The notes under the pieces: generated by a model
Database searches by the model: none
What the model was told of the DNA's origin: nothing
Seen by the model: only the letters and a program-made list of their open reading frames with translations
Origin: Streptomyces sp. NBC_01264
GTDB taxonomy: Bacteria > Actinomycetota > Actinomycetes > Streptomycetales > Streptomycetaceae
DNA length: 64,000 bases
Direction: 5' to 3'
Assembly (NCBI RefSeq): GCF_026340675.1
Contig: NZ_JAPEOX010000001.1
Span: 6,820,001-6,884,000 of the forward strand
In this document: positions 1-64,000 of the stretch, piece after piece
Layout of the letters: every line of letters starts with the position of its first letter
Position numbering within the stretch: position 1 is the first letter of the stretch
Program-made: the position numbers and the translations under genes

Positions 1-1011
1 CACACTCGGCCCATGCCCATCGTGCCCGATGCCGCCGGCCGTGACTTCGACGACCGGGAAGCACGCGATCGGGGGGCCGCCGCTGACGGCGGCCCCCTCT
101 TCCGCGCCGATACGCCGCCGCAGGAGCCCATGCCCAGCCCCCCGCCGACCCCGCCTTCGCCGGCACCGCAGGACGCTTCGCCCCCGCCTCAGAAGAAGCG
201 TGCCGGGCGGGACCTGCGTGCCGCCATAGGGGTCGGAGTGGGCCTCGGAGCGGTGATCTTCGCTTCGCTGCTCATCGTCAAGGCGGTCTTCGTCGGCGTC
301 GTCGTCGTGGCGGTCGTCGTCGGCCTGTGGGAACTGACCTCCCGGCTCCAGGAGAAGAAGGGCATCAAGGCCCCGCTGGTCCCGCTCGCCATCGGCGGCG
401 CGGCCATGGTGATCGCCGGATACGTCCGCGGCGCCGAGGGTGCCTGGGTGGCCATGGCGCTGACGGTGCTGGCGGTCCTCGTCTGGAGGATGACCGAGCC
501 TCCCGAGGACTACCTCAAGGACGTCACGGCGGGCGCCTTCGCGGCGTTCTACGTGCCTTTCCTCGCCACCTTCGTCGCGATGCTGCTCACCGCCGACGAC
601 GGACCGCAGCGGGTGATCACCTTCCTGCTGCTGACCGTGGTCAGCGACACCGGGGCCTACGCGGTGGGGTGGCGCTTCGGCAAGACCAAGCTCGCCCCGC
701 GCATCAGCCCCGGAAAGACCCGCGAGGGGCTCTTCGGAGCGGTGGCCTTCGCGATGGGCGCCGGCGCGCTGTGCATGGAGTTCCTGATCGACGGGGGCGT
801 CTGGTGGCAGGGCCTGGTGCTCGGCTTCGCCGTCGCGGTCAGCGCCACCCTCGGTGACCTCGGGGAATCCATGATCAAGCGGGATCTCGGGATCAAGGAC
901 ATGGGCACCCTGCTGCCGGGTCACGGCGGCATCATGGACCGGCTGGACTCGCTGCTCCCGACGGCCCCGGTGGTCTGGCTGCTGCTGGCGCTGTTCGTCG
1001 GTACCGGCTGA
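1..1011 (+). CDS. cdsA: Phosphatidate cytidylyltransferase CdsA, 5' end outside window
   Basis: Integral membrane enzyme that makes CDP-diacylglycerol from phosphatidate and CTP, the entry point to phospholipid synthesis. The frame is open to the left edge (codons for H-T-R-P precede the ATG at 13) and the proline-rich stretch continues, so the true start is probably upstream of the window. Counting from the ATG at 13 gives 332 residues: a hydrophilic Pro/Asp-rich N-terminus of about 65 residues, then several membrane segments (from about residue 70 to the C-terminus). The family signature lies at about 286-313, including SMIKRD, KDMG and GHGGIMDRLDS with its acidic metal-binding residues. 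The N-terminal Pro-rich extension is common in actinobacterial CdsA. A strong hairpin follows the stop. Confidence 0.93.
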   Translation, partial: HTRPMPIVPDAAGRDFDDREARDRGAAADGGPLFRADTPPQEPMPSPPPTPPSPAPQDASPPPQKKRAGRDLRAAIGVGVGLGAVIFASLLIVKAVFVGVVVVAVVVGLWELTSRLQEKKGIKAPLVPLAIGGAAMVIAGYVRGAEGAWVAMALTVLAVLVWRMTEPPEDYLKDVTAGAFAAFYVPFLATFVAMLLTADDGPQRVITFLLLTVVSDTGAYAVGWRFGKTKLAPRISPGKTREGLFGAVAFAMGAGALCMEFLIDGGVWWQGLVLGFAVAVSATLGDLGESMIKRDLGIKDMGTLLPGHGGIMDRLDSLLPTAPVVWLLLALFVGTG

Positions 1012-1053
1012 CCTGCGAAAAGGCGCCCGTACAGGCGGGGCGGTTACTCTTGG

Positions 1054-1081
1054 AAGGCGCGCTGCTTCTGCGGCGCGCCTT
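1054..1081 (+). terminator. Rho-independent-like terminator after cdsA
   Basis: A 9-bp perfect GC-rich stem (1054-1062 with 1073-1081) with a 10-nt loop is followed by a T-rich stretch. It sits between cdsA and rlmN, 42 nt after the cdsA stop. Confidence 0.75.
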
Positions 1082-1104
1082 TCGTCTTACAAGGAGTACC
1101 TGCC

Positions 1105-2217
1105 ATGGCCCGCCCCGTCCCGGGAGAGCTCACTTTCGTCGCCCCTCGTGGAGCGAAGAAGCCGCCCCGGCACCTCGCCGACCTCACCCCCGAGGAGCGC
1201 CGGGAGGCCGTCGCCGCGATCGGTGAGAAGCCGTTCCGGGCCAAGCAGCTCTCCCAGCACTACTTCGCCCGGTACGCGCACGACCCGGCCGAGTGGACCG
1301 ACATTCCGGCGGCGTCCCGCGAGAAGCTCCAACAGGAGCTGCTGCCGGACCTGATGAACGTCATCCGCCACATCTCCTGCGATGACGACACCACCCGCAA
1401 GACCCTGTGGAAGCTGCACGACGGCACGCTCGTCGAGTCCGTGCTGATGCGCTACCCGGACCGGGTCACCATGTGCATCTCCTCGCAGGCCGGCTGCGGC
1501 ATGAACTGCCCGTTCTGCGCCACCGGCCAGGCCGGTCTCGACCGCAACCTGTCGACCGCCGAGATCGTCCACCAGATCGTCGACGGCATGCGCGCCCTGC
1601 GCGACGGCGAGGTCCCCGGCGGGCCCGCCCGGCTGTCGAACATCGTCTTCATGGGCATGGGCGAGCCGCTCGCCAACTACAACCGCGTCGTCGGTGCCAT
1701 CCGCCGCCTCACCGACCCGGAGCCCGACGGCCTGGGCCTGTCCCAGCGCGGGATCACCGTCTCCACCGTGGGCCTGGTCCCGGCGATGCTCCGCTTCGCC
1801 GACGAGGGCTTCAAGTGCCGCCTCGCCGTCTCCCTGCACGCCCCAGACGACGAACTGCGCGACACCCTGGTCCCCGTGAACACCCGCTGGAACGTCCGCG
1901 AGGTGCTCGGCGCGGCCTGGGAGTACGCGGAGAAGTCCGGCCGCCGGATCTCCATCGAGTACGCCCTGATCCGTGACATCAACGACCAGGCCTGGCGCGG
2001 TGACCTGCTCGGCCGGCTGCTCAAGGGCAAGCGCGTGCACGTCAACCTGATCCCGCTGAACCCGACGCCGGGCTCGAAGTGGACCGCCTCGCGGCCCGAG
2101 GACGAGAAGGCCTTCGTCGAGGCCATCGCCCGCCACGGCGTGCCGGTGACCGTACGGGACACCCGCGGTCAGGAGATCGACGGGGCGTGCGGCCAGCTCG
2201 CGGCCTCGGAGCGCTGA
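1105..2217 (+). CDS. rlmN: 23S rRNA (adenine-2503-C2)-methyltransferase RlmN
   Basis: Radical SAM enzyme that methylates C2 of A2503 in 23S rRNA, and in the family also A37 of some tRNAs. The protein has 370 residues, the usual size. The radical SAM cluster motif CGMNCPFC supplies Cys131, Cys135 and Cys138 for the 4Fe-4S cluster. The C-terminal Cys at about 362 (in DGACGQL) matches the second catalytic cysteine. GMGEPLANY is the conserved glycine-rich motif after the barrel core. The start at 1105 follows an AAGGAG ribosome binding site. The gene stands alone between two hairpins. Confidence 0.96.
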
Positions 2218-2239
2218 TTTTCGCCAGTTAAGGTTTGCT

Positions 2240-2267
2240 TTCGGCCGCGGGGTACCCTGTGGCCGAA
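2240..2267 (+). terminator. Hairpin terminator after rlmN
   Basis: TTCGGCC at 2240-2246 pairs with GGCCGAA at 2261-2267, with an extra internal GGGTACCC palindrome. It separates rlmN from the riboswitch leader that follows. Confidence 0.65.
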
Positions 2268-2284
2268 ACCAATTTCATATTCCG

Positions 2285-2376
2285 ACAGGGGAGCGCCACA
2301 GCGCTGAGAGTGCGGTAACCGTCACCGCAGACCCTCTGAACCTCGCCCCGGTCATTCGGGGTAGGAAGTTCGGTCA
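2285..2376 (+). promoter_or_regulatory. TPP riboswitch (THI box) controlling the thiamine transporter operon
   Basis: The leader carries the conserved thi-box blocks in order: GGGGAGCGCC, GCTGAGAGTGCGG, CGCAGACCCTCTGAACC, then GGTCATTCGGGGTAGGAAG. The CTGAGA and ACCCTCTGAACC blocks form the two TPP-binding arms. It begins about 20 nt after the rlmN hairpin and lies about 95 nt before the start of the substrate-binding protein gene. TPP binding should lower expression of the three-gene operon. I see no clear terminator after it, so control at translation initiation is the likelier mode (inference). Confidence 0.95.
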
Positions 2377-2469
2377 CCACTCAAGCTGTTGCGCCCTGCC
2401 CGGCGTCCGCTCCACAGAGCGCCGGGCAGGGCCGCGTCTTCTCCTGGACATCCCAGGAGGAATGCACCA

Positions 2470-3585
2470 ATGAGCACCACCAAGAAGATGGCCGGCGTCG
2501 CGCTCGCGGCCGCGCTCGGCGTCACCACGCTCAGCGCCTGCGGCGGCGGCGACGCCAAGGACAAGTCCGCCGGGGCGAGCGACGCTCCGGCGTCCAAGTC
2601 CAGTGCCGTGAAGACCATCACCCTCGTCTCGCACGACTCCTTCAACGTGACCGACACGGTCCTCAAGGAGTTCGAGCAGCAGAGCGGCTACACCGTCAAG
2701 GTCCTGAAGTCCGGCGACGCGGGCGCGGCCCTGAACCAGGAGATCCTGACCAAGGGCTCCCCGCGCGGCGACGTCTTCTTCGGCGTGGACAACACGCTGC
2801 TCTCCCGGGCCCTCGACAACGGCATCTTCACGCCGTACGAGGCCAAGGGACTGGCCGGCGTGAAGCCCGAGTTCGTGCTCGACAAGGAGCACCGGGTCAC
2901 CCCGGTCGACTCCGGCGACATCTGCGTCAACTACGACAAGGCCTACTTCGCCGACAAGAAGCTCGCCCCGCCGCAGACGCTGGACGACCTGATCAAGCCG
3001 GAGTACAAGAACCTGCTGGTCACCGAGAACGCCGCGACCTCCTCGCCCGGCCTCGGCTTCCTCCTCGCCTCCGTCGGCAAGTACGGCGACGAGGGTTGGA
3101 AGGACTACTGGAGCAAGCTGAAGGCCAACGGCGTCGAGGTCGTCGACGGCTGGGAGCAGGCCTACAACGAGCGCTTCTCCGGCTCGGCGGGCGGCAAGAA
3201 GGCCAAGGGCGACCGCCCGCTGGTCGTCTCCTACGCCTCCAGCCCGCCGGTCGAGGTCCTCTACGGCGAGCCCCAGCCGACCGAGGCCCCCACGGGCGTC
3301 TCGACGGGCACCTGCTTCCGGCAGACCGAGTTCGCCGGTCTGCTCAAGGGCGCGAAGAACGAGGAGGGCGGCAAGGCGCTCCTGGACTTCCTGATCTCCA
3401 AGAAGTTCCAGGAGGACATGCCGCTCCAGATGTTCGTGAACCCGGTGACCAAGGACGCGGCGCTGCCCGAGCTGTTCACCAAGCACGGCGTGGTCATCGA
3501 GAAGCCCGAGACGGTCGCCCCCGAGGCCATCGCCAAGAACCGCGACCAGTGGGTCAAGGCCTGGTCCGCCCTCGTCGTGAAGTAG
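2470..3585 (+). CDS. Thiamine ABC transporter substrate-binding lipoprotein
   Basis: Extracellular solute-binding lipoprotein of 371 residues, likely binding thiamine or thiamine phosphates. Residues 1-24 form a lipoprotein signal with lipobox LSAC, followed by a Gly/Asp-rich tether. The rest resembles the ThiB/TbpA-type family 1 binding proteins (for example DVFFGVDNTLLSRAL and a Cys near the hinge). The start at 2470 is chosen because AGGAGG lies 9 nt upstream and it gives the signal peptide; an in-frame start at 2389 would fall in the leader just past the riboswitch. It is the first gene of a three-gene operon under a TPP riboswitch, which is the main support for the substrate. Confidence 0.92.
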   Translation: MSTTKKMAGVALAAALGVTTLSACGGGDAKDKSAGASDAPASKSSAVKTITLVSHDSFNVTDTVLKEFEQQSGYTVKVLKSGDAGAALNQEILTKGSPRGDVFFGVDNTLLSRALDNGIFTPYEAKGLAGVKPEFVLDKEHRVTPVDSGDICVNYDKAYFADKKLAPPQTLDDLIKPEYKNLLVTENAATSSPGLGFLLASVGKYGDEGWKDYWSKLKANGVEVVDGWEQAYNERFSGSAGGKKAKGDRPLVVSYASSPPVEVLYGEPQPTEAPTGVSTGTCFRQTEFAGLLKGAKNEEGGKALLDFLISKKFQEDMPLQMFVNPVTKDAALPELFTKHGVVIEKPETVAPEAIAKNRDQWVKAWSALVVK

Positions 3586-3590
3586 GACGA

Positions 3591-5261
3591 GTGAGCGAGG
3601 TTCCGAAGGAGACCGGGCGGGCCACGGCCGTCAGGCTCGGTCTGATGGCCGTGCCGCTCGTCTTCTTCGGGCTGTTCTTCGCCTACCCCGTCGCCGCGAT
3701 CGTCGGGCGCGGGCTCAAGACCGACGCCGGCTGGCAGTTCGGCCGGATCGGCGAGGTGCTGGCCCGGCCCGACATCGGCGACGTGCTCTGGTTCACCACC
3801 TGGCAGGCGCTCGCGTCCACGGCGCTCACGCTCCTGATCGCACTCCCCGGCGCGTACGTCTTCGCGCGCTTCGAGTTCCCCGGCAAACAACTGCTGAGGG
3901 CGCTCGTGACGGTGCCGTTCGTGCTGCCGACCGTCGTGGTCGGCACCGCGTTCCTGGCGCTCGTGGGGCGGAACGGTCTGCTGGACGAGGTGTGGGGGAT
4001 CCGCCTCGACACGACCGTGTGGGCGATCCTGCTCGCGCACGTCTTCTTCAACTACGCCGTCGTCATCCGCACGGTCGGCGGACTGTGGGCGCAGCTCGAC
4101 CCGCGCCAGGAAGAGGCAGCCCGGGTGCTGGGCGCCGGGCGGTTCGCCGCCTGGCGCCGGGTGACCCTGCCCGCGCTGGTTCCGGCCGTGGCGGCCGCCT
4201 CGCTGATGGTGTTCCTGTTCACGTTCTCCTCCTTCGGCGTCGTGCAGATCCTGGGCGGGCCCGCGTACTCCACCCTGGAGGTGGAGGTCTACCGGCAGAC
4301 CGCGCAGCTCCTGGACCTGCCGACGGCCGCGGTGCTGACGATGGTGCAGTTCGCGGCCATCGGCGGGATCCTGGCCGTGCACGCCTGGACGGTGCGCAAG
4401 CGGGAGACCGCGCTGCGGCTCGTCGACCCGAGGCGGACCACGCACCGGCCGCGCGGCTGGGCCCAGCGCACCCTGCTCGGCGGGGTGCTGCTGACGGTGG
4501 CGCTGCTGATCGTGCTCCCGCTCGGGGTGCTCGTGGAACGCTCCCTGGACGCCCCGGGCGGCTACGGCTTCGGCTTCTACCGGGCTCTCCAGGAGGTGGG
4601 CGCCGGCGGCGGAACGTTCCTGGTGCCGCCGCTGGAGGCGATCTGGAACTCCCTGCAGTACGCGCTGGCCGCCACCGCCATCGCGCTGGTCGTCGGCGGG
4701 CTCGCGGCCGCGGCGCTGACCCGGCGCGGGGGCCGTTTCGTACGGGGCTTCGACGTGCTGCTGATGCTCCCGCTCGGGGTGTCGGCCGTGACCGTCGGCT
4801 TCGGCTTCCTCATCACCCTCGACGAGCCGCCGCTGGACCTGCGGACCTCGTGGATCCTGGTGCCGCTGGCGCAGGCGCTGGTGGGCGTTCCCTTCGTCGT
4901 ACGGACCATGCTGCCGGTCCTGCGCGCCGTGGACGGACGGCTGCGGGAGGCCGCCGCCGTGCTCGGGGCCTCACCGCTGCGGGCCTGGCGAGAGGTGGAC
5001 CTGCCGATGGTGCGGAGGGCCCTGCTGATCGCCGCCGGCTTCGCTTTCGCGGTGTCCCTCGGGGAGTTCGGGGCGACCGTCTTCATCGCGCGGCCTGACC
5101 ATCCGACGCTGCCGGTCGCCGTGGCGCGGCTGCTGGGGCGGGCCGGGGAGATGAACTACGGGCAGGCGATGGCCCTGAGCACGATTCTGATGCTGGTGTG
5201 CGCGGTGTCCCTGCTGCTGCTGGAGCGCCTGCGCCCCGACAAGACCTCCGGAGAGTTCTGA
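3591..5261 (+). CDS. Thiamine ABC transporter permease (ThiP-like, fused two-domain)
   Basis: Inner-membrane permease of 556 residues with two tandem binding-protein-dependent transport domains, the ThiP layout. About 12 membrane segments are visible. Each half carries an EAA loop for docking the ATPase: RQEEAARVLGAG in the first half and RLREAAAVLGAS in the second. The GTG start at 3591 lies 5 nt after the binding-protein stop. The stop overlaps the next gene's ATG by one base (TGATG), indicating translational coupling. The frame stays open upstream of 3591 but that part overlaps the binding-protein gene. Confidence 0.93.
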   Translation: MSEVPKETGRATAVRLGLMAVPLVFFGLFFAYPVAAIVGRGLKTDAGWQFGRIGEVLARPDIGDVLWFTTWQALASTALTLLIALPGAYVFARFEFPGKQLLRALVTVPFVLPTVVVGTAFLALVGRNGLLDEVWGIRLDTTVWAILLAHVFFNYAVVIRTVGGLWAQLDPRQEEAARVLGAGRFAAWRRVTLPALVPAVAAASLMVFLFTFSSFGVVQILGGPAYSTLEVEVYRQTAQLLDLPTAAVLTMVQFAAIGGILAVHAWTVRKRETALRLVDPRRTTHRPRGWAQRTLLGGVLLTVALLIVLPLGVLVERSLDAPGGYGFGFYRALQEVGAGGGTFLVPPLEAIWNSLQYALAATAIALVVGGLAAAALTRRGGRFVRGFDVLLMLPLGVSAVTVGFGFLITLDEPPLDLRTSWILVPLAQALVGVPFVVRTMLPVLRAVDGRLREAAAVLGASPLRAWREVDLPMVRRALLIAAGFAFAVSLGEFGATVFIARPDHPTLPVAVARLLGRAGEMNYGQAMALSTILMLVCAVSLLLLERLRPDKTSGEF

Positions 5262-6295
5262 TGACCCTGCTTCAGCTGGAAGGGGTGTCGGTCCGCTTCG
5301 GTGAGCGTGCGGTCGCCTACGCCCTGGACGGTGTGGACATGGCGGTCGCCGAGCACGAGATCGTGTGCGTGCTGGGGCCGAGCGGGAGCGGCAAGTCCAC
5401 CCTGCTCCGGGTGGTGGCCGGACTCCAGCCCGTCGCCGGCGGGAGGGTGCTGCTGGGCGGCGCCGACCAGGCCGCAGTGCCCGTACACCGGCGGGGGGTG
5501 GGCCTGATGTTCCAGGACCACCAGCTGTTCCCGCACCGGGACGTGGGCGGGAACGTGGCGTTCGGGCTGCGGATGCGGGGCGCTTCGAAGCAGTCCTCCG
5601 AGGCCCGGGTCACCGAACTCCTGGAGCTGGTCGGGCTGCCCGGGGCGCAGAACAGGGCGGTGGCTTCGCTGTCCGGCGGCGAGCAGCAACGGGTCGCGCT
5701 GGCGCGGGCGCTGGCGCCCTCGCCGCGGCTGCTGATGCTGGACGAGCCGCTCGGGCAGCTGGACCGCGGGCTGCGGGAGCGGCTGGTGGTGGAGTTGCGG
5801 GGGCTGTTCTCGCGGCTGGGCACGACCGTGCTGGCCGTCACGCACGACCAGGGCGAGGCGTTCGCGCTGGCCGACCGGGTGGTCGTCATGCGGGACGGGC
5901 GGATCGCGCAGGCGGGGACCCCGCTGGAGGTGTGGCAGCGGCCGGCGTCGGAGTTCGTGGCGCGGTTCCTGGGCTTCGAGAACGTCGTCCCGGCGGAGCT
6001 TTCCGCCGGGGTGGCGGCGACTGCGTGGGGGAAGGTCCCGGTTCCGGCCGGGTCACCGGCGGGGGAGCACCGGGTGCTGATCCGGCCCGCGGGGGTCGTG
6101 CTGTCGCCGGGGGGAGGGCTGGGGTGCGAGGTGGTGTCGCGGACCTTCCGGGGGACGCATGTCGCGCTGCTGCTTCGGCCCGAGGTGGGGCCGGTGCTGG
6201 AGGCGGAGTGTGATTTGGCCGGGGCGCCGGCGGTCGGGGACCGGGTTGCGGTGACCTTCGCCCCGAGCGAGGTGGTCGTGCTGCCGGGGGAGTAG
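5261..6295 (+). CDS. Thiamine ABC transporter ATP-binding protein
   Basis: Cytoplasmic ATPase of 344 residues that powers the thiamine importer. Motifs: Walker A GPSGSGKST, Q-loop in MFQDHQ, signature LSGGEQQR, Walker B LLMLDEP and H-loop THDQ. The C-terminal 110 residues look like a TOBE-type regulatory extension, longer than in enterobacterial ThiQ. The ATG overlaps the permease stop. The last 250 nt are much richer in G runs than the start, as is usual near this intergenic repeat. Confidence 0.93.
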   Translation: MTLLQLEGVSVRFGERAVAYALDGVDMAVAEHEIVCVLGPSGSGKSTLLRVVAGLQPVAGGRVLLGGADQAAVPVHRRGVGLMFQDHQLFPHRDVGGNVAFGLRMRGASKQSSEARVTELLELVGLPGAQNRAVASLSGGEQQRVALARALAPSPRLLMLDEPLGQLDRGLRERLVVELRGLFSRLGTTVLAVTHDQGEAFALADRVVVMRDGRIAQAGTPLEVWQRPASEFVARFLGFENVVPAELSAGVAATAWGKVPVPAGSPAGEHRVLIRPAGVVLSPGGGLGCEVVSRTFRGTHVALLLRPEVGPVLEAECDLAGAPAVGDRVAVTFAPSEVVVLPGE

Positions 6296-6357
6296 GGCCG
6301 GGCCGTTGCCGCTGTGCGGGGCTGGATCCCCGCTGTTTGCCGCTTCGCGGGGCGAAG

Positions 6358-6500
6358 TCCCCTACCCGCCCTTCCACCGTTCCCCGGGCTCTGCCCGGAC
6401 CCCGGTCCTCAAACGCCGGACGGGCTGAAAGCGGGGGTCCCGGGCTGCGCCCGGACCCCCTGGGGCTCCGCCCCAGACTCCGCGCCTCAAACGCCGGCGA
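6358..6500. repeat. Interspersed intergenic repeat cluster between convergent genes
   Basis: The stretch holds TCCCCTACCCGCCCTTCC followed by a CCCCGGG-centred hairpin (6358-6402), then further short inverted repeats and two copies of CCTCAAACGCCGG near 6408 and 6484. The first block is nearly identical to blocks at 43803-43847 and, inverted, 43871-43915 and 57591-57621. It lies at the convergent ends of the thiamine ATPase gene and the DMT gene and probably acts as a bidirectional terminator. Confidence 0.75.
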
Positions 6501-7401
6501 GGCTGGATTTGTCGGACTCCGGTTCCGAAGGGGTCTCCGCGCCCTCGTGGTTGCCATACCAGGCGACCGCTACCGCGCCGGTCACCGCCAGGACGAAGCC
6601 CAGGACCGCCAGCCAGGCCATGCCGGGGCGGGACGCGTCGCCCAGCCAGAGGACGCCGATCGCTCCGGGGAGCACGGTTTCACCGACCACCAGGGCGGCG
6701 GTGGCGCCGTTCACCGAGCCGATCTGGAGGGCCACGGTGTGCAGGTACATGCCGCCGACCCCGGCCAGGACGATGGCGTACAGGGCCGGGTCCGAGAGGA
6801 GGGAGGGGAACGAGAACGGCTCGACGCCGTTCAGGATGCGGACCCCGACGCCCAGGGCGCCGAACGCCAGACCCGACAGCAGGCCCGCCAGGATCGCGGC
6901 ACGGCCGCCGAGGAAACGTACCGCCACCGTGCCGCCCACGATGATCAGTACGGTCACGCCCAGGAGCCACCAGTGCGTGGACGCGGGAGCGTAGTGGCCG
7001 CCCTCGTGGCCCGCCGCCGTCGCGAGCAGGACCAGCGCCGCGCAGACGACCCCGATGGAGGTCCTTTCCTTGCGGGTCAGCCGGATGCCGAGCATCTTCA
7101 CGCTCAGCACGGCCGTGATCACCAGGTTGGCGCTGATGACTGTTTGAGAGAGGAAGAGCGGCAGGAGCCGGGCGGCCAGGGCGCCTAGGCCGAAGCCCAC
7201 GAAGTCCAGGATCGTGCCGACGATGAACTCCCAGGTCATCGCGGCCTTCGCCGTGGAAGTGAGGTTCGGTCCGCCGTGCTGGGTGACCCCGGCGGCGGCG
7301 GGCGACATCCGGGCCGCCCGCCGGGAGCCCACGGCTTGCAGGACGGATCCCGTGCCGTAGCAGATGGACGCCGCGATGGCGGTGAGCAGGCCTATGAGCA
7401 C
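6487..7401 (-). CDS. DMT/EamA-like multi-membrane-spanning protein
   Basis: Polytopic membrane protein of 304 residues with about nine or ten hydrophobic segments, resembling drug/metabolite transporter (EamA-like) proteins of actinobacteria. Starts MLIGLLTAIAASICYG with the first membrane helix at the very N-terminus. A short charged tail ends the protein. Substrate unknown. The GTG start at 7401 has GGAG about 8 nt upstream. A 9-bp inverted repeat (CACGTCTGG at 7416-7424 and its complement at 7459-7467) lies just upstream and could be an operator or the terminator of the gene before it. Confidence 0.75.
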   Translation of the reverse strand: MLIGLLTAIAASICYGTGSVLQAVGSRRAARMSPAAAGVTQHGGPNLTSTAKAAMTWEFIVGTILDFVGFGLGALAARLLPLFLSQTVISANLVITAVLSVKMLGIRLTRKERTSIGVVCAALVLLATAAGHEGGHYAPASTHWWLLGVTVLIIVGGTVAVRFLGGRAAILAGLLSGLAFGALGVGVRILNGVEPFSFPSLLSDPALYAIVLAGVGGMYLHTVALQIGSVNGATAALVVGETVLPGAIGVLWLGDASRPGMAWLAVLGFVLAVTGAVAVAWYGNHEGAETPSEPESDKSSLAGV

Positions 7402-7415
7402 CCGAGGGCTCCGTT

Positions 7416-7467
7416 CACGTCTGGCAGGCTTTGCGTTTTTACGTAGTGCGTACCTCTTCCAGACGTG
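7416..7467. promoter_or_regulatory. 9-bp inverted repeat upstream of the DMT gene
   Basis: CACGTCTGG (7416-7424) and CCAGACGTG (7459-7467) are exact complements, separated by 34 nt that are unusually AT-rich for this chromosome (a TTTTTACGTA stretch). The place fits either a promoter/operator for the DMT gene or a terminator of the LOG-like gene. Confidence 0.4.
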
Positions 7468-7510
7468 GAAAAGGGGGGAGAAGTTGCCTGCCCGGGTCAG
7501 GCGGTCGAGG

Positions 7511-8620
7511 TCAGCTCATCGCGGCGAGGGCCGCCGGGACCTCGGTCACCGAGTCGACCAGGGCGATCCGGGACTCCATCGCCCGGCCCCGGGCGAGCGC
7601 CTGGAGCAGTGGCCAGGCGGGCAGCCGCTCGGTCCAGTGGGCGCGGTCGACGAGGATCATCGGCGTCGGCTCGCCGCGGGACTCGTAGTAGTTGGGCGTC
7701 GCGTTGTCGAATATCTCCTGGACCGTGCCCGCCGCGCCGGGCAGGAAGACCACGCCCGCGTTGGACCGTGCGAGGAGTCCGTCCTCGCGGGTGGCGTTGG
7801 CGAAGTACTTCGCGATGTGCCCGGCGAAGGGGTTCGGCGGCTCGTGTCCGTAGGACCAGGTCGGGATGCCCACCGAGTCGCCGCCCGTGACCGCCGGCCA
7901 GCGTTCCCGTACGGCGAAGGCCGCACGCGCCCAGTCGGAGACGGACGGGGTGAAGGACGGGGCCTTGGCCAGCATCCGCAGGGCTTCGGGCAGGGCCTCG
8001 TCGGGGGCCGGGGCGAGGTACGCGCCGAGGTTGGCCGCCTCCATGGCGCCCGGGCCGCCGCCGGTGGCCACGGTCAGCCCGGAGCGGGTCAGCGTCCGGC
8101 CCAGCTCGGCCGCGCCCCGGTAGGCGTCGCCGCCGCGGGTCATGGCGTGGCCGCCCATCACCCCGACGACGCGGGCGCCCACGAGGTGTTCGTCGAGGGC
8201 GTCGGAGATGGCGTCGTCGTGGATGGAACGCAGCATCGAGGAGTAGATGTCGCCGTCCGCCTTGGTCTCCTGGAACCAGGCGTACGCCTCGGCGTCCGGA
8301 GTGGCCTCGTAGCCCGCGGACAGGCCGGTGAAGAGCTCCTCCGGCGTGTAGAGCAGGCCCCGGTAGGGGTTGAACGGCAGGTCAGGGACGGGCGGGAAGA
8401 CCAGGGCGCCGTCCGCGCGCACCTTGACCGAGGCGTCCGGCTCCATCGCGCAGCCCAGGAACACGGCTGACGAGGTGTCGGCGGACAGCAGGGCGAAGGT
8501 TCGCTCCAACAGGTTGACCGCCTGGATGCGGTACCCGCTGAGCGAACCGCGGGCCACAACCCGGTCGAATTCGGCGAGCGTCTCGATCTCGGTATCGGTC
8601 TCGATGTGTGGGTTGGCCAT
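7511..8620 (-). CDS. LOG-family-like Rossmann-fold protein
   Basis: Predicted soluble protein of 369 residues related to the LOG/lysine-decarboxylase-like Rossmann family, whose best-known members are cytokinin nucleoside monophosphate phosphoribohydrolases. The two family blocks are present: GGGPGAMEAAN at 187-197 and LPGAAGTVQE at 293-302. The second is a variant of the usual PGGxGTxxE, with Ala in place of the second Gly; the catalytic Glu is kept. The 140-residue N-terminal region is extra compared with the short (about 190 residue) LOGs. The start at 8620 is chosen since the open frame further upstream is antisense-like and overlaps the permease gene. The actual substrate is unknown. Confidence 0.75.
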   Translation of the reverse strand: MANPHIETDTEIETLAEFDRVVARGSLSGYRIQAVNLLERTFALLSADTSSAVFLGCAMEPDASVKVRADGALVFPPVPDLPFNPYRGLLYTPEELFTGLSAGYEATPDAEAYAWFQETKADGDIYSSMLRSIHDDAISDALDEHLVGARVVGVMGGHAMTRGGDAYRGAAELGRTLTRSGLTVATGGGPGAMEAANLGAYLAPAPDEALPEALRMLAKAPSFTPSVSDWARAAFAVRERWPAVTGGDSVGIPTWSYGHEPPNPFAGHIAKYFANATREDGLLARSNAGVVFLPGAAGTVQEIFDNATPNYYESRGEPTPMILVDRAHWTERLPAWPLLQALARGRAMESRIALVDSVTEVPAALAAMS

Positions 8621-8646
8621 TCGGCCCACCCTAAGGGCTGCCCGCC

Positions 8647-9720
8647 TCAGCGGGTCAATGCCAGCGACGTCAGCTGTGACACACCCCAGCTGAGCGGCAG
8701 GCACACCGCCACCAGCGCGGTGGCCCGTACGGTCGCGGCTGTACGCAGGACCTTGCCCGGTGCGCCGAGCCCGGTCAGGGTCTCGCGGGCGGCGGTCCTG
8801 GCCTGGCGCACCTCGACCGCCGATGTGAGAAGGGTCGCGGCCGCACACACGGCCACCAGCGCGGCGGCGGGTGCGGTCAGCGGGCCGAGCGGGACCTGGA
8901 GCCCGCCGTGGTCGCGCAGGGCCACGGCGCTGAGGGCGCCCGCCCCGACGGCGCACAGCACGCCGAGGGGTGCGCCCAGCCGGGGGGCCTCCTCCTGGAG
9001 GGCCCGCCCGGCCAGCAGCCGGAGCGCACCCGGGCGGACGGCCTGGACCAGCGCCCCGCAGGCGTAGGCCAGGCCCGGACCGGCGAGGGCCAGGCCGAGG
9101 GCGGTCAGTGCCCAGCCCGCGGGTACGCCGGCTCCGCCGGGGCGGGCATAGGCCAGCGCGGCGAGTCCGCAGGCGGTGAGGGCGATGCCCCAAGGCAGCG
9201 CGGTCTGCGGCGCGGGCCGGGGGTGCGGGCGCAGGGCCAGGGCGGTGGCGGTCGAGGCGGCCAGCGGGAGCAGGGCCAGCAGGGTGAGGGCGGCCGCCAC
9301 GGGCAGGGGCTGGTCGGCGTGGAGCAGCCCGGCCCCGGCGCCGTCGAAGGGCAGCCCGGTCACCTCCCCGCGCAGGTGGAGGAAGATGGCCAGGGCCACG
9401 GCGCTGCCGAGGGTGCAGGCCACGGCGGTGGAGATCGTCGCGACCAAGGTGAGCCGTACGGGCCCCAGTCCGGCGGCGTCCATCCCCTCCAGGGGCCGGG
9501 TCGCGGGGTCGGTACGGGCCACGGCGACGGCGAACTGGACGGTGACGGCGAGGGGGACCAGGGCCCAGAGCAGCTGAGGGAACGATCCGGCGGGCCGGGC
9601 CGTGGCCTGCGCGAGCACGTACAGCAGCAGGAAGCCGCTGCCGGCCGACGCGGCGGCGACGAGCAGCCGGCGTAGCTGCACCAGCGGCCGGGAGCCGCGG
9701 GCTAGGCGGAGAGCGAGCAC
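8647..9720 (-). CDS. Membrane protein, probable ABC transporter permease
   Basis: Hydrophobic protein of 357 residues with around eight to ten membrane segments and Ala/Leu/Val-rich helices. There is no recognisable soluble domain. It starts with GTG at 9720, inside the last 19 nt of the upstream ATPase gene, so the two are surely co-transcribed and probably coupled. The pairing with an ATPase suggests an exporter or a FtsX/MacB-like system, but no large extracytoplasmic domain is seen. Function unknown beyond transporter subunit. Confidence 0.6.
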   Translation of the reverse strand: MLALRLARGSRPLVQLRRLLVAAASAGSGFLLLYVLAQATARPAGSFPQLLWALVPLAVTVQFAVAVARTDPATRPLEGMDAAGLGPVRLTLVATISTAVACTLGSAVALAIFLHLRGEVTGLPFDGAGAGLLHADQPLPVAAALTLLALLPLAASTATALALRPHPRPAPQTALPWGIALTACGLAALAYARPGGAGVPAGWALTALGLALAGPGLAYACGALVQAVRPGALRLLAGRALQEEAPRLGAPLGVLCAVGAGALSAVALRDHGGLQVPLGPLTAPAAALVAVCAAATLLTSAVEVRQARTAARETLTGLGAPGKVLRTAATVRATALVAVCLPLSWGVSQLTSLALTR

Positions 9721-10517
9721 GCGGCCTGGTCCTCCGGGGGCTGGGGGAAGGAGCTGGGGGAGTGCCCGGCCGCGGCTGCCGCGGCGGCCGGCCGGCCGTC
9801 GAGCAGGGAGAAGTCCCGGTCGGCGACGGCCGCGGTCTCCTCGTCGTGGGTGGCCAGCAGCACGGTGATGCCGTGGGAGCGGGCGGCCGTGGTGAGCGTG
9901 CGCAGCAGCAGGGAGCGCTCGGCGCGGTGCAGCGGGGCGGTGGGCTCGTCGGCGAAGACCACGGCGGGCAGGTGCGCGAGGGCGCGGGCGAGCGCGACGC
10001 GCTGGGACTCGGCCCGGTTGAGGGCGCCGGGGTGCTTGCGGGCGAAGGCGCCGATGTCGAGGCGGTCCAGCCATTCGCAGGCGGCCCGTTTGGCGGTGCG
10101 GTGACTCGCGCCGGCGATCAGCAGCGGCAGGGCGGCGTTCTCCCAGACCCGGAGCTCGGGCAGCAGCTTCGGCTCGGGGCCGATCCAGCCGAAGCGGTCG
10201 CGGCGCAGCCGTTCGCGGGCCAGGGTGCCCATGGTGTGCACGGGGACGCTGTTGAACCAGACCTCGCCCTGCTCGGGCCGGAGCTGTCCGGACAGGCAGC
10301 GCAGCAGCGTGCTCTTGCCGCTGCCGCGGGGGCCGGTCACGGCGAGGATCTCTCCCGCGCGGACGCCGACCGAGACTCCGATGAGGCCCGGCGAGCCGCT
10401 GTGGGAGTAATGAAGGGACCGTGCCCAGAGCAGATCGTCCTGGGGCGGGACGTTGTCCGAAGGAGTTCTGTCCGACGGAGCGTTGTCCGGCGGAGCGTTG
10501 TCCCGTGGAGCCACCAT
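9702..10517 (-). CDS. ABC transporter ATP-binding protein with degenerate signature motif
   Basis: ATPase of 271 residues. An Asp/Pro-rich N-terminus (DNAPPDNAPSDRTPSDN) precedes the ATPase core. Walker A is intact (GPRGSGKST, 62-70), Walker B is VFADEP (186-191) and the H-loop His is at 224. The ABC signature, normally LSGGQ, reads LNRAES (166-171), and the Q-loop Gln is missing from WIGPEPKLLP. Both changes would be expected to affect ATP sandwich formation. The start at 10517 has a good GGAGGT site 7 nt upstream; an in-frame start at 10640 lies in the terminator region. Paired with the overlapping permease gene. Confidence 0.78.
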   Translation of the reverse strand: MVAPRDNAPPDNAPSDRTPSDNVPPQDDLLWARSLHYSHSGSPGLIGVSVGVRAGEILAVTGPRGSGKSTLLRCLSGQLRPEQGEVWFNSVPVHTMGTLARERLRRDRFGWIGPEPKLLPELRVWENAALPLLIAGASHRTAKRAACEWLDRLDIGAFARKHPGALNRAESQRVALARALAHLPAVVFADEPTAPLHRAERSLLLRTLTTAARSHGITVLLATHDEETAAVADRDFSLLDGRPAAAAAAAGHSPSSFPQPPEDQAACSLSA

Positions 10518-10612
10518 GGCGTACACCTCCGTCCGGGGGAACGAAGCGGAGCCCGCTTGGTCACTGGCGCCGCAATGAGATGTAAAGAGATGAACGTCTT
10601 GGATGGTGACAG

Positions 10613-10665
10613 CACACGGCCCGGACCCCCTCGTTCTCACTCGAACGGAGGATCCGGGCCGTGTG
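10613..10665 (-). terminator. Long hairpin terminator after the aminotransferase
   Basis: CACACGGCCCGGA (10613-10625) pairs perfectly with TCCGGGCCGTGTG (10653-10665), and the loop folds further through CGTTC/GAACG. It sits between the aminotransferase stop and the start of the ATPase gene, both on the minus strand. Confidence 0.8.
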
Positions 10666-10711
10666 GTCCGGCAGTTTGCCGCCTGCGGGACGGTGCGAGG
10701 ACGCGGGCTGG

Positions 10712-12073
10712 TTAGAGCTTGGTCCAGGCCTCGGTGAGCACGCGGCGCAGGATGCCCTCGATCTCGTCGAAGGTGCCCTGGTCGGCGATCAGCGGCGGGG
10801 CCAGCTGGATGACCGGGTCGCCACGGTCGTCGGCGCGGCAGTACAGGCCGTTCTCGAAGAGCGCCTTGGAGAGGAAGCCGTAGAGCACGCGCTCGGTCTC
10901 CTCGTCCGTGAAGGACTCCTTGGTGACCTTGTCCTTGACGAGCTCGATGCCGTAGAAGTAGCCGTTGCCGCGGACGTCGCCGACGATCGGCAGGTCGTGC
11001 AGCTTCTCCAGCGTCGAGCGGAAGGCGTCCTCGTTGTCCAGCACGTGCTGGTTGAGGCCTTCCTTGTCGAAGATGTCGAGGTTGGCGAGCGCCACCGCGG
11101 AGGACACCGGGTGTCCGCCGAAGGTGTAGCCGTGCAGGAAGGTGTTGTCACCCTTGTAGAACGGCTCGGCGAGGCGGTCCGAGATGATGCAGGCACCGAT
11201 CGGGGAGTAGCCCGAGGTCATGCCCTTGGCGCAGGTGATCATGTCCGGGATGTAGCCGAACTTGTCACAGGCGAACATCGTGCCGAGGCGGCCGAACGCG
11301 CAGATCGTCTCGTCGGAGACGAGCAGGACGTCGTACTCGTCACAGATCTCGCGGACGCGCTGGAAGTAGCCGGGCGGCGGCGGGAAGCAGCCACCGGCGT
11401 TCTGCACCGGCTCCAGGAAGACGGCGGCGACGGTGTCGGCACCCTCGAAAAGGATCTCCTGCTCGATCTGGTCGGCGCACCAGCGGCCGTAGGCCTCGGG
11501 GTCGTCGCCGTAGATCGGGGCGCGGTAGATGTTGGTGTTGACCACCTTGTGCGCGCCGGGGACCAGCGGCTCGAAGGGGGCCTTGAGGGCCGGCAGACCG
11601 GTGATGGACAGGGCGCCCTGCGGGGTGCCGTGATAGGCGACCGCACGCGAGATGACCTTGTACTTGGTGTGCTTGCCCTGCAGCTTGAAGTACTGCTTGG
11701 CGAGCTTCCAGGCGGTCTCGACGGCCTCGCCGCCACCGGTGGTGAAGAAGACCTTGTTCAGGTCGCCCGGGGCGTAGTGCGCGAGACGCTCGGCGAGCTC
11801 GACGGCCTTGGGGTGCGCGTACGACCAGATGGGGAAGAACGCGAGTTCCTGCGCCTGCTTGTAGGCGACCTCGGCCAGTTCCTTGCGGCCGTGACCGGCG
11901 TTGACCACGAACAGTCCGGCGAGACCGTCCAGGTAGCGCTTGCCCTTGTCGTCGAAGATGTAGGTGCCCTCACCCCGCACGATGGTGGGGACGGGCGAGT
12001 TCTCGTACGACGACATGCGGGTGAAGTGCATCCACAGGTGGTCGTACGCGGTCTTGGAGAGGTCCTGGCTCAC
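10712..12073 (-). CDS. Class III aminotransferase, likely putrescine/diamine or GABA aminotransferase
   Basis: PLP-dependent enzyme of 453 residues, the family's usual length. The PLP lysine is Lys283 in ITCAKGMTSGY and the cofactor-binding Asp is Asp254 in SDETICAFGR. It resembles the omega-aminotransferases acting on putrescine, beta-alanine or GABA. Genomic context (AsnC regulator, aminobutyraldehyde-type dehydrogenase, PotD) supports a role in polyamine breakdown, turning putrescine into 4-aminobutanal or an equivalent amine into its aldehyde. GTG start at 12073, 3 nt after the regulator stop, so probably one operon with it. Exact amine donor cannot be told from sequence. Confidence 0.85.
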   Translation of the reverse strand: MSQDLSKTAYDHLWMHFTRMSSYENSPVPTIVRGEGTYIFDDKGKRYLDGLAGLFVVNAGHGRKELAEVAYKQAQELAFFPIWSYAHPKAVELAERLAHYAPGDLNKVFFTTGGGEAVETAWKLAKQYFKLQGKHTKYKVISRAVAYHGTPQGALSITGLPALKAPFEPLVPGAHKVVNTNIYRAPIYGDDPEAYGRWCADQIEQEILFEGADTVAAVFLEPVQNAGGCFPPPPGYFQRVREICDEYDVLLVSDETICAFGRLGTMFACDKFGYIPDMITCAKGMTSGYSPIGACIISDRLAEPFYKGDNTFLHGYTFGGHPVSSAVALANLDIFDKEGLNQHVLDNEDAFRSTLEKLHDLPIVGDVRGNGYFYGIELVKDKVTKESFTDEETERVLYGFLSKALFENGLYCRADDRGDPVIQLAPPLIADQGTFDEIEGILRRVLTEAWTKL

Positions 12074-12076
12074 GGG

Positions 12077-12580
12077 CTATCTCGTTCCCCACATGTAGGT
12101 CTGCTTCTTCAGCTTCAGGTAAACGAAGCTTTCGGTTGATCGCACGCCGGGGAGCGCACGGATCTTCTTGTTGATCGTTTCGAGCAGGTGGTCGTCGTCC
12201 TCGCAGACGATCTCCACCATCAGGTCGAACGAGCCCGCGGTCATCACCACGTACTCGCACTCGGCCATCGCGGTCAGCGCGTCGGCCACGGGGTCGAGGT
12301 CTCCCTCGACGTTGATGCCGACCATCGCCTGGCGCCGGAGCCCCACGGTGAGCGGGTCGGTGACGGCGACGATCTGCATGACGCCCTGGTCGAGCAGCTT
12401 CTGTACACGCTGGCGCACCGCCGCTTCGGACAGGCCGACGGCCTTGCCGATCGCCGCGTAAGGACGACGGCCGTCCTCTTGCAGTTGCTCGATGATCGCC
12501 AGGGACACAGCATCGACCGAAGGGGACGGTTGTCTGTTCCTGGAATCTGCGCTTCGACTGACCACGACCTCACTGTGCAC
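12077..12580 (-). CDS. Lrp/AsnC-family transcriptional regulator
   Basis: DNA-binding regulator of 167 residues. The N-terminal winged helix-turn-helix covers about 35-80 (AIIEQLQEDGRRPYAAIG, LSEAAVRQRVQKL) and is followed by a RAM effector-binding domain (about 90-160). It is divergent from the aldehyde dehydrogenase gene at 12752 and upstream of the aminotransferase gene in the same direction, so it likely controls both in response to an amino acid or amine. The start is uncertain: the GTG at 12580 is preferred, an in-frame TTG lies at 12601, and neither has a clear Shine-Dalgarno. Confidence 0.88.
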   Translation of the reverse strand: MHSEVVVSRSADSRNRQPSPSVDAVSLAIIEQLQEDGRRPYAAIGKAVGLSEAAVRQRVQKLLDQGVMQIVAVTDPLTVGLRRQAMVGINVEGDLDPVADALTAMAECEYVVMTAGSFDLMVEIVCEDDDHLLETINKKIRALPGVRSTESFVYLKLKKQTYMWGTR

Positions 12581-12671
12581 GAGGAGTCGTCTGTTCCGCA
12601 AGGCGAGAACGATGTAATTCGTTGTTTGGGGAGTCAGATCTCACTGATTCCGTAGTTCGTGATGTGTGGGC

Positions 12672-12702
12672 CTGTCGAAAACGGCGTCTGAGAGGCTAGG
12701 CT
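12672..12702 (+). promoter_or_regulatory. Probable promoter of the first aldehyde dehydrogenase gene
   Basis: TAGGCT at 12697-12702 is a good Streptomyces -10 box. TGTCGA at 12673-12678 sits 18 nt upstream as a -35. This predicts a leader of about 43 nt before the GTG at 12752. The 150-bp region is shared with the divergent AsnC regulator gene. Confidence 0.5.
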
Positions 12703-12751
12703 AAGTAGCTGTCTCAACCATTGGACATGTGATCACAGGAGTGTGGCTGTA

Positions 12752-14191
12752 GTGACCACCGAACTGCGTCGTCTGCGCAACTACATCGGCGGGGAGTTCA
12801 AGGACGCCGCCGACGGGCGGACCACCGAGGTGGTCAACCCCGCCACGGGCGAGGCGTACGCGACCGCCCCCCTCTCCGGCCAGGCGGACGTCGACGCCGC
12901 CATGGCCGCGGCCGCGGCGGCCTTCCCGGCCTGGCGTGACGCGACCCCCTCCGATCGCCAGAAGGCCCTGCTGAAGATCGCGGACGCCTTCGAGGCGCGC
13001 GCGGACGAGCTGGTCGCCACCGAATCGGAGAACACCGGCAAGCCGCTCGGCCTCACGGCCAGCGAGGAGCTGCCGCCGATGGTGGACCAGATCCGCTTCT
13101 TCGCCGGCGCCGCGCGCCTGCTGGAGGGCCGTTCGGCCGGCGAGTACATGGAGGGGATGACCTCGATCGTCCGCCGTGAGCCGGTCGGCGTCTGCGCGCA
13201 GGTCGCGCCGTGGAACTACCCGATGATGATGGCCGTCTGGAAGTTCGCCCCGGCCCTGGCCGCGGGCAACACCGTGGTCCTCAAGCCCTCGGACACCACC
13301 CCGGCCTCCACCATCCTGATGGCGGAGATCATCGGCGAGATCCTGCCCAAGGGCGTCTTCAACGTCGTCTGCGGTGACCGCGACACCGGCCGGGCCATGG
13401 TCGAGCACCGCACCCCGGCGATGGCCTCCATCACCGGCTCGGTGCGCGCGGGCATGCAGGTCGCCGAGAGCGCTTCCAAGGACGTCAAGCGCGTCCACCT
13501 GGAGCTCGGTGGCAAGGCCCCCGTCGTGGTCTTCGAGGACGCCGACATCGCCAAGGCCGCCGAGGACATCGCGGTCGCGGGCTTCTTCAACGCCGGCCAG
13601 GACTGCACCGCGGCCTGCCGCGTACTGGTCCACGAGTCGATCCACGACGAGTTCGTCGCGGCGCTGGCCAAGAACGCGGCCGACACCAAGACCGGGCAGC
13701 CGGACGACGAGGACGTGCTCTACGGTCCGCTGAACAACCCGAACCAGCTGAAGCAGGTCGCGGGCTTCATCGAGCGGCTCCCCGCCCACGCCAAGGTCGA
13801 GGCGGGCGGCCACCAGGTCGGCGAGAAGGGTTACTTCTACGCCCCGACCGTGGTCTCGGGCCTCAAGCAGGACGACGAGATCATCCAGAACGAGGTCTTC
13901 GGCCCCGTCATCACCGTCCAGTCCTTCACGGACGAGGACCAGGCCCTGGCGTACGCCAACGACGTCGAGTTCGCCCTCGCCTCGTCGGTGTGGACCAAGG
14001 ACCACGGCCGCGCGATGCGGATGTCCAAGAACCTCGACTTCGGCTGCGTGTGGATCAACACCCACATCCCGCTCGTCGCCGAGATGCCCCACGGCGGATA
14101 CAAGAAGTCCGGCTACGGCAAGGACCTCTCCGCCTACGGCTTCGAGGACTACACGCGCATCAAGCACGTCATGACCTCGCTCGACGGCTGA
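12752..14191 (+). CDS. Aldehyde dehydrogenase, probable 4-aminobutyraldehyde dehydrogenase
   Basis: NAD(P)-dependent aldehyde dehydrogenase of 479 residues. The catalytic Cys is Cys286 in NAGQDCTAACRV and the general base is Glu252 in LELGGKAP. The cofactor-binding region includes PWNYPMMMAVWK. Sequence style and context match gamma-aminobutyraldehyde/betaine-aldehyde-type dehydrogenases, which would oxidise 4-aminobutanal to GABA. The GTG at 12752 is chosen because GGAG lies 10 nt upstream; the in-frame GTG at 12743 is only 1 nt from it. Divergent from the AsnC regulator; the PotD-like gene follows in the same direction. Confidence 0.88.
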   Translation: MTTELRRLRNYIGGEFKDAADGRTTEVVNPATGEAYATAPLSGQADVDAAMAAAAAAFPAWRDATPSDRQKALLKIADAFEARADELVATESENTGKPLGLTASEELPPMVDQIRFFAGAARLLEGRSAGEYMEGMTSIVRREPVGVCAQVAPWNYPMMMAVWKFAPALAAGNTVVLKPSDTTPASTILMAEIIGEILPKGVFNVVCGDRDTGRAMVEHRTPAMASITGSVRAGMQVAESASKDVKRVHLELGGKAPVVVFEDADIAKAAEDIAVAGFFNAGQDCTAACRVLVHESIHDEFVAALAKNAADTKTGQPDDEDVLYGPLNNPNQLKQVAGFIERLPAHAKVEAGGHQVGEKGYFYAPTVVSGLKQDDEIIQNEVFGPVITVQSFTDEDQALAYANDVEFALASSVWTKDHGRAMRMSKNLDFGCVWINTHIPLVAEMPHGGYKKSGYGKDLSAYGFEDYTRIKHVMTSLDG

Positions 14192-14305
14192 CCGGAAGCC
14201 GGGCGGGCGGCCGGCCGCCGCATCGGCCAGGGCACTGCCTTCAAGGGGCGGGTAGTAGACAACATGTCTATTGCCCGCCCTTCGGCGTTCACCGAGGCTT
14301 TGGCC

Positions 14306-15484
14306 ATGCCTGAACTCGCCTTCTCCCGCCGCGCGGCGCTGCGCGGCCTCGGTGCCGCGTGCCTGCTGGCCGGCCTCACCGGCTGTGGTGTCCCGGCCGC
14401 GTACGTCCCAGAGAACCGGCGGGAGGGCCGGGACCGCTCCGGCGCCGACCGGAGCGTCTCCTTCTCCAACTGGCCCCTCTACATCGACACCGACGAAGAG
14501 GACGAGAGCCGGCGCCCGACGCTGGAGGCCTTCTCGGAGAAGACCGGCATCGAGGTCCGGTACACCGAGGAGATCAACGACAACGACGAGTTCTTCGGCA
14601 AGATCAGCCCGGCGCTGATGAACCACCAGCAGACCGGCCACGACGTGGTGGTGGTCAGCGACTGGATGGCCGCCCGCTTCGTCCACCTGGGCTGGGCCCA
14701 GAAGATGGACCGCCCGGCGCAGGCGAACGTGTCGAAGTACCTGGACCCGCAGCTGCGCTCGCCCGCCTTCGACGAGGGCCGGCTGCACACCGTGCCCTGG
14801 CAGTCGGGGATCACCGGCATCGCCTACAACCGCAAGGCGCTCGGCCGGGAGATCAAGTCCGTCAAGGACCTGTGGCACCCGGACCTGGCCGGCAAGGTCA
14901 CGCTCTTCTCCGGTCTCGACGAGTCCTTCTCCCTGCTGATGCAGGGCAGTGGGGTCGACGTGACCCGGTGGACCGAAACCGACTTCCACCGGATGTGCGA
15001 CCAGGTCGAGAGCATGGTGAAGAAGAAGCACATCCGCCGCTTCACCGGCAACGACTACACCTCCGATCTGAGCAAGGGCGACGTGCTGGCCTGCCAGGCC
15101 TACTCCGGGGACGCGATCCAGCTCCAGGCCGACAACCCCGACATCGAGTTCGTGGTCCCCGAGGAAGGGGGTGAACTCTGGGCGGAGAGCCTGCTCATCC
15201 CCAACCTGGCCCCGCGCAAGGCCAACGCCGAGGCACTCATCGACTTCTACTACGACCCGGAGGTGGCCGCGCTGCTCGCCGCCTCCGTCAACTACGTCTG
15301 CCCGGTTCCGGCCGCCCGTGAGGTGCTGGCCGCCTCCGAGGACGAGGAGACCGCCGCGCTCGCCGAGAACCCGCTGATCTTCCCGGACGAGGACATGCGC
15401 AAGCGCCTCGTGGTGGCCCGCGACATCTCCTCCGCGGAGCGCTCGTCCTTCGCCAAGCGCTGGAACGGCATCGTCGGTCTTTGA
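14306..15484 (+). CDS. PotD-like polyamine-binding lipoprotein
   Basis: Extracellular binding protein of 392 residues of the spermidine/putrescine type. The N-terminus has twin arginine-like SRRAALRG, a hydrophobic core and lipobox LTGC, suggesting a Tat-exported lipoprotein. Typical PotD features follow: SNWPLYID near the start of the mature protein, RRFTGNDY and the C-terminal FYYDPEVAALLA. It has no transporter genes next to it, unlike the second PotD at 26503, and may share PotABC in trans. The ATG at 14306 has GAGG 10 nt upstream and puts the signal at the N-terminus; an in-frame ATG at 14264 would add 14 residues. Confidence 0.86.
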   Translation: MPELAFSRRAALRGLGAACLLAGLTGCGVPAAYVPENRREGRDRSGADRSVSFSNWPLYIDTDEEDESRRPTLEAFSEKTGIEVRYTEEINDNDEFFGKISPALMNHQQTGHDVVVVSDWMAARFVHLGWAQKMDRPAQANVSKYLDPQLRSPAFDEGRLHTVPWQSGITGIAYNRKALGREIKSVKDLWHPDLAGKVTLFSGLDESFSLLMQGSGVDVTRWTETDFHRMCDQVESMVKKKHIRRFTGNDYTSDLSKGDVLACQAYSGDAIQLQADNPDIEFVVPEEGGELWAESLLIPNLAPRKANAEALIDFYYDPEVAALLAASVNYVCPVPAAREVLAASEDEETAALAENPLIFPDEDMRKRLVVARDISSAERSSFAKRWNGIVGL

Positions 15485-15515
15485 GGGCGGGGCCCGATCA
15501 CGATCTCGCGGCGAA

Positions 15516-15551
15516 CTGAACATGTTCAACAATTGTGCTGAACATGTTCAG
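15516..15551. promoter_or_regulatory. Pair of identical palindromic operators
   Basis: TGAACATGTTCA occurs at 15517-15528 and again at 15539-15550, where it extends to the 14-bp palindrome CTGAACATGTTCAG. The centres are exactly 22 bp apart, two helical turns, so two dimers could bind on the same face. The second copy overlaps the predicted -35 box of the next gene, a layout that suggests repression. The regulator is not recognisable. Confidence 0.8.
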
Positions 15552-15566
15552 AAAGCTGCGTAGGCT
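15538..15566 (+). promoter_or_regulatory. Promoter giving a probably leaderless transcript
   Basis: CTGAAC (15538-15543) and TAGGCT (15561-15566) are spaced by 17 nt. Seven nt separate the -10 box from the ATG at 15574, so transcription should begin at or next to the start codon. No Shine-Dalgarno is seen. Confidence 0.65.
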
Positions 15567-15573
15567 GTCTTCC

Positions 15574-16119
15574 ATGAGCGAGAGAAGCGCCCTTCTGCGG
15601 CGGATCCGTGCCTGGCTTGCCCTGTTCCTCGTCTGCCTGGTGCTGAGCGGACTCACCGCCTTCCCCCTGGTGAGCGAGCTCCACTGGGCCAACGCCCTGG
15701 TGGACAACGAGTGGTTGCGCCGCGTCGGCGACGGGCTGGAGCGCGCGGACTCCGAATACCCCTTCCTCCTCTACGGCACCGACTGGCTGGCCTTCGCCCA
15801 CCTGGTGATCGCCGTCTTCTTCTACGGGGTCCACCGCGACCCGGTGCGCAACATCTGGATCGTCGAGGCCGGCATGGTCGCCTGCGCCGGCATCGTCCCG
15901 CTGGCCCTGATCTGCGGGCCGATCCGGGGGATCCCCTTCTCCTGGTCGCTGGTCGACATCTCCTTCGGCGTCTTCGGGGTGATCCCCCTGCTGGTGCTGC
16001 GCCGCATGATCAAGCGCCTGGAGGCCATGCCGGCGGATCCCGGCCCCGCCACGGCCGCGGCTCCGGCCCCGACTCCGACTCCGGACCCGACCGTGAACCT
16101 GGCCGGGACCCGGGGCTGA
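15574..16119 (+). CDS. Small integral membrane protein of unknown function
   Basis: Protein of 181 residues with four predicted membrane segments (about 12-32, 64-82, 92-112, 122-142 by hydrophobicity) and a Pro/Ala/Thr-rich tail. Sequence such as DWLAFAHLVIAVFFYGVHRD and GPIRGIPFSW does not let me name a function. ATG 15574 is preferred over the in-frame GTG at 15535 since the latter lies inside the operator pair and upstream of the -10 box; the mRNA is probably leaderless. The tight double operator suggests regulation by a dedicated repressor located elsewhere. Confidence 0.7.
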   Translation: MSERSALLRRIRAWLALFLVCLVLSGLTAFPLVSELHWANALVDNEWLRRVGDGLERADSEYPFLLYGTDWLAFAHLVIAVFFYGVHRDPVRNIWIVEAGMVACAGIVPLALICGPIRGIPFSWSLVDISFGVFGVIPLLVLRRMIKRLEAMPADPGPATAAAPAPTPTPDPTVNLAGTRG

Positions 16120-16126
16120 GTCCGCG

Positions 16127-17335
16127 CTACTGGGCGAAGGCCGCCATGACGATGCCGAGGGCCACCGGGTTCATGTCCTGGCCCTTGGCATCGGTCGAGT
16201 TGACTGAGTACACGAGGGTGCGGGACAGGTCGCGGGTCCCGCCTATCGCCGTGTTGTAGCCGTGCCGGCCGCCCGTCTTGCCCCAGGCGACCGTGCCGTC
16301 GGGCAGCACGATCCGCGCCAACCCGGCCGTCATCGTGGCGGACTTGCCCGTGACGAAGTCCTTCACCCCGGGGACCGTGAACATCTCCTCCAACTGCGCC
16401 GCCGGGACGATGCGTCCACTGAACAGGGCGACGGTGAACCGCTCCAGATCGGCCGTGGTGGAGATGATGTCTCCCGCCGCCCACCGGTCCGAGGAGTTCC
16501 ACTCCGTCACGTCCCGCAGCCCGGTGGAACCGTCCTCCCGCGCCACCGCCTGGTACCCGTGGTTGTGGCGACCCGGTATGCGGGTCTGGAGACGGCCCGG
16601 GAACGAGGTGTCCCGGAGCCCCAGCGGCTTCAGCACCCGCGCCGCGACCGCCTTCTCGTACGTCGTGCCCGTCACCTTCTCGATCAGCACGCCCAGCACC
16701 GTGTAGTTGATGTTCAGGTAGTGCTGGGCCGTGCCCGGGACGAACTCGGGGTTCTTGGCCACCGCGCCGGCGATCTGGTCGTGCGGATCGGTCACGTCGA
16801 AGCGGTGCTCCCACTGGGCCTCGAAGGAGTCGCCCGGGCCGTCGGCCGCCGGGATCCCGCTGGTGTGGTTGAGGAGCTGCCGGACGGTGACCGTGCCGTA
16901 CGCCCCGGGGACGGAATCGGGCAGGTACCGGCCGACCGGCCCGTCGAGGTCCAGCCTGCCCTCGGCGGCGAGCTGGAGCACCACCGCCGACGTGAAGGCC
17001 TTGGTCACCGACCCGGCCCGGAAGCGGCCCTGCTCGATCGCCGGGCGCCCGGTGCGGATGTCCGCGACACCCGAACCGCCCTGCCAACTCCCGCTCGTGC
17101 CACCCACCCGTACCAGTGCGGCCGTGGCGTCCTCGTGTCCCACCCCGAGCCCCGCGATCGCCTGCTCCAGCGCCGTGGCGTTCGGCGGGGTCGGGACCTG
17201 CGGTACGGGGCCCTGCGCGGCCGGGGCCGCGGTGGCCGAAGCCCGCGCCGGCCCGGCCTGGGCGGCGGCGGCCGGTCCGGCCGCGATGCCCAGGACCAGG
17301 GCGGTGGCGATCAGCGTGCGGGTCGCTCGGTTCAT
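16127..17335 (-). CDS. Secreted serine hydrolase, class C beta-lactamase/D-Ala-D-Ala carboxypeptidase family
   Basis: Exported enzyme of 402 residues with an N-terminal signal peptide (Ala-rich, cleavage near 25-33) and a beta-lactamase fold. Ser109-Val-Thr-Lys112 is the nucleophile motif, Tyr206-Leu-Asn208 the YxN motif, and GKTGGRHG near the C-terminus matches the KTG motif (with the common H-x-G variant nearby). Members act as carboxypeptidases, esterases or D-aminopeptidases; a secreted carboxypeptidase is most likely. The gene lies directly downstream of the kinase/regulator operon in the same direction, separated by 147 nt, and could belong to its regulon (inference). Confidence 0.88.
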   Translation of the reverse strand: MNRATRTLIATALVLGIAAGPAAAAQAGPARASATAAPAAQGPVPQVPTPPNATALEQAIAGLGVGHEDATAALVRVGGTSGSWQGGSGVADIRTGRPAIEQGRFRAGSVTKAFTSAVVLQLAAEGRLDLDGPVGRYLPDSVPGAYGTVTVRQLLNHTSGIPAADGPGDSFEAQWEHRFDVTDPHDQIAGAVAKNPEFVPGTAQHYLNINYTVLGVLIEKVTGTTYEKAVAARVLKPLGLRDTSFPGRLQTRIPGRHNHGYQAVAREDGSTGLRDVTEWNSSDRWAAGDIISTTADLERFTVALFSGRIVPAAQLEEMFTVPGVKDFVTGKSATMTAGLARIVLPDGTVAWGKTGGRHGYNTAIGGTRDLSRTLVYSVNSTDAKGQDMNPVALGIVMAAFAQ

Positions 17336-17482
17336 GGTGGGATCCCCCTGTCGGCTCTCCGGGCGACTTCCGCCCCGATGACCTCAATGCTGCAGGTCAC
17401 AGCGGTAGTTGCGGATCACCACAGAGAGGGGTCTTTGCCGGTACGACAACTCACTACCGAGAGCGAGGAGACCCGCCTCGTC

Positions 17483-18184
17483 TCACTCCCCAGAGGGAGA
17501 TACCGGAGAGCCAGCCGCGATCAGACCCGTCTCGTACGCGCAGATCACCGCCTGGATCCGGTCCCGCAGCCCCAGCTTCGACAGCACGTTGCCCACATGT
17601 GATTTGACCGTGTGTTCGCTCACCATCAGCTCCGCCGCGAGCTCCGCGTTCGACAGACCCCGGCCCAGGTGCAGCAACGTCTCCCGCTCACGTGCCGTCA
17701 GCACCTCCAGCCGCTGCGCGGACAGCGCCTCCCCGGCCGTCTCCCCGGCCGTCGGCCGGGCGGTCGCCGCCGTGTACTGCGCGATCAGCCGCCGGGCCAC
17801 CGAAGGCGCCAGCAGGGAATCGCCCGCCGCCACCACCCGTACGGCGTGCACCAGATCGTCCCGCCGCACGTCCTTGAGCAGGAACCCGCTGGCCCCCGCG
17901 TGCAGGGCCTCGTACACGTACTCGTCCGAGTCGAAGGTCGTCAGCATCACCGTCCGGCAGGCACTCGTCCCCGAGATCTCCCGGCACGCCTCGATCCCGT
18001 CCAGCACCGGCATCCGGACGTCCAGCAGCGCCACGTCGGGCGCGAGGGACCGTACCGCCGCGACCGCCGCCGCCCCGTCGCCGACCTCCGCCACCACCTC
18101 GATGTCCTCCTGGGCGTCCAGGATCATCGCGAAGCCGCTGCGCACCAGCTCCTGGTCGTCGGCCACCACCACACGGATCGTCAC
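17483..18184 (-). CDS. NarL/LuxR-family response regulator
   Basis: Response regulator of 233 residues. The receiver domain (1-120) has the acidic pair Asp9-Asp10, the phosphoacceptor Asp55 in LLDVRMP, the switch Thr82 and Lys104. A LuxR-type helix-turn-helix occupies about 165-225 (LTARERETLLHLGRGLSNAE, VKSHVGNVLSKLGLRDR). Its GTG start at 18184 overlaps the kinase stop by 4 nt (GTGA), so the pair is translationally coupled. Likely targets include the neighbouring secreted serine hydrolase gene, which is inference from position only. Confidence 0.94.
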   Translation of the reverse strand: MTIRVVVADDQELVRSGFAMILDAQEDIEVVAEVGDGAAAVAAVRSLAPDVALLDVRMPVLDGIEACREISGTSACRTVMLTTFDSDEYVYEALHAGASGFLLKDVRRDDLVHAVRVVAAGDSLLAPSVARRLIAQYTAATARPTAGETAGEALSAQRLEVLTARERETLLHLGRGLSNAELAAELMVSEHTVKSHVGNVLSKLGLRDRIQAVICAYETGLIAAGSPVSPSGE

Positions 18185-19428
18185 TTCCCCACCTCCGCGC
18201 CCGACGTTACAAGGACGACGCGCAGCTCGAAGCCGGTGCCGTCGGGACCGGGTCCCGTCCGGGCCGTGCCCCCGTGGGCGGCGGCCCGCTCGCGGATCCC
18301 GATCAGGCCGTGCCCGCCCGGCCGCGCCCGCGGCACGGAGCCCGCATCCGCCCCCGGATCCGCACCCGCATCCGCCCCCGCGTCCGGACCCCGCCCGTCG
18401 TCCGTCACCGTCACCGTGAGCTCCCGCTCCCCGTACTCCAGACGCACGGCCACCGCCGAGGCTCCCGCGTGCTTGACCACATTGGTCAGGGCCTCCTGCA
18501 CCACCCGGTACACCGTCGCCTCCAGCGCCGCCGGCAGGGCGCGCACCGTACCCGTGCGTTCCAGACGCACCTGGGGCCCGCTGCCGCGGACCCGCTCCAG
18601 CAGCCCCGCCAGTTCCCCGGTGCCGGGCTGGGGGGAGCGCGGAGCCGCCTCGTCCGTGCGCAGCACCCCCAGCATCGTGCGCAGCTGGGCCATGGCGTCG
18701 CGGCCCGTCTCCGCGATGGCCTCGAACGCGGCCTCGGCGCGTTCGGGGGCCCTGCGTACGGCCACCGGACCGGCCTCCGCCTGCACGATCATGATGCTGA
18801 CCGCGTGCGAGAGGATGTCGTGCATCTCCCGTGCGATCCGGGCCCGTTCGCGGGCGGCGGCCTGCTCCGCCTCGATCCGGTTGGCGCGCTCCAGCTGGGC
18901 CGCCCGGTCCAGGAGGGCCGCGGTGTACGCCTGCCGGGTGTGCTGCAGCCGCCCCAGCGCGTACGCGGCGCCGGAGACGAAGAAGGTGAAGAGCAGTTCG
19001 CGCGCGGTCCCGGTGTTCCAGTACACCGACAGGACGACCGTGAGGACCGTGAGTCCGCCGACCATCAGCCGCACCCGGGGCGTGCACCGCAGGGCGACCG
19101 TGTAGAAGGCGAGCAGCCCCGCGTACGGAAGCGGCTGCCCCGGGCCGTCACCCGCCAGGTTGTACACGCCGCCGGCCGCCAGGATCGCGACCAGCACCGT
19201 CACCGGAGCCCGCCGCCGCCACACCAGCGGCAGCACCCCGAGCGTGGTCATCGCGTACGAGGCCCAGTCCGCGGGCGGCAGTTCCGCCGACCGCGGCACC
19301 ACGAAGGGCATCGTGACGGCCAGTTGCACCAGCAGTGTCAGCCCCAGGTCCTGCCGGAGCGGACCGGCCCGCCGGATCCGCGCCCCGATCTCCTCCCAGG
19401 CACGCTTCACCAGTCGAGCGCGGCTCAC
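18181..19428 (-). CDS. HisKA_3-type sensor histidine kinase
   Basis: Membrane sensor kinase of 415 residues, partner of the response regulator. Four to five membrane segments (about 25-150) form a small sensory input module with no large external domain. The phosphoacceptor motif is REMHDILSHAVSIM, with the DHp helix preceded by ERANRIEAEQAAARERARIA. The ATPase domain has the N-box VVQEALTNVVKHAG and G2 motif GHGLIGIRERA. Between the G1 (DDGRGP) and G2 boxes lies a low-complexity Asp-Ala-Gly repeat of about 17 residues, coded by 12-bp DNA repeats near 18340-18385. GTG start at 19428 overlaps the stop of the upstream phosphodiesterase gene by 4 nt. Confidence 0.92.
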   Translation of the reverse strand: MSRARLVKRAWEEIGARIRRAGPLRQDLGLTLLVQLAVTMPFVVPRSAELPPADWASYAMTTLGVLPLVWRRRAPVTVLVAILAAGGVYNLAGDGPGQPLPYAGLLAFYTVALRCTPRVRLMVGGLTVLTVVLSVYWNTGTARELLFTFFVSGAAYALGRLQHTRQAYTAALLDRAAQLERANRIEAEQAAARERARIAREMHDILSHAVSIMIVQAEAGPVAVRRAPERAEAAFEAIAETGRDAMAQLRTMLGVLRTDEAAPRSPQPGTGELAGLLERVRGSGPQVRLERTGTVRALPAALEATVYRVVQEALTNVVKHAGASAVAVRLEYGERELTVTVTDDGRGPDAGADAGADPGADAGSVPRARPGGHGLIGIRERAAAHGGTARTGPGPDGTGFELRVVLVTSGAEVGK

Positions 19429-20114
19429 CGGCCGAGCTCGGCCCGTACGGCTCTCAGCGCGTCCACCCGGTTCGTCGTGATCGAGTCGACCCCGGCCCTG
19501 ATCAGCGCGCGCATCGACCGCTTGGTGTCCGGGGTCCAGGCCGACACCAGCAGGCCGTCCCGGTGCAGGGCTTCCACCAGCTCCGGGCCGACCAGCGGGA
19601 AGCGGTAGTTGAGCCAGCCGGGTGCCACCGCGTCGGTCAGCACCCGGCGCGGGGGAGCCAGCGTGGTCCAGGTCAGCGCGATCTCGGCGCCCGGATCGGC
19701 GGCGCGCACCGCCAGCATGGTGGTCGGACCCGCGCAGTAGTACGTACGGTCGCGGGCCCCGCATTCGCGGACCTGGCCGACCACGGTCCGTACGGTCGCG
19801 GCCGTCGCACCCGGCAGGTCGATCATGACCCGGCCCGCGCCGGCGGCCATCAGGGCGTCGCGCAGCGTCGGGATCCCGCCGTCCGTCAGCTCCTTCAACT
19901 GAGGGGCCGTGACGTCTTCGAGCCGTACGTCATGGCCCCACAGCCGCTGGAGGTCCTCGTCGTGGAGCAGTACGGGGACCCCGTCCCGGGTCATCCGTAC
20001 GTCGATCTCCACCGCGTCCGCCCCCCGCTCGAAGGCGGACCGGATCGAGGGCAGGGTGTTCTCGCGGACGCGGTAGGGATCCCCGCGGTGTCCTACGGCA
20101 GTCAGGGTGCGCAT
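19425..20114 (-). CDS. Glycerophosphodiester phosphodiesterase family protein
   Basis: Cytoplasmic-looking enzyme of 229 residues (no signal peptide) of the GDPD TIM-barrel family that splits glycerophosphodiesters to glycerol-3-phosphate and an alcohol. Motifs: the catalytic His in GHRGDPYRVRENT, acidic metal ligands in EIDVRMTRDG, and the second His in LLHDEDLQR. It precedes the histidine kinase gene with a GTGA overlap, so all three genes form one operon. Starts at ATG 20114, close after the adenosine deaminase stop. Confidence 0.92.
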   Translation of the reverse strand: MRTLTAVGHRGDPYRVRENTLPSIRSAFERGADAVEIDVRMTRDGVPVLLHDEDLQRLWGHDVRLEDVTAPQLKELTDGGIPTLRDALMAAGAGRVMIDLPGATAATVRTVVGQVRECGARDRTYYCAGPTTMLAVRAADPGAEIALTWTTLAPPRRVLTDAVAPGWLNYRFPLVGPELVEALHRDGLLVSAWTPDTKRSMRALIRAGVDSITTNRVDALRAVRAELGR

Positions 20115-20134
20115 GCACCCATTCTGCGCAGCCG

Positions 20135-21160
20135 TCAGGAAGCCAGCCAGGCGGAGGTGTACGTGTCGATCTCGGCGGTGAGCTTCGCCTTGCCGGCCGG
20201 GTCGAGGAAGGAGGCCTCGACGGCGTTCTTCGCGAGCTGCGCGAGGCCCCGCTCGTCGAGGTCCAGCAGGCGGGCGGCCACCGCGTACTCGTTGTTGAGG
20301 TCGGAGCCGAACATCGGCGGGTCGTCGCTGTTGATGGTGACGAGCACGCCGGCCGCCACCATCTCCTTGACGGGGTGCTCGTCCAGGGTGGCGACGGCGC
20401 GGGTGGCGATGTTGGAGGTCGGGCAGACCTCCAGCGCGATGCGGTGCTCCGCGAGGTAGGCGAGCAGCTCCGGGTCCCGGGTCGAGCTGGTGCCGTGGCC
20501 GATGCGCTCGGCGCCCAGTTCGCGGATCGCGTCCCAGACGGTCTCCGGGCCGGTGGTCTCGCCGGCGTGCGGCACGCTGTGCAGTCCGGCGGCGCGGGCG
20601 GCGTCGAAGTACGGCTTGAACTGCGGGCGCGGCACCCCGACCTCGGGGCCGCCCAGGCCGAAGGAGACCAGGCCCTCGGGGCGCAGGTCGACGGCGAGGC
20701 GGGCGGTCTCCGCGGCGGCTTCGAGGCCGGCCTCGCCGGGGATGTCGAAGCACCAGCGCAGGATCACGCCGAGTTCGGTCTCGGCGGCCTTGCGGGCGTC
20801 CTCGATGGCCTCCATGAAGGCCTTCTCGTCGATCCCGCGGCGGGTGGAGGAGTACGGGGTGATGGTGAGCTCGGCGTACCGGACGTTCTGCCGGGCCATG
20901 TCGCGGGCGATCTCGAAGGTGAGGGTGCGCACGTCGTCGGGGGTGCGGACCAGGTCGACGACGGAGAGGTAGACCTCGATGAAGTGCGCGAAGTCGGTGA
21001 AGGTGAAGTAGTCGGCGAGGGCCTCGGGGTCCGTGGGGACCTTGGAGTCGGGGTGCCGGGAGGCGAGTTCGGCCACGATGCGGGGGGAGGCCGAGCCGAC
21101 GTGGTGGACGTGAAGTTCGGCCTTGGGCAGCCCCGCGATGAAGGGGTGCAGGTCGGGCAT
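20135..21160 (-). CDS. Adenosine deaminase-family protein
   Basis: Zinc-dependent amidohydrolase of 341 residues. His17 and His19 in ELHVHHVGS provide the first zinc ligands; HAGET, GHGTSS and SDDPPMFG carry the remaining catalytic residues. Adenosine/adenine deamination is the usual activity. The sequence HHVGSASP differs from the LDGSLRP consensus of classical Add, a form seen in a streptomycete subgroup, so the exact purine or purine-like substrate is not certain. It is transcribed toward the phosphodiesterase-kinase-regulator genes, 20 nt apart, so read-through is likely. Confidence 0.88.
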   Translation of the reverse strand: MPDLHPFIAGLPKAELHVHHVGSASPRIVAELASRHPDSKVPTDPEALADYFTFTDFAHFIEVYLSVVDLVRTPDDVRTLTFEIARDMARQNVRYAELTITPYSSTRRGIDEKAFMEAIEDARKAAETELGVILRWCFDIPGEAGLEAAAETARLAVDLRPEGLVSFGLGGPEVGVPRPQFKPYFDAARAAGLHSVPHAGETTGPETVWDAIRELGAERIGHGTSSTRDPELLAYLAEHRIALEVCPTSNIATRAVATLDEHPVKEMVAAGVLVTINSDDPPMFGSDLNNEYAVAARLLDLDERGLAQLAKNAVEASFLDPAGKAKLTAEIDTYTSAWLAS

Positions 21161-21281
21161 GAGGGTGCCTCCGAAGGACGCGGTGCGGATGGAACGGGGT
21201 TCATCGTAGGCAGGATCCGCACCGGCGACGGGGCCTGTCGGAGGGAGCGCTTAGCATGGCCGTACGAGAGGGGGGCGCCGT

Positions 21282-21998
21282 ATGACCGATCAGAGCCCCG
21301 AGTCGCGAGACCCCTGGGCGCCGCTGGAGCAGCCCGCGGTCGACCTGGGCAAACAGCAGGGCGGGCAGGGAGCACAGGCGGCACCGGGGACGCCGGGGGT
21401 GCACGACCAGCAGACCGTCACGGGGATGCCCGGCGGTGGAGGCGTCCCGCCGGCCGCGTCCGGGCCCGCACCCCAGTCAGGGCCCGCATCCCAGTCCGGG
21501 CAGATACCCGCCTACGGCTATCCGGCGCAGCCGGATCCGGCCGGGTACGGCTACCCGGCGCAGCCGGGCGCGCCGCAGGCCCCGTACGGCGGCCACCCCA
21601 CCCATCAGGGCGCTCCGCAACCGTCGTACGGCGGCCAGCCGGGCTACCCCGGGTATCCGGGATACCCCGGGTACCGGCCCATGAGCAACGGCTTCGGCAT
21701 CGCCGCGCTCGTCCTCGGGATCATCGCCGTGGTCAGCTGCTACCTGGGCCTGCTCTTCGGCGTCCCGGCCGTCATCTTCGGCGTACTGGCCCGAGGCAAG
21801 GCCAAGCGCGGTGAGGCCGACAACGACGGCATGGCGCTGGCCGGCATCATCACCGGCGTGGTCGGCATCGTGATCAGCTGTCTGGTCATCGCCGTCATGA
21901 TCTTCGGTTTCATGATCGGGGACGGGGGATCCGACTCCGACTACGACTCGGACTACACGTCCCCGTTCGAGAACACCCAGGTCCTCCACCGGGGTTGA
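21282..21998 (+). CDS. DUF4190 membrane protein with Gly/Pro/Tyr-rich N-terminus
   Basis: Protein of 238 residues. The first 130 are hydrophilic and rich in Pro, Gly, Gln and Tyr, including the short repeats YGYPAQP and [11 protein letters not shown]. The C-terminal part is a DUF4190 module with two membrane segments (about 140-165 and 185-215), [16 protein letters not shown] being the family's typical opening. The function of the family is not known. Divergent from adenosine deaminase; ends at a 17-bp hairpin shared with the Ro60 gene. Confidence 0.85.
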
Positions 21999-22020
21999 TC
22001 CGCACGGCGGCACCAGCGGA

Positions 22021-22059
22021 AGGGCCGGACGGGGACACCTGCTGTCCCCGTCCGGCCCT
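22021..22059. terminator. Bidirectional hairpin terminator
   Basis: A perfect 17-bp stem (22021-22037 with 22043-22059) with loop CCTGC lies between the convergent DUF4190 and Ro60 genes. Confidence 0.88.
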
Positions 22060-22070
22060 CCGTCCCGCCG

Positions 22071-23708
22071 TCAGGCGACCGGGTCCGTCTGCCCGGTCTC
22101 CCAGGGCCACTTCGCGTCCCGGCCGTCCTCGATCAGGGACACCATGCGGAAGGCCGCGTCGGTGAGCCCGCCGAAGGTGTGCCGGTGCGCGGACCCGGAG
22201 GGCGCGTGGCCCACCCGGTATCCGGCGAGGTTCCAGGTGTAGACCGGGACCGTGTCCGGCACCAGGGCCGTGGGATCACCGCCGTAGGCGTACGTGGCCT
22301 GCTCGTCGGTGACGATCAGGACCCGGTCGTGTCCCGCGTAGTGCGTGCGCACCGCCTCCGCCGTGTAGGTCCCGCCGAGGTCCTCGAACCGCTCCAGCAC
22401 CTTCAGCACCGATTCGCCGCGACGGAAACCGACCGCCTTGCTGGTGGAGCCGAACTGCACCAGGTCCGCGTCCTCGGCGCGCAGCGCCAGCGCCGTCCCG
22501 AAGACGGCCGCCGCGTCCGCCCGGTTGAGCTGCGAGCGGTCCGACAGCGGCGACCACATCGACCCGGACCGGTCCACCAGGACCAGCGTCCGCCCGGGCA
22601 GGGACGGTACGTGGGCCAGGGAGTGGCCCAGCGCCCGCTCCAGCGGGTACGCCCAGCGCAGCGAGGGCGCGTGCCGGTGTGCGGCCAGGTAGCGGAAGGG
22701 GAACTGCCGGGCCCGCGCGACGGTCTCCGGGTCGGAGATCTTCGCCGCGACCCGCTCGGCCACCGCGTCCGAGACCCCGGCCTCGTCGAAGTTGCGCAGG
22801 TTGCGCAGCAGCGCCATCGCGCCCATGGACGGGATGACCGCCTCCCAGGCGGCCGCGTCCATCGGCCCCTGCAGCCAGCCGGCCAGCGCCTCCCAGGTCA
22901 TGCCCGCCGCGGCGAGCCGCTCGGCGCCGTCCGCCGCGGTGACCACGGCCCGGCGCTCCGCCACGGGCAGCTCCATCAGGGCCCGGTGCGCGCGCAGGGT
23001 GCGGTTGTCCGACGGCACCTCGGCGGTCTCCGGGGCGTGCCGGCGGTCGAGGGCGTACCGGAACAGCTCGCCCTGCCAGGGCTTGGCCGGGTCGGGGGCG
23101 GGGTGCACCAGGTTGAGGACGTCGCCGAAGCGGTATCCCCGGGAAGCCGTGTCGTACTTCAGCAGCGAGTTGCCGGAGTACAGGCGGCGCACCGCATCGG
23201 CGATCCCGCGCTTGACGGGCTTGGGCACGCTCCGCCCGTAGGCGGCCGTCCAGTAGGCGAGCAGCTCGCCGGGCTCGTCCGCGCGCAGCAGTACGGAGTC
23301 CACGACCTGCCGGTTCGAGGGCCCGCCGGTCGCTCCGGCGTCGAGCCGCGCCTTGACGTACTCGGCGGCTCCGACGAGCGAGGCCGTCCGCATGTTGCCG
23401 TCGCGCCGCAGCCAGCCGAGCAGGCCGGCGGTCCACTCGGGATCCTTCACGGCGAGGGTGCGCACGAGCGCGCCGTACCGGTCGTCGCGGTCCTGGCCGG
23501 ACTCGTAAGCGGTCCGCTGCGTCACGAAGTTGGCGACGGCGAGCAGGAACAGCTCGGAGCGCGGATCGCGCACGAAGCCGGGGCTGCCGTGCGCGTTGGC
23601 GGCGCGGCGGCCGGTGGAGCGGACCGGCGAGGTGGGAGACGTGGGTGAGGTGGGCGCGGTGGACGGAGCCGGCGCCGCCTTGGAGCGGAGCAGGTTGAAA
23701 CGAGCCAT
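22071..23708 (-). CDS. rsr: Ro60/Rsr homologue, TROVE domain RNA-binding protein
   Basis: RNA-binding ring protein of 545 residues, the bacterial version of the Ro 60-kDa autoantigen, which binds Y RNAs and misfolded RNAs and takes part in RNA degradation and repair after stress. The HEAT-like TROVE ring spans about 45-360. A vWA domain follows, with the MIDAS motif Asp379-x-Ser381-x-Ser383 (VDRSGSMW) and a second Asp468 (IVTDEQ), all intact. The short N-terminal tail is Thr/Ser/Pro-rich (repeats of TSP). ATG at 23708 with a GGGGGG stretch upstream that lies inside a hairpin. Three Y-RNA-like elements lie directly upstream on the same strand, the strongest support for the assignment. No rtcB or rtcA is next to it here. 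Confidence 0.96.
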   Translation of the reverse strand: MARFNLLRSKAAPAPSTAPTSPTSPTSPVRSTGRRAANAHGSPGFVRDPRSELFLLAVANFVTQRTAYESGQDRDDRYGALVRTLAVKDPEWTAGLLGWLRRDGNMRTASLVGAAEYVKARLDAGATGGPSNRQVVDSVLLRADEPGELLAYWTAAYGRSVPKPVKRGIADAVRRLYSGNSLLKYDTASRGYRFGDVLNLVHPAPDPAKPWQGELFRYALDRRHAPETAEVPSDNRTLRAHRALMELPVAERRAVVTAADGAERLAAAGMTWEALAGWLQGPMDAAAWEAVIPSMGAMALLRNLRNFDEAGVSDAVAERVAAKISDPETVARARQFPFRYLAAHRHAPSLRWAYPLERALGHSLAHVPSLPGRTLVLVDRSGSMWSPLSDRSQLNRADAAAVFGTALALRAEDADLVQFGSTSKAVGFRRGESVLKVLERFEDLGGTYTAEAVRTHYAGHDRVLIVTDEQATYAYGGDPTALVPDTVPVYTWNLAGYRVGHAPSGSAHRHTFGGLTDAAFRMVSLIEDGRDAKWPWETGQTDPVA

Positions 23709-23715
23709 GTGAATC

Positions 23716-23741
23716 CCCCCGAATTCAGTGGAAACCGGGGG
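23716..23741 (-). promoter_or_regulatory. Hairpin covering the ribosome binding site of rsr
   Basis: On the minus strand CCCCCG (23741-23736) pairs with CGGGGG (23721-23716), loop 14 nt. The 3' arm is the purine run that would serve as Shine-Dalgarno for the ATG at 23708. It may end the Y RNA transcript, hide the rsr start, or both. Confidence 0.5.
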
Positions 23742-23749
23742 AGGCGGGA

Positions 23750-23900
23750 CGTACGGGAGGCCCGAGATCGGAAGTCGACGACGGACTTGTGTCAGCTGCT
23801 CTCATCGTCTGAGCTACCGGCCGGAGCCGGGCGGGACTCGAACCCGCGACCCGCTGATCCGGAGAAGTAACCGTTGCCTGCGCACCGGGCTTCCCGTACG
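23750..23900 (-). ncRNA. Y-RNA-like element 3 (proximal to rsr) with degenerate tRNA-like module
   Basis: About 151 nt. The ends pair as CGTACGGGA with TCCCGTACG (9 bp), one mismatch, then GCCCG with CGGGC. The 5' strand repeats the block GGUGCGC-A-GG seen in the other two elements, and the 3' strand repeats CGAUCUCGGG. Inside, a canonical T arm (23847-23831, GCGGG-TTCGAGT-CCCGC) is followed by a 5-bp acceptor-like stem closed by the UNCG-type loop UCCG (23830-23817), then U-A and a D-like arm (23814-23798) whose 9-nt loop lacks the G18-G19 pair. No convincing anticodon arm precedes the T arm. The order T, acceptor, D marks a permuted tRNA mimic as in YrlA RNAs. Confidence 0.82.
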
Positions 23901-23904
23901 TGGG

Positions 23905-23977
23905 CCTCCCGAGATCAAGGTGGCGGCGGCCTGGGTTTCTCTGCAAAAGAAGGAGCCGCTGCCCGCGCACCGGGAGG
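23905..23977 (-). ncRNA. Y-RNA-like element 2, 73-nt hairpin without tRNA module
   Basis: The 73-nt segment closes with CCTCCCG/CGGGAGG (7 bp), then an internal loop, then GGCAGCGGC against GCCGCCGCC with one A-C mismatch. A 24-nt apical loop contains a small UUCU/AGAA helix. The internal-loop strands GUGCGCG and ACCUUGAUCU match the equivalent blocks of elements 1 and 3, which suggests a shared Ro60-binding core. There is no T arm or D arm. It lies 12 nt after element 1 and 4 nt before element 3 with no promoter of its own visible, so it is probably cut from a common precursor. Confidence 0.7.
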
Positions 23978-23989
23978 TGCGTGAAGAGG

Positions 23990-24125
23990 TGTCCAGAGAT
24001 CGAGGTCGGTGAAACCACGTGGTGCTCTGCCAACTGAGCTACACCGGCCCGAAGCCGGTGACGGGACTCGAACCCGCGGCCGCCCCATTAACAGTGGAAG
24101 TAGGTCTCACCTGCGCACCTGGACA
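23990..24125 (-). ncRNA. Y-RNA-like element 1 (distal) with complete circularly permuted tRNA fold
   Basis: About 136 nt. The ends pair as UGUCCA with UGGACA; after the shared GGUGCGCA / ACCUCGAUCU internal loop comes GGUGAGACC with GGUUUCACC (9 bp, one G-U). The enclosed 77 nt (24099 down to 24023) read: anticodon arm UUCCA-CUGUUAA-UGGGG (17 nt), variable region CGGCC (5), T arm GCGGG-UUCGAGU-CCCGU (17), acceptor CACCGGC, loop UUCGG, acceptor GCCGGUG, U8-A9, D arm GCUC-AGUUGGCA-GAGC (16), A26. Every segment has class I tRNA length. The anticodon position reads GUU (Asn) after U33 and before A37. There is no CCA end and no free acceptor end, so it cannot be charged in the normal way. Bacterial Y RNAs with tRNA-like modules are an established family. 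Confidence 0.88.
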
Positions 24126-24131
24126 AGGATC

Positions 24132-24137
24132 ACGCTA
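24132..24137 (-). promoter_or_regulatory. -10 box of the Y RNA transcript
   Basis: TAGCGT on the minus strand ends 6 nt before nucleotide 24125, which is independently predicted as the first paired base of Y RNA element 1. The -35 region is not close to consensus. Elements 2 and 3 lack a matching box. Confidence 0.55.
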
Positions 24138-24175
24138 GTCGCACACCCGCATCGGCTGCGAGCGATTAAAGGCGG

Positions 24176-24727
24176 CTAAAGCTCCGCCCGCAGCCGCTCG
24201 CGCGCCTCCATGAGCGCGAAGCCCAGCAGGTTCAGGCCGGGCCAGCGCGCCGGGTCCTTTGCGCGCTCGTCGTCGGCGGCCAGGCCTATGCCCCAGATCC
24301 GGTCCAGGGGGCTGGCCTCCACCAGGACCCGCTTCCCGGTCGAGAGCAGGTACGAGGTCAGCGCCGGATCGGAGCCGAACTTGTGCACGCTGCCCTCCAC
24401 CACCAGCGCGAACCGCTCCCGCTCCCACACCGCGTTGTCGAAGCCGCGCACCAGCCGGCCGGCGTTCTTCGCCTCGGCCGGAGTCCTCGCCTCCAGGGCC
24501 GCGCGCTCCGCCTCGGCATCCTCGAACAGGCGCGCCTTTCCGGCCATCATCCAGTGCTCGGCGGTGGCGTACCGCACGTCACCCACGGTGAACTCGGACG
24601 GCCACCACTGACTGAGGCAGCTCGGTCCGAGCGTCCCGTCGGGCCGCGGGCGGTGTCCCCAGAACGGCAGGAACTTCAGCTGCTCACCCCGGCTGACCTG
24701 CCCGATCAGTTCCTCGATGTTCTCCAT
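24176..24727 (-). CDS. NADAR (YbiA-like) domain protein
   Basis: Soluble protein of 183 residues with the NADAR fold. Recognisable blocks are FWGHRP near residue 28, LSQWWPSEFTV, ATAEHWMMAGKARLF, and the C-terminal GLNLLGFALMEARERL. Family members are N-glycosidases acting on riboflavin-pathway intermediates or NAD/ADP-ribose-related compounds, and some remove ADP-ribose from guanine bases. The ATG at 24727 follows a usable purine stretch. The gene is co-oriented with the Y RNA array, ending 50 nt before it, so a functional link to nucleic acid quality control is possible but unproven. Confidence 0.85.
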   Translation of the reverse strand: MENIEELIGQVSRGEQLKFLPFWGHRPRPDGTLGPSCLSQWWPSEFTVGDVRYATAEHWMMAGKARLFEDAEAERAALEARTPAEAKNAGRLVRGFDNAVWERERFALVVEGSVHKFGSDPALTSYLLSTGKRVLVEASPLDRIWGIGLAADDERAKDPARWPGLNLLGFALMEARERLRAEL

Positions 24728-24798
24728 GCATGCGAGTCTCGCAGGAGCACCGGACACTTCGTACGGGATTTCGGGCGCGCCTCGACACATGGTCGACC

Positions 24799-24834
24799 GA
24801 TTCCGTCGCGTAATCAAAAGGCAACAACGGAATC
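24799..24834. promoter_or_regulatory. Spaced inverted repeat upstream of the second polyamine operon
   Basis: GATTCCGT (24799-24806) and ACGGAATC (24827-24834) are exact complements 20 nt apart, just upstream of the predicted -35 box at 24837. This is a candidate activator or repressor site. Confidence 0.45.
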
Positions 24835-24836
24835 AC

Positions 24837-24893
24837 TTGGCCGAGGGGTTTCCCTCTGCCAGGATCGGCACTCAATTCGAGCTGTAGCTCGAA
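24837..24893 (+). promoter_or_regulatory. Promoter and operator of the second polyamine operon
   Basis: TTGGCC (24837-24842) and CAGGAT (24860-24865) are 17 nt apart. Just after the expected transcription start lies the perfect inverted repeat TTCGAGCT-GT-AGCTCGAA (24876-24893), followed by a partial repeat CTGTAGCTAC. The position of the palindrome in the early transcript suits a repressor. Confidence 0.55.
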
Positions 24894-24921
24894 CTGTAGC
24901 TACGGAGAGCGTGAGAGCGTG

Positions 24922-26448
24922 ATGGGCAACCGCTTCCAGGTCAAGGTCCAGGTCAAGGACCGATTCGCCGCAGGCGCGCAGTACATCGACGGGCAGCTGC
25001 GGCCCGGCACCTCGGGCCGGTCACACACCGTGGTCGACCCCGCCACCGGCGAGGAGGTGCTCACCTACGGGCTGGCCTCCACCGCGGACGTGGACGCCGC
25101 CGTCGCCGCCGCCAAGCGGGCCTTCCCGGGCTGGTCGGGAGCCACCCCCGGGGAGCGTTCCGACGCGCTGCACCGGCTCGCCGGCGTGCTGGCCGAGCGG
25201 TCGGAGGAGTTCGCGTTCGCGGAGTCCCTGCAGTGCGGCAAGCCGGTCAAGCTGTCGACGGAGTTCGACGTCCCGGGGACCGTCGACAACACCGCCTTCT
25301 TCGCGGGCGCCGCGCGCCACCTCCAGGGGCAGGCCGCCGGCGAGTACTCCGGGGACCACACCTCGTACGTACGCCGCGAGGCGATCGGGGTCGTGGGGTC
25401 CATCGCGCCGTGGAACTATCCGCTGCAGATGGCCGCCTGGAAGATCCTCCCGGCGATCGCCGCGGGCAACACCATCGTCCTCAAGCCCGCCGAGCTCACC
25501 CCGCTGACCTCCCTGATGTTCGCCCAGGCGGCCAAGGAGGCGGGCCTGCCGGACGGCGTGGTCAACATCGTCACCGGCGCCGGCCGGGACGCGGGCGAGC
25601 ACCTGGTCGGCCACCCGGACGTGGTCATGACCTCCTTCACCGGGTCCACCGCCATCGGCAAGCGGGTCGCCGAGATCGCCACCGCCACCGTCAAGCGCCT
25701 CCACCTGGAGCTCGGTGGCAAGGCCCCGTTCCTCGTCTTCGACGACGCCGACCTGGAGGCCGCCGCCAACGGCGCCGTCGCCGCCTCCCTGATCAACACC
25801 GGCCAGGACTGCACGGCCGCCACCCGTGCCTACGTCCAGCGCCCCCTCCACGACGCCTTCGTCGCCCGGGTCGCCGAGCTGATGGAGACCGTCCGCGTCG
25901 GAGACCCCTTCGACCCCGCCACCGACCTGGGCCCGCTGGTCTCGCACGCCCAGCGCGACCGGGTCGCCGGGTTCGTCGAGCGTGCCCGCGCGTACGCCAC
26001 CGTCGTCACCGGCGGCGAGATCCCCGGGGGAGACCTCGCGGAGGGCGCGTACTACCGGCCCACGCTGATCTCCGGCGCCGCCCAGGACAGCGAGGTGGTC
26101 CAGTCGGAGATCTTCGGGCCGGTCCTCGTGGTCCTGCCCTTCGACACCGACGACGAGGGCATCGCGCTGGCCAACGACACGCCGTACGGGCTCGCCGCCT
26201 CCGCCTGGAGCCGTGACGTGTACCGGGCGAACCGTGCCACCCGGGAGATCCAGGCGGGCTGCGTCTGGGTCAACGACCACATCCCGATCATCAGCGAGAT
26301 GCCCCACGGCGGCTACAAGGCCAGTGGCTTCGGAAAGGACATGAGCAGCTACTCCTTCGAGGAGTACACGCAGGTCAAGCACGTGATGTACGACAACACC
26401 GCAGTGGCCGCGAAGGACTGGCACCGCACGATCTTCGGGGACAGATAA
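24922..26448 (+). CDS. Aldehyde dehydrogenase, probable gamma-aminobutyraldehyde dehydrogenase
   Basis: Aldehyde dehydrogenase of 508 residues with catalytic Cys in NTGQDCTAATRAYV and Glu in LELGGKAPF. The cofactor region has PWNYPLQMAAWK. It is clearly related to the enzyme at 12752 but not a recent copy. Heading the PotDABC operon, it probably oxidises 4-aminobutanal (or gamma-glutamyl-aminobutanal) derived from putrescine. Start is ambiguous between GTG 24919 and ATG 24922; GGAG lies 11-14 nt upstream. The N-terminus has a short RFQVKVQVKDRF repeat that may be a small local duplication. Confidence 0.9.
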   Translation: MGNRFQVKVQVKDRFAAGAQYIDGQLRPGTSGRSHTVVDPATGEEVLTYGLASTADVDAAVAAAKRAFPGWSGATPGERSDALHRLAGVLAERSEEFAFAESLQCGKPVKLSTEFDVPGTVDNTAFFAGAARHLQGQAAGEYSGDHTSYVRREAIGVVGSIAPWNYPLQMAAWKILPAIAAGNTIVLKPAELTPLTSLMFAQAAKEAGLPDGVVNIVTGAGRDAGEHLVGHPDVVMTSFTGSTAIGKRVAEIATATVKRLHLELGGKAPFLVFDDADLEAAANGAVAASLINTGQDCTAATRAYVQRPLHDAFVARVAELMETVRVGDPFDPATDLGPLVSHAQRDRVAGFVERARAYATVVTGGEIPGGDLAEGAYYRPTLISGAAQDSEVVQSEIFGPVLVVLPFDTDDEGIALANDTPYGLAASAWSRDVYRANRATREIQAGCVWVNDHIPIISEMPHGGYKASGFGKDMSSYSFEEYTQVKHVMYDNTAVAAKDWHRTIFGDR

Positions 26449-26502
26449 CCACGTAGGGCCGCCCGACCGGCGGTTCGCACCCATCCCGAAAGGGCACCTC
26501 CC

Positions 26503-27753
26503 ATGGAGCAGTTCGAGCCCGACCGCCTCTCGGCGGCGCAATTCGCCGCCATGCGGCGCAGCCTCACCACCGGGCGCGGCGCCCTCACCCGCCGCTCCGT
26601 GCTGCGCGCCTCCGGAGTCGGAGCGCTCACCCTCGGCGGCCTGTCCGCGCTGGCCGGCTGCGGGATCCCGCCGGCCAAGCGCGCGGAGGGCACCGCCGCG
26701 GCCTCCGACGACCACTCGGAGCAGGAGAAGGAGATCAACTTCTCCAACTGGACCGAGTACATGGACACCAGCGACGACGAGAAGTCCCGTCCCACGCTGG
26801 AGGAGTTCACCAAGCGGACCGGGATCAAGGTCAAGTACACCGAGGACATCAACGACAACGTCGAGTTCTTCGGCAAGATCAAGCCCCAGCTCGCGGCTGG
26901 CCAGGACACCGGCCGCGACCTGATCGTCGTCACCGACTGGCTGGCCTCGCGCATCATCCGCCTCGGCTGGGCCCAGAAGCTGGACCCCTCGCACCTCCCG
27001 CACGCCTACGCCAACCTGATCCCGCAGTTCCGCAGCCCCGACTGGGACCCGGGCCGGGCGTACAGCTACCCCTGGACCGGCATCGACACCGTCATCGCCT
27101 ACAACACCAAGGCGACCGGCGGGAAGAAGGTCGACTCCGTCACCCAGATGCTCGACGACCCCTCCCTCAAGGGCCGCGTCGGCTTCCTCACCGAGATGCG
27201 CGACAGCGTCGGCATGACCCTGCTCGACCAGGGCAAGGACCCGGCGAACTTCACCGACGCGGACTTCGACGGGGCGATCGGCCGGCTCCAGAAGGGCGTG
27301 GACAAGAAGCAGATCCGCCGCTTCACCGGCAACGACTACACGGCGGACCTCGACAAGGGCGACCTCGCAGCCTGCCTGGCCTGGGCCGGCGACGTCATCC
27401 AGCTGCAGGCCGGCAACCCGGACATCCAGTACGCGATCCCGGCGCCCGGCTACATCAGCTCCAGCGACAACCTGCTGGTCCCCGTGAAGGCCCGGCACAA
27501 GGCCAACGCGGAGCGGCTCATCGACTACTACTACGAGCCCCCGGTGGCCGCCCAGCTGGCCGCCTACATCAGCTACGTCTGCCCCGTCGAGGGCGTCAAG
27601 GACGAGCTGGCCAAGATCGACCCGGAGCTCGCGGACAACGTCCTGATCGTCCCCGACAAGGCGATGGCCGCCAAGTCGCACGCCTTCCGCTCCCTCACCA
27701 GCGAGGAAGAGACGGCGTACGAGGAGAAGTTCGCCAAGCTCATCGGAGCCTGA
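26503..27753 (+). CDS. potD: Spermidine/putrescine-binding lipoprotein PotD
   Basis: Binding protein of 416 residues. A 30-residue hydrophilic lead is followed by twin-arginine TRRSVLRASG, a hydrophobic core and lipobox LAGC, so it is a predicted Tat lipoprotein. Mature part has the PotD pattern: FSNWTEYMDT, KYTEDINDN, RRFTGNDYTADL and YYYEPPVAAQLA. It belongs to an operon with PotA, PotB and PotC just downstream, which fixes the role as polyamine import. It resembles the PotD-like protein at 14306 throughout (both have RRFTGNDY), so the two are paralogues. Confidence 0.93.
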   Translation: MEQFEPDRLSAAQFAAMRRSLTTGRGALTRRSVLRASGVGALTLGGLSALAGCGIPPAKRAEGTAAASDDHSEQEKEINFSNWTEYMDTSDDEKSRPTLEEFTKRTGIKVKYTEDINDNVEFFGKIKPQLAAGQDTGRDLIVVTDWLASRIIRLGWAQKLDPSHLPHAYANLIPQFRSPDWDPGRAYSYPWTGIDTVIAYNTKATGGKKVDSVTQMLDDPSLKGRVGFLTEMRDSVGMTLLDQGKDPANFTDADFDGAIGRLQKGVDKKQIRRFTGNDYTADLDKGDLAACLAWAGDVIQLQAGNPDIQYAIPAPGYISSSDNLLVPVKARHKANAERLIDYYYEPPVAAQLAAYISYVCPVEGVKDELAKIDPELADNVLIVPDKAMAAKSHAFRSLTSEEETAYEEKFAKLIGA

Positions 27754-27836
27754 CGGGTCCCGCCGCCGTCCCCGCGGCACCAGCACCCGTACCGGCACCT
27801 GCCCCTTCCACGACACACCACCGAAGGCCCAGGCCC

Positions 27837-28988
27837 ATGACTGACAAGACCGAAGGCGGCGACGTCCGCCTCGCCGGGATCAGCAAGCACTACGGATCCT
27901 TCACCGCCGTGCACCCGCTGGATCTCACCATCCCCCAGGGCTCCTTCTTCGCCCTGCTCGGCGCCTCGGGCTGCGGGAAGACCACCACCCTGCGCATGAT
28001 CGCCGGCCTGGAGGAGCCCTCCACCGGCACCGTCAGCCTCGGCGACCGCGAGGTCACGCACCTGCCGCCGTACAAGCGCCCGGTCAACACCGTCTTCCAG
28101 AGCTACGCCCTCTTCCCGCACCTCGACGTCTCGGAGAACATCGCCTTCGGGCTGCGCCGCCGAGGCATCAAGTCAGTCAAGAAGCAGGTCGACGACATGC
28201 TGGAGCTGGTCCAGCTCGGCCAGTTCGCCGGGCGCAAGCCGCACCAGCTCTCCGGTGGCCAGCAGCAGCGCGTCGCGGTGGCCCGTGCGCTCATCAACCA
28301 CCCGCAGGTACTGCTCCTCGACGAGCCGCTCGGCGCCCTCGACCTCAAGCTGCGCCGCCAGATGCAGCTGGAGCTCAAGCGCATCCAGACCGAGGTCGGC
28401 ATCACCTTCGTGCACGTCACGCACGACCAGGAGGAGGCCATGACCATGGCCGACACGGTCGCCGTGATGAACGGCGGCCGTGTCGAGCAGCTCGGCGCCC
28501 CCGCCGAGCTCTACGAGAACCCGAAGACGACCTTCGTGGCGAACTTCCTCGGCACCTCCAACCTCATCGAGGCCGAGGTCCTGGAGGCCGGCGCCTCCGA
28601 CGTCGTCGTCTCCTCCGCCGGTACGAAGCTGCGCGTCCCGGCGTCGCGATGTTCGACCACACCCCGCGCCGGCGGCAAGCTGCTGGTCGGGGTGCGCCCG
28701 GAGAAGATCTCCCTGGTCCACGCGGACGCCGAGGGCACCATCGAGACCGGCCGCAACAAGGTGGCCGGCAAGATCGCGGCCTCCTCCTTCATCGGCGTCT
28801 CCACCCAGTTCGTCATCGACAGCCCGGTCTGCCCGGAGCTGGAGGTGTACGTGCAGAACATCGAGCGCGACGCCCGCCTCGTCCCCGGCGCCGAAGTGAT
28901 ACTGCACTGGAACCCGGACCACACCTTCGGCCTGGACGCGGCACAGGACATCGACGCCGGCATCGAGACGGTCGAGGAGAGCGCGTGA
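27837..28988 (+). CDS. potA: Polyamine ABC transporter ATP-binding protein PotA
   Basis: ATPase of 383 residues with Walker [11 protein letters not shown]-loop [10 protein letters not shown], signature LSGGQQQR, Walker [12 protein letters not shown] and H-loop [13 protein letters not shown]-type C-terminal domain (about 240-370) is present, as in PotA/MalK subunits. Starts with ATG 27837 and ends in a GTGA overlap with potB. A 9-residue stretch SRCSTTPRA near 265 is less conserved-looking than its surroundings but the frame is intact. Confidence 0.95.
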
Positions 28989-29914
28989 GCGCCCCCGCGA
29001 CCCTGCCCGAGGTCGCCGTCTGTGCCGAGCCCCCGGTGCACAAGCCGTCCCTGAAGAAGCGCCTGATCCCCTACTGGCTGCTGCTCCCGGGCATTCTGTG
29101 GCTGCTCGTCTTCTTCGTGCTGCCGATGGTCTACCAGGCCTCGACCTCGGTGCAGACCGGCTCCCTCGAAGAGGGCTTCAAGGTCAAGTGGCACTTCCAG
29201 ACCTACTGGGACGCCTTCACCGAGTACTACCCGCAGTTCCTGCGCTCCCTGCTCTACGCCGGCACCGCGACCGCGCTGTGCCTGCTGCTGGGCTATCCGC
29301 TGGCCTACCTGATCGCCTTCAAGGCGGGCCGCTGGCGCAATCTGCTCCTGGTGCTGGTCATCGCCCCGTTCTTCACCAGCTTCCTGATCCGCACCCTCGC
29401 CTGGAAGACGATCCTGGCCGACGGCGGCCCCGTGGTCGGCGTCCTCAACACGGTCGGCTTCCTGGACGTCACCAGCTGGCTCGGCATGACCGAGGGCGAC
29501 CGCGTCCTCGCCACGCCGCTCGCGGTCGTCTGCGGTCTGACGTACAACTTCCTCCCCTTCATGATCCTGCCGCTCTACACCTCGCTGGAGCGCATCGACA
29601 CCCGCCTCCACGAGGCGGCCGGGGACCTGTACGCCCGCCCCGCCACGGTCTTCCGCAAGGTGACCTTCCCGCTGTCCATGCCGGGCGTGGTCTCCGGGAC
29701 CCTGCTCACCTTCATCCCGGCGAGCGGCGACTACGTCAACGCCGAACTGCTCGGCTCCACGGACACCCGCATGATCGGAAACGTCATCCAGTCGCAGTAC
29801 CTGCGCATCCTCGACTATCCGACGGCGGCCGCGCTGTCCTTCATCCTCATGGCCATCGTGCTGGTCATGGTCACCATCTACATCCGCCGAGCGGGGACGG
29901 AGGACCTGGTCTGA
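28985..29914 (+). CDS. potB: Polyamine ABC transporter permease PotB
   Basis: Inner-membrane permease of 309 residues with six membrane segments. The EAA loop reads RLHEAAGDLYARP, which docks PotA. GTG 28985 overlaps the potA stop by 4 nt, and the stop overlaps the potC ATG by one base, so translation of the three genes is coupled. The N-terminal 20 residues are hydrophilic. Confidence 0.94.
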   Translation: MSAPATLPEVAVCAEPPVHKPSLKKRLIPYWLLLPGILWLLVFFVLPMVYQASTSVQTGSLEEGFKVKWHFQTYWDAFTEYYPQFLRSLLYAGTATALCLLLGYPLAYLIAFKAGRWRNLLLVLVIAPFFTSFLIRTLAWKTILADGGPVVGVLNTVGFLDVTSWLGMTEGDRVLATPLAVVCGLTYNFLPFMILPLYTSLERIDTRLHEAAGDLYARPATVFRKVTFPLSMPGVVSGTLLTFIPASGDYVNAELLGSTDTRMIGNVIQSQYLRILDYPTAAALSFILMAIVLVMVTIYIRRAGTEDLV

Positions 29915-30720
29915 TGAAGAGCGCCACCACCTGGCTGCGCCGCAATCTCGTCGTGATCGCGGGGCTCGGCACGCTCGCGTACCTGATCCTGCCGAACGTC
30001 GTCGTCACGGTCTTCTCCTTCAACAACCCCACCGGGCGGTTCAACTACGCCTGGCAGGAGTTCTCCCTCGACGCGTGGAAGGACCCCTGCGGGGTCGCCG
30101 ACATGTGCGGCTCCCTGTCCCTCTCGCTCCAGATCGCCCTGTGGGCCACCATCGGCGCGACCGTGCTGGGCACCGCGATCGCCTTCGCGATGGTCCGCTA
30201 CCGGTTCCGGGGTCGCGGCGCGGTCAACTCGCTGATCTTCCTGCCGATGGCCATGCCCGAGATCGTGATGGCGGCCTCGCTGCTCGCCCTCTTCCTCAAC
30301 ATGGGCATCCAGCTCGGCTTCTGGACGATCCTGATCGCCCACGTCATGTTCTGCCTCAGCTTCGTCGTCGCCGCCGTCAAGGCCCGGGTGCTCTCCATGG
30401 ACCCCCGCCTGGAGGAAGCGGCCCGCGATCTCTACGCCGGTCCCGTGCAGACCTTCCTGCGCGTCACCCTGCCGATCGCGGCCCCCGGCATCGCGGCGGG
30501 CGCGCTGCTCTCCTTCGCGCTCTCCTTCGACGACTTCATCATCACCAACTTCAACTCGGGCAACACCGTCACCTTCCCCATGTTCGTGTGGGGATCGGCC
30601 CAGCGCGGTACGCCTGTACAGATCAACGTCATCGGCACGGCGATGTTCGTCATCGCGGTCCTGGTGGTGCTGGGCGGCCAGATGGTCGCCAACCGCCGCA
30701 AGAAAGCACAGCCCAAGTAA
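29914..30720 (+). CDS. potC: Polyamine ABC transporter permease PotC
   Basis: Second permease subunit, 268 residues and six membrane segments, with the EAA loop RLEEAARDLYAGP. The second part, SFDDFIITNFNSG, is the typical PotC signature. Start ATG 29914 overlaps potB. It is followed after 22 nt by the FAD oxidoreductase gene, probably in the same transcript. Confidence 0.94.
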   Translation: MKSATTWLRRNLVVIAGLGTLAYLILPNVVVTVFSFNNPTGRFNYAWQEFSLDAWKDPCGVADMCGSLSLSLQIALWATIGATVLGTAIAFAMVRYRFRGRGAVNSLIFLPMAMPEIVMAASLLALFLNMGIQLGFWTILIAHVMFCLSFVVAAVKARVLSMDPRLEEAARDLYAGPVQTFLRVTLPIAAPGIAAGALLSFALSFDDFIITNFNSGNTVTFPMFVWGSAQRGTPVQINVIGTAMFVIAVLVVLGGQMVANRRKKAQPK

Positions 30721-30742
30721 CACCTGTAGGGAGTTGGAAGAC

Positions 30743-32161
30743 ATGGCCCCAGACGCCATGCGCACCGCTGCACGATCTCTTTCCGGAGCCAAGCCGGTCT
30801 CGTACTGGCTGGACGACCCCGGCAGGCCGGCCGCCGAGCCCGCCCTCACCGGGGACGAGCACTGCGATCTGCTCGTCATCGGCGGCGGCTACAGCGGCCT
30901 GTGGACCGCGCTGATCGCCAAGGAGCGCGACCCCGCCCGGGACGTCGTCCTCATCGAGGGTCACGAGGCGGGCTGGGCCGCCTCGGGCCGCAACGGCGGC
31001 TTCTGTGCGGCCTCCCTCACCCACGGCCTGGCGAACGGGATGGCCCGCTGGCCCGACGAGCTCGCCAAGCTGGAGGACCTCGGCGCCCGCAACCTCGACG
31101 CCATCGAGGAGGCCGTCGCCCGCTATGGCATCGACTGCGATTTCGAGCGCAGCGGTGAGATCGACGTGGCCACCGAGCCGCACCAGGTCGCGGAGCTCCG
31201 CGAGTTCCACGCGGAGGCCGAGCGGCTCGGCCTCGCCGGCCGCTCCGAATGGCTGGATGCGGACGCCCTGCGGGCCGAGGTCGACTCCCCGACCTTCCTC
31301 GGCGGGATCTGGGACCGCGACGGCGTCGCCATGCTCAACCCGGCGAAGCTCGCCTGGGGCCTGAAGCGGGCCTGCCTGGAGCTGGGCGTCCGGATCTACG
31401 AGAACACGCGCGGGCTGGACCTGGCCGGCTCGGGAGCCGGGATGGCCGTGCGGACCCCGTACGGCCGGGTCTTCGCCCGCCGGGTGGCCCTGGGCACCAA
31501 CATCTTCCCGTCGCTGGTCAAGCGGGTGCGCCCGCTGACCGTCCCGGTCTACGACTACGCGCTGATGACGGAGGCGCTGACCGAGGAGCAGCTGGCCTCG
31601 ATCGGCTGGAAGAACCGGCAGGGGCTCGGCGACAGCGCCAACCAGTTCCACTACTTCCGGATCACCCCCGACCGGCGGATCCTGTGGGGCGGGTACGACG
31701 CGATCTACCCGTACGGCGGCCAGCTCGACGCCGAGCGCGACCACCGGCCCGAGACCTACCTCAAGCTCGCCGAGCACTTCTTCACCTGCTTCCCGCAGCT
31801 GGAAGGGGTGAAGTTCAGCCACGCCTGGGGCGGGGCGATCGACACCTGCACGCGCTTCTCGGCCTTCTTCGGCACCGCGCACGCCGGCAAGGTGGCCTAC
31901 GCGGCCGGCTACACCGGTCTGGGCGTCGGGGCCACCCGCTTCGGCGCCGACGTGATGCTGGACCTCCTGGCGGGGGAGAAGACCGAACGCACGGAGCTGG
32001 AGATGGTCCGCTCCAAGCCGATGCCCTTCCCGCCGGAGCCCTTCGCCTGGACCGGCATCACGATGACGAAGTGGTCGCTGGCCCGGGCGGACCGGACGGG
32101 CGGACACCGCAACCTGTGGCTGAAGACGCTGGACCGCTTCGGTCTCGGCTTCGACAGCTGA
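30743..32161 (+). CDS. FAD-dependent amine oxidoreductase, gamma-glutamylputrescine oxidase-like
   Basis: DAO-type flavoprotein of 472 residues. The dinucleotide-binding motif is GGGYSG at 47-52 (CDLLVIGGGYSGLW), and the FAD-contacting C-terminal motif is YAAGYTGLGVGATR. It resembles PuuB, which oxidises gamma-glutamylputrescine to the aldehyde, and related glycine/sarcosine-type oxidases. As the last gene of the PotDABC operon beside an aminobutyraldehyde-type dehydrogenase it likely oxidises an imported polyamine or its gamma-glutamyl form. The ATG at 30743 has GGGAG 9 nt upstream; an in-frame ATG at 30758 is possible. Confidence 0.86.
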   Translation: MAPDAMRTAARSLSGAKPVSYWLDDPGRPAAEPALTGDEHCDLLVIGGGYSGLWTALIAKERDPARDVVLIEGHEAGWAASGRNGGFCAASLTHGLANGMARWPDELAKLEDLGARNLDAIEEAVARYGIDCDFERSGEIDVATEPHQVAELREFHAEAERLGLAGRSEWLDADALRAEVDSPTFLGGIWDRDGVAMLNPAKLAWGLKRACLELGVRIYENTRGLDLAGSGAGMAVRTPYGRVFARRVALGTNIFPSLVKRVRPLTVPVYDYALMTEALTEEQLASIGWKNRQGLGDSANQFHYFRITPDRRILWGGYDAIYPYGGQLDAERDHRPETYLKLAEHFFTCFPQLEGVKFSHAWGGAIDTCTRFSAFFGTAHAGKVAYAAGYTGLGVGATRFGADVMLDLLAGEKTERTELEMVRSKPMPFPPEPFAWTGITMTKWSLARADRTGGHRNLWLKTLDRFGLGFDS

Positions 32162-32345
32162 GGCCGCGCGGCGACGGTGTGCTGATCGGGTAAACGACCT
32201 CCGCGCGCCCCGGGCGCACATCGCCCCCGGCAGTGTGACCTGCTTCACTACCACGGAGTAACGAAACCCGCGTCATACCTGCGCCCGGCCCCGCTCTCAC
32301 TGGTGAGAACGCTTCACCTCACCCACAGAGAGCGGAGGCCGGGCG

Positions 32346-32810
32346 ATGACGATCCCGGGGGACAAGACGGCGGTGGACTGGCTGGTTTCGGTGGCGCCCG
32401 ATCCGGACGCCTGCCGGTGGGAGTGGGAGCGCAACCCCCTCGGGGTCGCGCTGCTGCCCGCCGGTCACCGGTGGGACGTGCTGATCCTGCCGGGGGAGCT
32501 GGGGCACACCACCCTCGAAGTACTGGACGTGCTGCTGGACGAGCCCGGCCCGGTGCTCGCCGATTTCGGCGACTCCAGGCTGGGCTTCTTCGTGCCCCCG
32601 GGCACCGCGTCGCGCTGGATCGGGACGGGCGTACGGGGAGCCGGGCGCGGGACCTGGATCGTGGTTCCGTACCCCGGCCGGGCCACGGGCGGGGTCCGCT
32701 GGCTCGTCGTCCCGGACGGGCGGGGCACGCTCACCGATCCGGCGGTGCTGGAGACCGCGATGCACGAGGCGGCGGCGCGCGTCGTGGGCCGGACGGGCGG
32801 GAAGTCTTGA
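32346..32810 (+). CDS. Hypothetical protein, actinobacterial
   Basis: Soluble protein of 154 residues with no signal peptide or membrane segment. It has several conserved-looking blocks, such as GVALLPAGHRWDVLILP, FGDSRLGFFVPPGTA and TWIVVPYP. The pattern recalls the N-terminal primase/polymerase-like domain proteins of actinobacteria, but I cannot confirm this and give no function. ATG 32346 follows GGAGG by 8 nt. The stop overlaps the -35 box of the chitinase promoter. Confidence 0.65.
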   Translation: MTIPGDKTAVDWLVSVAPDPDACRWEWERNPLGVALLPAGHRWDVLILPGELGHTTLEVLDVLLDEPGPVLADFGDSRLGFFVPPGTASRWIGTGVRGAGRGTWIVVPYPGRATGGVRWLVVPDGRGTLTDPAVLETAMHEAAARVVGRTGGKS

Positions 32811-32835
32811 CAAGAAGATTGGTCTGGACCATCTT
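32807..32835 (+). promoter_or_regulatory. Chitinase promoter with DasR-type (dre) operator
   Basis: TTGACA (32807-32812) is a perfect -35 box and CATCTT (32830-32835) a possible -10 with 17-nt spacing. Between them is ATTGGTCTGGACCAT (32818-32832), a near match to the GntR-family DasR operator (core TGGTCTAGACCA) that controls chitin and N-acetylglucosamine genes in streptomycetes. The site fills the spacer, so binding should block RNA polymerase. Confidence 0.82.
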
Positions 32836-32910
32836 GGGCGCCGCTGCGCCTTCCCCCACGGCTCGCCCGCGCGCGGCCCGGCTCCATCCCCCCATGCACC
32901 GGAGGCAGTT

Positions 32911-34773
32911 GTGCGCCCCACCCGTCCTGCTGGCCCCATCCGTCCCGCCAGACCCACCGTCATACGCTCCGCGCTGTCCCTCCTTACCGCCGCCGCCCTC
33001 GCCGCGGCCGGCCTCCTCGCCGTCGGGCAGCCGGCCGCTGCGGCCGACGCCGACCTCGTCCGCAACGGAGGCTTCGAAGCCGGCCTGGACGGCTGGAGCT
33101 GCTCGGCCGGCAGCGGAGCCGCCGTCAGCACCCCCGTGCACGGCGGCACTTCCGCCCTCAAGGGGACTCCGGCCGGGCAGGACAACGCCCGCTGCTCCCA
33201 GACCGTCACCGTCAAGCCCGACTCCGCGTACACGCTGAGCGCCTGGGTGCAGGGCGCGTACGTCTACCTCGGCGCGACCGGCACGGGGACCACGGACCCG
33301 CAGACCTGGACCCAGACCCCGGGTGCCTGGAAGCAGCTGAGCACGAGCTTCCGTACCGGCGCGAGCACCACCTCGGTGACCGTGTACACGCAGGGCTGGT
33401 ACGGCCAGCCGCCGCACCTCACCGACGACGTGACCCTCGTCGGCCCCGACCCCGGCGGCTCCGGACCCGGCCCCCAGATCCCGGCCGCCCCCACCGGGCT
33501 GACCGGGTCGGCCTCCTCCTCGACCACCGTCGGCCTCTCCTGGGCGGCGGCGAGCGGGGCCACTTCGTACAAGGTCTACCGGGACGGCGCGAACCCGACC
33601 ACCGTCAGCGCCACTTCGGCGACGGTCACCGGCCTCACCGCCTCCACGACGTACTCCTTCCAGGTCAGCGCCGTCAACGCGGCCGGCGAATCCCCGAAGA
33701 GCGCCACCGTCCAGGTGGCCACGCCGAGCGGCCCCGGCAACCCGGGCAACCCCGGCCTGCCCGCGCACGCCCTGGTCGGCTACCTGCACGCCAGCTTCGC
33801 CAACGGCTCCGGCTACGTCCGGATGGCCGACGTACCCGCCTCGTGGGACGTCATCAACCTGGCCTTCGGTGAGCCCACCTCGGTGACCTCGGGCGACATC
33901 CGCTTCCAGCTCTGCCCGGTCAGCGAGTGCCCGAACGTCGAATCGGCCGCGGAGTTCAAGGCCGCCATCAAGGCCAAGCAGGCCGCGGGCAAGAAGGTCC
34001 TGATCTCGATCGGCGGCCAGAACGGCCAGGTCCAGCTGGGCACCACGGCGGCCCGCGACACCTTCGTCTCCTCCGTCAGCAAGATCATCGACGAGTACGG
34101 GCTCAACGGCCTCGACATCGACTTCGAGGGCCACTCCCTCTCCCTGGCCACGGGCGACACCGACTTCCGCGCCCCCACCACCCCGGTGATCGTCAACCTG
34201 ATCTCGGCCGTGAAGACCCTGAAGGCCAAGTACGGCCCGGACTTCATCCTGACGATGGCCCCCGAGACCTTCTTCGTCCAGCTCGGCTACCAGTTCTACG
34301 GATCCGGCCCCTGGGGCGGCCAGGACCCGCGCGCCGGCGCCTACCTGCCGGTCATCCACGCCCTGCGCGACGACCTCACCCTGCTCCACGTCCAGGACTA
34401 CAACTCGGGCTCGATCATGGGCCTCGACAACCAGTACCACTCCATGGGCGGAGCCGACTTCCACATCGCCATGACGGACATGCTGCTCACCGGCTTCCCC
34501 GTGGCCGGCAACACCGCCCGCGTCTTCCCGCCGCTGCGCGCGGACCAGGTCGCCATCGGCCTGCCGGCCACGACCAACGCGGGCAACGGCCACACCTCAC
34601 CGGCGGAGGTCAACAAGGCGCTGGACTGCCTGACGAAGAAGACCAACTGCGGGACGTACCAGACGCACGGCACCTGGCCCGCCCTGCGCGGCCTGATGAC
34701 CTGGTCGATCAACTGGGACCGCTTCGGCAGCTGGGAGTTCTCGAAGAACTTCGACGCCTACTTCGGCGGCTGA
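32911..34773 (+). CDS. Secreted GH18 chitinase with carbohydrate-binding and fibronectin III domains
   Basis: Extracellular chitinase of 620 residues. A signal peptide (1-45 with an Arg-rich n-region and Ala-x-Ala cleavage) is followed by a carbohydrate-binding module (about 47-178, NGGFEAGLDGWSC), a Gly/Pro linker, a fibronectin type III domain (191-275, PTGLTGSASSSTTVGLSW), a Gly-Asn-Pro linker and a GH18 catalytic domain (285-620). The active-site motif is GLDIDFE with Asp402, Asp404 and catalytic Glu406. GTG 32911 has GGAGG 5 nt upstream. A DasR-like operator lies in the promoter. The 14-bp terminator after the gene is shared with the convergent gene. Confidence 0.95.
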   Translation: MRPTRPAGPIRPARPTVIRSALSLLTAAALAAAGLLAVGQPAAAADADLVRNGGFEAGLDGWSCSAGSGAAVSTPVHGGTSALKGTPAGQDNARCSQTVTVKPDSAYTLSAWVQGAYVYLGATGTGTTDPQTWTQTPGAWKQLSTSFRTGASTTSVTVYTQGWYGQPPHLTDDVTLVGPDPGGSGPGPQIPAAPTGLTGSASSSTTVGLSWAAASGATSYKVYRDGANPTTVSATSATVTGLTASTTYSFQVSAVNAAGESPKSATVQVATPSGPGNPGNPGLPAHALVGYLHASFANGSGYVRMADVPASWDVINLAFGEPTSVTSGDIRFQLCPVSECPNVESAAEFKAAIKAKQAAGKKVLISIGGQNGQVQLGTTAARDTFVSSVSKIIDEYGLNGLDIDFEGHSLSLATGDTDFRAPTTPVIVNLISAVKTLKAKYGPDFILTMAPETFFVQLGYQFYGSGPWGGQDPRAGAYLPVIHALRDDLTLLHVQDYNSGSIMGLDNQYHSMGGADFHIAMTDMLLTGFPVAGNTARVFPPLRADQVAIGLPATTNAGNGHTSPAEVNKALDCLTKKTNCGTYQTHGTWPALRGLMTWSINWDRFGSWEFSKNFDAYFGG

Positions 34774-34799
34774 CCGCCGGCCGAACGGCCGTCGGACGG

Positions 34800-34833
34800 G
34801 GCAGGGCCGGGGCACGCACGCCCCGGCCCTGCC
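34800..34833. terminator. Bidirectional hairpin terminator after the chitinase
   Basis: A perfect 14-bp stem (34800-34813 with 34820-34833), loop ACGCAC, lies between convergent genes; its last base abuts the stop codon of the gene on the minus strand. Confidence 0.85.
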
Positions 34834-36831
34834 TCACAGCAGCCCGTCCCACATCTGCTCCAGCAGCAGGGACCACCAGCTCTCCGACCCGGCCAGCGCC
34901 GGAGGGTCGAGTCGCATCAGCTCCGACTGGAACTCCTCGGTCCAGCGGCCGGCCCGCTGCGGGGTGAGTCCGTGACGCAGCGGCCACATCCGGCCGAGGA
35001 GCGCGAGGCAGTGAGCGAAGTCCGGCAGTCCCGAGTTGACGAACTGCGTCGTCACGGTGCCCGGCGAGTCCAGCGGAACGGCCACGACGCGCAGGGATTT
35101 TCGCTCGACGCACAGCGCCCGGCCGAAGTCGTGTCCCACGACCAGCGAGATGTCCGCGCCCGAGGCCACGAGCGCGTTGCACAGCAGCGCCACGTCCGAG
35201 GACGTGGCCCAGGGCTGGTCCGGCTCGGGCAGCGCCCAGAAGAACGGGCCGAAGTCCCGGGGCAGGCCCGCCTCCACGAGAGTCTCCTGGACGACCGCGG
35301 GCGCCCCGGTGCGCAGTGCGTCCAGCCAGGTGAACCGCACGACGTTCTCCGGCGCGAAGGCGCGCGCCACGTGGTGCGCGGCGGACGCGACCCCCGACCC
35401 CTGGGGCTCGGCCGGGGCGCGGAGAAGGGGCGTGCGGACCGGCGCCTGATCGGCATCTCGACGGGTCAGCAGTTCCCACATGCCCGCTCGGCGGCTCGCG
35501 AGGTCCCCGCCGTAGGGGATGTCGCGCAGGGCCACGGCTCTGGGCCAGGTCTCCTGGATCATCCGGGCGCAGTAGCCGCCGGGCAGGTCACAGGCCTCCA
35601 GCTCGGTGCGTACGTCCAGCACCTGGTTCGGAGGTACGCCCCGGGCGCGCAGTTCGTATAGGAGCTGCCACTCGGGGTGCGGGCGTCCGGGCGCCGACGT
35701 GCGGGTGATCTGGTGGACGGTGCCGTCGCCGGTGCGGTAGCGCAGGATCGCCAGGTGTCCGGGTCCGACGGTCGGTGCGCCCCGTACGGGGGCGGGGTCG
35801 GTGGGCGCGCCCGCGGTCTGAGCTTGTGTGTACCAGGCCGGCGGCGCGTCGTAGACGCCGAAGTCGTCCTCCGACTCCTCCGCGATGTCCACCGGATCCG
35901 GCCGGACAACTCCGCGCCGACCGGCGGTTTCGTTGTCCAGTAGGGAGCTCCGGACAATCGGCGGCTGCGACTGCGGAGCGCCTTCGGCGGGCTCGTCGCC
36001 CATGCGTCCGCGCAGGTCGTCGAGTTCCTCGTCCTGTTCCTCCAACTGGGCGCGGGAGGCCCGCAGCACGGCCTCGATCTGGTCGAGCGGGGGCAGGCCC
36101 AGAGCCTCGCCGGACGCGTCGCGCCGGGCGTCCTCCGGCTCCTCCGCCGGTGCGGCACCGGCAGCCTGCCGCTCCACGGCCATGCGTTCGCGCGTGACGC
36201 GCTCGTCTGCGGTCAGCGTGAGCCGCTCCGCCGCCGACCGGGCCTGGCGGGCGTGCTCCAACTGCTCGCCGGCCTGCCGCCGGTACTCCAGCGACAGGTC
36301 CAGCTCCCGCTGGAGCCTCGCGCGGTCCTCCCGCGCACTGTCCCGTTCCTGCTCCAGCACCAGGCAGCGGTCCTGCAGGACCTTCACCGTGCTGCCCAGC
36401 AGAGTGCACTGCTTCTCGGAGTCGGCGAGTTTGCGCATCGCCTCCATCTGGAGGAGCCGGGCGTCGTCGAGCCGCAGCAGAGCCAGTGCGAGCGGCTCGC
36501 GCGGCCGCTGACGCACCATGAGCGGAGCCTGCCCGCCGCCCTCCTTGAGGGTCCGGCCCGCCGTCTCCGCCTCGGCGAGCAGCCGCAGGCCCTCGGCGCG
36601 CTGGCGCTCGCGCATCGCGGAGTCGGCAACGTAGCGGTCCACGACCTCGGTCAGCAGTTTCTCGGTGATCAGGGTGGAACCGTTGCGGTAGGCGCCCCAT
36701 GAGCTCTTGCCCACGTAGAGGGCGGCTTCCAGATCGCGTACCGGAACATGGCCGATCACGGTGCGCAGCCACTGCGCCAGCGCGTTCGCCTGCGCGGTTC
36801 GCCCCCGTAACTCGCCCTGCGGACGCCCCAT
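34834..36831 (-). CDS. Multidomain protein: HTH-like, coiled coil, deaminase-like, SUKH-like
   Basis: Cytoplasmic protein of 665 residues with no signal peptide. Residues 22-51 look like a helix-turn-helix. 110-275 is a long charged coiled coil (many E, R, Q). 355-455 has the zinc-site pattern of deaminases: His385-Pro-Glu387, then Cys414 and Cys421 in ELEACDLPGGYCAR. The C-terminal 190 residues resemble SUKH-4 immunity-type proteins, with repeated motifs such as FGPFFWALPEPD, LVVGHDFGRALCVE and TTQFVNSGLPDFAHCL. Deaminase and SUKH domains usually occur as toxin and immunity protein in polymorphic toxin systems; here they are joined in one chain. ATG 36831 has a G-rich site upstream. The SUKH and deaminase assignments are by eye. 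Confidence 0.62.
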   Translation of the reverse strand: MGRPQGELRGRTAQANALAQWLRTVIGHVPVRDLEAALYVGKSSWGAYRNGSTLITEKLLTEVVDRYVADSAMRERQRAEGLRLLAEAETAGRTLKEGGGQAPLMVRQRPREPLALALLRLDDARLLQMEAMRKLADSEKQCTLLGSTVKVLQDRCLVLEQERDSAREDRARLQRELDLSLEYRRQAGEQLEHARQARSAAERLTLTADERVTRERMAVERQAAGAAPAEEPEDARRDASGEALGLPPLDQIEAVLRASRAQLEEQDEELDDLRGRMGDEPAEGAPQSQPPIVRSSLLDNETAGRRGVVRPDPVDIAEESEDDFGVYDAPPAWYTQAQTAGAPTDPAPVRGAPTVGPGHLAILRYRTGDGTVHQITRTSAPGRPHPEWQLLYELRARGVPPNQVLDVRTELEACDLPGGYCARMIQETWPRAVALRDIPYGGDLASRRAGMWELLTRRDADQAPVRTPLLRAPAEPQGSGVASAAHHVARAFAPENVVRFTWLDALRTGAPAVVQETLVEAGLPRDFGPFFWALPEPDQPWATSSDVALLCNALVASGADISLVVGHDFGRALCVERKSLRVVAVPLDSPGTVTTQFVNSGLPDFAHCLALLGRMWPLRHGLTPQRAGRWTEEFQSELMRLDPPALAGSESWWSLLLEQMWDGLL

Positions 36832-36850
36832 TTCCCCCCCGCCCTCGTCG

Positions 36851-36929
36851 TTGTCCAGCGGGACATCACCGCATTGTCCCCGATTCCGGCCGGCGAACTG
36901 CGGTGTTGCCGAAGCTCCGCAGCGGACAA
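36851..36929. promoter_or_regulatory. Cluster of TTGTCC/GGACAA half-sites in a divergent promoter region
   Basis: TTGTCC occurs at 36851-36856 and 36874-36879 (23-bp period), with opposing GGACAT at 36861-36866 and GGACAA at 36924-36929. TGTCC-AGCG-GGACA (36852-36865) is a perfect short palindrome. The cluster lies between the divergent fusion-protein gene and the small membrane-protein gene. Another TTGTCC/GGACAA pair lies inside the fusion gene near 35935-35957. Confidence 0.45.
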
Positions 36930-36988
36930 CCGAGGGGGCGGTCGATCGTGGTTCTTCCACCCGCCGAACCGACTCCGGGAGACCTGCC

Positions 36989-37162
36989 ATGCCCACACCC
37001 GATCCGCAGGGGGAGAAGCCCCCTTCCTGGCCCTACGCGATCACGGCGATCCTGGTCCTCGCCCTCCAGCAGGGCTGGGAGCCCCGGGACATCGCGACGC
37101 TCGCCGCCGTCCTGCTGGTGCTCATCGCCCTGGTGCGGAGCGCCGGGAGCCGCGGCGAATGA
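36989..37162 (+). CDS. Small single-span membrane protein
   Basis: A 57-residue protein with one strongly hydrophobic segment (ILVLALQQGW and LAAVLLVLIALV) and polar ends. ATG 36989 has GGGAG 8 nt upstream. Divergently placed from the deaminase/SUKH-like gene. The 3' end overlaps the end of the PAP2 phosphatase gene on the other strand by 41 bp. Function unknown; a longer upstream reading frame exists but would run through the divergent promoter. Confidence 0.6.
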   Translation: MPTPDPQGEKPPSWPYAITAILVLALQQGWEPRDIATLAAVLLVLIALVRSAGSRGE

Positions 37163-37937
37163 CGGCGTGCACCGCCAGCAGCAGCGGCGTGCACATCAGG
37201 AGGCTGGCCAGGACGTCCAGGGGCCAGTGGTAGCCGCGCAGGATCAGCCCCGTCGCCGTCAGGGCGGTGAGGCCGGCCGCGAGGGGGAGGGGCCAGCGGC
37301 CCCGGGTGTACGGGCGCACGAGCAGGGCCGCGGCCACGTACGCCACGTACGCGGTGGCCGTGTGGCCCGAGGGGTAGTAGCCGGAGGCCCAGGGCTCCAG
37401 CGGGCCCGGCCGGCCGGTCCACTCCTTCAACGGGACGACCAGGGCCGGCACCAGGACCATGGCCAGCGCCGCGGCCGCCGCGCCCCGGCGGTTGCCGCGC
37501 CGGGCGGCGTGGACCACCGCGAGGAGCAGGACGGGGACCGCGACCGGGATGTTGCCGAGATCGGAGAGGCGCTGGGTGACCGCGTCGGGGACGGTGCGCA
37601 CGAGCGCCCGGCTGAGGCCGGCGTCCGGGACCAGCAGGGGCCCGGACACGAGGACCTGCCAGGTGATCAGGGCGAAGAGCGCTACGCAGAGTGCGGAGAC
37701 CGCGTAGGCCGCCGAGGTCCCGGGGAACCCGGAACGGAGAGTGGCCGGCCGCCCCGGAACAGGGGGGGTGGTTCCGGGGCGGCCGCCCGGATCGGGTTGC
37801 CGGGCGCCCCGGGGGGTTTGGGGCGTGCGGCCGTCCGATCGCTGAGGAGTGTGCGCGAACGCATGCCCAGTACGGCGCTGGGGAAGCCCGGTACTGGTGT
37901 CGCCCCCGGTTTCCCGGAAGCGGGGTGTCTCACTCAT
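37122..37937 (-). CDS. PAP2-family membrane phosphatase
   Basis: Membrane phosphatase of 271 residues of the type 2 phosphatidic acid phosphatase family. After a hydrophilic Pro/Arg-rich region of about 75 residues come five to six membrane segments. Catalytic motifs are present in order: KEWTGRP, YPSGHTATAY and RGYHWPLDV, with two catalytic His residues. Likely substrates are lipid phosphates or undecaprenyl diphosphate. ATG at 37937 with a Pro-rich N-terminus is chosen; an in-frame start at 38006 would add 23 residues. Confidence 0.88.
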   Translation of the reverse strand: MSETPRFRETGGDTSTGLPQRRTGHAFAHTPQRSDGRTPQTPRGARQPDPGGRPGTTPPVPGRPATLRSGFPGTSAAYAVSALCVALFALITWQVLVSGPLLVPDAGLSRALVRTVPDAVTQRLSDLGNIPVAVPVLLLAVVHAARRGNRRGAAAAALAMVLVPALVVPLKEWTGRPGPLEPWASGYYPSGHTATAYVAYVAAALLVRPYTRGRWPLPLAAGLTALTATGLILRGYHWPLDVLASLLMCTPLLLAVHAVIRRGSRRSAPGR

Positions 37938-38102
37938 CTGCAGAAACCGTACGGCAGCGGAAGGGGGACCGACAGCAGGAAAACGCTCCCGCCATCGGCC
38001 CCCCACACCTTCTTCACAGCGCCCGACCGTTACCCGCGGTAGTGAACGCGTGGTGATCGAAGATCGAGTCCCTGCGTTCTACCGCCTGTGTCAGACGTTC
38101 GA

Positions 38103-39437
38103 TCAGAGGGTCGCGAACGCGGCCTCGATGACGTCCAGGCCCTCGTTCAGCAGGTCCTCGCCGATGACGAGCGGCGGCAGGAAGCGGAGCACGTTGCCGT
38201 AGGTGCCGCAGGTGAGGACGAGGACGCCCTCGGCGTGGCAGGCCTTGGCGAGCGCGGCGGCCGCCTCCGGGTTCGGGGTCTTGGAGGCGGGGTCCTTGAC
38301 GAGCTCGATCGCGATCATGGCGCCGCGGCCGCGGATGTCGCCGACGATGTCGTACTTCTCCTGGATGGCCGTCAGGCGGGACTTCATGATCGACTCGATC
38401 TTCCTCGCCGCGGCGTTGAGGTCGAACTCCTTCATGGTCTCGATGGAGCCGAGCGCACCGGCGCAGGCCACCGGGTTGCCGCCGTAGGTACCGCCCAGGC
38501 CGCCGCCGTGCACGGAGTCCATCATCTCGGCGCGGCCGGTCACGGCGGCGAGCGGCAGGCCGCCCGCGATGCCCTTGGCGGTCGTGATCAGGTCGGGGAC
38601 GATGCCCTCGTCCTCGCACGCGAACCACTGGCCGGTTCGGCAGAAGCCGGACTGGATCTCGTCGGCGACGAAGACGATGCCGTTGTCGTTGGCGAACTTC
38701 ACGATGGCCGGGAGGAAGCCCTTGGCCGGCTCGATGAAGCCGCCCTCGCCGAGGACCGGCTCGATGATGATCGCGGCGACGTTCTCGGCGCCGATCTGCT
38801 TGACGATGTTGTCGATCGCCTGGGCCGCGGCCTCGGGGCCGCAGTTCTCGGCGCCGGTGGGCCAGCGGTAGCCGTAGGCGACCGGGACGCGGTAGACCTC
38901 GGGGGCGAACGGCCCGAAGCCCTGCTTGTACGGCATGTTCTTCGAGGTCAGCGCCATCGTGAGGTTCGTACGGCCGTGGTAGCCGTGGTCGAAGACGACG
39001 ACGGCCTGGCGCTTGGTGTACGAACGGGCGATCTTGACGGCGTTCTCGACGGCCTCGGCGCCGGAGTTGAACAGCGCCGACTTCTTCGCGTGGTCACCCG
39101 GGGTGAGCTCGGCGAGGGCCTCGCAGACCTCCACGTAGCCCTCGTAGGGGGTCACCATGAAACAGGTGTGGGTGAAGTCGGCGAGCTGCGCGGCGGCGCG
39201 GCGCACGACGGCCTCGGCGGAGGCGCCGACCGAGGTCACGGCGATGCCGGAGCCGAAGTCGATCATGCGGTTGCCGTCGACGTCCTCGATGATGCCGCCG
39301 CCCGCGCGGGCCGTGAAGACGGGGAGCACGGAGCCCACGCCACCGGCCACCGTCGACAGACGGCGGGCCTGCAGCTCCTGCGACTTGGGGCCGGGGATCG
39401 CGGTGACGATGCGGCGCTCCTGCGGAACAGCGGTCAT
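38103..39437 (-). CDS. gabT: 4-aminobutyrate aminotransferase
   Basis: Class III PLP aminotransferase of 444 residues that moves the amino group of GABA to 2-oxoglutarate, giving succinate semialdehyde. The PLP lysine is in LITTAKGIAGGLP and the conserved Asp in FVADEIQSGFCRTG. SGAEAVENAVK binds the cofactor phosphate and GGTYGGNPVA is the family's substrate-side motif. It completes the GABA end of the polyamine pathway; the matching dehydrogenase may be the enzyme at 44162. The leader (39438-39702, shared with a divergent gene) holds no obvious further gene. Confidence 0.93.
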   Translation of the reverse strand: MTAVPQERRIVTAIPGPKSQELQARRLSTVAGGVGSVLPVFTARAGGGIIEDVDGNRMIDFGSGIAVTSVGASAEAVVRRAAAQLADFTHTCFMVTPYEGYVEVCEALAELTPGDHAKKSALFNSGAEAVENAVKIARSYTKRQAVVVFDHGYHGRTNLTMALTSKNMPYKQGFGPFAPEVYRVPVAYGYRWPTGAENCGPEAAAQAIDNIVKQIGAENVAAIIIEPVLGEGGFIEPAKGFLPAIVKFANDNGIVFVADEIQSGFCRTGQWFACEDEGIVPDLITTAKGIAGGLPLAAVTGRAEMMDSVHGGGLGGTYGGNPVACAGALGSIETMKEFDLNAAARKIESIMKSRLTAIQEKYDIVGDIRGRGAMIAIELVKDPASKTPNPEAAAALAKACHAEGVLVLTCGTYGNVLRFLPPLVIGEDLLNEGLDVIEAAFATL

Positions 39438-39702
39438 AGGGGGCTCCTGGGGGGTGTTTTCGGACGCACTTGTGTCTTTGTCCGCAGGCTAGGCCCGGGA
39501 GGCGGGGTCCTGCATGCTCCGTTCGGGAGTGGTCCCCGCGTGTCCTTGTCCGTGACGGCCATAGGGAGGAATCCGCGCATGTCTTGTGGATCATGCCCGG
39601 GTACGGGCCGCGGGGCGGCGACGGCCACTAGATTGAGCGCGCAGTGCAGTGCGATGCAGTACAGGCAGGGCAGCGCGGTAACGGGCAGGGGGCAGGGGTT
39701 AC

Positions 39703-41871
39703 ATGGACACCGACGGCACGCACGGCGGGGAGCGGCGGACACCGTCGGACACCGGGCACGTCCCCCGCCCGGCCGGGCCTCCGGGGATCCAGGGCCCGGC
39801 CGCCCCTCCTGGATCTGCCGGACTCCCGCCGAAGCCCGCCCACGCCCCGGGGTCGGCCCGAGTGCCGGCGGGGGGCTCCGAGGCAGGCCCCACCCTCAGC
39901 GACTGGCTGCGCGTCCCGCGCCGCGCCGCCGGCCCCGGCGTCTGGTCGTACGGGCACGTGCCCCGCGCCGCGCAGGAGCCCGAGGTCACCCCGACCCGCC
40001 AGCTGGTCAGCGGGGCTCTCATCTCCCTGCTGGCCGGGCTGCTGCTGTGGTCCCTCCTCTGGAACGGCTACCTCGGCGGCTTCTGGCTCTGGCCGCTCTA
40101 CATGTTCACCCCCGACTCGTGGGCCGGGACGCTCCCCTCCGTCGTCGCCTCCTACATCTGGTACGCCATCGTCGCGGCGACCCTCGCCATCGGCTTCGGC
40201 CGCCTCGGCCGCTGGCCCGAGCTGACCCGCCGGATCCTCGGCGGCCGCTCCGTGCGGGCCGAGGTGCCGGCGCCGCGGGCGGTGGAGCCCGGTGGCCCCG
40301 ACGATCCCGCGGCCTGGAGCGAGGTGCGGGCCGCCGGGTTGGTGGAGGTGGCCGATCGGCTCGGGGCCGAGGTGGTGGGCGGGCGGATGAACGACGTGGA
40401 CTTCGTGCGGATCCGGCGCGCCTGGGAGACCGTACGGGCCGACCCCTCGCGGACGCGGGCCTTCGCCGAGGCCGTGCGGGACAAGGGTGCCGGGGCCTGC
40501 GTCCACCCGTCGGGGGCGCGCGAGCTGCCCGCCCGCGCGGCCCGGCACGATCTGCTCGCCCGGCAGGTGCTGCTGGGCACCGTCCAGGACGGCGAGCGCA
40601 ACCCGTACGCCCGCCGCGGCAGCGGCATCGCCCTCGACCCCGGAGTCCTCGGCACCTCGCTGCTCGCCATCGGCCCCTCCGGCGCGGGCAAGACCTCCCG
40701 CCTGGTCCGCCCCGTCGTGGAGTCGCTGGCGCTGCAGGCCCTGGCCGGCCAGGCCGCCGTCGTCGTGGTCGCCTCCACCGGCACCGCCCTGGGACCCGAC
40801 GAGGGCTACGACGTCGTCGTCCGCGTCGGCGATCCCGACTCCGTCTACGACCTGGATCTCTACGGGGGCACGACCGACCCCGACGAGGCCGCCACGCTGC
40901 TCGCGGAGGGCTTCGTGGGGGATCTGCCGGGGATCGACGTGCGCCGCGCCGCCACCGCCCTGGCTCAGCTCCTCGGACCCTTCCGGGCCGCGTACGGCCG
41001 TTTCCCCGCCGTGCCCGAGCTGCGGGAGCTCCTCGACCACGTGCCGGTCGCCCTCGCCGCCCTGCGCCAGGACCTGGAGAGCGCCGGACAGCACCGGATG
41101 CTCCGCGAACTCGACGCGCGCGACCGCCAGCACGGGGCCCCCGCCGACCCGGGCCCGGCCCTCGCCGACCGGGTCGCGCTGCTGGACCGGCCCGCCTTCG
41201 CGGGGTTCTTCGACACCACCGGCGCCGGGCGGCCCTTCTCCCTGCGGGCCCTGGAACATCCCCTGCGGGTCCGCGTGGACCTTCCCGAGCGCGGGCACGC
41301 CGATGCCTCCCGGATGCTGGCCCGACTGCTGCTCGCGCAGTTCAACGCCTCCGCCGCGGCCCGCGCCGACCGCACGCTCTTCGCGCTCCTCGCCTTCGAT
41401 GACGCCTCCCACACGCTCACCCCGGAAGCGGTGCGCGGCATCCAGCGGCTCCGTTCCGCCAATGCGGGAGTCCTCCTCACGCTGCGCACCCTGGACGATG
41501 TACCGGAAGCCCTGCGCACCCCGCTGCTCGGGGCCGTGGGCTGCCGGATGGCCTTCTCAGGGGTCACCACCTGGGACGGCAAGCGGTTCGCCGAGACCTG
41601 GGGCACCGAATGGGTGGAGACCCGCGACGTCACCCATCGGACGGTCTTCGCCGACCAGCCGCTCACCCGGGCCATCCACGCCTTCCGGAAACTGGTCTCC
41701 GGCAAGGCGGTGACCACCGACGCCGTGACCGTGCGCCAGGTGGAGCGGGAACGCTGGTCTGCCTCCGACCTGGCGCACCTGGTGCCCCCCGGCCACGCCG
41801 TGCTGTCCCTGACCTCCGTCCGCGGCGAGCGGGTCGCCCCTCTGCTGGTGCGGCTCGGCGGGCAGGGATGA
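39703..41871 (+). CDS. FtsK/HerA-superfamily membrane ATPase-like protein
   Basis: Protein of 722 residues with a 90-residue Pro/Gly-rich tail at the N-terminus, two membrane segments (about 99-118 and 146-166), and a C-terminal P-loop ATPase-like region. Walker A is GPSGAGKTS at 324-332, and a likely Walker B is LFALLAFDDASHT near 560. The layout (two membrane helices then NTPase) recalls TraG/VirD4- or FtsK/HerA-like coupling ATPases, but no mobilisation or secretion genes lie nearby. In streptomycetes similar genes are annotated simply as ATP/GTP-binding proteins. It ends in an 8-bp tandem repeat. Divergent from gabT. Confidence 0.7.
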   Translation: MDTDGTHGGERRTPSDTGHVPRPAGPPGIQGPAAPPGSAGLPPKPAHAPGSARVPAGGSEAGPTLSDWLRVPRRAAGPGVWSYGHVPRAAQEPEVTPTRQLVSGALISLLAGLLLWSLLWNGYLGGFWLWPLYMFTPDSWAGTLPSVVASYIWYAIVAATLAIGFGRLGRWPELTRRILGGRSVRAEVPAPRAVEPGGPDDPAAWSEVRAAGLVEVADRLGAEVVGGRMNDVDFVRIRRAWETVRADPSRTRAFAEAVRDKGAGACVHPSGARELPARAARHDLLARQVLLGTVQDGERNPYARRGSGIALDPGVLGTSLLAIGPSGAGKTSRLVRPVVESLALQALAGQAAVVVVASTGTALGPDEGYDVVVRVGDPDSVYDLDLYGGTTDPDEAATLLAEGFVGDLPGIDVRRAATALAQLLGPFRAAYGRFPAVPELRELLDHVPVALAALRQDLESAGQHRMLRELDARDRQHGAPADPGPALADRVALLDRPAFAGFFDTTGAGRPFSLRALEHPLRVRVDLPERGHADASRMLARLLLAQFNASAAARADRTLFALLAFDDASHTLTPEAVRGIQRLRSANAGVLLTLRTLDDVPEALRTPLLGAVGCRMAFSGVTTWDGKRFAETWGTEWVETRDVTHRTVFADQPLTRAIHAFRKLVSGKAVTTDAVTVRQVERERWSASDLAHLVPPGHAVLSLTSVRGERVAPLLVRLGGQG

Positions 41872-41894
41872 AGGGATGAAGGGATGAAGGGATG
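41865..41894 (+). repeat. Tandem 8-bp repeat at the ATPase gene stop
   Basis: GGGATGAA is repeated three full times plus six bases. The gene's TGA stop (41869-41871) lies in the first unit; because 8 is not a multiple of 3, each added unit places a TGA in a new frame. Copy number could vary without changing the protein's end. Confidence 0.85.
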
Positions 41895-42056
41895 AGTCGA
41901 GGCGGCGGCCGGACGGGGCGAACCCGTACGGGATGGCAGAATCAGAGGGTGCCGTTCGTACGACACGGCGAAAACCGCGGTGGTGGTCCACGGCGAGAAT
42001 CCTCCGTCGGCACCTCGCCGCCGCACCCCTCCTCCCCCTAAGGCGCCCCGGTACCC

Positions 42057-43640
42057 ATGCCGCTCACCCTCGCCTCGCTCGTCCAGCACTCGGCGCTCAA
42101 GCTCAGCGTCCGGGCGGGGGAGGGCCGCCTGGACACTCCCGTCCGCTGGGCCCACGTCAGTGAGCTCGCCGACCCCGTGCCGTACATGGAGGGCGGGGAG
42201 CTCCTCCTCATCACCGCGATGAAGCTGGACGCGGAGGACCCCGAGGAGATGCGGCGCTACGTGCGCAGGCTCGCGGCCGCCGGGGTCGTCGGCATCGGGT
42301 TCGCCATCGGGGTGAACTACGAAGCCGTGCCCGAGGCGCTCGTGGAAGCCGCCACCGCCGAGGACCTGCCGCTGCTGGAGGTGCCCCGGCGCACCCCGTT
42401 CCTCGCCATCAGCAAGGCCGTCTCCGCCGCGCTGGCCGCCGACCAGTACCGGGCCGTGACCGCCGGCTTCGAGGCGCAGCGCGAGCTGACCCGGGCCGCG
42501 CTGTCCGCCGACGGGCCCGCCGAACTGCTGACGAAGCTGGCGGCGCACGTGCACGGCTGGGCCGCCCTGTACGACACCTCGGGCGCCGTCGTCGCGGCCG
42601 CGCCCGACTGGGCCGCACGCCGGGCCGCCCGGCTCACCCCCGACGTGGAACGGCTGCGGGAGCGGCCGGCCCCGGCCAGCGCCGTGGTCGGCGGCTCCGA
42701 GGACCGGGTGGAACTCCAGTCCCTCGGTACCGGGCGCCGGGCGCGGGGCGCGCTGGCGGTCGGCACCGCGGCCCCGCTCGGCACGGCGGAGCGGTACGCC
42801 GTCCACTCCGCGGTGGCCCTGCTGACCCTCACCACCGAACGCTCCCGCTCCCTGCACGACGCGGAGTCCCGGCTCGGCGCCGCCGTGCTGCGCATGCTCC
42901 TCGCCGGCCAGGCGGAGCACGCCCAGGCCGTGGCCGGCGACCTGTACGGGGCCCTGCTGGACGCACCGTTCCGGATCCTCGTGGCGGAACCGGCCCTCGC
43001 GGGCACCTCCCAGCCGGAGGGGCTGGCGATGCTGGCCGACGCCGTGGAGTCGGCGGCGGCGCGCACGGGGGAGACCCTGCTGGTGGTGCCGGAGCCGGGC
43101 CGGCTCGTGGTGCTGGCGGCCGACGGGGGCTCGGCGGTCCAGGCGTGCGTGGAACACGCGGAGGCACTGGAATCGCGCCGCGGCCGCGAGGCGGGTGAGC
43201 CGGAGCCGGACGAGCTGGTCCTCGGCCTGTCGGCCCCCGCGGCGGCCTCCGGCGTGGCGGCGGCCTTCAAGCAGGCCGACCAGGCCCTGGCCGTGGCCCG
43301 GCGGCGCGGCCGCCCGCTGGTGGAACACGAGGACCTGGCCGCGGGCTCGGTCCTCCCGCTGCTCGCCGACGACGCGGTACGGGCCTTCGCGGACGGCACC
43401 CTGCGGGCGTTGCGCGAGCACGACGAGAAGGGCCGGGGCGATCTGGTGGCCTCCCTCCAGGCCTGGCTCTCCCGGCACGGGCAGTGGGACGCGGCGGCGG
43501 CCGATCTGGGGGTGCACCGTCACACGCTGCGCTACCGGATGCGGCGGGTGGAGGAGATCCTGGGCCGCTCCCTCGACGACCCGGACGTCCGCATGGAGCT
43601 GTGGCTCGCCCTGAAGGCCACCGCGGCCGCCCCTTCTTGA
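42057..43640 (+). CDS. PucR-family transcriptional regulator
   Basis: Regulator of 527 residues. The N-terminal PucR purine/amine-sensor domain spans about 5-125 (LTLASLVQHS, GGELLLITAMKLD). A GGDEF-like middle region (about 290-400) is followed by the C-terminal PucR helix-turn-helix, at about 460-520, with HTLRYRMRRVEEILG. Such regulators activate nitrogen-compound catabolism in response to small metabolites. The next gene downstream is an aldehyde dehydrogenase 521 nt away and gabT lies nearby, so control of GABA/amine use is likely (inference). The ATG at 42057 has no strong ribosome binding site. Confidence 0.9.
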   Translation: MPLTLASLVQHSALKLSVRAGEGRLDTPVRWAHVSELADPVPYMEGGELLLITAMKLDAEDPEEMRRYVRRLAAAGVVGIGFAIGVNYEAVPEALVEAATAEDLPLLEVPRRTPFLAISKAVSAALAADQYRAVTAGFEAQRELTRAALSADGPAELLTKLAAHVHGWAALYDTSGAVVAAAPDWAARRAARLTPDVERLRERPAPASAVVGGSEDRVELQSLGTGRRARGALAVGTAAPLGTAERYAVHSAVALLTLTTERSRSLHDAESRLGAAVLRMLLAGQAEHAQAVAGDLYGALLDAPFRILVAEPALAGTSQPEGLAMLADAVESAAARTGETLLVVPEPGRLVVLAADGGSAVQACVEHAEALESRRGREAGEPEPDELVLGLSAPAAASGVAAAFKQADQALAVARRRGRPLVEHEDLAAGSVLPLLADDAVRAFADGTLRALREHDEKGRGDLVASLQAWLSRHGQWDAAAADLGVHRHTLRYRMRRVEEILGRSLDDPDVRMELWLALKATAAAPS

Positions 43641-43663
43641 CGCACCCCGCCCCTTCTTGACGC
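43627..43663 (+). repeat. 17-bp direct repeat at the end of the PucR gene
   Basis: CCGCCCCTTCTTGACGC occurs at 43627-43643 and 43647-43663. The pucR stop codon (43638-43640) is in the first copy. Confidence 0.8.
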
Positions 43664-43802
43664 GCCGCTCGCACCGCTGCGCGGGCTTCGCGGCGCTGCG
43701 CCGGACTCCGTCCGGCGGTGGCGGGTCGGTGTGCCCGCCACCGCCGTCCCGGCGTGGGGCCCGGTGGGCGGGTGCGGGTGGGTGGGCCATGCGGGGCTGG
43801 GG

Positions 43803-43915
43803 TCCCCTACCCGCCCTTCCACCGTTCCCCGGGCTGCGCCCGGACCCGCACCCGGGCGGAGCCCCAGAAGGGGTCCGGGCACAGCCCGGGGAACGGGCGA
43901 AGGGCGGGTAGGGGA
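43803..43915. repeat. 45-bp near-perfect inverted repeat of an interspersed intergenic element
   Basis: The arms 43803-43847 and 43871-43915 match over 45 bp with about four mismatches, loop 23 nt. Both start or end with TCCCCTACCCGCCCTTC (or its complement). The same element is at 6358-6402 and 57591-57621. The 521-nt region between the PucR gene and the aldehyde dehydrogenase has this element, the 17-bp direct repeat and further GC-rich hairpins, but no supportable gene. Confidence 0.85.
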
Positions 43916-44161
43916 ACTCCCGCCTCGCACAGCCGCCCCCGCGCAGCGCCGCCGCCCCGGGGCAGGCCGGAGCCCCGTGCAGCCGGGCCCCGTACAGCCC
44001 CATGCGGGGCCCCGCATGGGCGGCGGATGCCCCGACACTGACAAAGCGGCGCGCCGCGCCACGCACGTACTCCACCCCGGACAAACGCCGAAAGCCCGGC
44101 GGAGTCCTACGGTGGAGGGGACAAGGACCCACCGCACACACTCCGAAGGGCCGGGATCAGC

Positions 44162-45607
44162 ATGACTTCCACCCACGCCTTCTGGCTCGCCGGCCGCCAG
44201 GCCACGGGCGACGACAGCTTCGACGTCCACTCCCCGTGGGACGGCCGCCTCGTCGGCACCGTGAGCGTCCCGACCGACGCCCAGGTCGAAGAGGCCGTCG
44301 CCGCCGCGTACGCCGTGACCGCGGAGTTCTCCGCCACCCCGGCCCACGTACGCGCCGAGGCCCTGGCTCACGTCGCCCGCCGGCTCGCCGAGCGCACCGA
44401 GGAGATCGCGCTGCTGATCTCCGCCGAGAACGGCAAGCCGATCAAGTGGGCCCGCGGTGAGGTCGGCCGTGCGGTGTCCGTGTTCCGCTTCGCCTCCGAA
44501 GAGGCCCGCCGCTTCAACGGCGGCGAGGCCCAGCGCCTGGACACCGACGCCGGTGGCGTCGGCCGCCTGGCCCTGACCCGCCGCTTCGTCAAGGGTCCGG
44601 TCCTGGGCATCGCGCCCTTCAACTTCCCGCTGAACCTGTGCGCCCACAAGGTGGCCCCCGCCATCGCCGTCGGCGCGCCGATCATCCTGAAGCCGGCCCC
44701 GGCCACCCCGCTCTCCGGTCTGATCCTCGGCGAGCTGCTCGCCGAGACCGACCTGCCCGCCGGTTCCTGGTCCGTGCTCCCCGTCGCCAACGACAAGATG
44801 CCGGAGCTGGTCAAGGACGAGCGCCTGCCCGTCATCTCCTTCACCGGTTCGGACAAGGTCGGCTACGCCATCCAGCAGGCCGTGCCCCACAAGCACTGCA
44901 CCCTGGAGCTCGGCGGCAACGCCGCGGCCGTGGTCCTGGAGGACTGGTCCTCGGAGGCCGACCTCGACTGGGCCGCGACCCGCATCGCGACCTTCTCGAA
45001 CTACCAGGCCGGCCAGTCCTGCATCGGCGTGCAGCGCGTGATCGCCGACGCCTCCGTCTACGACCGCCTCGTCGAGAAGGTCGTCGCGAAGGTCCAGGCC
45101 CAGGTCACCGGCGACCCGAACGACTCCGCCACCGACGTCGGCCCCCTCGTCTCCGAGGACGCCGCCAAGCGGGTCGAGTCCTGGGTCGACGAGGCCGTCG
45201 CCGCCGGCGCCAAGCTGCTCACGGGCGGCAAGCGCGAGGGTGCCTCGTACGAGCCCACCGTCGTCGCCGAGGTGCCCGAGGGCGTCACCCTGGCCACCGA
45301 GGAGGTCTTCGGACCGGTCCTCACCCTGCGCCGGGTCGAGAACACCGACGAGGCCTTCGCCGCCGTCAACGACTCGAAGTTCGGTCTGCAGGCCGGCGTC
45401 TTCACGCGGAACATCCAGACCGCGTTCCGCGCCCACCGCGAGCTGGAGGTCGGCGGCGTGATCGTCGGCGACGTCCCCTCCTACCGCGCCGACCAGATGC
45501 CGTACGGCGGCGTCAAGCAGTCCGGTGTGGGCCGCGAGGGCGTGCGCTACGCGATGGACGACTACACCTACGAGCGGGTCCTGGTCCTCAGCGGCCTCGA
45601 CATCTGA
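44162..45607 (+). CDS. NAD(P)-dependent aldehyde dehydrogenase
   Basis: Aldehyde dehydrogenase of 481 residues, with catalytic Cys287 in NYQAGQSCIGVQR and Glu in LELGGNAA. It has PFNFPLNLCAHK in place of the PWN(Y/F)P of the aminobutyraldehyde-type enzymes, a pattern closer to non-phosphorylating glyceraldehyde-3-phosphate, lactaldehyde or succinate-semialdehyde-like dehydrogenases. Its place after a PucR regulator and near gabT would suit succinate semialdehyde oxidation, but the sequence alone does not decide. Starts ATG 44162. A 13-bp terminator follows. Confidence 0.85.
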   Translation: MTSTHAFWLAGRQATGDDSFDVHSPWDGRLVGTVSVPTDAQVEEAVAAAYAVTAEFSATPAHVRAEALAHVARRLAERTEEIALLISAENGKPIKWARGEVGRAVSVFRFASEEARRFNGGEAQRLDTDAGGVGRLALTRRFVKGPVLGIAPFNFPLNLCAHKVAPAIAVGAPIILKPAPATPLSGLILGELLAETDLPAGSWSVLPVANDKMPELVKDERLPVISFTGSDKVGYAIQQAVPHKHCTLELGGNAAAVVLEDWSSEADLDWAATRIATFSNYQAGQSCIGVQRVIADASVYDRLVEKVVAKVQAQVTGDPNDSATDVGPLVSEDAAKRVESWVDEAVAAGAKLLTGGKREGASYEPTVVAEVPEGVTLATEEVFGPVLTLRRVENTDEAFAAVNDSKFGLQAGVFTRNIQTAFRAHRELEVGGVIVGDVPSYRADQMPYGGVKQSGVGREGVRYAMDDYTYERVLVLSGLDI

Positions 45608-45630
45608 CCCACTCGTACGGCCACTGAGCC

Positions 45631-45667
45631 GACGGCCGGAGCCTACTGTGCGGGGGCTCCGGCCGTC
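45631..45667 (+). terminator. Terminator after the aldehyde dehydrogenase gene
   Basis: GACGGCCGGAGCC (45631-45643) pairs perfectly with GGCTCCGGCCGTC (45655-45667), followed by TCCTTTT. Confidence 0.88.
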
Positions 45668-45817
45668 TCCTTTTCCACCCCGCTCCCGCCCCGCCCGACT
45701 TCCGCCCGTTCCACCCACGCGACCCGCGAAAACGGCGTGTGGCAGGGTCGTCAGGGCCCAGGTGCGCAGTCCCGGCACGCTGGGCGAGACGAACCCCGGC
45801 CGACGAATCGAGTCGCA

Positions 45818-46546
45818 ATGTCCTCCTACCTGGTCCGCCACCGCCCCGTCGCAGACCCCGCCCTGCGCCTGGTGTGCTTCCCGCACGCGGGAGGCGGCGC
45901 GGGCTTCTTCCGCGACTGGCCCGGGCACCTGGATCCCTCGGTCGAGGTCGTCGCCGTGCGCTACCCGGGACGCGAGAGCCGCATCGGCGAACCGCTGATC
46001 CCGACGATGGACGCGCTGTCACCCCAGATCGCCGCGGCGCTCCTGGCCGAAACTCCCGTGCCCACGGTGCTCCTCGGGCACAGCATGGGCGCGGCCGTGG
46101 CGTACGAGAGCCTCCTGCGCCTCGAAGCCGCGGGCGCGGCCCACGTCACGCGGCTGTGCGTCTCGGGCCGCGGACTCCCCGCACCCGCCGCCGTGCGCCC
46201 TCCGCGCACCGACGAGGAGCTGATCGCGGCCGTCACCTCGCTGGGCGGTCCCCACGCGGCGCTCTGGGACGACCCGGACATGCGCGAGCTGTTCCTGCCG
46301 GTGGTCCGCAACGACTTCCGCCTGATCGACTCCTACCGGCGCCGCGAGGACGCACCGCTGCTGCGCGCGGACGTCATGACCCTCACGGGTGACCGCGATC
46401 CCCGCGTCACCCCGCTGGGCGCGCAGGCGTGGTCGACGGTCACCACGGGCGCCTTCACGTCCCACGTCCTCGAGGGCGACCACTTCTACCTCGTGCCGCA
46501 CGCGGCGCGGGTCGCCCGGCTGGCCGTGGACCCTCACGGCGCCTGA
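45818..46546 (+). CDS. Type II thioesterase-like alpha/beta hydrolase
   Basis: Hydrolase of 242 residues of the thioesterase type II family (surfactin SrfAD/RifR type). Nucleophile Ser89 in GHSMGAA, acid in LTGDRDPRV and His222 in EGDHFYLV. The opening LVCFPHAGGGAGFFRDW is typical. Such enzymes hydrolyse wrongly loaded acyl groups from PKS/NRPS carrier proteins. No polyketide or peptide synthase lies in the window, so it may serve a distant cluster or another thioester. The ATG at 45818 has no clear Shine-Dalgarno; upstream in-frame codons look non-coding. Confidence 0.87.
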   Translation: MSSYLVRHRPVADPALRLVCFPHAGGGAGFFRDWPGHLDPSVEVVAVRYPGRESRIGEPLIPTMDALSPQIAAALLAETPVPTVLLGHSMGAAVAYESLLRLEAAGAAHVTRLCVSGRGLPAPAAVRPPRTDEELIAAVTSLGGPHAALWDDPDMRELFLPVVRNDFRLIDSYRRREDAPLLRADVMTLTGDRDPRVTPLGAQAWSTVTTGAFTSHVLEGDHFYLVPHAARVARLAVDPHGA

Positions 46547-46677
46547 GCGGGCTCCAGGCTCCGGGCTCCGGCCGTCCCTCGTTCGCCGCCGCTTCCCCGG
46601 CGCCCGAAACGGGTACGACTCACTGGTAGCACCCACCGGTAAGCACCCCCTCCATCGGCGGCGAGGTGAGCCCCCTC

Positions 46678-48684
46678 ATGTCCGCACCACAGCCCGCACA
46701 ACCCGCAGAGCCCCTTCCGACCGCAGAACCCGCAGAACCCGCGGCGCCCGCACAGTCCGCACCGCCCAAGGTGACCGAGCGCGAGGCACGACAGGTCGCG
46801 GAAGCGGCCCGGGAACAGAACTGGCAGCGGCCGAGCTTCGCCAAGGAGCTGTTCCTCGGCCGCTTCCGGCTGGACCTGATCCACCCCCACCCGCTCCCCG
46901 CCGAGGAGGACGTCCGGCGCGGGGAGGCCTTCCTGGCCCGGATGCGGGAGTTCTGCGAGACCTCCGTCGACGGAGCGCGCATCGAGCGCGAGGCGAAGAT
47001 CCCCGACGAGACCGTGCGCGGGCTCAAGGAGCTCGGCGCGCTCGGCATGAAGATCGACCCGAAGTACGGGGGCCTCGGCCTCACCCAGGTCTACTACAAC
47101 AAGGCGCTCGCCCTGGCCGGCTCCGTCAGCCCGGCCATCGGCGCCCTGCTCTCCGCCCACCAGTCGATCGGCGTGCCGCAGCCGCTGAAGATGTTCGGCA
47201 CCCAGGAGCAGAAGGACGCCTACCTGCCGCGCTGCGCGACCACCGCCATCAGCGCCTTCCTCCTCACCGAGCCGGACGTCGGCTCCGACCCGGCGCGGCT
47301 GGCCACCACGGCGGTCCCGGACGGGGAGGACGCGTACGTCCTGGACGGCGTGAAGCTCTGGACCACCAACGGGGTCGTCGCCGACCTGCTCGTCGTCATG
47401 GCCCGGGTGCCGAAGAGCGAGAACCACCGCGGCGGGATCACCGCCTTCGTCGTCGAGGCCGACTCGCCGGGCATCACCGTCGAGCACCGCAACGCCTTCA
47501 TGGGCCTGCGCGGCCTGGAGAACGGCGTCACCCGCTTCCACCGGGTCAGGGTCCCCGCGTCCCAGCGCATCGGCGCCGAGGGCGCCGGGCTGAAGATCGC
47601 GCTGACCACGCTGAACACCGGCCGGCTGTCGCTGCCCGCCATGTGCGTGGGCGCGGGGAAGTGGTGCCTGAAGATCGCCCGCGAATGGTCCGGCGTACGC
47701 GAGCAGTGGGGACGGCCGGTCGGCCTGCACGAGGCCGTCGGCTCCAAGATCTCCTTCATCGCGGCCACCACCTTCGCCCTGGAGGCCGTGGTCGACCTGG
47801 CCTCCCAGATGGCCGACGAGGACCGCAACGACATCCGCATCGAGGCCGCCCTCGCCAAGCTCTACGGCTCCGAGATGGCCTGCCTGATGGCCGACGAGCT
47901 GGTCCAGATCCGCGGCGGACGCGGCTTCGAGACCGCCGAGTCCCTCGCGGCCCGCGGCGAGCGGGCCGTGCCGGCCGAGCAGATGCTCCGCGACCTGCGG
48001 ATCAACCGGATCTTCGAGGGATCCACCGAGATCATGCACCTGCTGATCGCCCGCGAGGCCGTGGACGCCCACCTGTCGGTGGCCGGCGACCTCATCGACC
48101 CGGACAAGGCACTGGGCGACAAGGCGAAGGCGGGCGCCCGCGCCGCCGGGTTCTACGCCCGCTGGCTGCCGCAGCTCGCCACCGGCGCGGGCCAGGTCCC
48201 CGGCACCTACCGGGCCTTCCACCCGAGCGGCCACCCCGACCTCGCCACCCACCTGCGCTACGTCGAACGCGGGTCGCGCAAACTCGCCCGGTCCACCTTC
48301 TACGCGATGTCCCGCTGGCAGGGCCGGATGGAGACCAAGCAGGGGTTCCTCGGCCGGATCGTCGACATCGGCGCCGAGCTCTTCGCGATGAGCGCGGCCT
48401 GCGTGCGCGCCGAACACCTGCGGGCCTCCGGCGAGCACGGCCGGGAGGCCTACCAGCTGGCCGACGCCTTCTGCCGGCAGTCCCGGCTCCGCGTGGAGGA
48501 GCTCTTCGGGCGCCTCTGGGACAACACCGACGACCTGGACCGCAAGGTCGTGGCCGGGGTCCTGTCCGGTACCTACACCTGGCTGGAGGAGGGCGTCCTG
48601 GACCCGTCGGGCGACGGTCCGTGGATCGCCGACGCCACCCCCGGCCCCTCGACCCGTGAAAATGTCCACCGGCCGCTGCGCTGA
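46678..48684 (+). CDS. Acyl-CoA dehydrogenase, long form
   Basis: Flavoprotein of 668 residues, about 280 longer than classic acyl-CoA dehydrogenases, so of the VLCAD-like layout with a C-terminal extension. A Pro/Ala/Glu-rich N-terminal tail (repeats of PAEP) is followed by the acyl-CoA dehydrogenase domains: LTEPDVGSDPARL, the FAD/substrate segment, GVREQWGRPVG, and IFEGSTEIMHLLIAREA. The rest (about 470-668) is helical. Likely catalyses the first step of beta-oxidation of long-chain acyl-CoA. ATG 46678 with GAGGTGAG upstream; an in-frame GTG at 46666 is possible. Confidence 0.9.
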   Translation: MSAPQPAQPAEPLPTAEPAEPAAPAQSAPPKVTEREARQVAEAAREQNWQRPSFAKELFLGRFRLDLIHPHPLPAEEDVRRGEAFLARMREFCETSVDGARIEREAKIPDETVRGLKELGALGMKIDPKYGGLGLTQVYYNKALALAGSVSPAIGALLSAHQSIGVPQPLKMFGTQEQKDAYLPRCATTAISAFLLTEPDVGSDPARLATTAVPDGEDAYVLDGVKLWTTNGVVADLLVVMARVPKSENHRGGITAFVVEADSPGITVEHRNAFMGLRGLENGVTRFHRVRVPASQRIGAEGAGLKIALTTLNTGRLSLPAMCVGAGKWCLKIAREWSGVREQWGRPVGLHEAVGSKISFIAATTFALEAVVDLASQMADEDRNDIRIEAALAKLYGSEMACLMADELVQIRGGRGFETAESLAARGERAVPAEQMLRDLRINRIFEGSTEIMHLLIAREAVDAHLSVAGDLIDPDKALGDKAKAGARAAGFYARWLPQLATGAGQVPGTYRAFHPSGHPDLATHLRYVERGSRKLARSTFYAMSRWQGRMETKQGFLGRIVDIGAELFAMSAACVRAEHLRASGEHGREAYQLADAFCRQSRLRVEELFGRLWDNTDDLDRKVVAGVLSGTYTWLEEGVLDPSGDGPWIADATPGPSTRENVHRPLR

Positions 48685-48772
48685 GCTGAAATCATCGCCG
48701 GACGTCGCAGCGGCGTACGAGGATGAGTACGGGTACGTGTACGAGCACAGCGCGAGGCGGACGAGAACGATG

Positions 48773-50086
48773 CCGACGGCCGAGGAAGACCGCGCCAGCC
48801 GACGGCTGGCCTGGTGCGTGGCGCACGTGATGCGCCACGCACCGGACCACGTCGTCACCGACATGATCGGCCGGCTCGACAAGCCCGCCTTCAAGTACCT
48901 GTGCCGGGACGAATGGCTGTCGGCCTCGACCGTCACCCTCCTGCTCCGGCACGGAGGCGAGAGCGACCGCAGCTACGTCGCCCGCAACCCCCGCGTCGTG
49001 GGCCGGCCGCTGCCCGGCCTGCCCGGCCCCGCCCGGTACGCCCGCCGCCGGACCCCCGCCGAGCTCCTGCCGGTGCTCCGCGCCGAGCTCGGCCGCGACC
49101 CCCTCGAGGAGCCGCTCACCGCGGCCGAGCTCATCGGCCTGCTGCGCCGGCACGGCCGCCGGCCACGGGTCGCGCTGGACGTCCTGGCGCTGCCCCACGA
49201 CCCGGACCCGGAGCCCCTGCTCGCCGAACACCTCCGCCTGCCGCTGCCGGCCGGCTCCGTCGAAGCCCTGCTGCTCGCCCTGGACCTGCCCAGGGACGCC
49301 GTCCACGGGCTGCTCGCGAGCGCGGCCCCGCGGACGCGCTTCTGGTACCGGCCCGCCGTCCGCGCCGTGCGGATGGGCCGGGTCACGCACGAGGAGCTCG
49401 TCGCCCACGTGACCCCCGCGCACCGCACCCTGCTCCTCACCGACCTGACCGGGGCCCGCGGCCTGCGCTGGACCCTGCCCGAGCGGACCGGGATGCGCAC
49501 GGCCGTCGCCCGCGCCCTGCGCCCCCTGCGCGACGACCCCCGGCTCTGGGCCGAGCTGCTGCGCCACGCCCCCTCCTTCCCGGGCACCCTGCCGGTCCTG
49601 GTGGCCCGGATCGTGCGCGGCACCCTGCCGGAGCCCGCCGACGCACCAGCGGTCCCCGGGCTCGCCGAGGCGGTGCGCTCCGTGGCGCCCGGGGGCGCCG
49701 AGCCCGTCGCGGGCGTGGACCGCGAACTGGCCCTGGCGAGCCTCGCGGTGCCCATGGAGTCCGTCCAGGAGGACATCCGGTGGGTGCGCGACTGCCTCGC
49801 CCGCGGGCTGCTCTCGGGCGAGGACGTGATCCGGCACAAGGCGCCGGCCTGCTGGGCCCTGGACGAGGACCACTGGCTGGGTGAGGTGGACCACCCCGAC
49901 CGCCACGCACCGGCGGCCCCGGTGATCGCCGCGCGGTCCGAGGCCGACCGGCTGTTCGCGCTGGCCCTCGGCTCCGATCCGGACGCCTGGTGGCGGGTGG
50001 CCAGTACCCTCCCGGACTTCGCCGGAACGCTCCCGCACCTTCTCCTTCGGGTCACGGAAGGGGGCTCAGTGTCCGGGCGCCCCTGA
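48773..50086 (+). CDS. Hypothetical Leu/Arg-rich helical protein
   Basis: Protein of 437 residues, mostly alpha-helical by composition and very rich in Leu, Ala, Arg and Pro. There are repeated units with patterns such as HEELVAHVTPAHRTLLLTDL and LWAELLRHAPSFPGTLPVLV, recalling HEAT/ARM-like solenoids, but no clear motif. No signal peptide or membrane segment. The start is uncertain: the frame is open to 48659, but the codons between there and 48773 (TCA, AGA, GAT, AAA) are unlike the usual strongly GC-biased third positions, so ATG 48773 is preferred. Function unknown. Confidence 0.6.
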   Translation, partial: PTAEEDRASRRLAWCVAHVMRHAPDHVVTDMIGRLDKPAFKYLCRDEWLSASTVTLLLRHGGESDRSYVARNPRVVGRPLPGLPGPARYARRRTPAELLPVLRAELGRDPLEEPLTAAELIGLLRRHGRRPRVALDVLALPHDPDPEPLLAEHLRLPLPAGSVEALLLALDLPRDAVHGLLASAAPRTRFWYRPAVRAVRMGRVTHEELVAHVTPAHRTLLLTDLTGARGLRWTLPERTGMRTAVARALRPLRDDPRLWAELLRHAPSFPGTLPVLVARIVRGTLPEPADAPAVPGLAEAVRSVAPGGAEPVAGVDRELALASLAVPMESVQEDIRWVRDCLARGLLSGEDVIRHKAPACWALDEDHWLGEVDHPDRHAPAAPVIAARSEADRLFALALGSDPDAWWRVASTLPDFAGTLPHLLLRVTEGGSVSGRP

Positions 50087-50106
50087 GTTGCGGCAACAAT
50101 GGGTCC

Positions 50107-51360
50107 ATGAGCGACCGCCCATCTCCCCTCGCCGATCCGCACCTCCTCTTCGACCCCGCGGCCGGCCGTCGGGACATCGTCATCCTCGGCTCCACCGGGT
50201 CCATCGGGACCCAGGCCATCGACCTCGCCCTGCGCAACCCGGACCGGTTCCGGGTCACGGCCCTGTCCGCCGCCGGCGGCCGGGTCGCGCTGCTGGCCGA
50301 GCAGGCCAGGCTGCTGCGCGTGAACACGGTGGCCGTCGCGCGCGAAGACGTCGTACCGGCCCTCAAGGAGGCCCTGGACGCCGAGTACGGCGCCGGTGAG
50401 CCGCTGCCGGAGATCCTCGCGGGACCGGACGCCGCGACCGAGCTCGCCGCCTCCGAGTGCCACACCGTGCTCAACGGCATCACCGGTTCCATCGGCCTCG
50501 CGCCCACCCTCGCCGCACTGCGCGCCGGGCGGACCCTGGCCCTCGCGAACAAGGAGTCGCTGATCGTCGGCGGCCCCCTGGTGAAGGCCCTGGCGAAGCC
50601 GGGCCAGATCATCCCGGTCGATTCCGAGCACGCGGCGCTCTTCCAGGCCCTGGCCGCGGGCACCCGCGCCGAGGTGCGGAAGCTCGTGGTCACGGCCTCC
50701 GGCGGGCCCTTCCGGGGCCGCACCCGTGCCGAGCTGGCCTCGGTCACGGTGCAGGACGCCCTGGCCCACCCGACCTGGGCGATGGGCCCGGTGATCACCG
50801 TCAACTCGGCGACCCTGGTCAACAAGGGCCTGGAGGTCATCGAGGCCCACCTGCTCTACGACATCCCCTTCGAGCGGATCGAGGTCGTGGTCCACCCGCA
50901 GTCGTACGTGCACTCCATGGTGGAGTTCACGGACGGCTCCACGCTGGCCCAGGCCACCCCGCCGGACATGCGCGGCCCGATCGCGATCGGTCTCGGCTGG
51001 CCCCAGCGGGTCCCGGACGCGTCCACCGCCTTCGACTGGACCAAGGCGTCCACCTGGGAGTTCTTCCCCCTGGACACCGAGGCCTTCCCCGCGGTGGGCC
51101 TGGCCCGGCACGTGGGCGCGCTGGGCGGGACCGCGCCCGCCGTGTTCAATGCGGCGAACGAGGAGTGCGTAGAGGCGTTCCTGGCCGGTCGGCTCCCGTT
51201 CACAGCAATCATGGATACCGTCTCTGCGGTGGTCGATGAGCACGGAACCCCCGCCAGGGGAACTTCTCTCACCGTCGCGGACGTCCTTGAAGCGGAGACC
51301 TGGGCCAGGGCCCGGGCACAGGAGATGGCGGCTCGGGCCGCCGTGGAGGCGCGCGCATGA
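50107..51360 (+). CDS. dxr: 1-deoxy-D-xylulose 5-phosphate reductoisomerase
   Basis: Second enzyme of the MEP isoprenoid pathway, converting DXP to MEP with NADPH. 417 residues, usual for the family. The NADPH-binding motif is [12 protein letters not shown] near the N-terminus, [12 protein letters not shown] and [11 protein letters not shown] contain active-site residues, and [13 protein letters not shown] with NAANEE completes the domain. Start ATG 50107. The stop overlaps the ATG of the next gene (ATGA), so the two are coupled; ispG follows one gene later. Confidence 0.97.
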
Positions 51361-52658
51361 CCGTACTGCTGACCCTGATCGGCGTGCTCGTCTTCGTCGT
51401 CGGGCTGCTCTTCTCGATCGCCTGGCACGAGCTCGGCCACCTCTCCACGGCCAAGCTCTTCGGCATCCGCGTGCCCCAGTACATGGTCGGCTTCGGCCGG
51501 ACCATCTGGTCGCGCAAGAAGGGCGACACCGAGTACGGGCTCAAGGCCATCCCGATGGGCGGCTACATCCGCATGATCGGGATGTTCCCGCCGGGGGAGG
51601 ACGGCAAGGTCACCGCCCGCTCCACGTCGCCGTTCCGCTCCATGATCGAGGACGCGCGCTCGGCGGCGTACGAGGAACTGCAGCCGGGCGACGAATCGCG
51701 GCTCTTCTACACGCGCAAGCCGTGGAAGCGCGTGATCGTGATGTTCGCGGGACCGTTCATGAACCTGGTCCTCGCGATGGCGATCTTCTTCGGCGTGTGG
51801 ATGACCTTCGGGGTGCAGCAGACGACCACCCAGGTCCAGACCGTCACCGACTGCGTGATCAAGCAGAGCGAGAACCGCGACACCTGCAAGGCCGGCGACC
51901 CGGCGGCCCCGGCCAAGGCCGCGGGCGTGCAGGCCGGCGACAAGATCATTGCCTTCCAGGGCAAGCCGGTCGAGGACTGGGACGCGCTCCAGAAGGACAT
52001 CCGCAACACCATCGGACCCGCCACCCTCACCGTCCTGCGCGACGGGCAGAAGGTCACCCTGAACGCCAGCCTCGTGGAGAACCGCGTGGGCAAGACCGAC
52101 GGGCACGGCGGCTACGTCAAGGGCGAGTACGTTTCGGCCGGCTACCTCGGCGTCGGCCCGAAGTCCGTGATCGCCCCGCTCACCTTCACCCAGTCCGCGG
52201 ACCGGGTCGGCGAGGTCGTCCAGAGCAGCGTGCAGGGCCTGGCCCAGCTCCCGGGCAAGATCCCGGCCCTGTGGAACTCGGTCTTCAACGGAGCCGAGCG
52301 GGAGCCCGACTCCCCGATGGGCATCGTCGGCGCGGCCCGGATCAACGGGGAGATCGCAGCCCTGGACATCCCCAGCGAGCAGCGGATGTCGATCATGCTG
52401 AACGTCCTGGGCATGTTCAACCTCTCCCTCTTCCTGTTCAACATGCTGCCCCTGCTGCCCCTGGACGGCGGGCACATCGCGGGCGCCCTGTGGGAGTCCG
52501 TGCGCAGGGCCTTCGCCCGGGTCTTCCGGCGCGCCGACCCGGGCCCGTTCGACGTGGCGAAGCTGATGCCCGCCGCGTACGTGGTGGCTGGAGTTTTCCT
52601 TTGCTTCACCCTGTTGGTGCTGGCCGCGGACGTGGTCAATCCCATTAAAATCACCTGA
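51357..52658 (+). CDS. Site-2-protease-type zinc metalloprotease (RseP/YluC family)
   Basis: Intramembrane metalloprotease of 433 residues. Zinc ligands are His24-Glu25-x-x-His28 (AWHELGHL) in the first membrane helix and the Asp in [13 protein letters not shown] in the last. Four membrane segments and a PDZ-like domain (about 180-260) between them. It is predicted to cut membrane-bound anti-sigma factors or similar proteins in regulated intramembrane proteolysis. The gene order dxr - protease - ispG is typical of actinobacteria. It overlaps dxr by 4 nt. Confidence 0.94.
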
Positions 52659-52734
52659 TCGAAAGATCGGCGGGCCGCCTTGCGGGCCGCCCGGACGCGC
52701 ACGGTCCGCCGGCCGTCCGTACAGCACGCGATTC

Positions 52735-52763
52735 GGAGCCGGGCACGCATCGTGCCCGGCTCC
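52735..52763 (+). terminator. Terminator after the site-2 protease
   Basis: A perfect 13-bp stem (52735-52747 with 52751-52763) closed by a 3-nt loop lies in the 222-nt gap before ispG. Confidence 0.88.
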
Positions 52764-52881
52764 CTACGTTCGAGTGGTGCACGACCGGCGATGCACGGGA
52801 GCCGCGACGGTTGGCGTAATCTCGGATGTTGGAGCCCGCCGATCCCGGCACCTATATCCACACCTTGGGGTTGCACAGCAG

Positions 52882-54039
<1,158 letters not shown>

Positions 54040-54085
54040 CCGGATCGGCGACCAGCCGTCCCCGCGGAAGACACGCTGATGGACC

Positions 54086-54125
54086 CGACGGGCCCGGAGC
54101 CGCAGGTGCGGCCCCGGGCCCGTCG
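54086..54125 (+). terminator. Terminator after ispG
   Basis: CGACGGGCCCGG (54086-54097) pairs with CCGGGCCCGTCG (54114-54125), and the inner bases CCGCA/TGCGG extend the stem. Confidence 0.82.
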
Positions 54126-54253
54126 GCATGCGGGCCTCCGGGCCGGCCCGGCCCGGGAGCGCTCCGAGCGCCCGCTCCGAGGGGCCTCGAAGGCATCTCG
54201 GAGCCGGTCCGGGTAGAGTGCGGAGATCAGCAGACTTGCATGGTGAGGCCCCA

Positions 54254-55099
54254 GTGTTGACGCAGACCACCACCCGGGTCCTTGAGCCCAGTGATCTTGA
54301 CGCCGCGCTCGACATCCTCGGCCGCGAGCCGGTCGAGAACGCCTTCGTCACCTCCCGGGTCCAGATCGCCGGGCTCGACCCGTGGCGCCTGGGCGGCGAG
54401 ATGTGGGGCTGGTACGCCGACGGCGAGCTCCGCTCCCTCTGCTACGCCGGAGCCAACCTGGTGCCCGTCTGCGCCGGCCCCGACGCCGTACGGGCCTTCG
54501 CCGACCGCGCCCGGCGCACCGGCCGCCGCTGCTCCTCCATCGTCGGCCCCGCCCAGGCGACGGGACTGCTCTGGCAGCTCCTGGAGCCCAGCTGGGGCCC
54601 GGCCCGCGACGTCCGCTCCCGACAGCCGCTCATGATCATGGAGCAGCCGTCCACCACGGTGACCGCCGACCCCCGGGTGCGGCGGATCCGCAAGGACGAG
54701 ATGGACCTGATCATGCCCGCGTGCGTGGCCATGTTCACCGAGGAGGTCGGCATCTCCCCGATGACCGGCGACGGCGGCCTGCTCTACCAGGCCCGGGTGG
54801 CGGAGCTGGTCGCAAGCGGCCGCTCCTTCGCCCGCGTCGAGGACGGCAAGGTGGTCTTCAAGGCCGAGATCGGCGCCGCGACCTCCCGCGCCTGCCAGAT
54901 CCAGGGCGTCTGGGTGGCCCCCGAGTTCCGCGGACGCGGGCACTCCGAGACCGGGATGGCCGCCGTCGTCGCGTACGCGCTGCGGGACGTGGCCCCCGTG
55001 GTCAGCCTGTACGTCAACGACTTCAACACCGCCGCGCGCGCCTCCTACCACCGGGTCGGCTTCCGCGAGGTCGGCGCGTTCATGAGCGTGCTGTTCTGA
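54254..55099 (+). CDS. GNAT-family N-acetyltransferase with N-terminal DUF4081-like domain
   Basis: Protein of 281 residues. The first 130 residues match the actinobacterial DUF4081 type (NAFVTSRVQIAGLDPW), and the last 130 form a GNAT fold with acetyl-CoA-binding motif GVWVAPEFRGRGHSETG. Substrate unknown. The GTG start at 54254 is preceded by TGAGG. The gene regularly follows ispG in this group. Transfers acetyl to an amine of unknown identity. Confidence 0.85.
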   Translation: MLTQTTTRVLEPSDLDAALDILGREPVENAFVTSRVQIAGLDPWRLGGEMWGWYADGELRSLCYAGANLVPVCAGPDAVRAFADRARRTGRRCSSIVGPAQATGLLWQLLEPSWGPARDVRSRQPLMIMEQPSTTVTADPRVRRIRKDEMDLIMPACVAMFTEEVGISPMTGDGGLLYQARVAELVASGRSFARVEDGKVVFKAEIGAATSRACQIQGVWVAPEFRGRGHSETGMAAVVAYALRDVAPVVSLYVNDFNTAARASYHRVGFREVGAFMSVLF

Positions 55100-55224
55100 A
55101 GCGTGCCGTGCCGTGCCGTGCTGAGCGTCGGGCACCGGGGCCTCCCGTTTCCGGGCGTGCCGTTTCCTGGCGTGCTGTTCCGATCTTCCTGTTCGAGCGC
55201 ACGCCCGGCCAGTAAGGTCGCCGC

Positions 55225-55797
55225 ATGATGCCAACCCCCGCGGGAGCAGACCCCGGCCGGCCTGCCGGACTGCGCATCGGCCCCCTCGACCTGGCCGCCC
55301 GGGTCGACGAGGCCCTGCGCGTGCAGGCCATGGCCTTCGGCCTCAGCGAGGAGGAGGTCGGCATCCGGCGCTACATCGTCCAGCGCCACATGACCTGCCG
55401 CGGCGCCCGCGCGCTCGGCGCGTTCACCGAGGACGGGGGCCTCGCCGGGTTCGTCTACGGCATGCCCAACGACCGCGCGCACTGGTGGTCCGGAGTCGTC
55501 GAGCCCTACCTGCGGACCGGCGGCCACGAAGGCTGGCTCGACGGCTCCTTCGTGATCACCGAGCTCCACGTCCACCCCGGGTTCCAGGGCAAGGGCGTCG
55601 GCCGCGCCCTCATCACCCTCATCACCGACACCGCAGCCGAGGACCGCTCGATCCTCTCCGCCATCGACACCGACAGCCCCGCCCGGGGCCTGTACCGCTC
55701 CCTCGGCTACACGGACCTGGCCCGCCAGGTCCTCTTCCCGAGCGCGAGCCTCCCGTACGCCGTCATGGGCGCCCCGCTGCCGCTGCGCAGGCCCTGA
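55225..55797 (+). CDS. GNAT-family N-acetyltransferase
   Basis: Acetyltransferase of 190 residues. Motif A is HVHPGFQGKGVGRALITL, which supplies the pantetheine-pyrophosphate loop. The C-terminal half has SPARGLYRSLGYTDL, the usual end of the GNAT fold. Substrate unknown; ATG 55225 has no strong ribosome binding site. Lies between another GNAT gene and proS. Confidence 0.88.
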   Translation: MMPTPAGADPGRPAGLRIGPLDLAARVDEALRVQAMAFGLSEEEVGIRRYIVQRHMTCRGARALGAFTEDGGLAGFVYGMPNDRAHWWSGVVEPYLRTGGHEGWLDGSFVITELHVHPGFQGKGVGRALITLITDTAAEDRSILSAIDTDSPARGLYRSLGYTDLARQVLFPSASLPYAVMGAPLPLRRP

Positions 55798-55870
55798 CCC
55801 CGTACGGCCCGGACCCCTGAGTCGCTCTATCCGTTTCCGCGCGCCCCGGAGCCCCCGATAGCCTCGCGTC

Positions 55871-57574
55871 ATGTCAACGCAACACGTGCAGCGCATGTCC
55901 CGCCTCATGGCCAAGACCCTCCGCGAGGACCCCGCCGACGCCGAAACCCTCAGCCACCGCCTCCTGGTCCGGGCCGGCTACGTCCGGCGCAGCTCCGCCG
56001 GGGTGTGGAGCTGGCTGCCGCTCGGCAAGCGGGTCCTGGACAATGTCTCGCGCATCGTCCGCGAGGAGATGGACGGGATCGGGGCGCAGGAAGTGCTGCT
56101 CCCGGCGCTGCTGCCGAAGGAGCCGTACGAGGTCAGCGGGCGCTGGTCGGAGTACGGGGACCTGCTCTTCCGGCTCAAGGACCGCAAGGGCGCCGACTAT
56201 CTGCTCGGCCCCACCCACGAGGAGATCTTCACCCTGGTGGTCAAGGACCAGTGCACGTCCTACAAGGACCTGCCGGTCATGCTGTACCAGATCCAGACCA
56301 AGTACCGCGACGAGGCGCGGCCCCGCTCGGGCGTCCTGCGGGGCCGCGAGTTCCAGATGAAGGACTCGTACTCCTTCGACGTGTCCGACGAGGGCCTGGC
56401 GGAGTCCTACCGGCTCCACCGCGAGGCCTACGTACGCATCTTCGAGCGGCTCGGCCTCGACCACCGGGTGGTGTCCGCGGTGTCGGGCGCGATGGGCGGA
56501 TCGGCGTCGGAGGAGTTCCTGGCTCCGGCCGCGGCCGGCGAGGACACCTTCGCGGACTGCCCCTCCTGCGGCTACGCGGCCAACACGGAGGCGGTGACCT
56601 TCGCCCTGACGCCGGCCGAGGGGGAGCACGGCCCCCTGGAGGAGATCCCGACGCCCGACACACCGACCATCGAGACCCTGGCGGCGCACCTGGGCGTGCC
56701 CGCGTCCGCGACGCTGAAGAACCTCCTCGTGAAGGTGGACGGCGAGATCACCGCCGTCGGCGTACCGGGCGACCGGGAGGTCGACCTGGGCAAGCTCGGC
56801 GAGCACCTGGCCCCGGCGGTCGTGGAGCTGGTGACGGCGGAGGACTTCACGGGCCGGCCCGATCTCGTACGGGGCTACGTGGGCCCGCAGGGCCTGGAGA
56901 AGGTCCGCTACCTCGCCGACCCGCGCGTCGCGCCGGGCACTTCCTGGGTGACGGGGGCCAACCGGCCCGATACGCACGCCCGGAACGTGGTCTGCGGGCG
57001 GGACTTCGAGGTGGACCGGTACCTGGACGTGGTCGTCGTCGAGGAGGGCGACCCCTGCCCCTCCTGCGGCGCCGGGCTGCGGCTCGACCGGGCCATCGAG
57101 ATCGGGCACATCTTCCAGCTCGGCCGCAAGTACGCGGACGCGTTCGGGCTCGACGTCCTCGGAGCGCAGGGCAAGCCGGTCCGCGTCACCATGGGCTCCT
57201 ACGGGATCGGCGTCTCCCGCGCGGTGGCCGCACTGGCCGAGCAGACGGCGGACGAACGGGGCCTGTGCTGGCCGGCGGCGGTGGCCCCGGCCGACGTGCA
57301 CGTCGTGGCGGCGGGGAAGGCGGTGCCGCTCGCTCTCGCGGAGTCGGCGGCGGAGTCCCTGGCCGGGGCGGGTCTCCGGGTCCTCCTGGACGACCGGCCG
57401 GGCCTGTCGCCCGGGGTGAAGCTCACGGACGCGGAGCTCATCGGGGTCCCGTGGATCCTGGTGGCGGGCCGCCGCTCGGCGGAGTCGGTGGTCGAGCTCC
57501 AGGACCGCCGCTCCGGCACCCGCGAGGAACTCCCCCTTCCGGAAGCCCTGTCCCGCCTGACCGGCTCCGCGTAG
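55871..57574 (+). CDS. proS: Prolyl-tRNA synthetase, bacterial type with editing domain
   Basis: Class II aminoacyl-tRNA synthetase of 567 residues that charges tRNA(Pro). Motif 1 and 2 regions are present (motif 2: [20 protein letters not shown]), motif 3 near [14 protein letters not shown]. The inserted INS editing domain that clears Ala-tRNA(Pro) lies around 235-385 ([17 protein letters not shown]). A C-terminal anticodon-binding domain follows. ATG 55871. Confidence 0.97.
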
Positions 57575-57590
57575 CCCTGCGGGGCGGAGC

Positions 57591-57621
57591 CCCGGGGAAC
57601 GGGCGAAGGGCGGGTAGGGGA
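57591..57621. repeat. Copy of the interspersed intergenic repeat
   Basis: CCCGGGGAACGGGCGAAGGG, continuing as CGGGTAGGGGA, is the inverted form of the elements at 6358 and 43803. It lies between the convergent proS and slipin genes. Confidence 0.8.
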
Positions 57622-58327
57622 CAGCTCCGCGCAGCGCCTACCCGCGCACGTCCGGCTCCGCAGAGGGCGGCGGGGACCCGTCCAGACAGGGCTCCGGAAC
57701 CGCCCCGGGGCCGAGCCCCGCGGTGGTGGCCGGGGGAGCCACCGCCGGAGCGGGAGCCGGGGGCGGCCCCTCCGCCGGCGGAGGGGCCGCGGCGGCAGGG
57801 GCCGCCGGAGCAGGGGCCGCGCGTTCCAGGAAGCGGAGGAGTTCCACCGGGAACGGGAGGACCAGCGTGGAGTTCTTCTCCGCGGCGACGGCCACGACCG
57901 TCTGGAGCAGGCGCAGCTGAAGCGCCGCGGGCTGCTCCGACATGACCTCCGCCGCCTCCGCCAGCTTCCTCGACGCCTGGAGCTCCGCGTCCGCGTTGAT
58001 GATCCGCGCCCGCCGCTCCCGGTCGGCCTCCGCCTGCCGCGCCATCGACCGCTTCATCGTCTCCGGAAGTGACACGTCCTTGATCTCCACCCGGTCGATC
58101 TGGACGCCCCAGCCCACCGCCGGGCTGTCGATCATCAGCTCCAGGCCCTGGTTGAGCTGCTCCCGGTTGGACAGCAGGTCGTCCAGGTCGGACTTGCCGA
58201 TGATCGACCGCAGCGAGGTCTGCGCCATCTGGGAGACGGCGAACCGGTAGTCCTCGACCTCGATGATCGCGTTGGCCGCGTCCACCACCTTGAAGTACAC
58301 GACCGCGTCCACCCGCACGGTGACGTT

Positions 58328-58335
58328 GTCCCGCG
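58328..58335. repeat. Target site duplication, left copy
   Basis: GTCCCGCG directly before the IS. The identical 8 bp follow it at 59204-59211. Confidence 0.93.
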
Positions 58336-59203
58336 GGCACTGTCACGTTGTCGGCGGCGTGATCGTTTGATTGCGCGTCAGGGTGTGCCAGGGCCTGGTA
58401 GAGGGCGTAATTCAGGCCGCGGCAAGCAGGCTCCTCGTGCTGCCGGTGATCTGGTTCCAGACGGTGAAGCGGATCATCATCTCGAAGCGGTGGCCGCCGG
58501 CGGTCATCAGGTGCCGGTGGGGCCGGAAGTGGGGTGAGATTCCGGTGAACGCGGCCAGGAACCGTTGCGCCCCACCCGGGCTGCGGAACCCTTTCATCGC
58601 GCGTTCCCGCTGCCTCGTTGGCTGGTGGGAGTTCTCGGCCCGGTTGTTCAAGCCCTTGTGGGCACGGTGCTCCACGGAGGGCATCACTTCCCGGTGCGCT
58701 GCCCCGTACGACCTCAGCTTGTCGGTCACGACCACCCGGGGTACCTGCCCGGTGGAGGTGAGGAGCCGACGGAAGAAACGCCTGGCCGCAGCCTTGTCAC
58801 GCCGGCTCTGGACGAGGATGTCGAGGACGTTTCCGTCGGCATCGACGGCCCGCCACAAGTACTTCTGCTTCCCGCCGATCTTGATGAACACCTCGTCGAG
58901 ATGCCACTTGTCGCCGGGCTGCGGGCGCCTGCGGCGCAGCGCGTTGGCGTAGGCCTGGCCGAACTTCAGACACCACCGGCGGATGCTCTCGTACGAGACG
59001 ATCACGCCCCGCTCGAGCATCATCTCCTCCACCTCACGGAAGCTGAGGGGGAAGCGGAAGTACAGCCACACACAGTGCGAAATGATCTCCACCGGGTAAC
59101 GGTGATTCGCATACGACGGCGTGCTGGACGACACGAACCCCACCCCTCACCGGACGGACAACCCGAAGATCATCTCACCCTGCCCCGACAACGTGACAAG
59201 GCC
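58336..59203 (-). mobile_element. IS6-family insertion sequence, 868 bp
   Basis: The element has terminal inverted repeats of 19 bp: GGCACTGTCACGTTGTCGG at the left and, read inward from the right end, GGCCTTGTCACGTTGTCGG (two mismatches). An 8-bp direct duplication of target DNA (GTCCCGCG) flanks it, which is the length made by IS6-family transposition. It contains a single transposase gene, itself intact. Insertion split the slipin gene. Preserved repeats and duplication suggest the event is recent. Confidence 0.95.
58412..59143 (-). CDS. IS6-family transposase (DDE)
   Basis: Transposase of 243 residues. The DDE triad falls in WHLDEVFIKI, VVTDKLRSYG and RAENSHQPTRQRERAMKGF. The N-terminal HTH-like region includes LSFREVEEMMLERG and VSYESIRRWCLKFG. 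GTG start at 59143; the length is normal for IS6. Replicative transposition is known for the family. The C-terminal end (RSLLAAA) lies 76 bp inside the left IR. Confidence 0.95.
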   Translation of the reverse strand: MGFVSSSTPSYANHRYPVEIISHCVWLYFRFPLSFREVEEMMLERGVIVSYESIRRWCLKFGQAYANALRRRRPQPGDKWHLDEVFIKIGGKQKYLWRAVDADGNVLDILVQSRRDKAAARRFFRRLLTSTGQVPRVVVTDKLRSYGAAHREVMPSVEHRAHKGLNNRAENSHQPTRQRERAMKGFRSPGGAQRFLAAFTGISPHFRPHRHLMTAGGHRFEMMIRFTVWNQITGSTRSLLAAA

Positions 59204-59211
59204 GTCCCGCG
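59204..59211. repeat. Target site duplication, right copy
   Basis: GTCCCGCG directly after the IS, identical to 58328-58335. Confidence 0.93.
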
Positions 59212-59496
59212 TGATGCCCTCCTGGGCGGGCACCGGCATCGTCACGATCTGCATGTTGACCTTGCGCAGCCGGTCCACGGCCGGGATCACGAAGGTGAAG
59301 CCGGGCCCCCGGACGCCGCCCCGCAGCCGGCCCAGGCGGAAGACCACGCCCCGCTCGTACTGCTTCACCACACGGGCGGCGGCGCCCAGATAGGCCACGA
59401 TCCCGACGCCCGCGACGGCGCCGGCTGTCAGCAGTTCCTCGACCATGACGGCCTCCTGCTCCTGCCGGGCGGCACTCTCCCCACAGGGCTTATGCC

Positions 59497-60399
59497 CTAC
59501 AACCAGCCCGCGAACTCCAGCAGCAGCTCCGCGTCCCGCCGCCGCCCGGCGGCCAGGGCCCGGTTGCCCGACTCGACCGCCCGGAACAGCGTCCAGCCCC
59601 GCAGCCGGTCCCGGTCCACCTCCAGCGCGTCGGCCAGCTTGTTCACCCGTCGCCGGGCGCCCGCGGCCCCCGCGGAGGAGGCCATCTGGTCCTCGATCCG
59701 GTCCCGCACCAGCCGGGCCAGGTCGTACGCCCGCTCGCCGACCATCGGGTCCGGACCGACCGCCAGCCACGGGGCGCGCTCACCGGCGAGGACCTTGCCC
59801 TGCCGGAAGTTCCCGTGCAGCAGCAGTTCCTCGGCCGGGGCCGACGTCAGCTCCTCGCGTGCCGCCAGCGCCGCCGAGGCCAGCTCCGCCGTCTCCGGGG
59901 GAGCCTTGCGGAGCACCTCGGCCTGCTCGGAGGTCCGCTCGGCGACCGTCTCCCAGCCGTGCCCCGGCGCCGGGGCCACCCACAGTCTGCGCAGCGTGCC
60001 GCAGGCCTCCAGCAGCGCCTTCGCCTCCGGCAGCGACCGCAGCGAGACCTCGGGGTGCAGCCGCTCCAGCAGCAGCGCCCCGTCCTCCTCGTGATGGCGC
60101 GTGTCGAGGACCCGTACCGCCCCGAAACCGCCCCAGTGCGCCAGCGCGGCCAGCTCCCGGTCCGGCCGGAGCGCGGGCGGGGCCAGCTTCACCGCCGCCG
60201 GGGTGCCGTCGGCGTACCGGACGAGGACGACCAGGCTGCTGCGGCCGCCGGGGGCCTGCACCCGCTGGGCCTGCACCCCGCGCCGGTCCAGCGCGCGCTG
60301 CGCCAGGCCGGGGAGCTGCCCCAGCCAGTCCGGGACGTGCGCCGATTCCGGCAGCTCGCCGAGCGCCCGTACGAGCCGCTGCGGCGGTTCGAAAGCCAT
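59497..60399 (-). CDS. Aminoglycoside-phosphotransferase-like protein with missing catalytic residues
   Basis: Protein of 300 residues with the APH/protein-kinase-like fold seen in streptomycin 6-phosphotransferases. Visible parts are the glycine/hydrophobic N-lobe with AAVKLAP (lysine in the ATP pocket) and the C-lobe. The catalytic loop, normally HGDxxxxN, reads His195-Gly-Asn197-Phe-Arg-Gln-Gly-Lys202, so both the catalytic Asp and the metal-binding Asn are replaced, and the second Asp (usual IDP) reads AVGPDP. Phosphotransfer is thus unlikely. ATG 60399; the slipin gene starts 50 nt downstream in the same direction. Function unknown. Confidence 0.72.
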   Translation of the reverse strand: MAFEPPQRLVRALGELPESAHVPDWLGQLPGLAQRALDRRGVQAQRVQAPGGRSSLVVLVRYADGTPAAVKLAPPALRPDRELAALAHWGGFGAVRVLDTRHHEEDGALLLERLHPEVSLRSLPEAKALLEACGTLRRLWVAPAPGHGWETVAERTSEQAEVLRKAPPETAELASAALAAREELTSAPAEELLLHGNFRQGKVLAGERAPWLAVGPDPMVGERAYDLARLVRDRIEDQMASSAGAAGARRRVNKLADALEVDRDRLRGWTLFRAVESGNRALAAGRRRDAELLLEFAGWL

Positions 60400-60451
60400 G
60401 CGTGCGTGGTCCCTTTCAGCTGTGCCCGGGCTCGTCGCGCATGGTTGCGCG

Positions 60452-60907
60452 CTAGCTCCGCGGTGTGTCCGCGCGTTCCGTGAGCCCAGGGAAGGCTACG
60501 CCGACACCGCGCCACCGTGCCGCCCGCAGGGCCGCGGCGCTCAGCGCGTCGGCCGCTTCGCGGCGCAACCGGCCCTCGGCGGCGCGCACCAGATCGGAGT
60601 ACGCGCCCGCCACCCGGTCCTCGATCCCGGCGGCCAGCCGCTCGGCGTCGGCGGGCGTGCGCACGGTGAACGGCAGCGTGTACGCGGCCTCCGAGGGGCG
60701 CGGGGAACCGCCCAGCTCACGCACCGTGCGGGCGAGCGCGTCGCGGCGCGCGAGGTGGCCGCCGTACGCCTCGCGGGCCTCGGCGGAGCGGGCGGCCGCG
60801 GCCCGGGCCCCGATCACGCCGTATCCGTACGCGGCCGCGTGCTCGGCGGCGAGCGCGGCCTGCGCCGCCTCCAGGACCTGGCCGGCGGGAGAGGGCGTGG
60901 AGGTCAC
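60452..60907 (-). CDS. DUF4439 ferritin-like protein
   Basis: Helical protein of 151 residues of the DUF4439 ferritin-like type. The helix with LAAEHAAAYGYGVIGA carries the Glu/His that would be metal ligands in ferritin-like folds; metal binding is not certain. GTG start at 60907 overlaps the stop of the upstream lipoprotein gene by 4 nt (GTGA), so both are coupled. Function unknown. Confidence 0.82.
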   Translation of the reverse strand: MTSTPSPAGQVLEAAQAALAAEHAAAYGYGVIGARAAAARSAEAREAYGGHLARRDALARTVRELGGSPRPSEAAYTLPFTVRTPADAERLAAGIEDRVAGAYSDLVRAAEGRLRREAADALSAAALRAARWRGVGVAFPGLTERADTPRS

Positions 60908-61443
60908 GAGGAGGCTCCCGGGTTCGAGGTCAGCAGGTACGAGTGAACGTGGCCGCAGGCCGCGACCGAGGCGAGCATCCGGGCGAGCTCCCCGGGGGCG
61001 CCCGCCAGGGTGAGCGTCCGGGCCTCGGCCAGGCTCCGCTCGGCGTCCGCGAGGGCGGTCAGCGCGTCGGCGGGCGCGGCGGGCACCGGCGCGGCACCGG
61101 GAGCGGGAGGAGCGGCGGCCTCGGCACCGGACGGGACGGGGGAGGGGGACCGGGAAGCGGACGGGGCACCCTCGTCGGCGAGGGCCGCCGTGTGCGCCGC
61201 GACCGAGGCGCGCAGCGGTGCGAGGCGCTGCGCGAGGTCCGGATGGGCGGCGGCCGTGGCGTCGTAACGTTCCAGCAGTCGCTCGCTCTCACGAACGGCC
61301 GTCTCGCGCATCCGCCGTTCGAGTGGAACCTCGGGGTCCGCGGCGGGCGGCCCGTCGTCGGAGCAACCGCTGAGCAGCACGGCTCCGGCGATGCCCGCGG
61401 CACCGGCGAGCAGGCCTCTTCGCGACGGCAGGGTCGAGGGCAC
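60904..61443 (-). CDS. Lipoprotein with Ala/Pro-rich linker
   Basis: Lipoprotein of 179 residues. SRRGLLAGAAGIAGAVLLSGC forms a twin-arginine-like signal with lipobox LSGC. The mature protein has charged helices (RMRETAVRESERLLERYDA), a Pro/Ala/Ser-rich middle and another helix with conserved CGHVHSYLL near the end. Its coupling with the DUF4439 gene suggests they act together at the membrane. The GTG at 61443 is preferred because it puts the signal at the N-terminus; the open frame extends 45 codons upstream into the divergent promoter region. Confidence 0.78.
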   Translation of the reverse strand: MPSTLPSRRGLLAGAAGIAGAVLLSGCSDDGPPAADPEVPLERRMRETAVRESERLLERYDATAAAHPDLAQRLAPLRASVAAHTAALADEGAPSASRSPSPVPSGAEAAAPPAPGAAPVPAAPADALTALADAERSLAEARTLTLAGAPGELARMLASVAACGHVHSYLLTSNPGASS

Positions 61444-61598
61444 GGGGACGTCCTTGGGGGTGATGGCCGGCAGGGTGTGATCACGGTACCCGGGGCCCCG
61501 TCCACAGGGCGGACGGCAACACCCTCCGCGACCGGATACCCTTTGACCTGACGCACGACGGACATCACAACAGCACACGCGGCCGAGGAGTCACCCGG

Positions 61599-62096
61599 AT
61601 GAGCACCACCCAGAGCGACAGGCTGCGCGCATTGCTGGAGCCGCTCGTCGCCGCCAAGGGCCTGGACCTCGAGGAGATCGAGACGTCCAAGGCGGGCAAG
61701 CGCCGGATGCTGCGCATCATCGTGGACTCCGACGAGGGCGTGGAGCTGGACGCGTGCGCCGAGCTGAGCCGCGAGGTCTCCGACCTGCTGGACGAGACCG
61801 ACGCGATGGGCGAGGACGAGTACGTCCTCGAAGTCAGCTCGCCGGGCGCGGACCGCCCGCTGACCGAGCACCGTCACTACATCCGGGCGATCGGCCGCCT
61901 CGTGAAGTTCCAGACGTCGGACGGCGGGGAAGTGATCGCCCGCATCCTCTACGTCGACGACGAGGGCATGGACCTCGAGGTCCCGGGCGTGAAGGGCCGC
62001 AAGGCGACCGCCCGCCGCATCGTTTTCACCGACATCGCCAAGGCGCGTGTCGAGATCGAGTTCAACCGCAAGGACAAGAAGGAAGAGGAGGCGTAG
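61599..62096 (+). CDS. rimP: Ribosome maturation factor RimP
   Basis: Protein of 165 residues for 30S subunit assembly. The N-terminal domain (about 1-85) has [20 protein letters not shown] and [19 protein letters not shown] sequence typical of RimP. The C-terminal SH3-like domain ends in a charged tail. First gene of the rimP-nusA-ylxR-infB group; nusA begins 2 nt after its stop. ATG 61599. Confidence 0.96.
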
Positions 62097-62098
62097 TC

Positions 62099-63178
62099 GT
62101 GGACATCGACATGAGTGCCCTGCGGGGTCTGGTTCGGGAGAAGGAGATTTCCTTCGACCTGCTCGTCGAAGCGATCGAGTCGGCCCTCCTCATCGCGTAC
62201 CACCGCACCGAGGGAAGCTTCCGGCGCGCACGCGTCGTGCTCGACCGCACCAACGGTCACGTGATCGTGTGGGCGACCGAGGACCCGAGGGACCTGGAAG
62301 AGGGCCAGGAGGCCAAGGAGTTCGACGACACCCCGTCGGACTTCGGCCGCATCGCCGCGACGACCGCCAAGCAGGTGATCCTCCAGCGTCTGCGCGACGC
62401 CGAGGACGACCTGACCTTCGGCGAGTTCCTGGGCCGCGAGGGTGATGTCATCACCGGCGTCGTGCAGCAGGGCAAGGACCCGAAGAACGTCCTGGTCGAC
62501 ATCGGCAAGATGGAGGCCATGCTGCCGGTGCAGGAGCAGGTCCCCGGCGAGGAGTACACGCACGGACTGCGGCTGAAGTCGTACGTCGTGCGGGTGGCGA
62601 AGGGTGTCCGCGGTCCGTCCGTGACCCTGTCGCGCACCCACCCGAACCTGGTGAAGAAGCTGTTCTCGCTCGAGGTCCCGGAGATCGCCGACGGCAGCGT
62701 CGAGATCTGCGCGATCGCCCGTGAGGCCGGCCACCGCACCAAGATCGCCGTGCGCGCCAACCGCTCCGGCCTCAACCCGAAGGGCGCCTGCATCGGCCCG
62801 ATGGGCAGCCGCGTGCGCAACGTGATGGCCGAGCTGCACGGTGAGAAGATCGACATCGTCGACTGGTCGGACGACCCGGCGGAGATGGTCGCCAACGCCC
62901 TGTCACCCGCCCGGGTGAGCAAGGTCGAGGTCGTGGACTGGGACACCCGGTCCGCGCGGGTGACCGTGCCCGACTACCAGCTGTCGCTGGCCATCGGCAA
63001 GGAGGGCCAGAACGCCCGCCTCGCCGCTCGCCTGACCGGCTGGCGCATCGACATCCGTCCCGACACCGAGCAGCCCTCGGACGGCGACGACCGCGACCGG
63101 GGCGAGCGCCGCGACGACCGGGGTGACCGGGGCGACGACCGCCGGGACGACCGGCGCGACGACCGCCGCGGGGAATAA
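62099..63178 (+). CDS. nusA: Transcription termination/antitermination factor NusA
   Basis: RNA polymerase-binding factor of 359 residues: N-terminal domain (1-125), S1 domain (about 130-205) and KH domains (to about 325; [31 protein letters not shown]). It lacks the C-terminal acidic repeats of enterobacterial NusA, normal for actinobacteria, but ends in a repeated Arg-Asp/Gly tail ([10 protein letters not shown] and [10 protein letters not shown]). GTG 62099 or ATG 62111 as start. A 188-nt gap with a hairpin separates it from ylxR. Confidence 0.96.
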
Positions 63179-63184
63179 AACCGC

Positions 63185-63210
63185 TACCGCCCGGAGCTGT
63201 CTGGGCGGTA
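63185..63210 (+). terminator. Hairpin in the nusA-ylxR gap
   Basis: TACCGCCC (63185-63192) pairs with GGGCGGTA (63203-63210), loop 10 nt, 7 nt after the nusA stop. It may be a partial terminator or attenuator. Confidence 0.6.
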
Positions 63211-63366
63211 CACAGGAACGGCAGGGGCGACAAGAGCCCTGCCCGACGTGCACGGCCGTCCGCCGCCGAGGTTTCGGCGGCGTGACCCGGCACTAGTGAT
63301 CACGACAACATCCGTTCGATTTTTCGCCCGAAGGGGTGAGGTCGGTGCGGGGAGGTAGACTTAAGC

Positions 63367-63654
63367 GTGTCTGGCCGGACGCAAGCTCGCGCATGCCCCG
63401 AACGCACCTGTGTGGGGTGTCGGGAGCGAGCGGCCAAGAGCGATCTGCTGCGCATCGTGGCGGTCGGTGACAAATGTGTCTCCGATCCTCGCGGTACGCT
63501 GCCCGGCCGGGGTGCCTACGTGCACCCCGCCGTGGTCTGCCTCGACCAGGCTGTCCGCCGTAGGGCGTTCTCCCGGGCCTTCAAGTCCGCAGGACCGTTC
63601 GACACGGCGGAATTGCACAATGCCGTGGCCGATGAGGCCGAGGCGACACCGTAA
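63367..63654 (+). CDS. YlxR/DUF448 family RNA-binding protein
   Basis: Small basic protein of 95 residues of the YlxR family, regularly encoded between nusA and infB. RTCVGCRERAAKSDLLRIV and GRGAYVHPAVVCLDQA are the conserved blocks; RNA binding is expected, and a role in RNase P or rRNA-related regulation has been proposed for relatives. GTG start at 63367 has GGAGG 11 nt upstream. A TAGACT -10-like box at 63356-63361 lies just before the GTG, so a short-leader or leaderless transcript is possible. Confidence 0.9.
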   Translation: MSGRTQARACPERTCVGCRERAAKSDLLRIVAVGDKCVSDPRGTLPGRGAYVHPAVVCLDQAVRRRAFSRAFKSAGPFDTAELHNAVADEAEATP

Positions 63655-63805
63655 GCACGTAGTACGGCACGGATCACCGTGCGGTCAGGTACCTCGCGAG
63701 TTGGAAGTAGGTCGAGATTGCGATGAGCACCCCTCGATGAGTACGCGATGAGTACGAGCATGAAGTAGAGACGGTCCGGCGTAACCCGGACCTAAAAGGA
63801 GCGAA

Positions 63806-64000
63806 GTGGCTAAGGTCCGGGTATACGAACTCGCCAAGGAGTTCGGAGTTGAGAGCAAGGTCGTCATGGCCAAGCTCCAGGAACTCGGTGAGTTCGTCCG
63901 TTCGGCGTCCTCGACGATCGAGGCGCCGGTCGTACGCAAGTTGACCGACGCATTGCAGGGTCCCGGCGGCAACGCCGGCAAGGCCCCTGCGAAGCCTGGC
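63806..64000 (+). CDS. infB: Translation initiation factor IF-2, 3' end outside window
   Basis: First 65 codons only. GTG 63806 with AGGAG 4 nt upstream. The N-terminal IF2 domain is clear: [20 protein letters not shown], then [16 protein letters not shown]. The Lys/Pro/Ala-rich linker is beginning at the edge. The 151-nt gap before it has a hairpin GCACGG-ATCA-CCGTGC (63667-63682) and short GATGAGTAC repeats. Confidence 0.95.

Follow-up and report, generated by a model that had tools for sequence, protein, structure and literature searches.

A predicted Ro60-linked Y RNA of Streptomyces with a complete, circularly permuted class I tRNA as its tip

Comparison with homologous loci indicates that one of the RNAs encoded next to a Ro60-like gene of Streptomyces sp. 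NBC_01264 is a real Ro60-linked Y RNA with a tip that, judging from covariation, folds into a complete, circularly permuted class I tRNA. The window that we analysed is a stretch of 64,000 nucleotides (contig NZ_JAPEOX010000001.1, positions 6,820,001 to 6,884,000), and all features described below lie on its minus strand. In minus-strand order, the locus consists of a NADAR-domain gene (24817-24176) directly upstream of the RNAs, three Y-like RNAs in tandem, namely, copy A (24124-23991), a short RNA (23977-23905) and copy B (23900-23750), and the gene for the Ro60-like protein (23708-22071). This gene encodes a 545 aa protein with a TROVE domain (Pfam PF05731, E=8e-15), for which the nearest solved structures by sequence in the PDB are the TROVE chains 9kop/9l5y (E=1.4e-28); both entries are titled 'TROVE domain-containing protein'. 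Copy A adjoins the TROVE gene, which lies downstream at a distance of about 280 nt, and a TROVE match is present in 98 of the 110 homologous loci of the genus that we read. Transcription of copy A is probable, given two upstream blocks that are conserved among homologues: one, delineated by comparison of 99 homologues, contains the -10-like TAGCGT (24132-24137), a putative promoter element, and the other, TTTAATCGCTCGC (24158-24170), could be the -35 region. The NADAR gene yields a weak match, far under the cut-off, to the NCBIfam NADAR anti-phage model; a NADAR gene is also found beside TROVE in one other locus (L177).

Copy A, with its ends placed by the outer stem, begins and ends with the two strands of that stem, GUCCAG (24119-24124) and CUGGAC (23991-23996). 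Inside it, the 5' strand of the Y stem, GGUGAGACC (24103-24111), pairs with the 3' strand, GGUUUCACC (24008-24016), and is followed by a UACUU linker (24098-24102) that is invariant in the 60-row alignment described below; copy B and phage Y RNAs likewise contain the motif UACUUC. The tRNA domain then opens with the anticodon hairpin, positions 29-41 (24085-24097), with the loop CUGUUAA (24088-24094) and the anticodon GUU at 34-36 (24090-24092), and continues through positions 42-43, GG (24083-24084), a variable region 44-48 of 5 nt (24078-24082), the T arm 49-65 with 5 bp and the loop UUCGAGU (24061-24077) and the 3' strand of the acceptor stem, 66-72 (24054-24060). Position 72 is joined to position 1 by a UUCGG loop (24049-24053), without a discriminator or CCA. 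There follow the 5' strand of the acceptor stem, 1-7 (24042-24048), U8-A9 (24040-24041), the D arm 10-25 with the loop AGUUGGCA and G18-G19 (24024-24039), position 26 (24023) and, as argued below, the true positions 27-28 (24022-24021). The first-pass annotation of this DNA had proposed a Ro60-linked Y RNA mimicking a whole tRNA in permuted order and had listed the T loop, the 7-bp acceptor stem closed by UUCGG and G18-G19; direct reading agrees on all of these, and the fold is borne out by comparison with homologues.

When 295 genomes of the genus were searched with the DNA, 224 had matches, many of them weak and presumably ordinary tRNAs. We read 110 loci, of which 30 came with the search and 80 were fetched from other listed places and mostly picked for full length, using a script that sought the order T arm, acceptor hairpin, D arm. 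In 99 of the 110 loci, this script identified a copy A whose anticodon arm is intact. The 11 loci without an intact copy A of the GCUC type comprise two in which the anticodon arm is lost (L019 and L090), one with a shortened loop (L049), three with copy B only (L103, L104 and L110) and five of the GUCC type (L105-L109). Alignment A1 includes 60 rows at an identity cut of about 95% (60 of 61 kept; L091, which has an unrelated 5' part, was left out). Of its 2159 cells in the named structure, 97.3% are paired, a percentage, like those of the individual helices, that is partly due to selection because the rows were chosen by the pairing of the first-pass annotation (at least 4 of 5 pairs); changes on both sides are seen in 21 of the 36 pairs. 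The pairing values were not reached in any of 500 shuffles, and slid versions of the structure pair in 35-47%.

The signal is spread over the whole molecule. The outer stem (99.7% of cells paired, double changes in 3 of 6 pairs) and the Y stem (90.0% and 7 of 9) both covary, as the basal stem of a Y RNA would, with one internal pair of the Y stem open in 43 of the 60 rows. The T arm is paired in 100% of cells, the acceptor stem shows double changes in 6 of its 7 pairs, and the D stem is invariant in A1 and shows compensatory changes in a second, broader alignment (A2, described below); compensatory changes in the anticodon arm are found in both alignments. The loop that closes the acceptor stem varies freely among homologues in length (3-9 nt) and sequence. 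RNAalifold, given the 60 homologues, predicted the permuted cloverleaf unaided. The tertiary Levitt pair between positions 15 and 48 (G15 with C48 in this genome) covaries as well, being G-C in 57 rows, A-U in 2 and otherwise in 1 in A1 (n=60), and G-C in 64, A-U in 8 and otherwise in 1 in A2 (n=73); in copy B, the counts are A-U 25, G-C 17 and other 3 (n=45). Re-joined in tRNA order, with ACCA and flanks added, all 99 homologues are called as tRNAs by ARAGORN, compared to none of 495 dinucleotide shuffles. Copy A itself scores 152.5 bits with covariance model R1, the source alignment of which includes copy A.

The minimum-energy fold of the single sequence is not the cloverleaf. We rejected this fold because its pairs between the anticodon loop and the D loop are not conserved, being present in as few as 13 of the 60 rows. 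Minimum-energy folding of the 60 rows recovers the anticodon hairpin in 16 of them and the 27'-28' pairs in 1; the corresponding counts are 38 for the D arm and 29 for the Y stem. For copy A, the energies are -47.5 kcal/mol for the cloverleaf with the chain break at 28/29, -49.9 kcal/mol with the break at 26/27 and -59.7 kcal/mol for the minimum. Energy models disfavour the 27'-28' pairs; such models take no account of coaxial stacking or tertiary contacts, and the pairs of the minimum that compete with 27'-28' are unconserved. Other readings of the same DNA were tried and discarded. A linear, D-armless tRNA read from upstream scores 26.4 bits with the Rfam tRNA model, under the gathering score, and ARAGORN calls no tRNA in the window; the native-order copy A is called a tRNA in 19 of the 99 genus loci, calls that we take to be misreadings.

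The position of the chain break differs from that originally assigned. The first-pass annotation had placed it at 26/27, reading the UU at 24099-24098 as positions 27-28; the hairpin with the loop CUGUUAA that it described is kept and covaries, so that one outcome it had named as refuting, homologues without covariation in this arm, did not occur, and the UU belongs to the UACUU motif. The evidence comes from alignment A2, which includes 73 rows, at an identity cut of about 93%, from the genus and other genomes of its class; the rows were picked by the 29-31/39-41 hairpin, so that the percentages for this hairpin are partly due to selection, and the 27'/28' pairing was not used in the choice. 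In all 73 rows, 24022-24021 pair with positions 43 and 42: the 27'-43 pair is C-G in 70, U-A in 2 and G-C in 1 (3 double changes), and the 28'-42 pair is C-G in 55, U-A in 14, G-C in 3 and U-G in 1 (17 double changes). In the earlier reading, 2 rows leave 27-43 unpaired and 4 leave 28-42 unpaired, a gap affects 27-43 in a further 2, and double changes are absent from both pairs. Within the hairpin, 30-40 is C-G in 52 rows, G-C in 14 and U-A in 7, and 31-39 takes five pair types. A contig scan in which TACTTC, G41-43 and the T loop had to match, whereas the anticodon loop and 30-31/39-40 were free, yielded at least 119 stretches from genomes that partly overlap the first set; among the matches listed, the script found 109 permuted, with the full 29-31/39-41 hairpin in 105 and one mismatch in 4, and both 27' and 28' paired in 104 of the 105. 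By these counts, the break is at 28/29, and the anticodon stem is a Watson-Crick helix nicked between 28 and 29, where the Y stem leaves. The pair counts in A2 thus refute a break at 26/27, even though the energy model alone slightly prefers it; acceptance of the re-joined copies by ARAGORN is equal with either break and does not decide between them.

The arm is conserved, whereas the amino acid identity of its anticodon is not. What had been taken for a real Asn anticodon retained in the RNA is incidental: GUU is found in 12 of the 99 genus copies, compared to CAU in 38, GAU in 21 and CUU in 14, with 12 other kinds (16 in total). In the same copies, U33 is present in 99, U36 in 92, A37 in 91 and A38 in 98, and the CUGUUAA loop of copy A carries the U36-A37-A38 motif of t6A substrates. 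Fitch changes were counted on a TROVE protein phylogeny for 92 loci, built without the RNA. There are no changes at 32, 33 and 38, 26 at 34, 24 at 35, 3 at 36 and 7, mostly to C, at 37; at other unpaired sites (16, 44, 47 and 59), the count is 16-23. Position 36 thus accounts for 3 of the 53 changes at 34-36 (p=1.5e-6 under equal rates). Positions 34 and 35 are near saturation (26 and 24 changes compared to shuffled means of 31 and 30), unlike 44 and 47 (16 compared to 28 and 17 compared to 27 with shuffled labels). Diversifying selection is one possible cause of the variation at 34-35. The strongest covariation of 34 or 35 with any other column amounts to 0.46 bits (35 with D-loop column 93) and is not complementary.

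This pattern of constraint resembles the published t6A recognition motif. In human mitochondria, according to an excerpt of PMC7102964, the motif is (C/A>U>G)32-N33-(U/G>A)34-N35-U36A37A38, and the same excerpt describes 34 and 35 as neutral for t6A in Xenopus oocytes; U36A37A38 is called universal in t6A recognition in the part of PMC9654439 used here. A strict t6A requirement is at odds with the species that lack A37: in the contig scan, among the matches listed (n=105), 33U is present in 104, 36U in 93, 37A in 85 and 38A in 102, and A37 is replaced by C or G in 20. The identities of 36 and 37 are coupled as in real tRNAs, and part of this coupling could be inherited from captured tRNAs. In a set of 99 sequences clustered at 85%, each with the 3 hairpin pairs and both 27'/28' pairs, U36 goes with A37 in 51 of 59, A36 with A37 in 4 of 5, C36 with A37 in 17 of 17 and G36 with G37 in 17 of 18 (Fisher p=2e-15 for G37, without correction for relatedness). 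The tRNA methyltransferase TrmD, as stated in a portion of PMC5372744, requires an anticodon stem loop with G36G37 and a D stem. The conserved loop bases are those read by tRNA-modifying enzymes, in line with the suggestion, made in the first-pass annotation, that the RNA might be a substrate of such enzymes, and the evolution of the arm suggests that these enzymes, rather than the genetic code, read it. If so, these RNAs would offer a natural separation of enzyme recognition, for which the bases are kept, from decoding, for which 34-35 are free.

The closest known relative is YrlA (RF02553), which has, like copy A, linkage to Ro60, a basal Y stem and, in one and the same permuted order, the T arm, the acceptor hairpin and the D arm. 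The two differ in that the Rfam consensus has a closing stem and no anticodon arm, whereas copy A has the local hairpin 29-41. Copy B (23750-23900, tRNA-like part 23857-23792) represents the canonical arrangement, with the closing stem replacing the anticodon arm, and matches RF02553 in full length with 49.6 bits (E=3.1e-10), compared to a gathering score of 69. Copy A reaches 34.8 bits over the T-acceptor-D core only (model positions 24-84); because it misses both the gathering score and the closing stem, we classify it as a YrlA variant and not as a member of RF02553 by Rfam's rule. At the gathering threshold, Rfam matches none of the three Y-like RNAs, and the YrlA matches need a loose threshold. 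The short RNA between A and B (23905-23977) has no tRNA domain and a predicted fold of -32.4 kcal/mol (z -1.73); a Y-like motif lies between copy A and the following longer RNA in 59 of 71 such pairs. According to an excerpt of PMC8394870, YrlA is similar to the D, T and acceptor arms and serves DusA and TruB as a substrate; its stem binds Rsr, and its tRNA-like part PNPase. As far as can be seen from these comparisons, copy A works like YrlA. In open-licence PMC text, where bacterial Y RNAs are described as mimics of the D, T and acceptor arms, we found none that is said to carry an anticodon arm; here, the mimicry extends to the whole tRNA.

Among the tRNAs of its own genome, which encodes tRNA-Asn in at least two ordinary genes, copy A comes nearest to tRNA-Asn(GUU), to which it is 82% identical over 61 nt. 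Copy A has every arm, segment length and conserved base of this and other class I tRNAs, as well as the 15-48 pair, so that the cloverleaf and the tertiary pairs of a functional tRNA are in place; it differs in being permuted at 28/29, in having a closed loop at the acceptor end where a tRNA would end freely in a discriminator and CCA (or a site for CCA addition), in sitting within a Y stem and in an anticodon that is unconserved. In the permuted tRNA genes of algae and archaea, the 3' half is encoded ahead of the 5' half. Copy A likewise has the 3' half first, whereas it lacks CCA, has a conserved Y stem and drifts in codon identity. Another structured RNA with a tRNA mimic is tmRNA, which has an acceptor end and no anticodon arm; copy A, conversely, retains an anticodon arm and has a closed acceptor end.

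Similar RNAs also occur elsewhere in the class. A covariance model made from the 60 rows of A1 and searched against 345 genomes of the class had matches in 308; partial matches (model positions 27-104) may stem from adjacent tRNAs that mimic the permuted order, as in the NBC_01264 genome itself, where we dismissed a candidate further copy because the match coincides with two ordinary tRNA matches. Of 40 class regions that we fetched, 8 have no convincing permuted RNA (L149, L151-L154, L158, L174 and L180) and L175 is doubtful; a TROVE match is present in 27 of the 40. In several of these regions, two or three permuted RNAs stand in a row beside TROVE, including copies with the D arm and anticodon of another isotype, such as CUC or GUC with GUCU D stems. 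Permuted mimics with GUCC D stems, which we take to be of a Glu/Asp-like isotype, occur in L105-L109 and L173, with no TROVE match within about 4 kb on either side. Among the matches listed, 15 stretches from other genera were checked and 14 have a TROVE match, including those from Planomonospora, Micromonospora, Nocardiopsis, Saccharothrix, Actinoplanes, Planobispora and Streptosporangium, with Acrocarpospora having none; the Virgisporangium stretch, with TROVE, has only one of the 27'/28' pairs. Outside Actinomycetota, permuted RNAs with TROVE are found in MAGs of Cyclobacteriaceae, Pelotomaculum and Lachnospiraceae, and Desulfosporosinus acididurans has a permuted RNA with a TROVE match of only 89 aa. 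The pattern has 51 matching stretches in IMG/VR, 36 of which also have a TROVE match, and some viral contigs carry anticodons such as AUU, a type that, to our knowledge, is absent from bacterial tRNAs. Thus, whole-tRNA mimicry appears to exist in Actinomycetota, in viral contigs and, by single examples, in Bacteroidota and Bacillota. Upstream of phage Ro60 genes, there are also arrays of UACUUC motifs, four in L212 and five in L213, in which some RNAs lack tRNA parts; in phage Kela (L217), an RNA ligase gene adjoins Ro60.

We lean, if slightly, towards the view that copy A is a tRNA-mimicking tether of the YrlA kind, bound by Ro60, or else a look-alike that holds factors off tRNAs, with the anticodon arm kept recognisable to enzymes that modify position 37. 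By analogy with YrlA, the basal stem and the UACUU motif would bind Ro60, and the Ro60-held stem would present the effector-binding tip, a complete permuted class I tRNA. The chain would enter this tip at 29 and pass through the anticodon loop, the variable region, the T arm, the acceptor stem and the D arm to 26-28, where it would exit. Because the acceptor end is closed, copy A presumably cannot be charged. The arm would be kept so that enzymes reading 36-38 accept the mimic, TsaD-TsaB-TsaE in the case of copy A, with TrmD as the corresponding enzyme for G36-G37 copies. What results would then be a stable look-alike of a mature tRNA, serving to tether factors of tRNA handling or RNA decay to Ro60 or, alternatively, to hold such factors off real tRNAs. 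With these enzymes named as candidates, the partner of the Y RNA tip becomes accessible to experiment.

Three other explanations have to be weighed against a tether with a modifiable arm. The arm could be a bait for anticodon nucleases, with Ro60 holding or reporting the cleaved bait, a decoy or sensor role that is possible and that we regard as improbable. Such a role would explain why phages place Ro60 and these RNAs inside tRNA clusters (Ro60 genes lie among tRNA genes in 4 of 9 phages examined) and agrees with the RNA ligase gene in Kela and with the listing of phage TROVE proteins with RNA repair systems in an excerpt of PMC7824862; the hypervariable 34-35 could also reflect an arms race. 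A bait for a single nuclease, however, should keep its anticodon, and 34 and 35 are the positions of the loop that change most; their free variation argues against a bait for one specific tRNA. The portion of PMC7790460 that bears on the subject reports, against the decoy, YrlA fragments as undetected in Salmonella, although YrlA, by the Rfam model, has no anticodon arm; we count the same paper as also keeping some support for the decoy. The same free variation is hard to reconcile with the notion that copy A is a permuted tRNA gene, the transcript of which would become a functional tRNA once cut at 28/29 and within the acceptor loop. All segments are there, and ARAGORN accepts 99 of 99 re-joined copies; nevertheless, this notion is scarcely credible, given the missing discriminator and CCA, the 3-9 nt acceptor loop that varies freely, the conserved Y stem flanking the break, the drift of the anticodon among amino acids, with AUU-type anticodons in viral copies, and the ordinary tRNA-Asn genes of this genome.

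The arm could, finally, be a by-product of the repeated capture of whole tRNAs into Y RNAs, retained as a stable hairpin end with a 7-nt U-turn loop that no protein reads. C32, U33 and A38 are general bases of tRNA loops, and tRNA-Asn is the nearest tRNA of the genome; furthermore, as expected from capture, D stems GUCC/GUCU go with C36 in 7 of 10 clustered rows and GCUC goes with U36 in 56 of 75. Loop stability, however, fails to explain why U36 changed 3 times beside the free positions 34 and 35 (26 and 24 changes) and why G36 is accompanied by G37 in 17 of 18 sequences. The clustered set also contains A34 loops such as CUAUUAA, so that recent copying from host tRNAs does not by itself account for the loops; such A34 loops have apparently drifted from real tRNAs with the bases at 36-38 kept. 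Taking these points together, we find it unlikely that the arm is such a by-product.

Going beyond copy A and its suggested role as a Ro60-bound tether, one could imagine that Ro60 RNPs of bacteria and phages generally display uncharged, undecodable and enzymatically matured whole tRNAs, modified or bound by TsaD-TsaB-TsaE in U36A37A38 copies, by TrmD in G36G37 copies and perhaps by MiaA in A36A37A38 copies, and that a locus with several isotype classes in tandem reports on tRNA modification and anticodon damage or acts as a bait for them. We offer this generalization tentatively and would sooner doubt than defend it.

A practical consequence is that gene finders annotate some permuted Y RNAs as tRNAs. 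Phage annotations at the positions of such RNAs include tRNA-Arg(tct) in L214 (2141-2212), tRNA-Ser(gct) in L211 (2223-2296) and tRNA-Pro(tgg) in L218 (2167-2257). Elsewhere in the window, Rfam identifies the Streptomyces sRNA Scr5676 at 37834-37939 on the minus strand, with 65.7 bits, over its gathering score.
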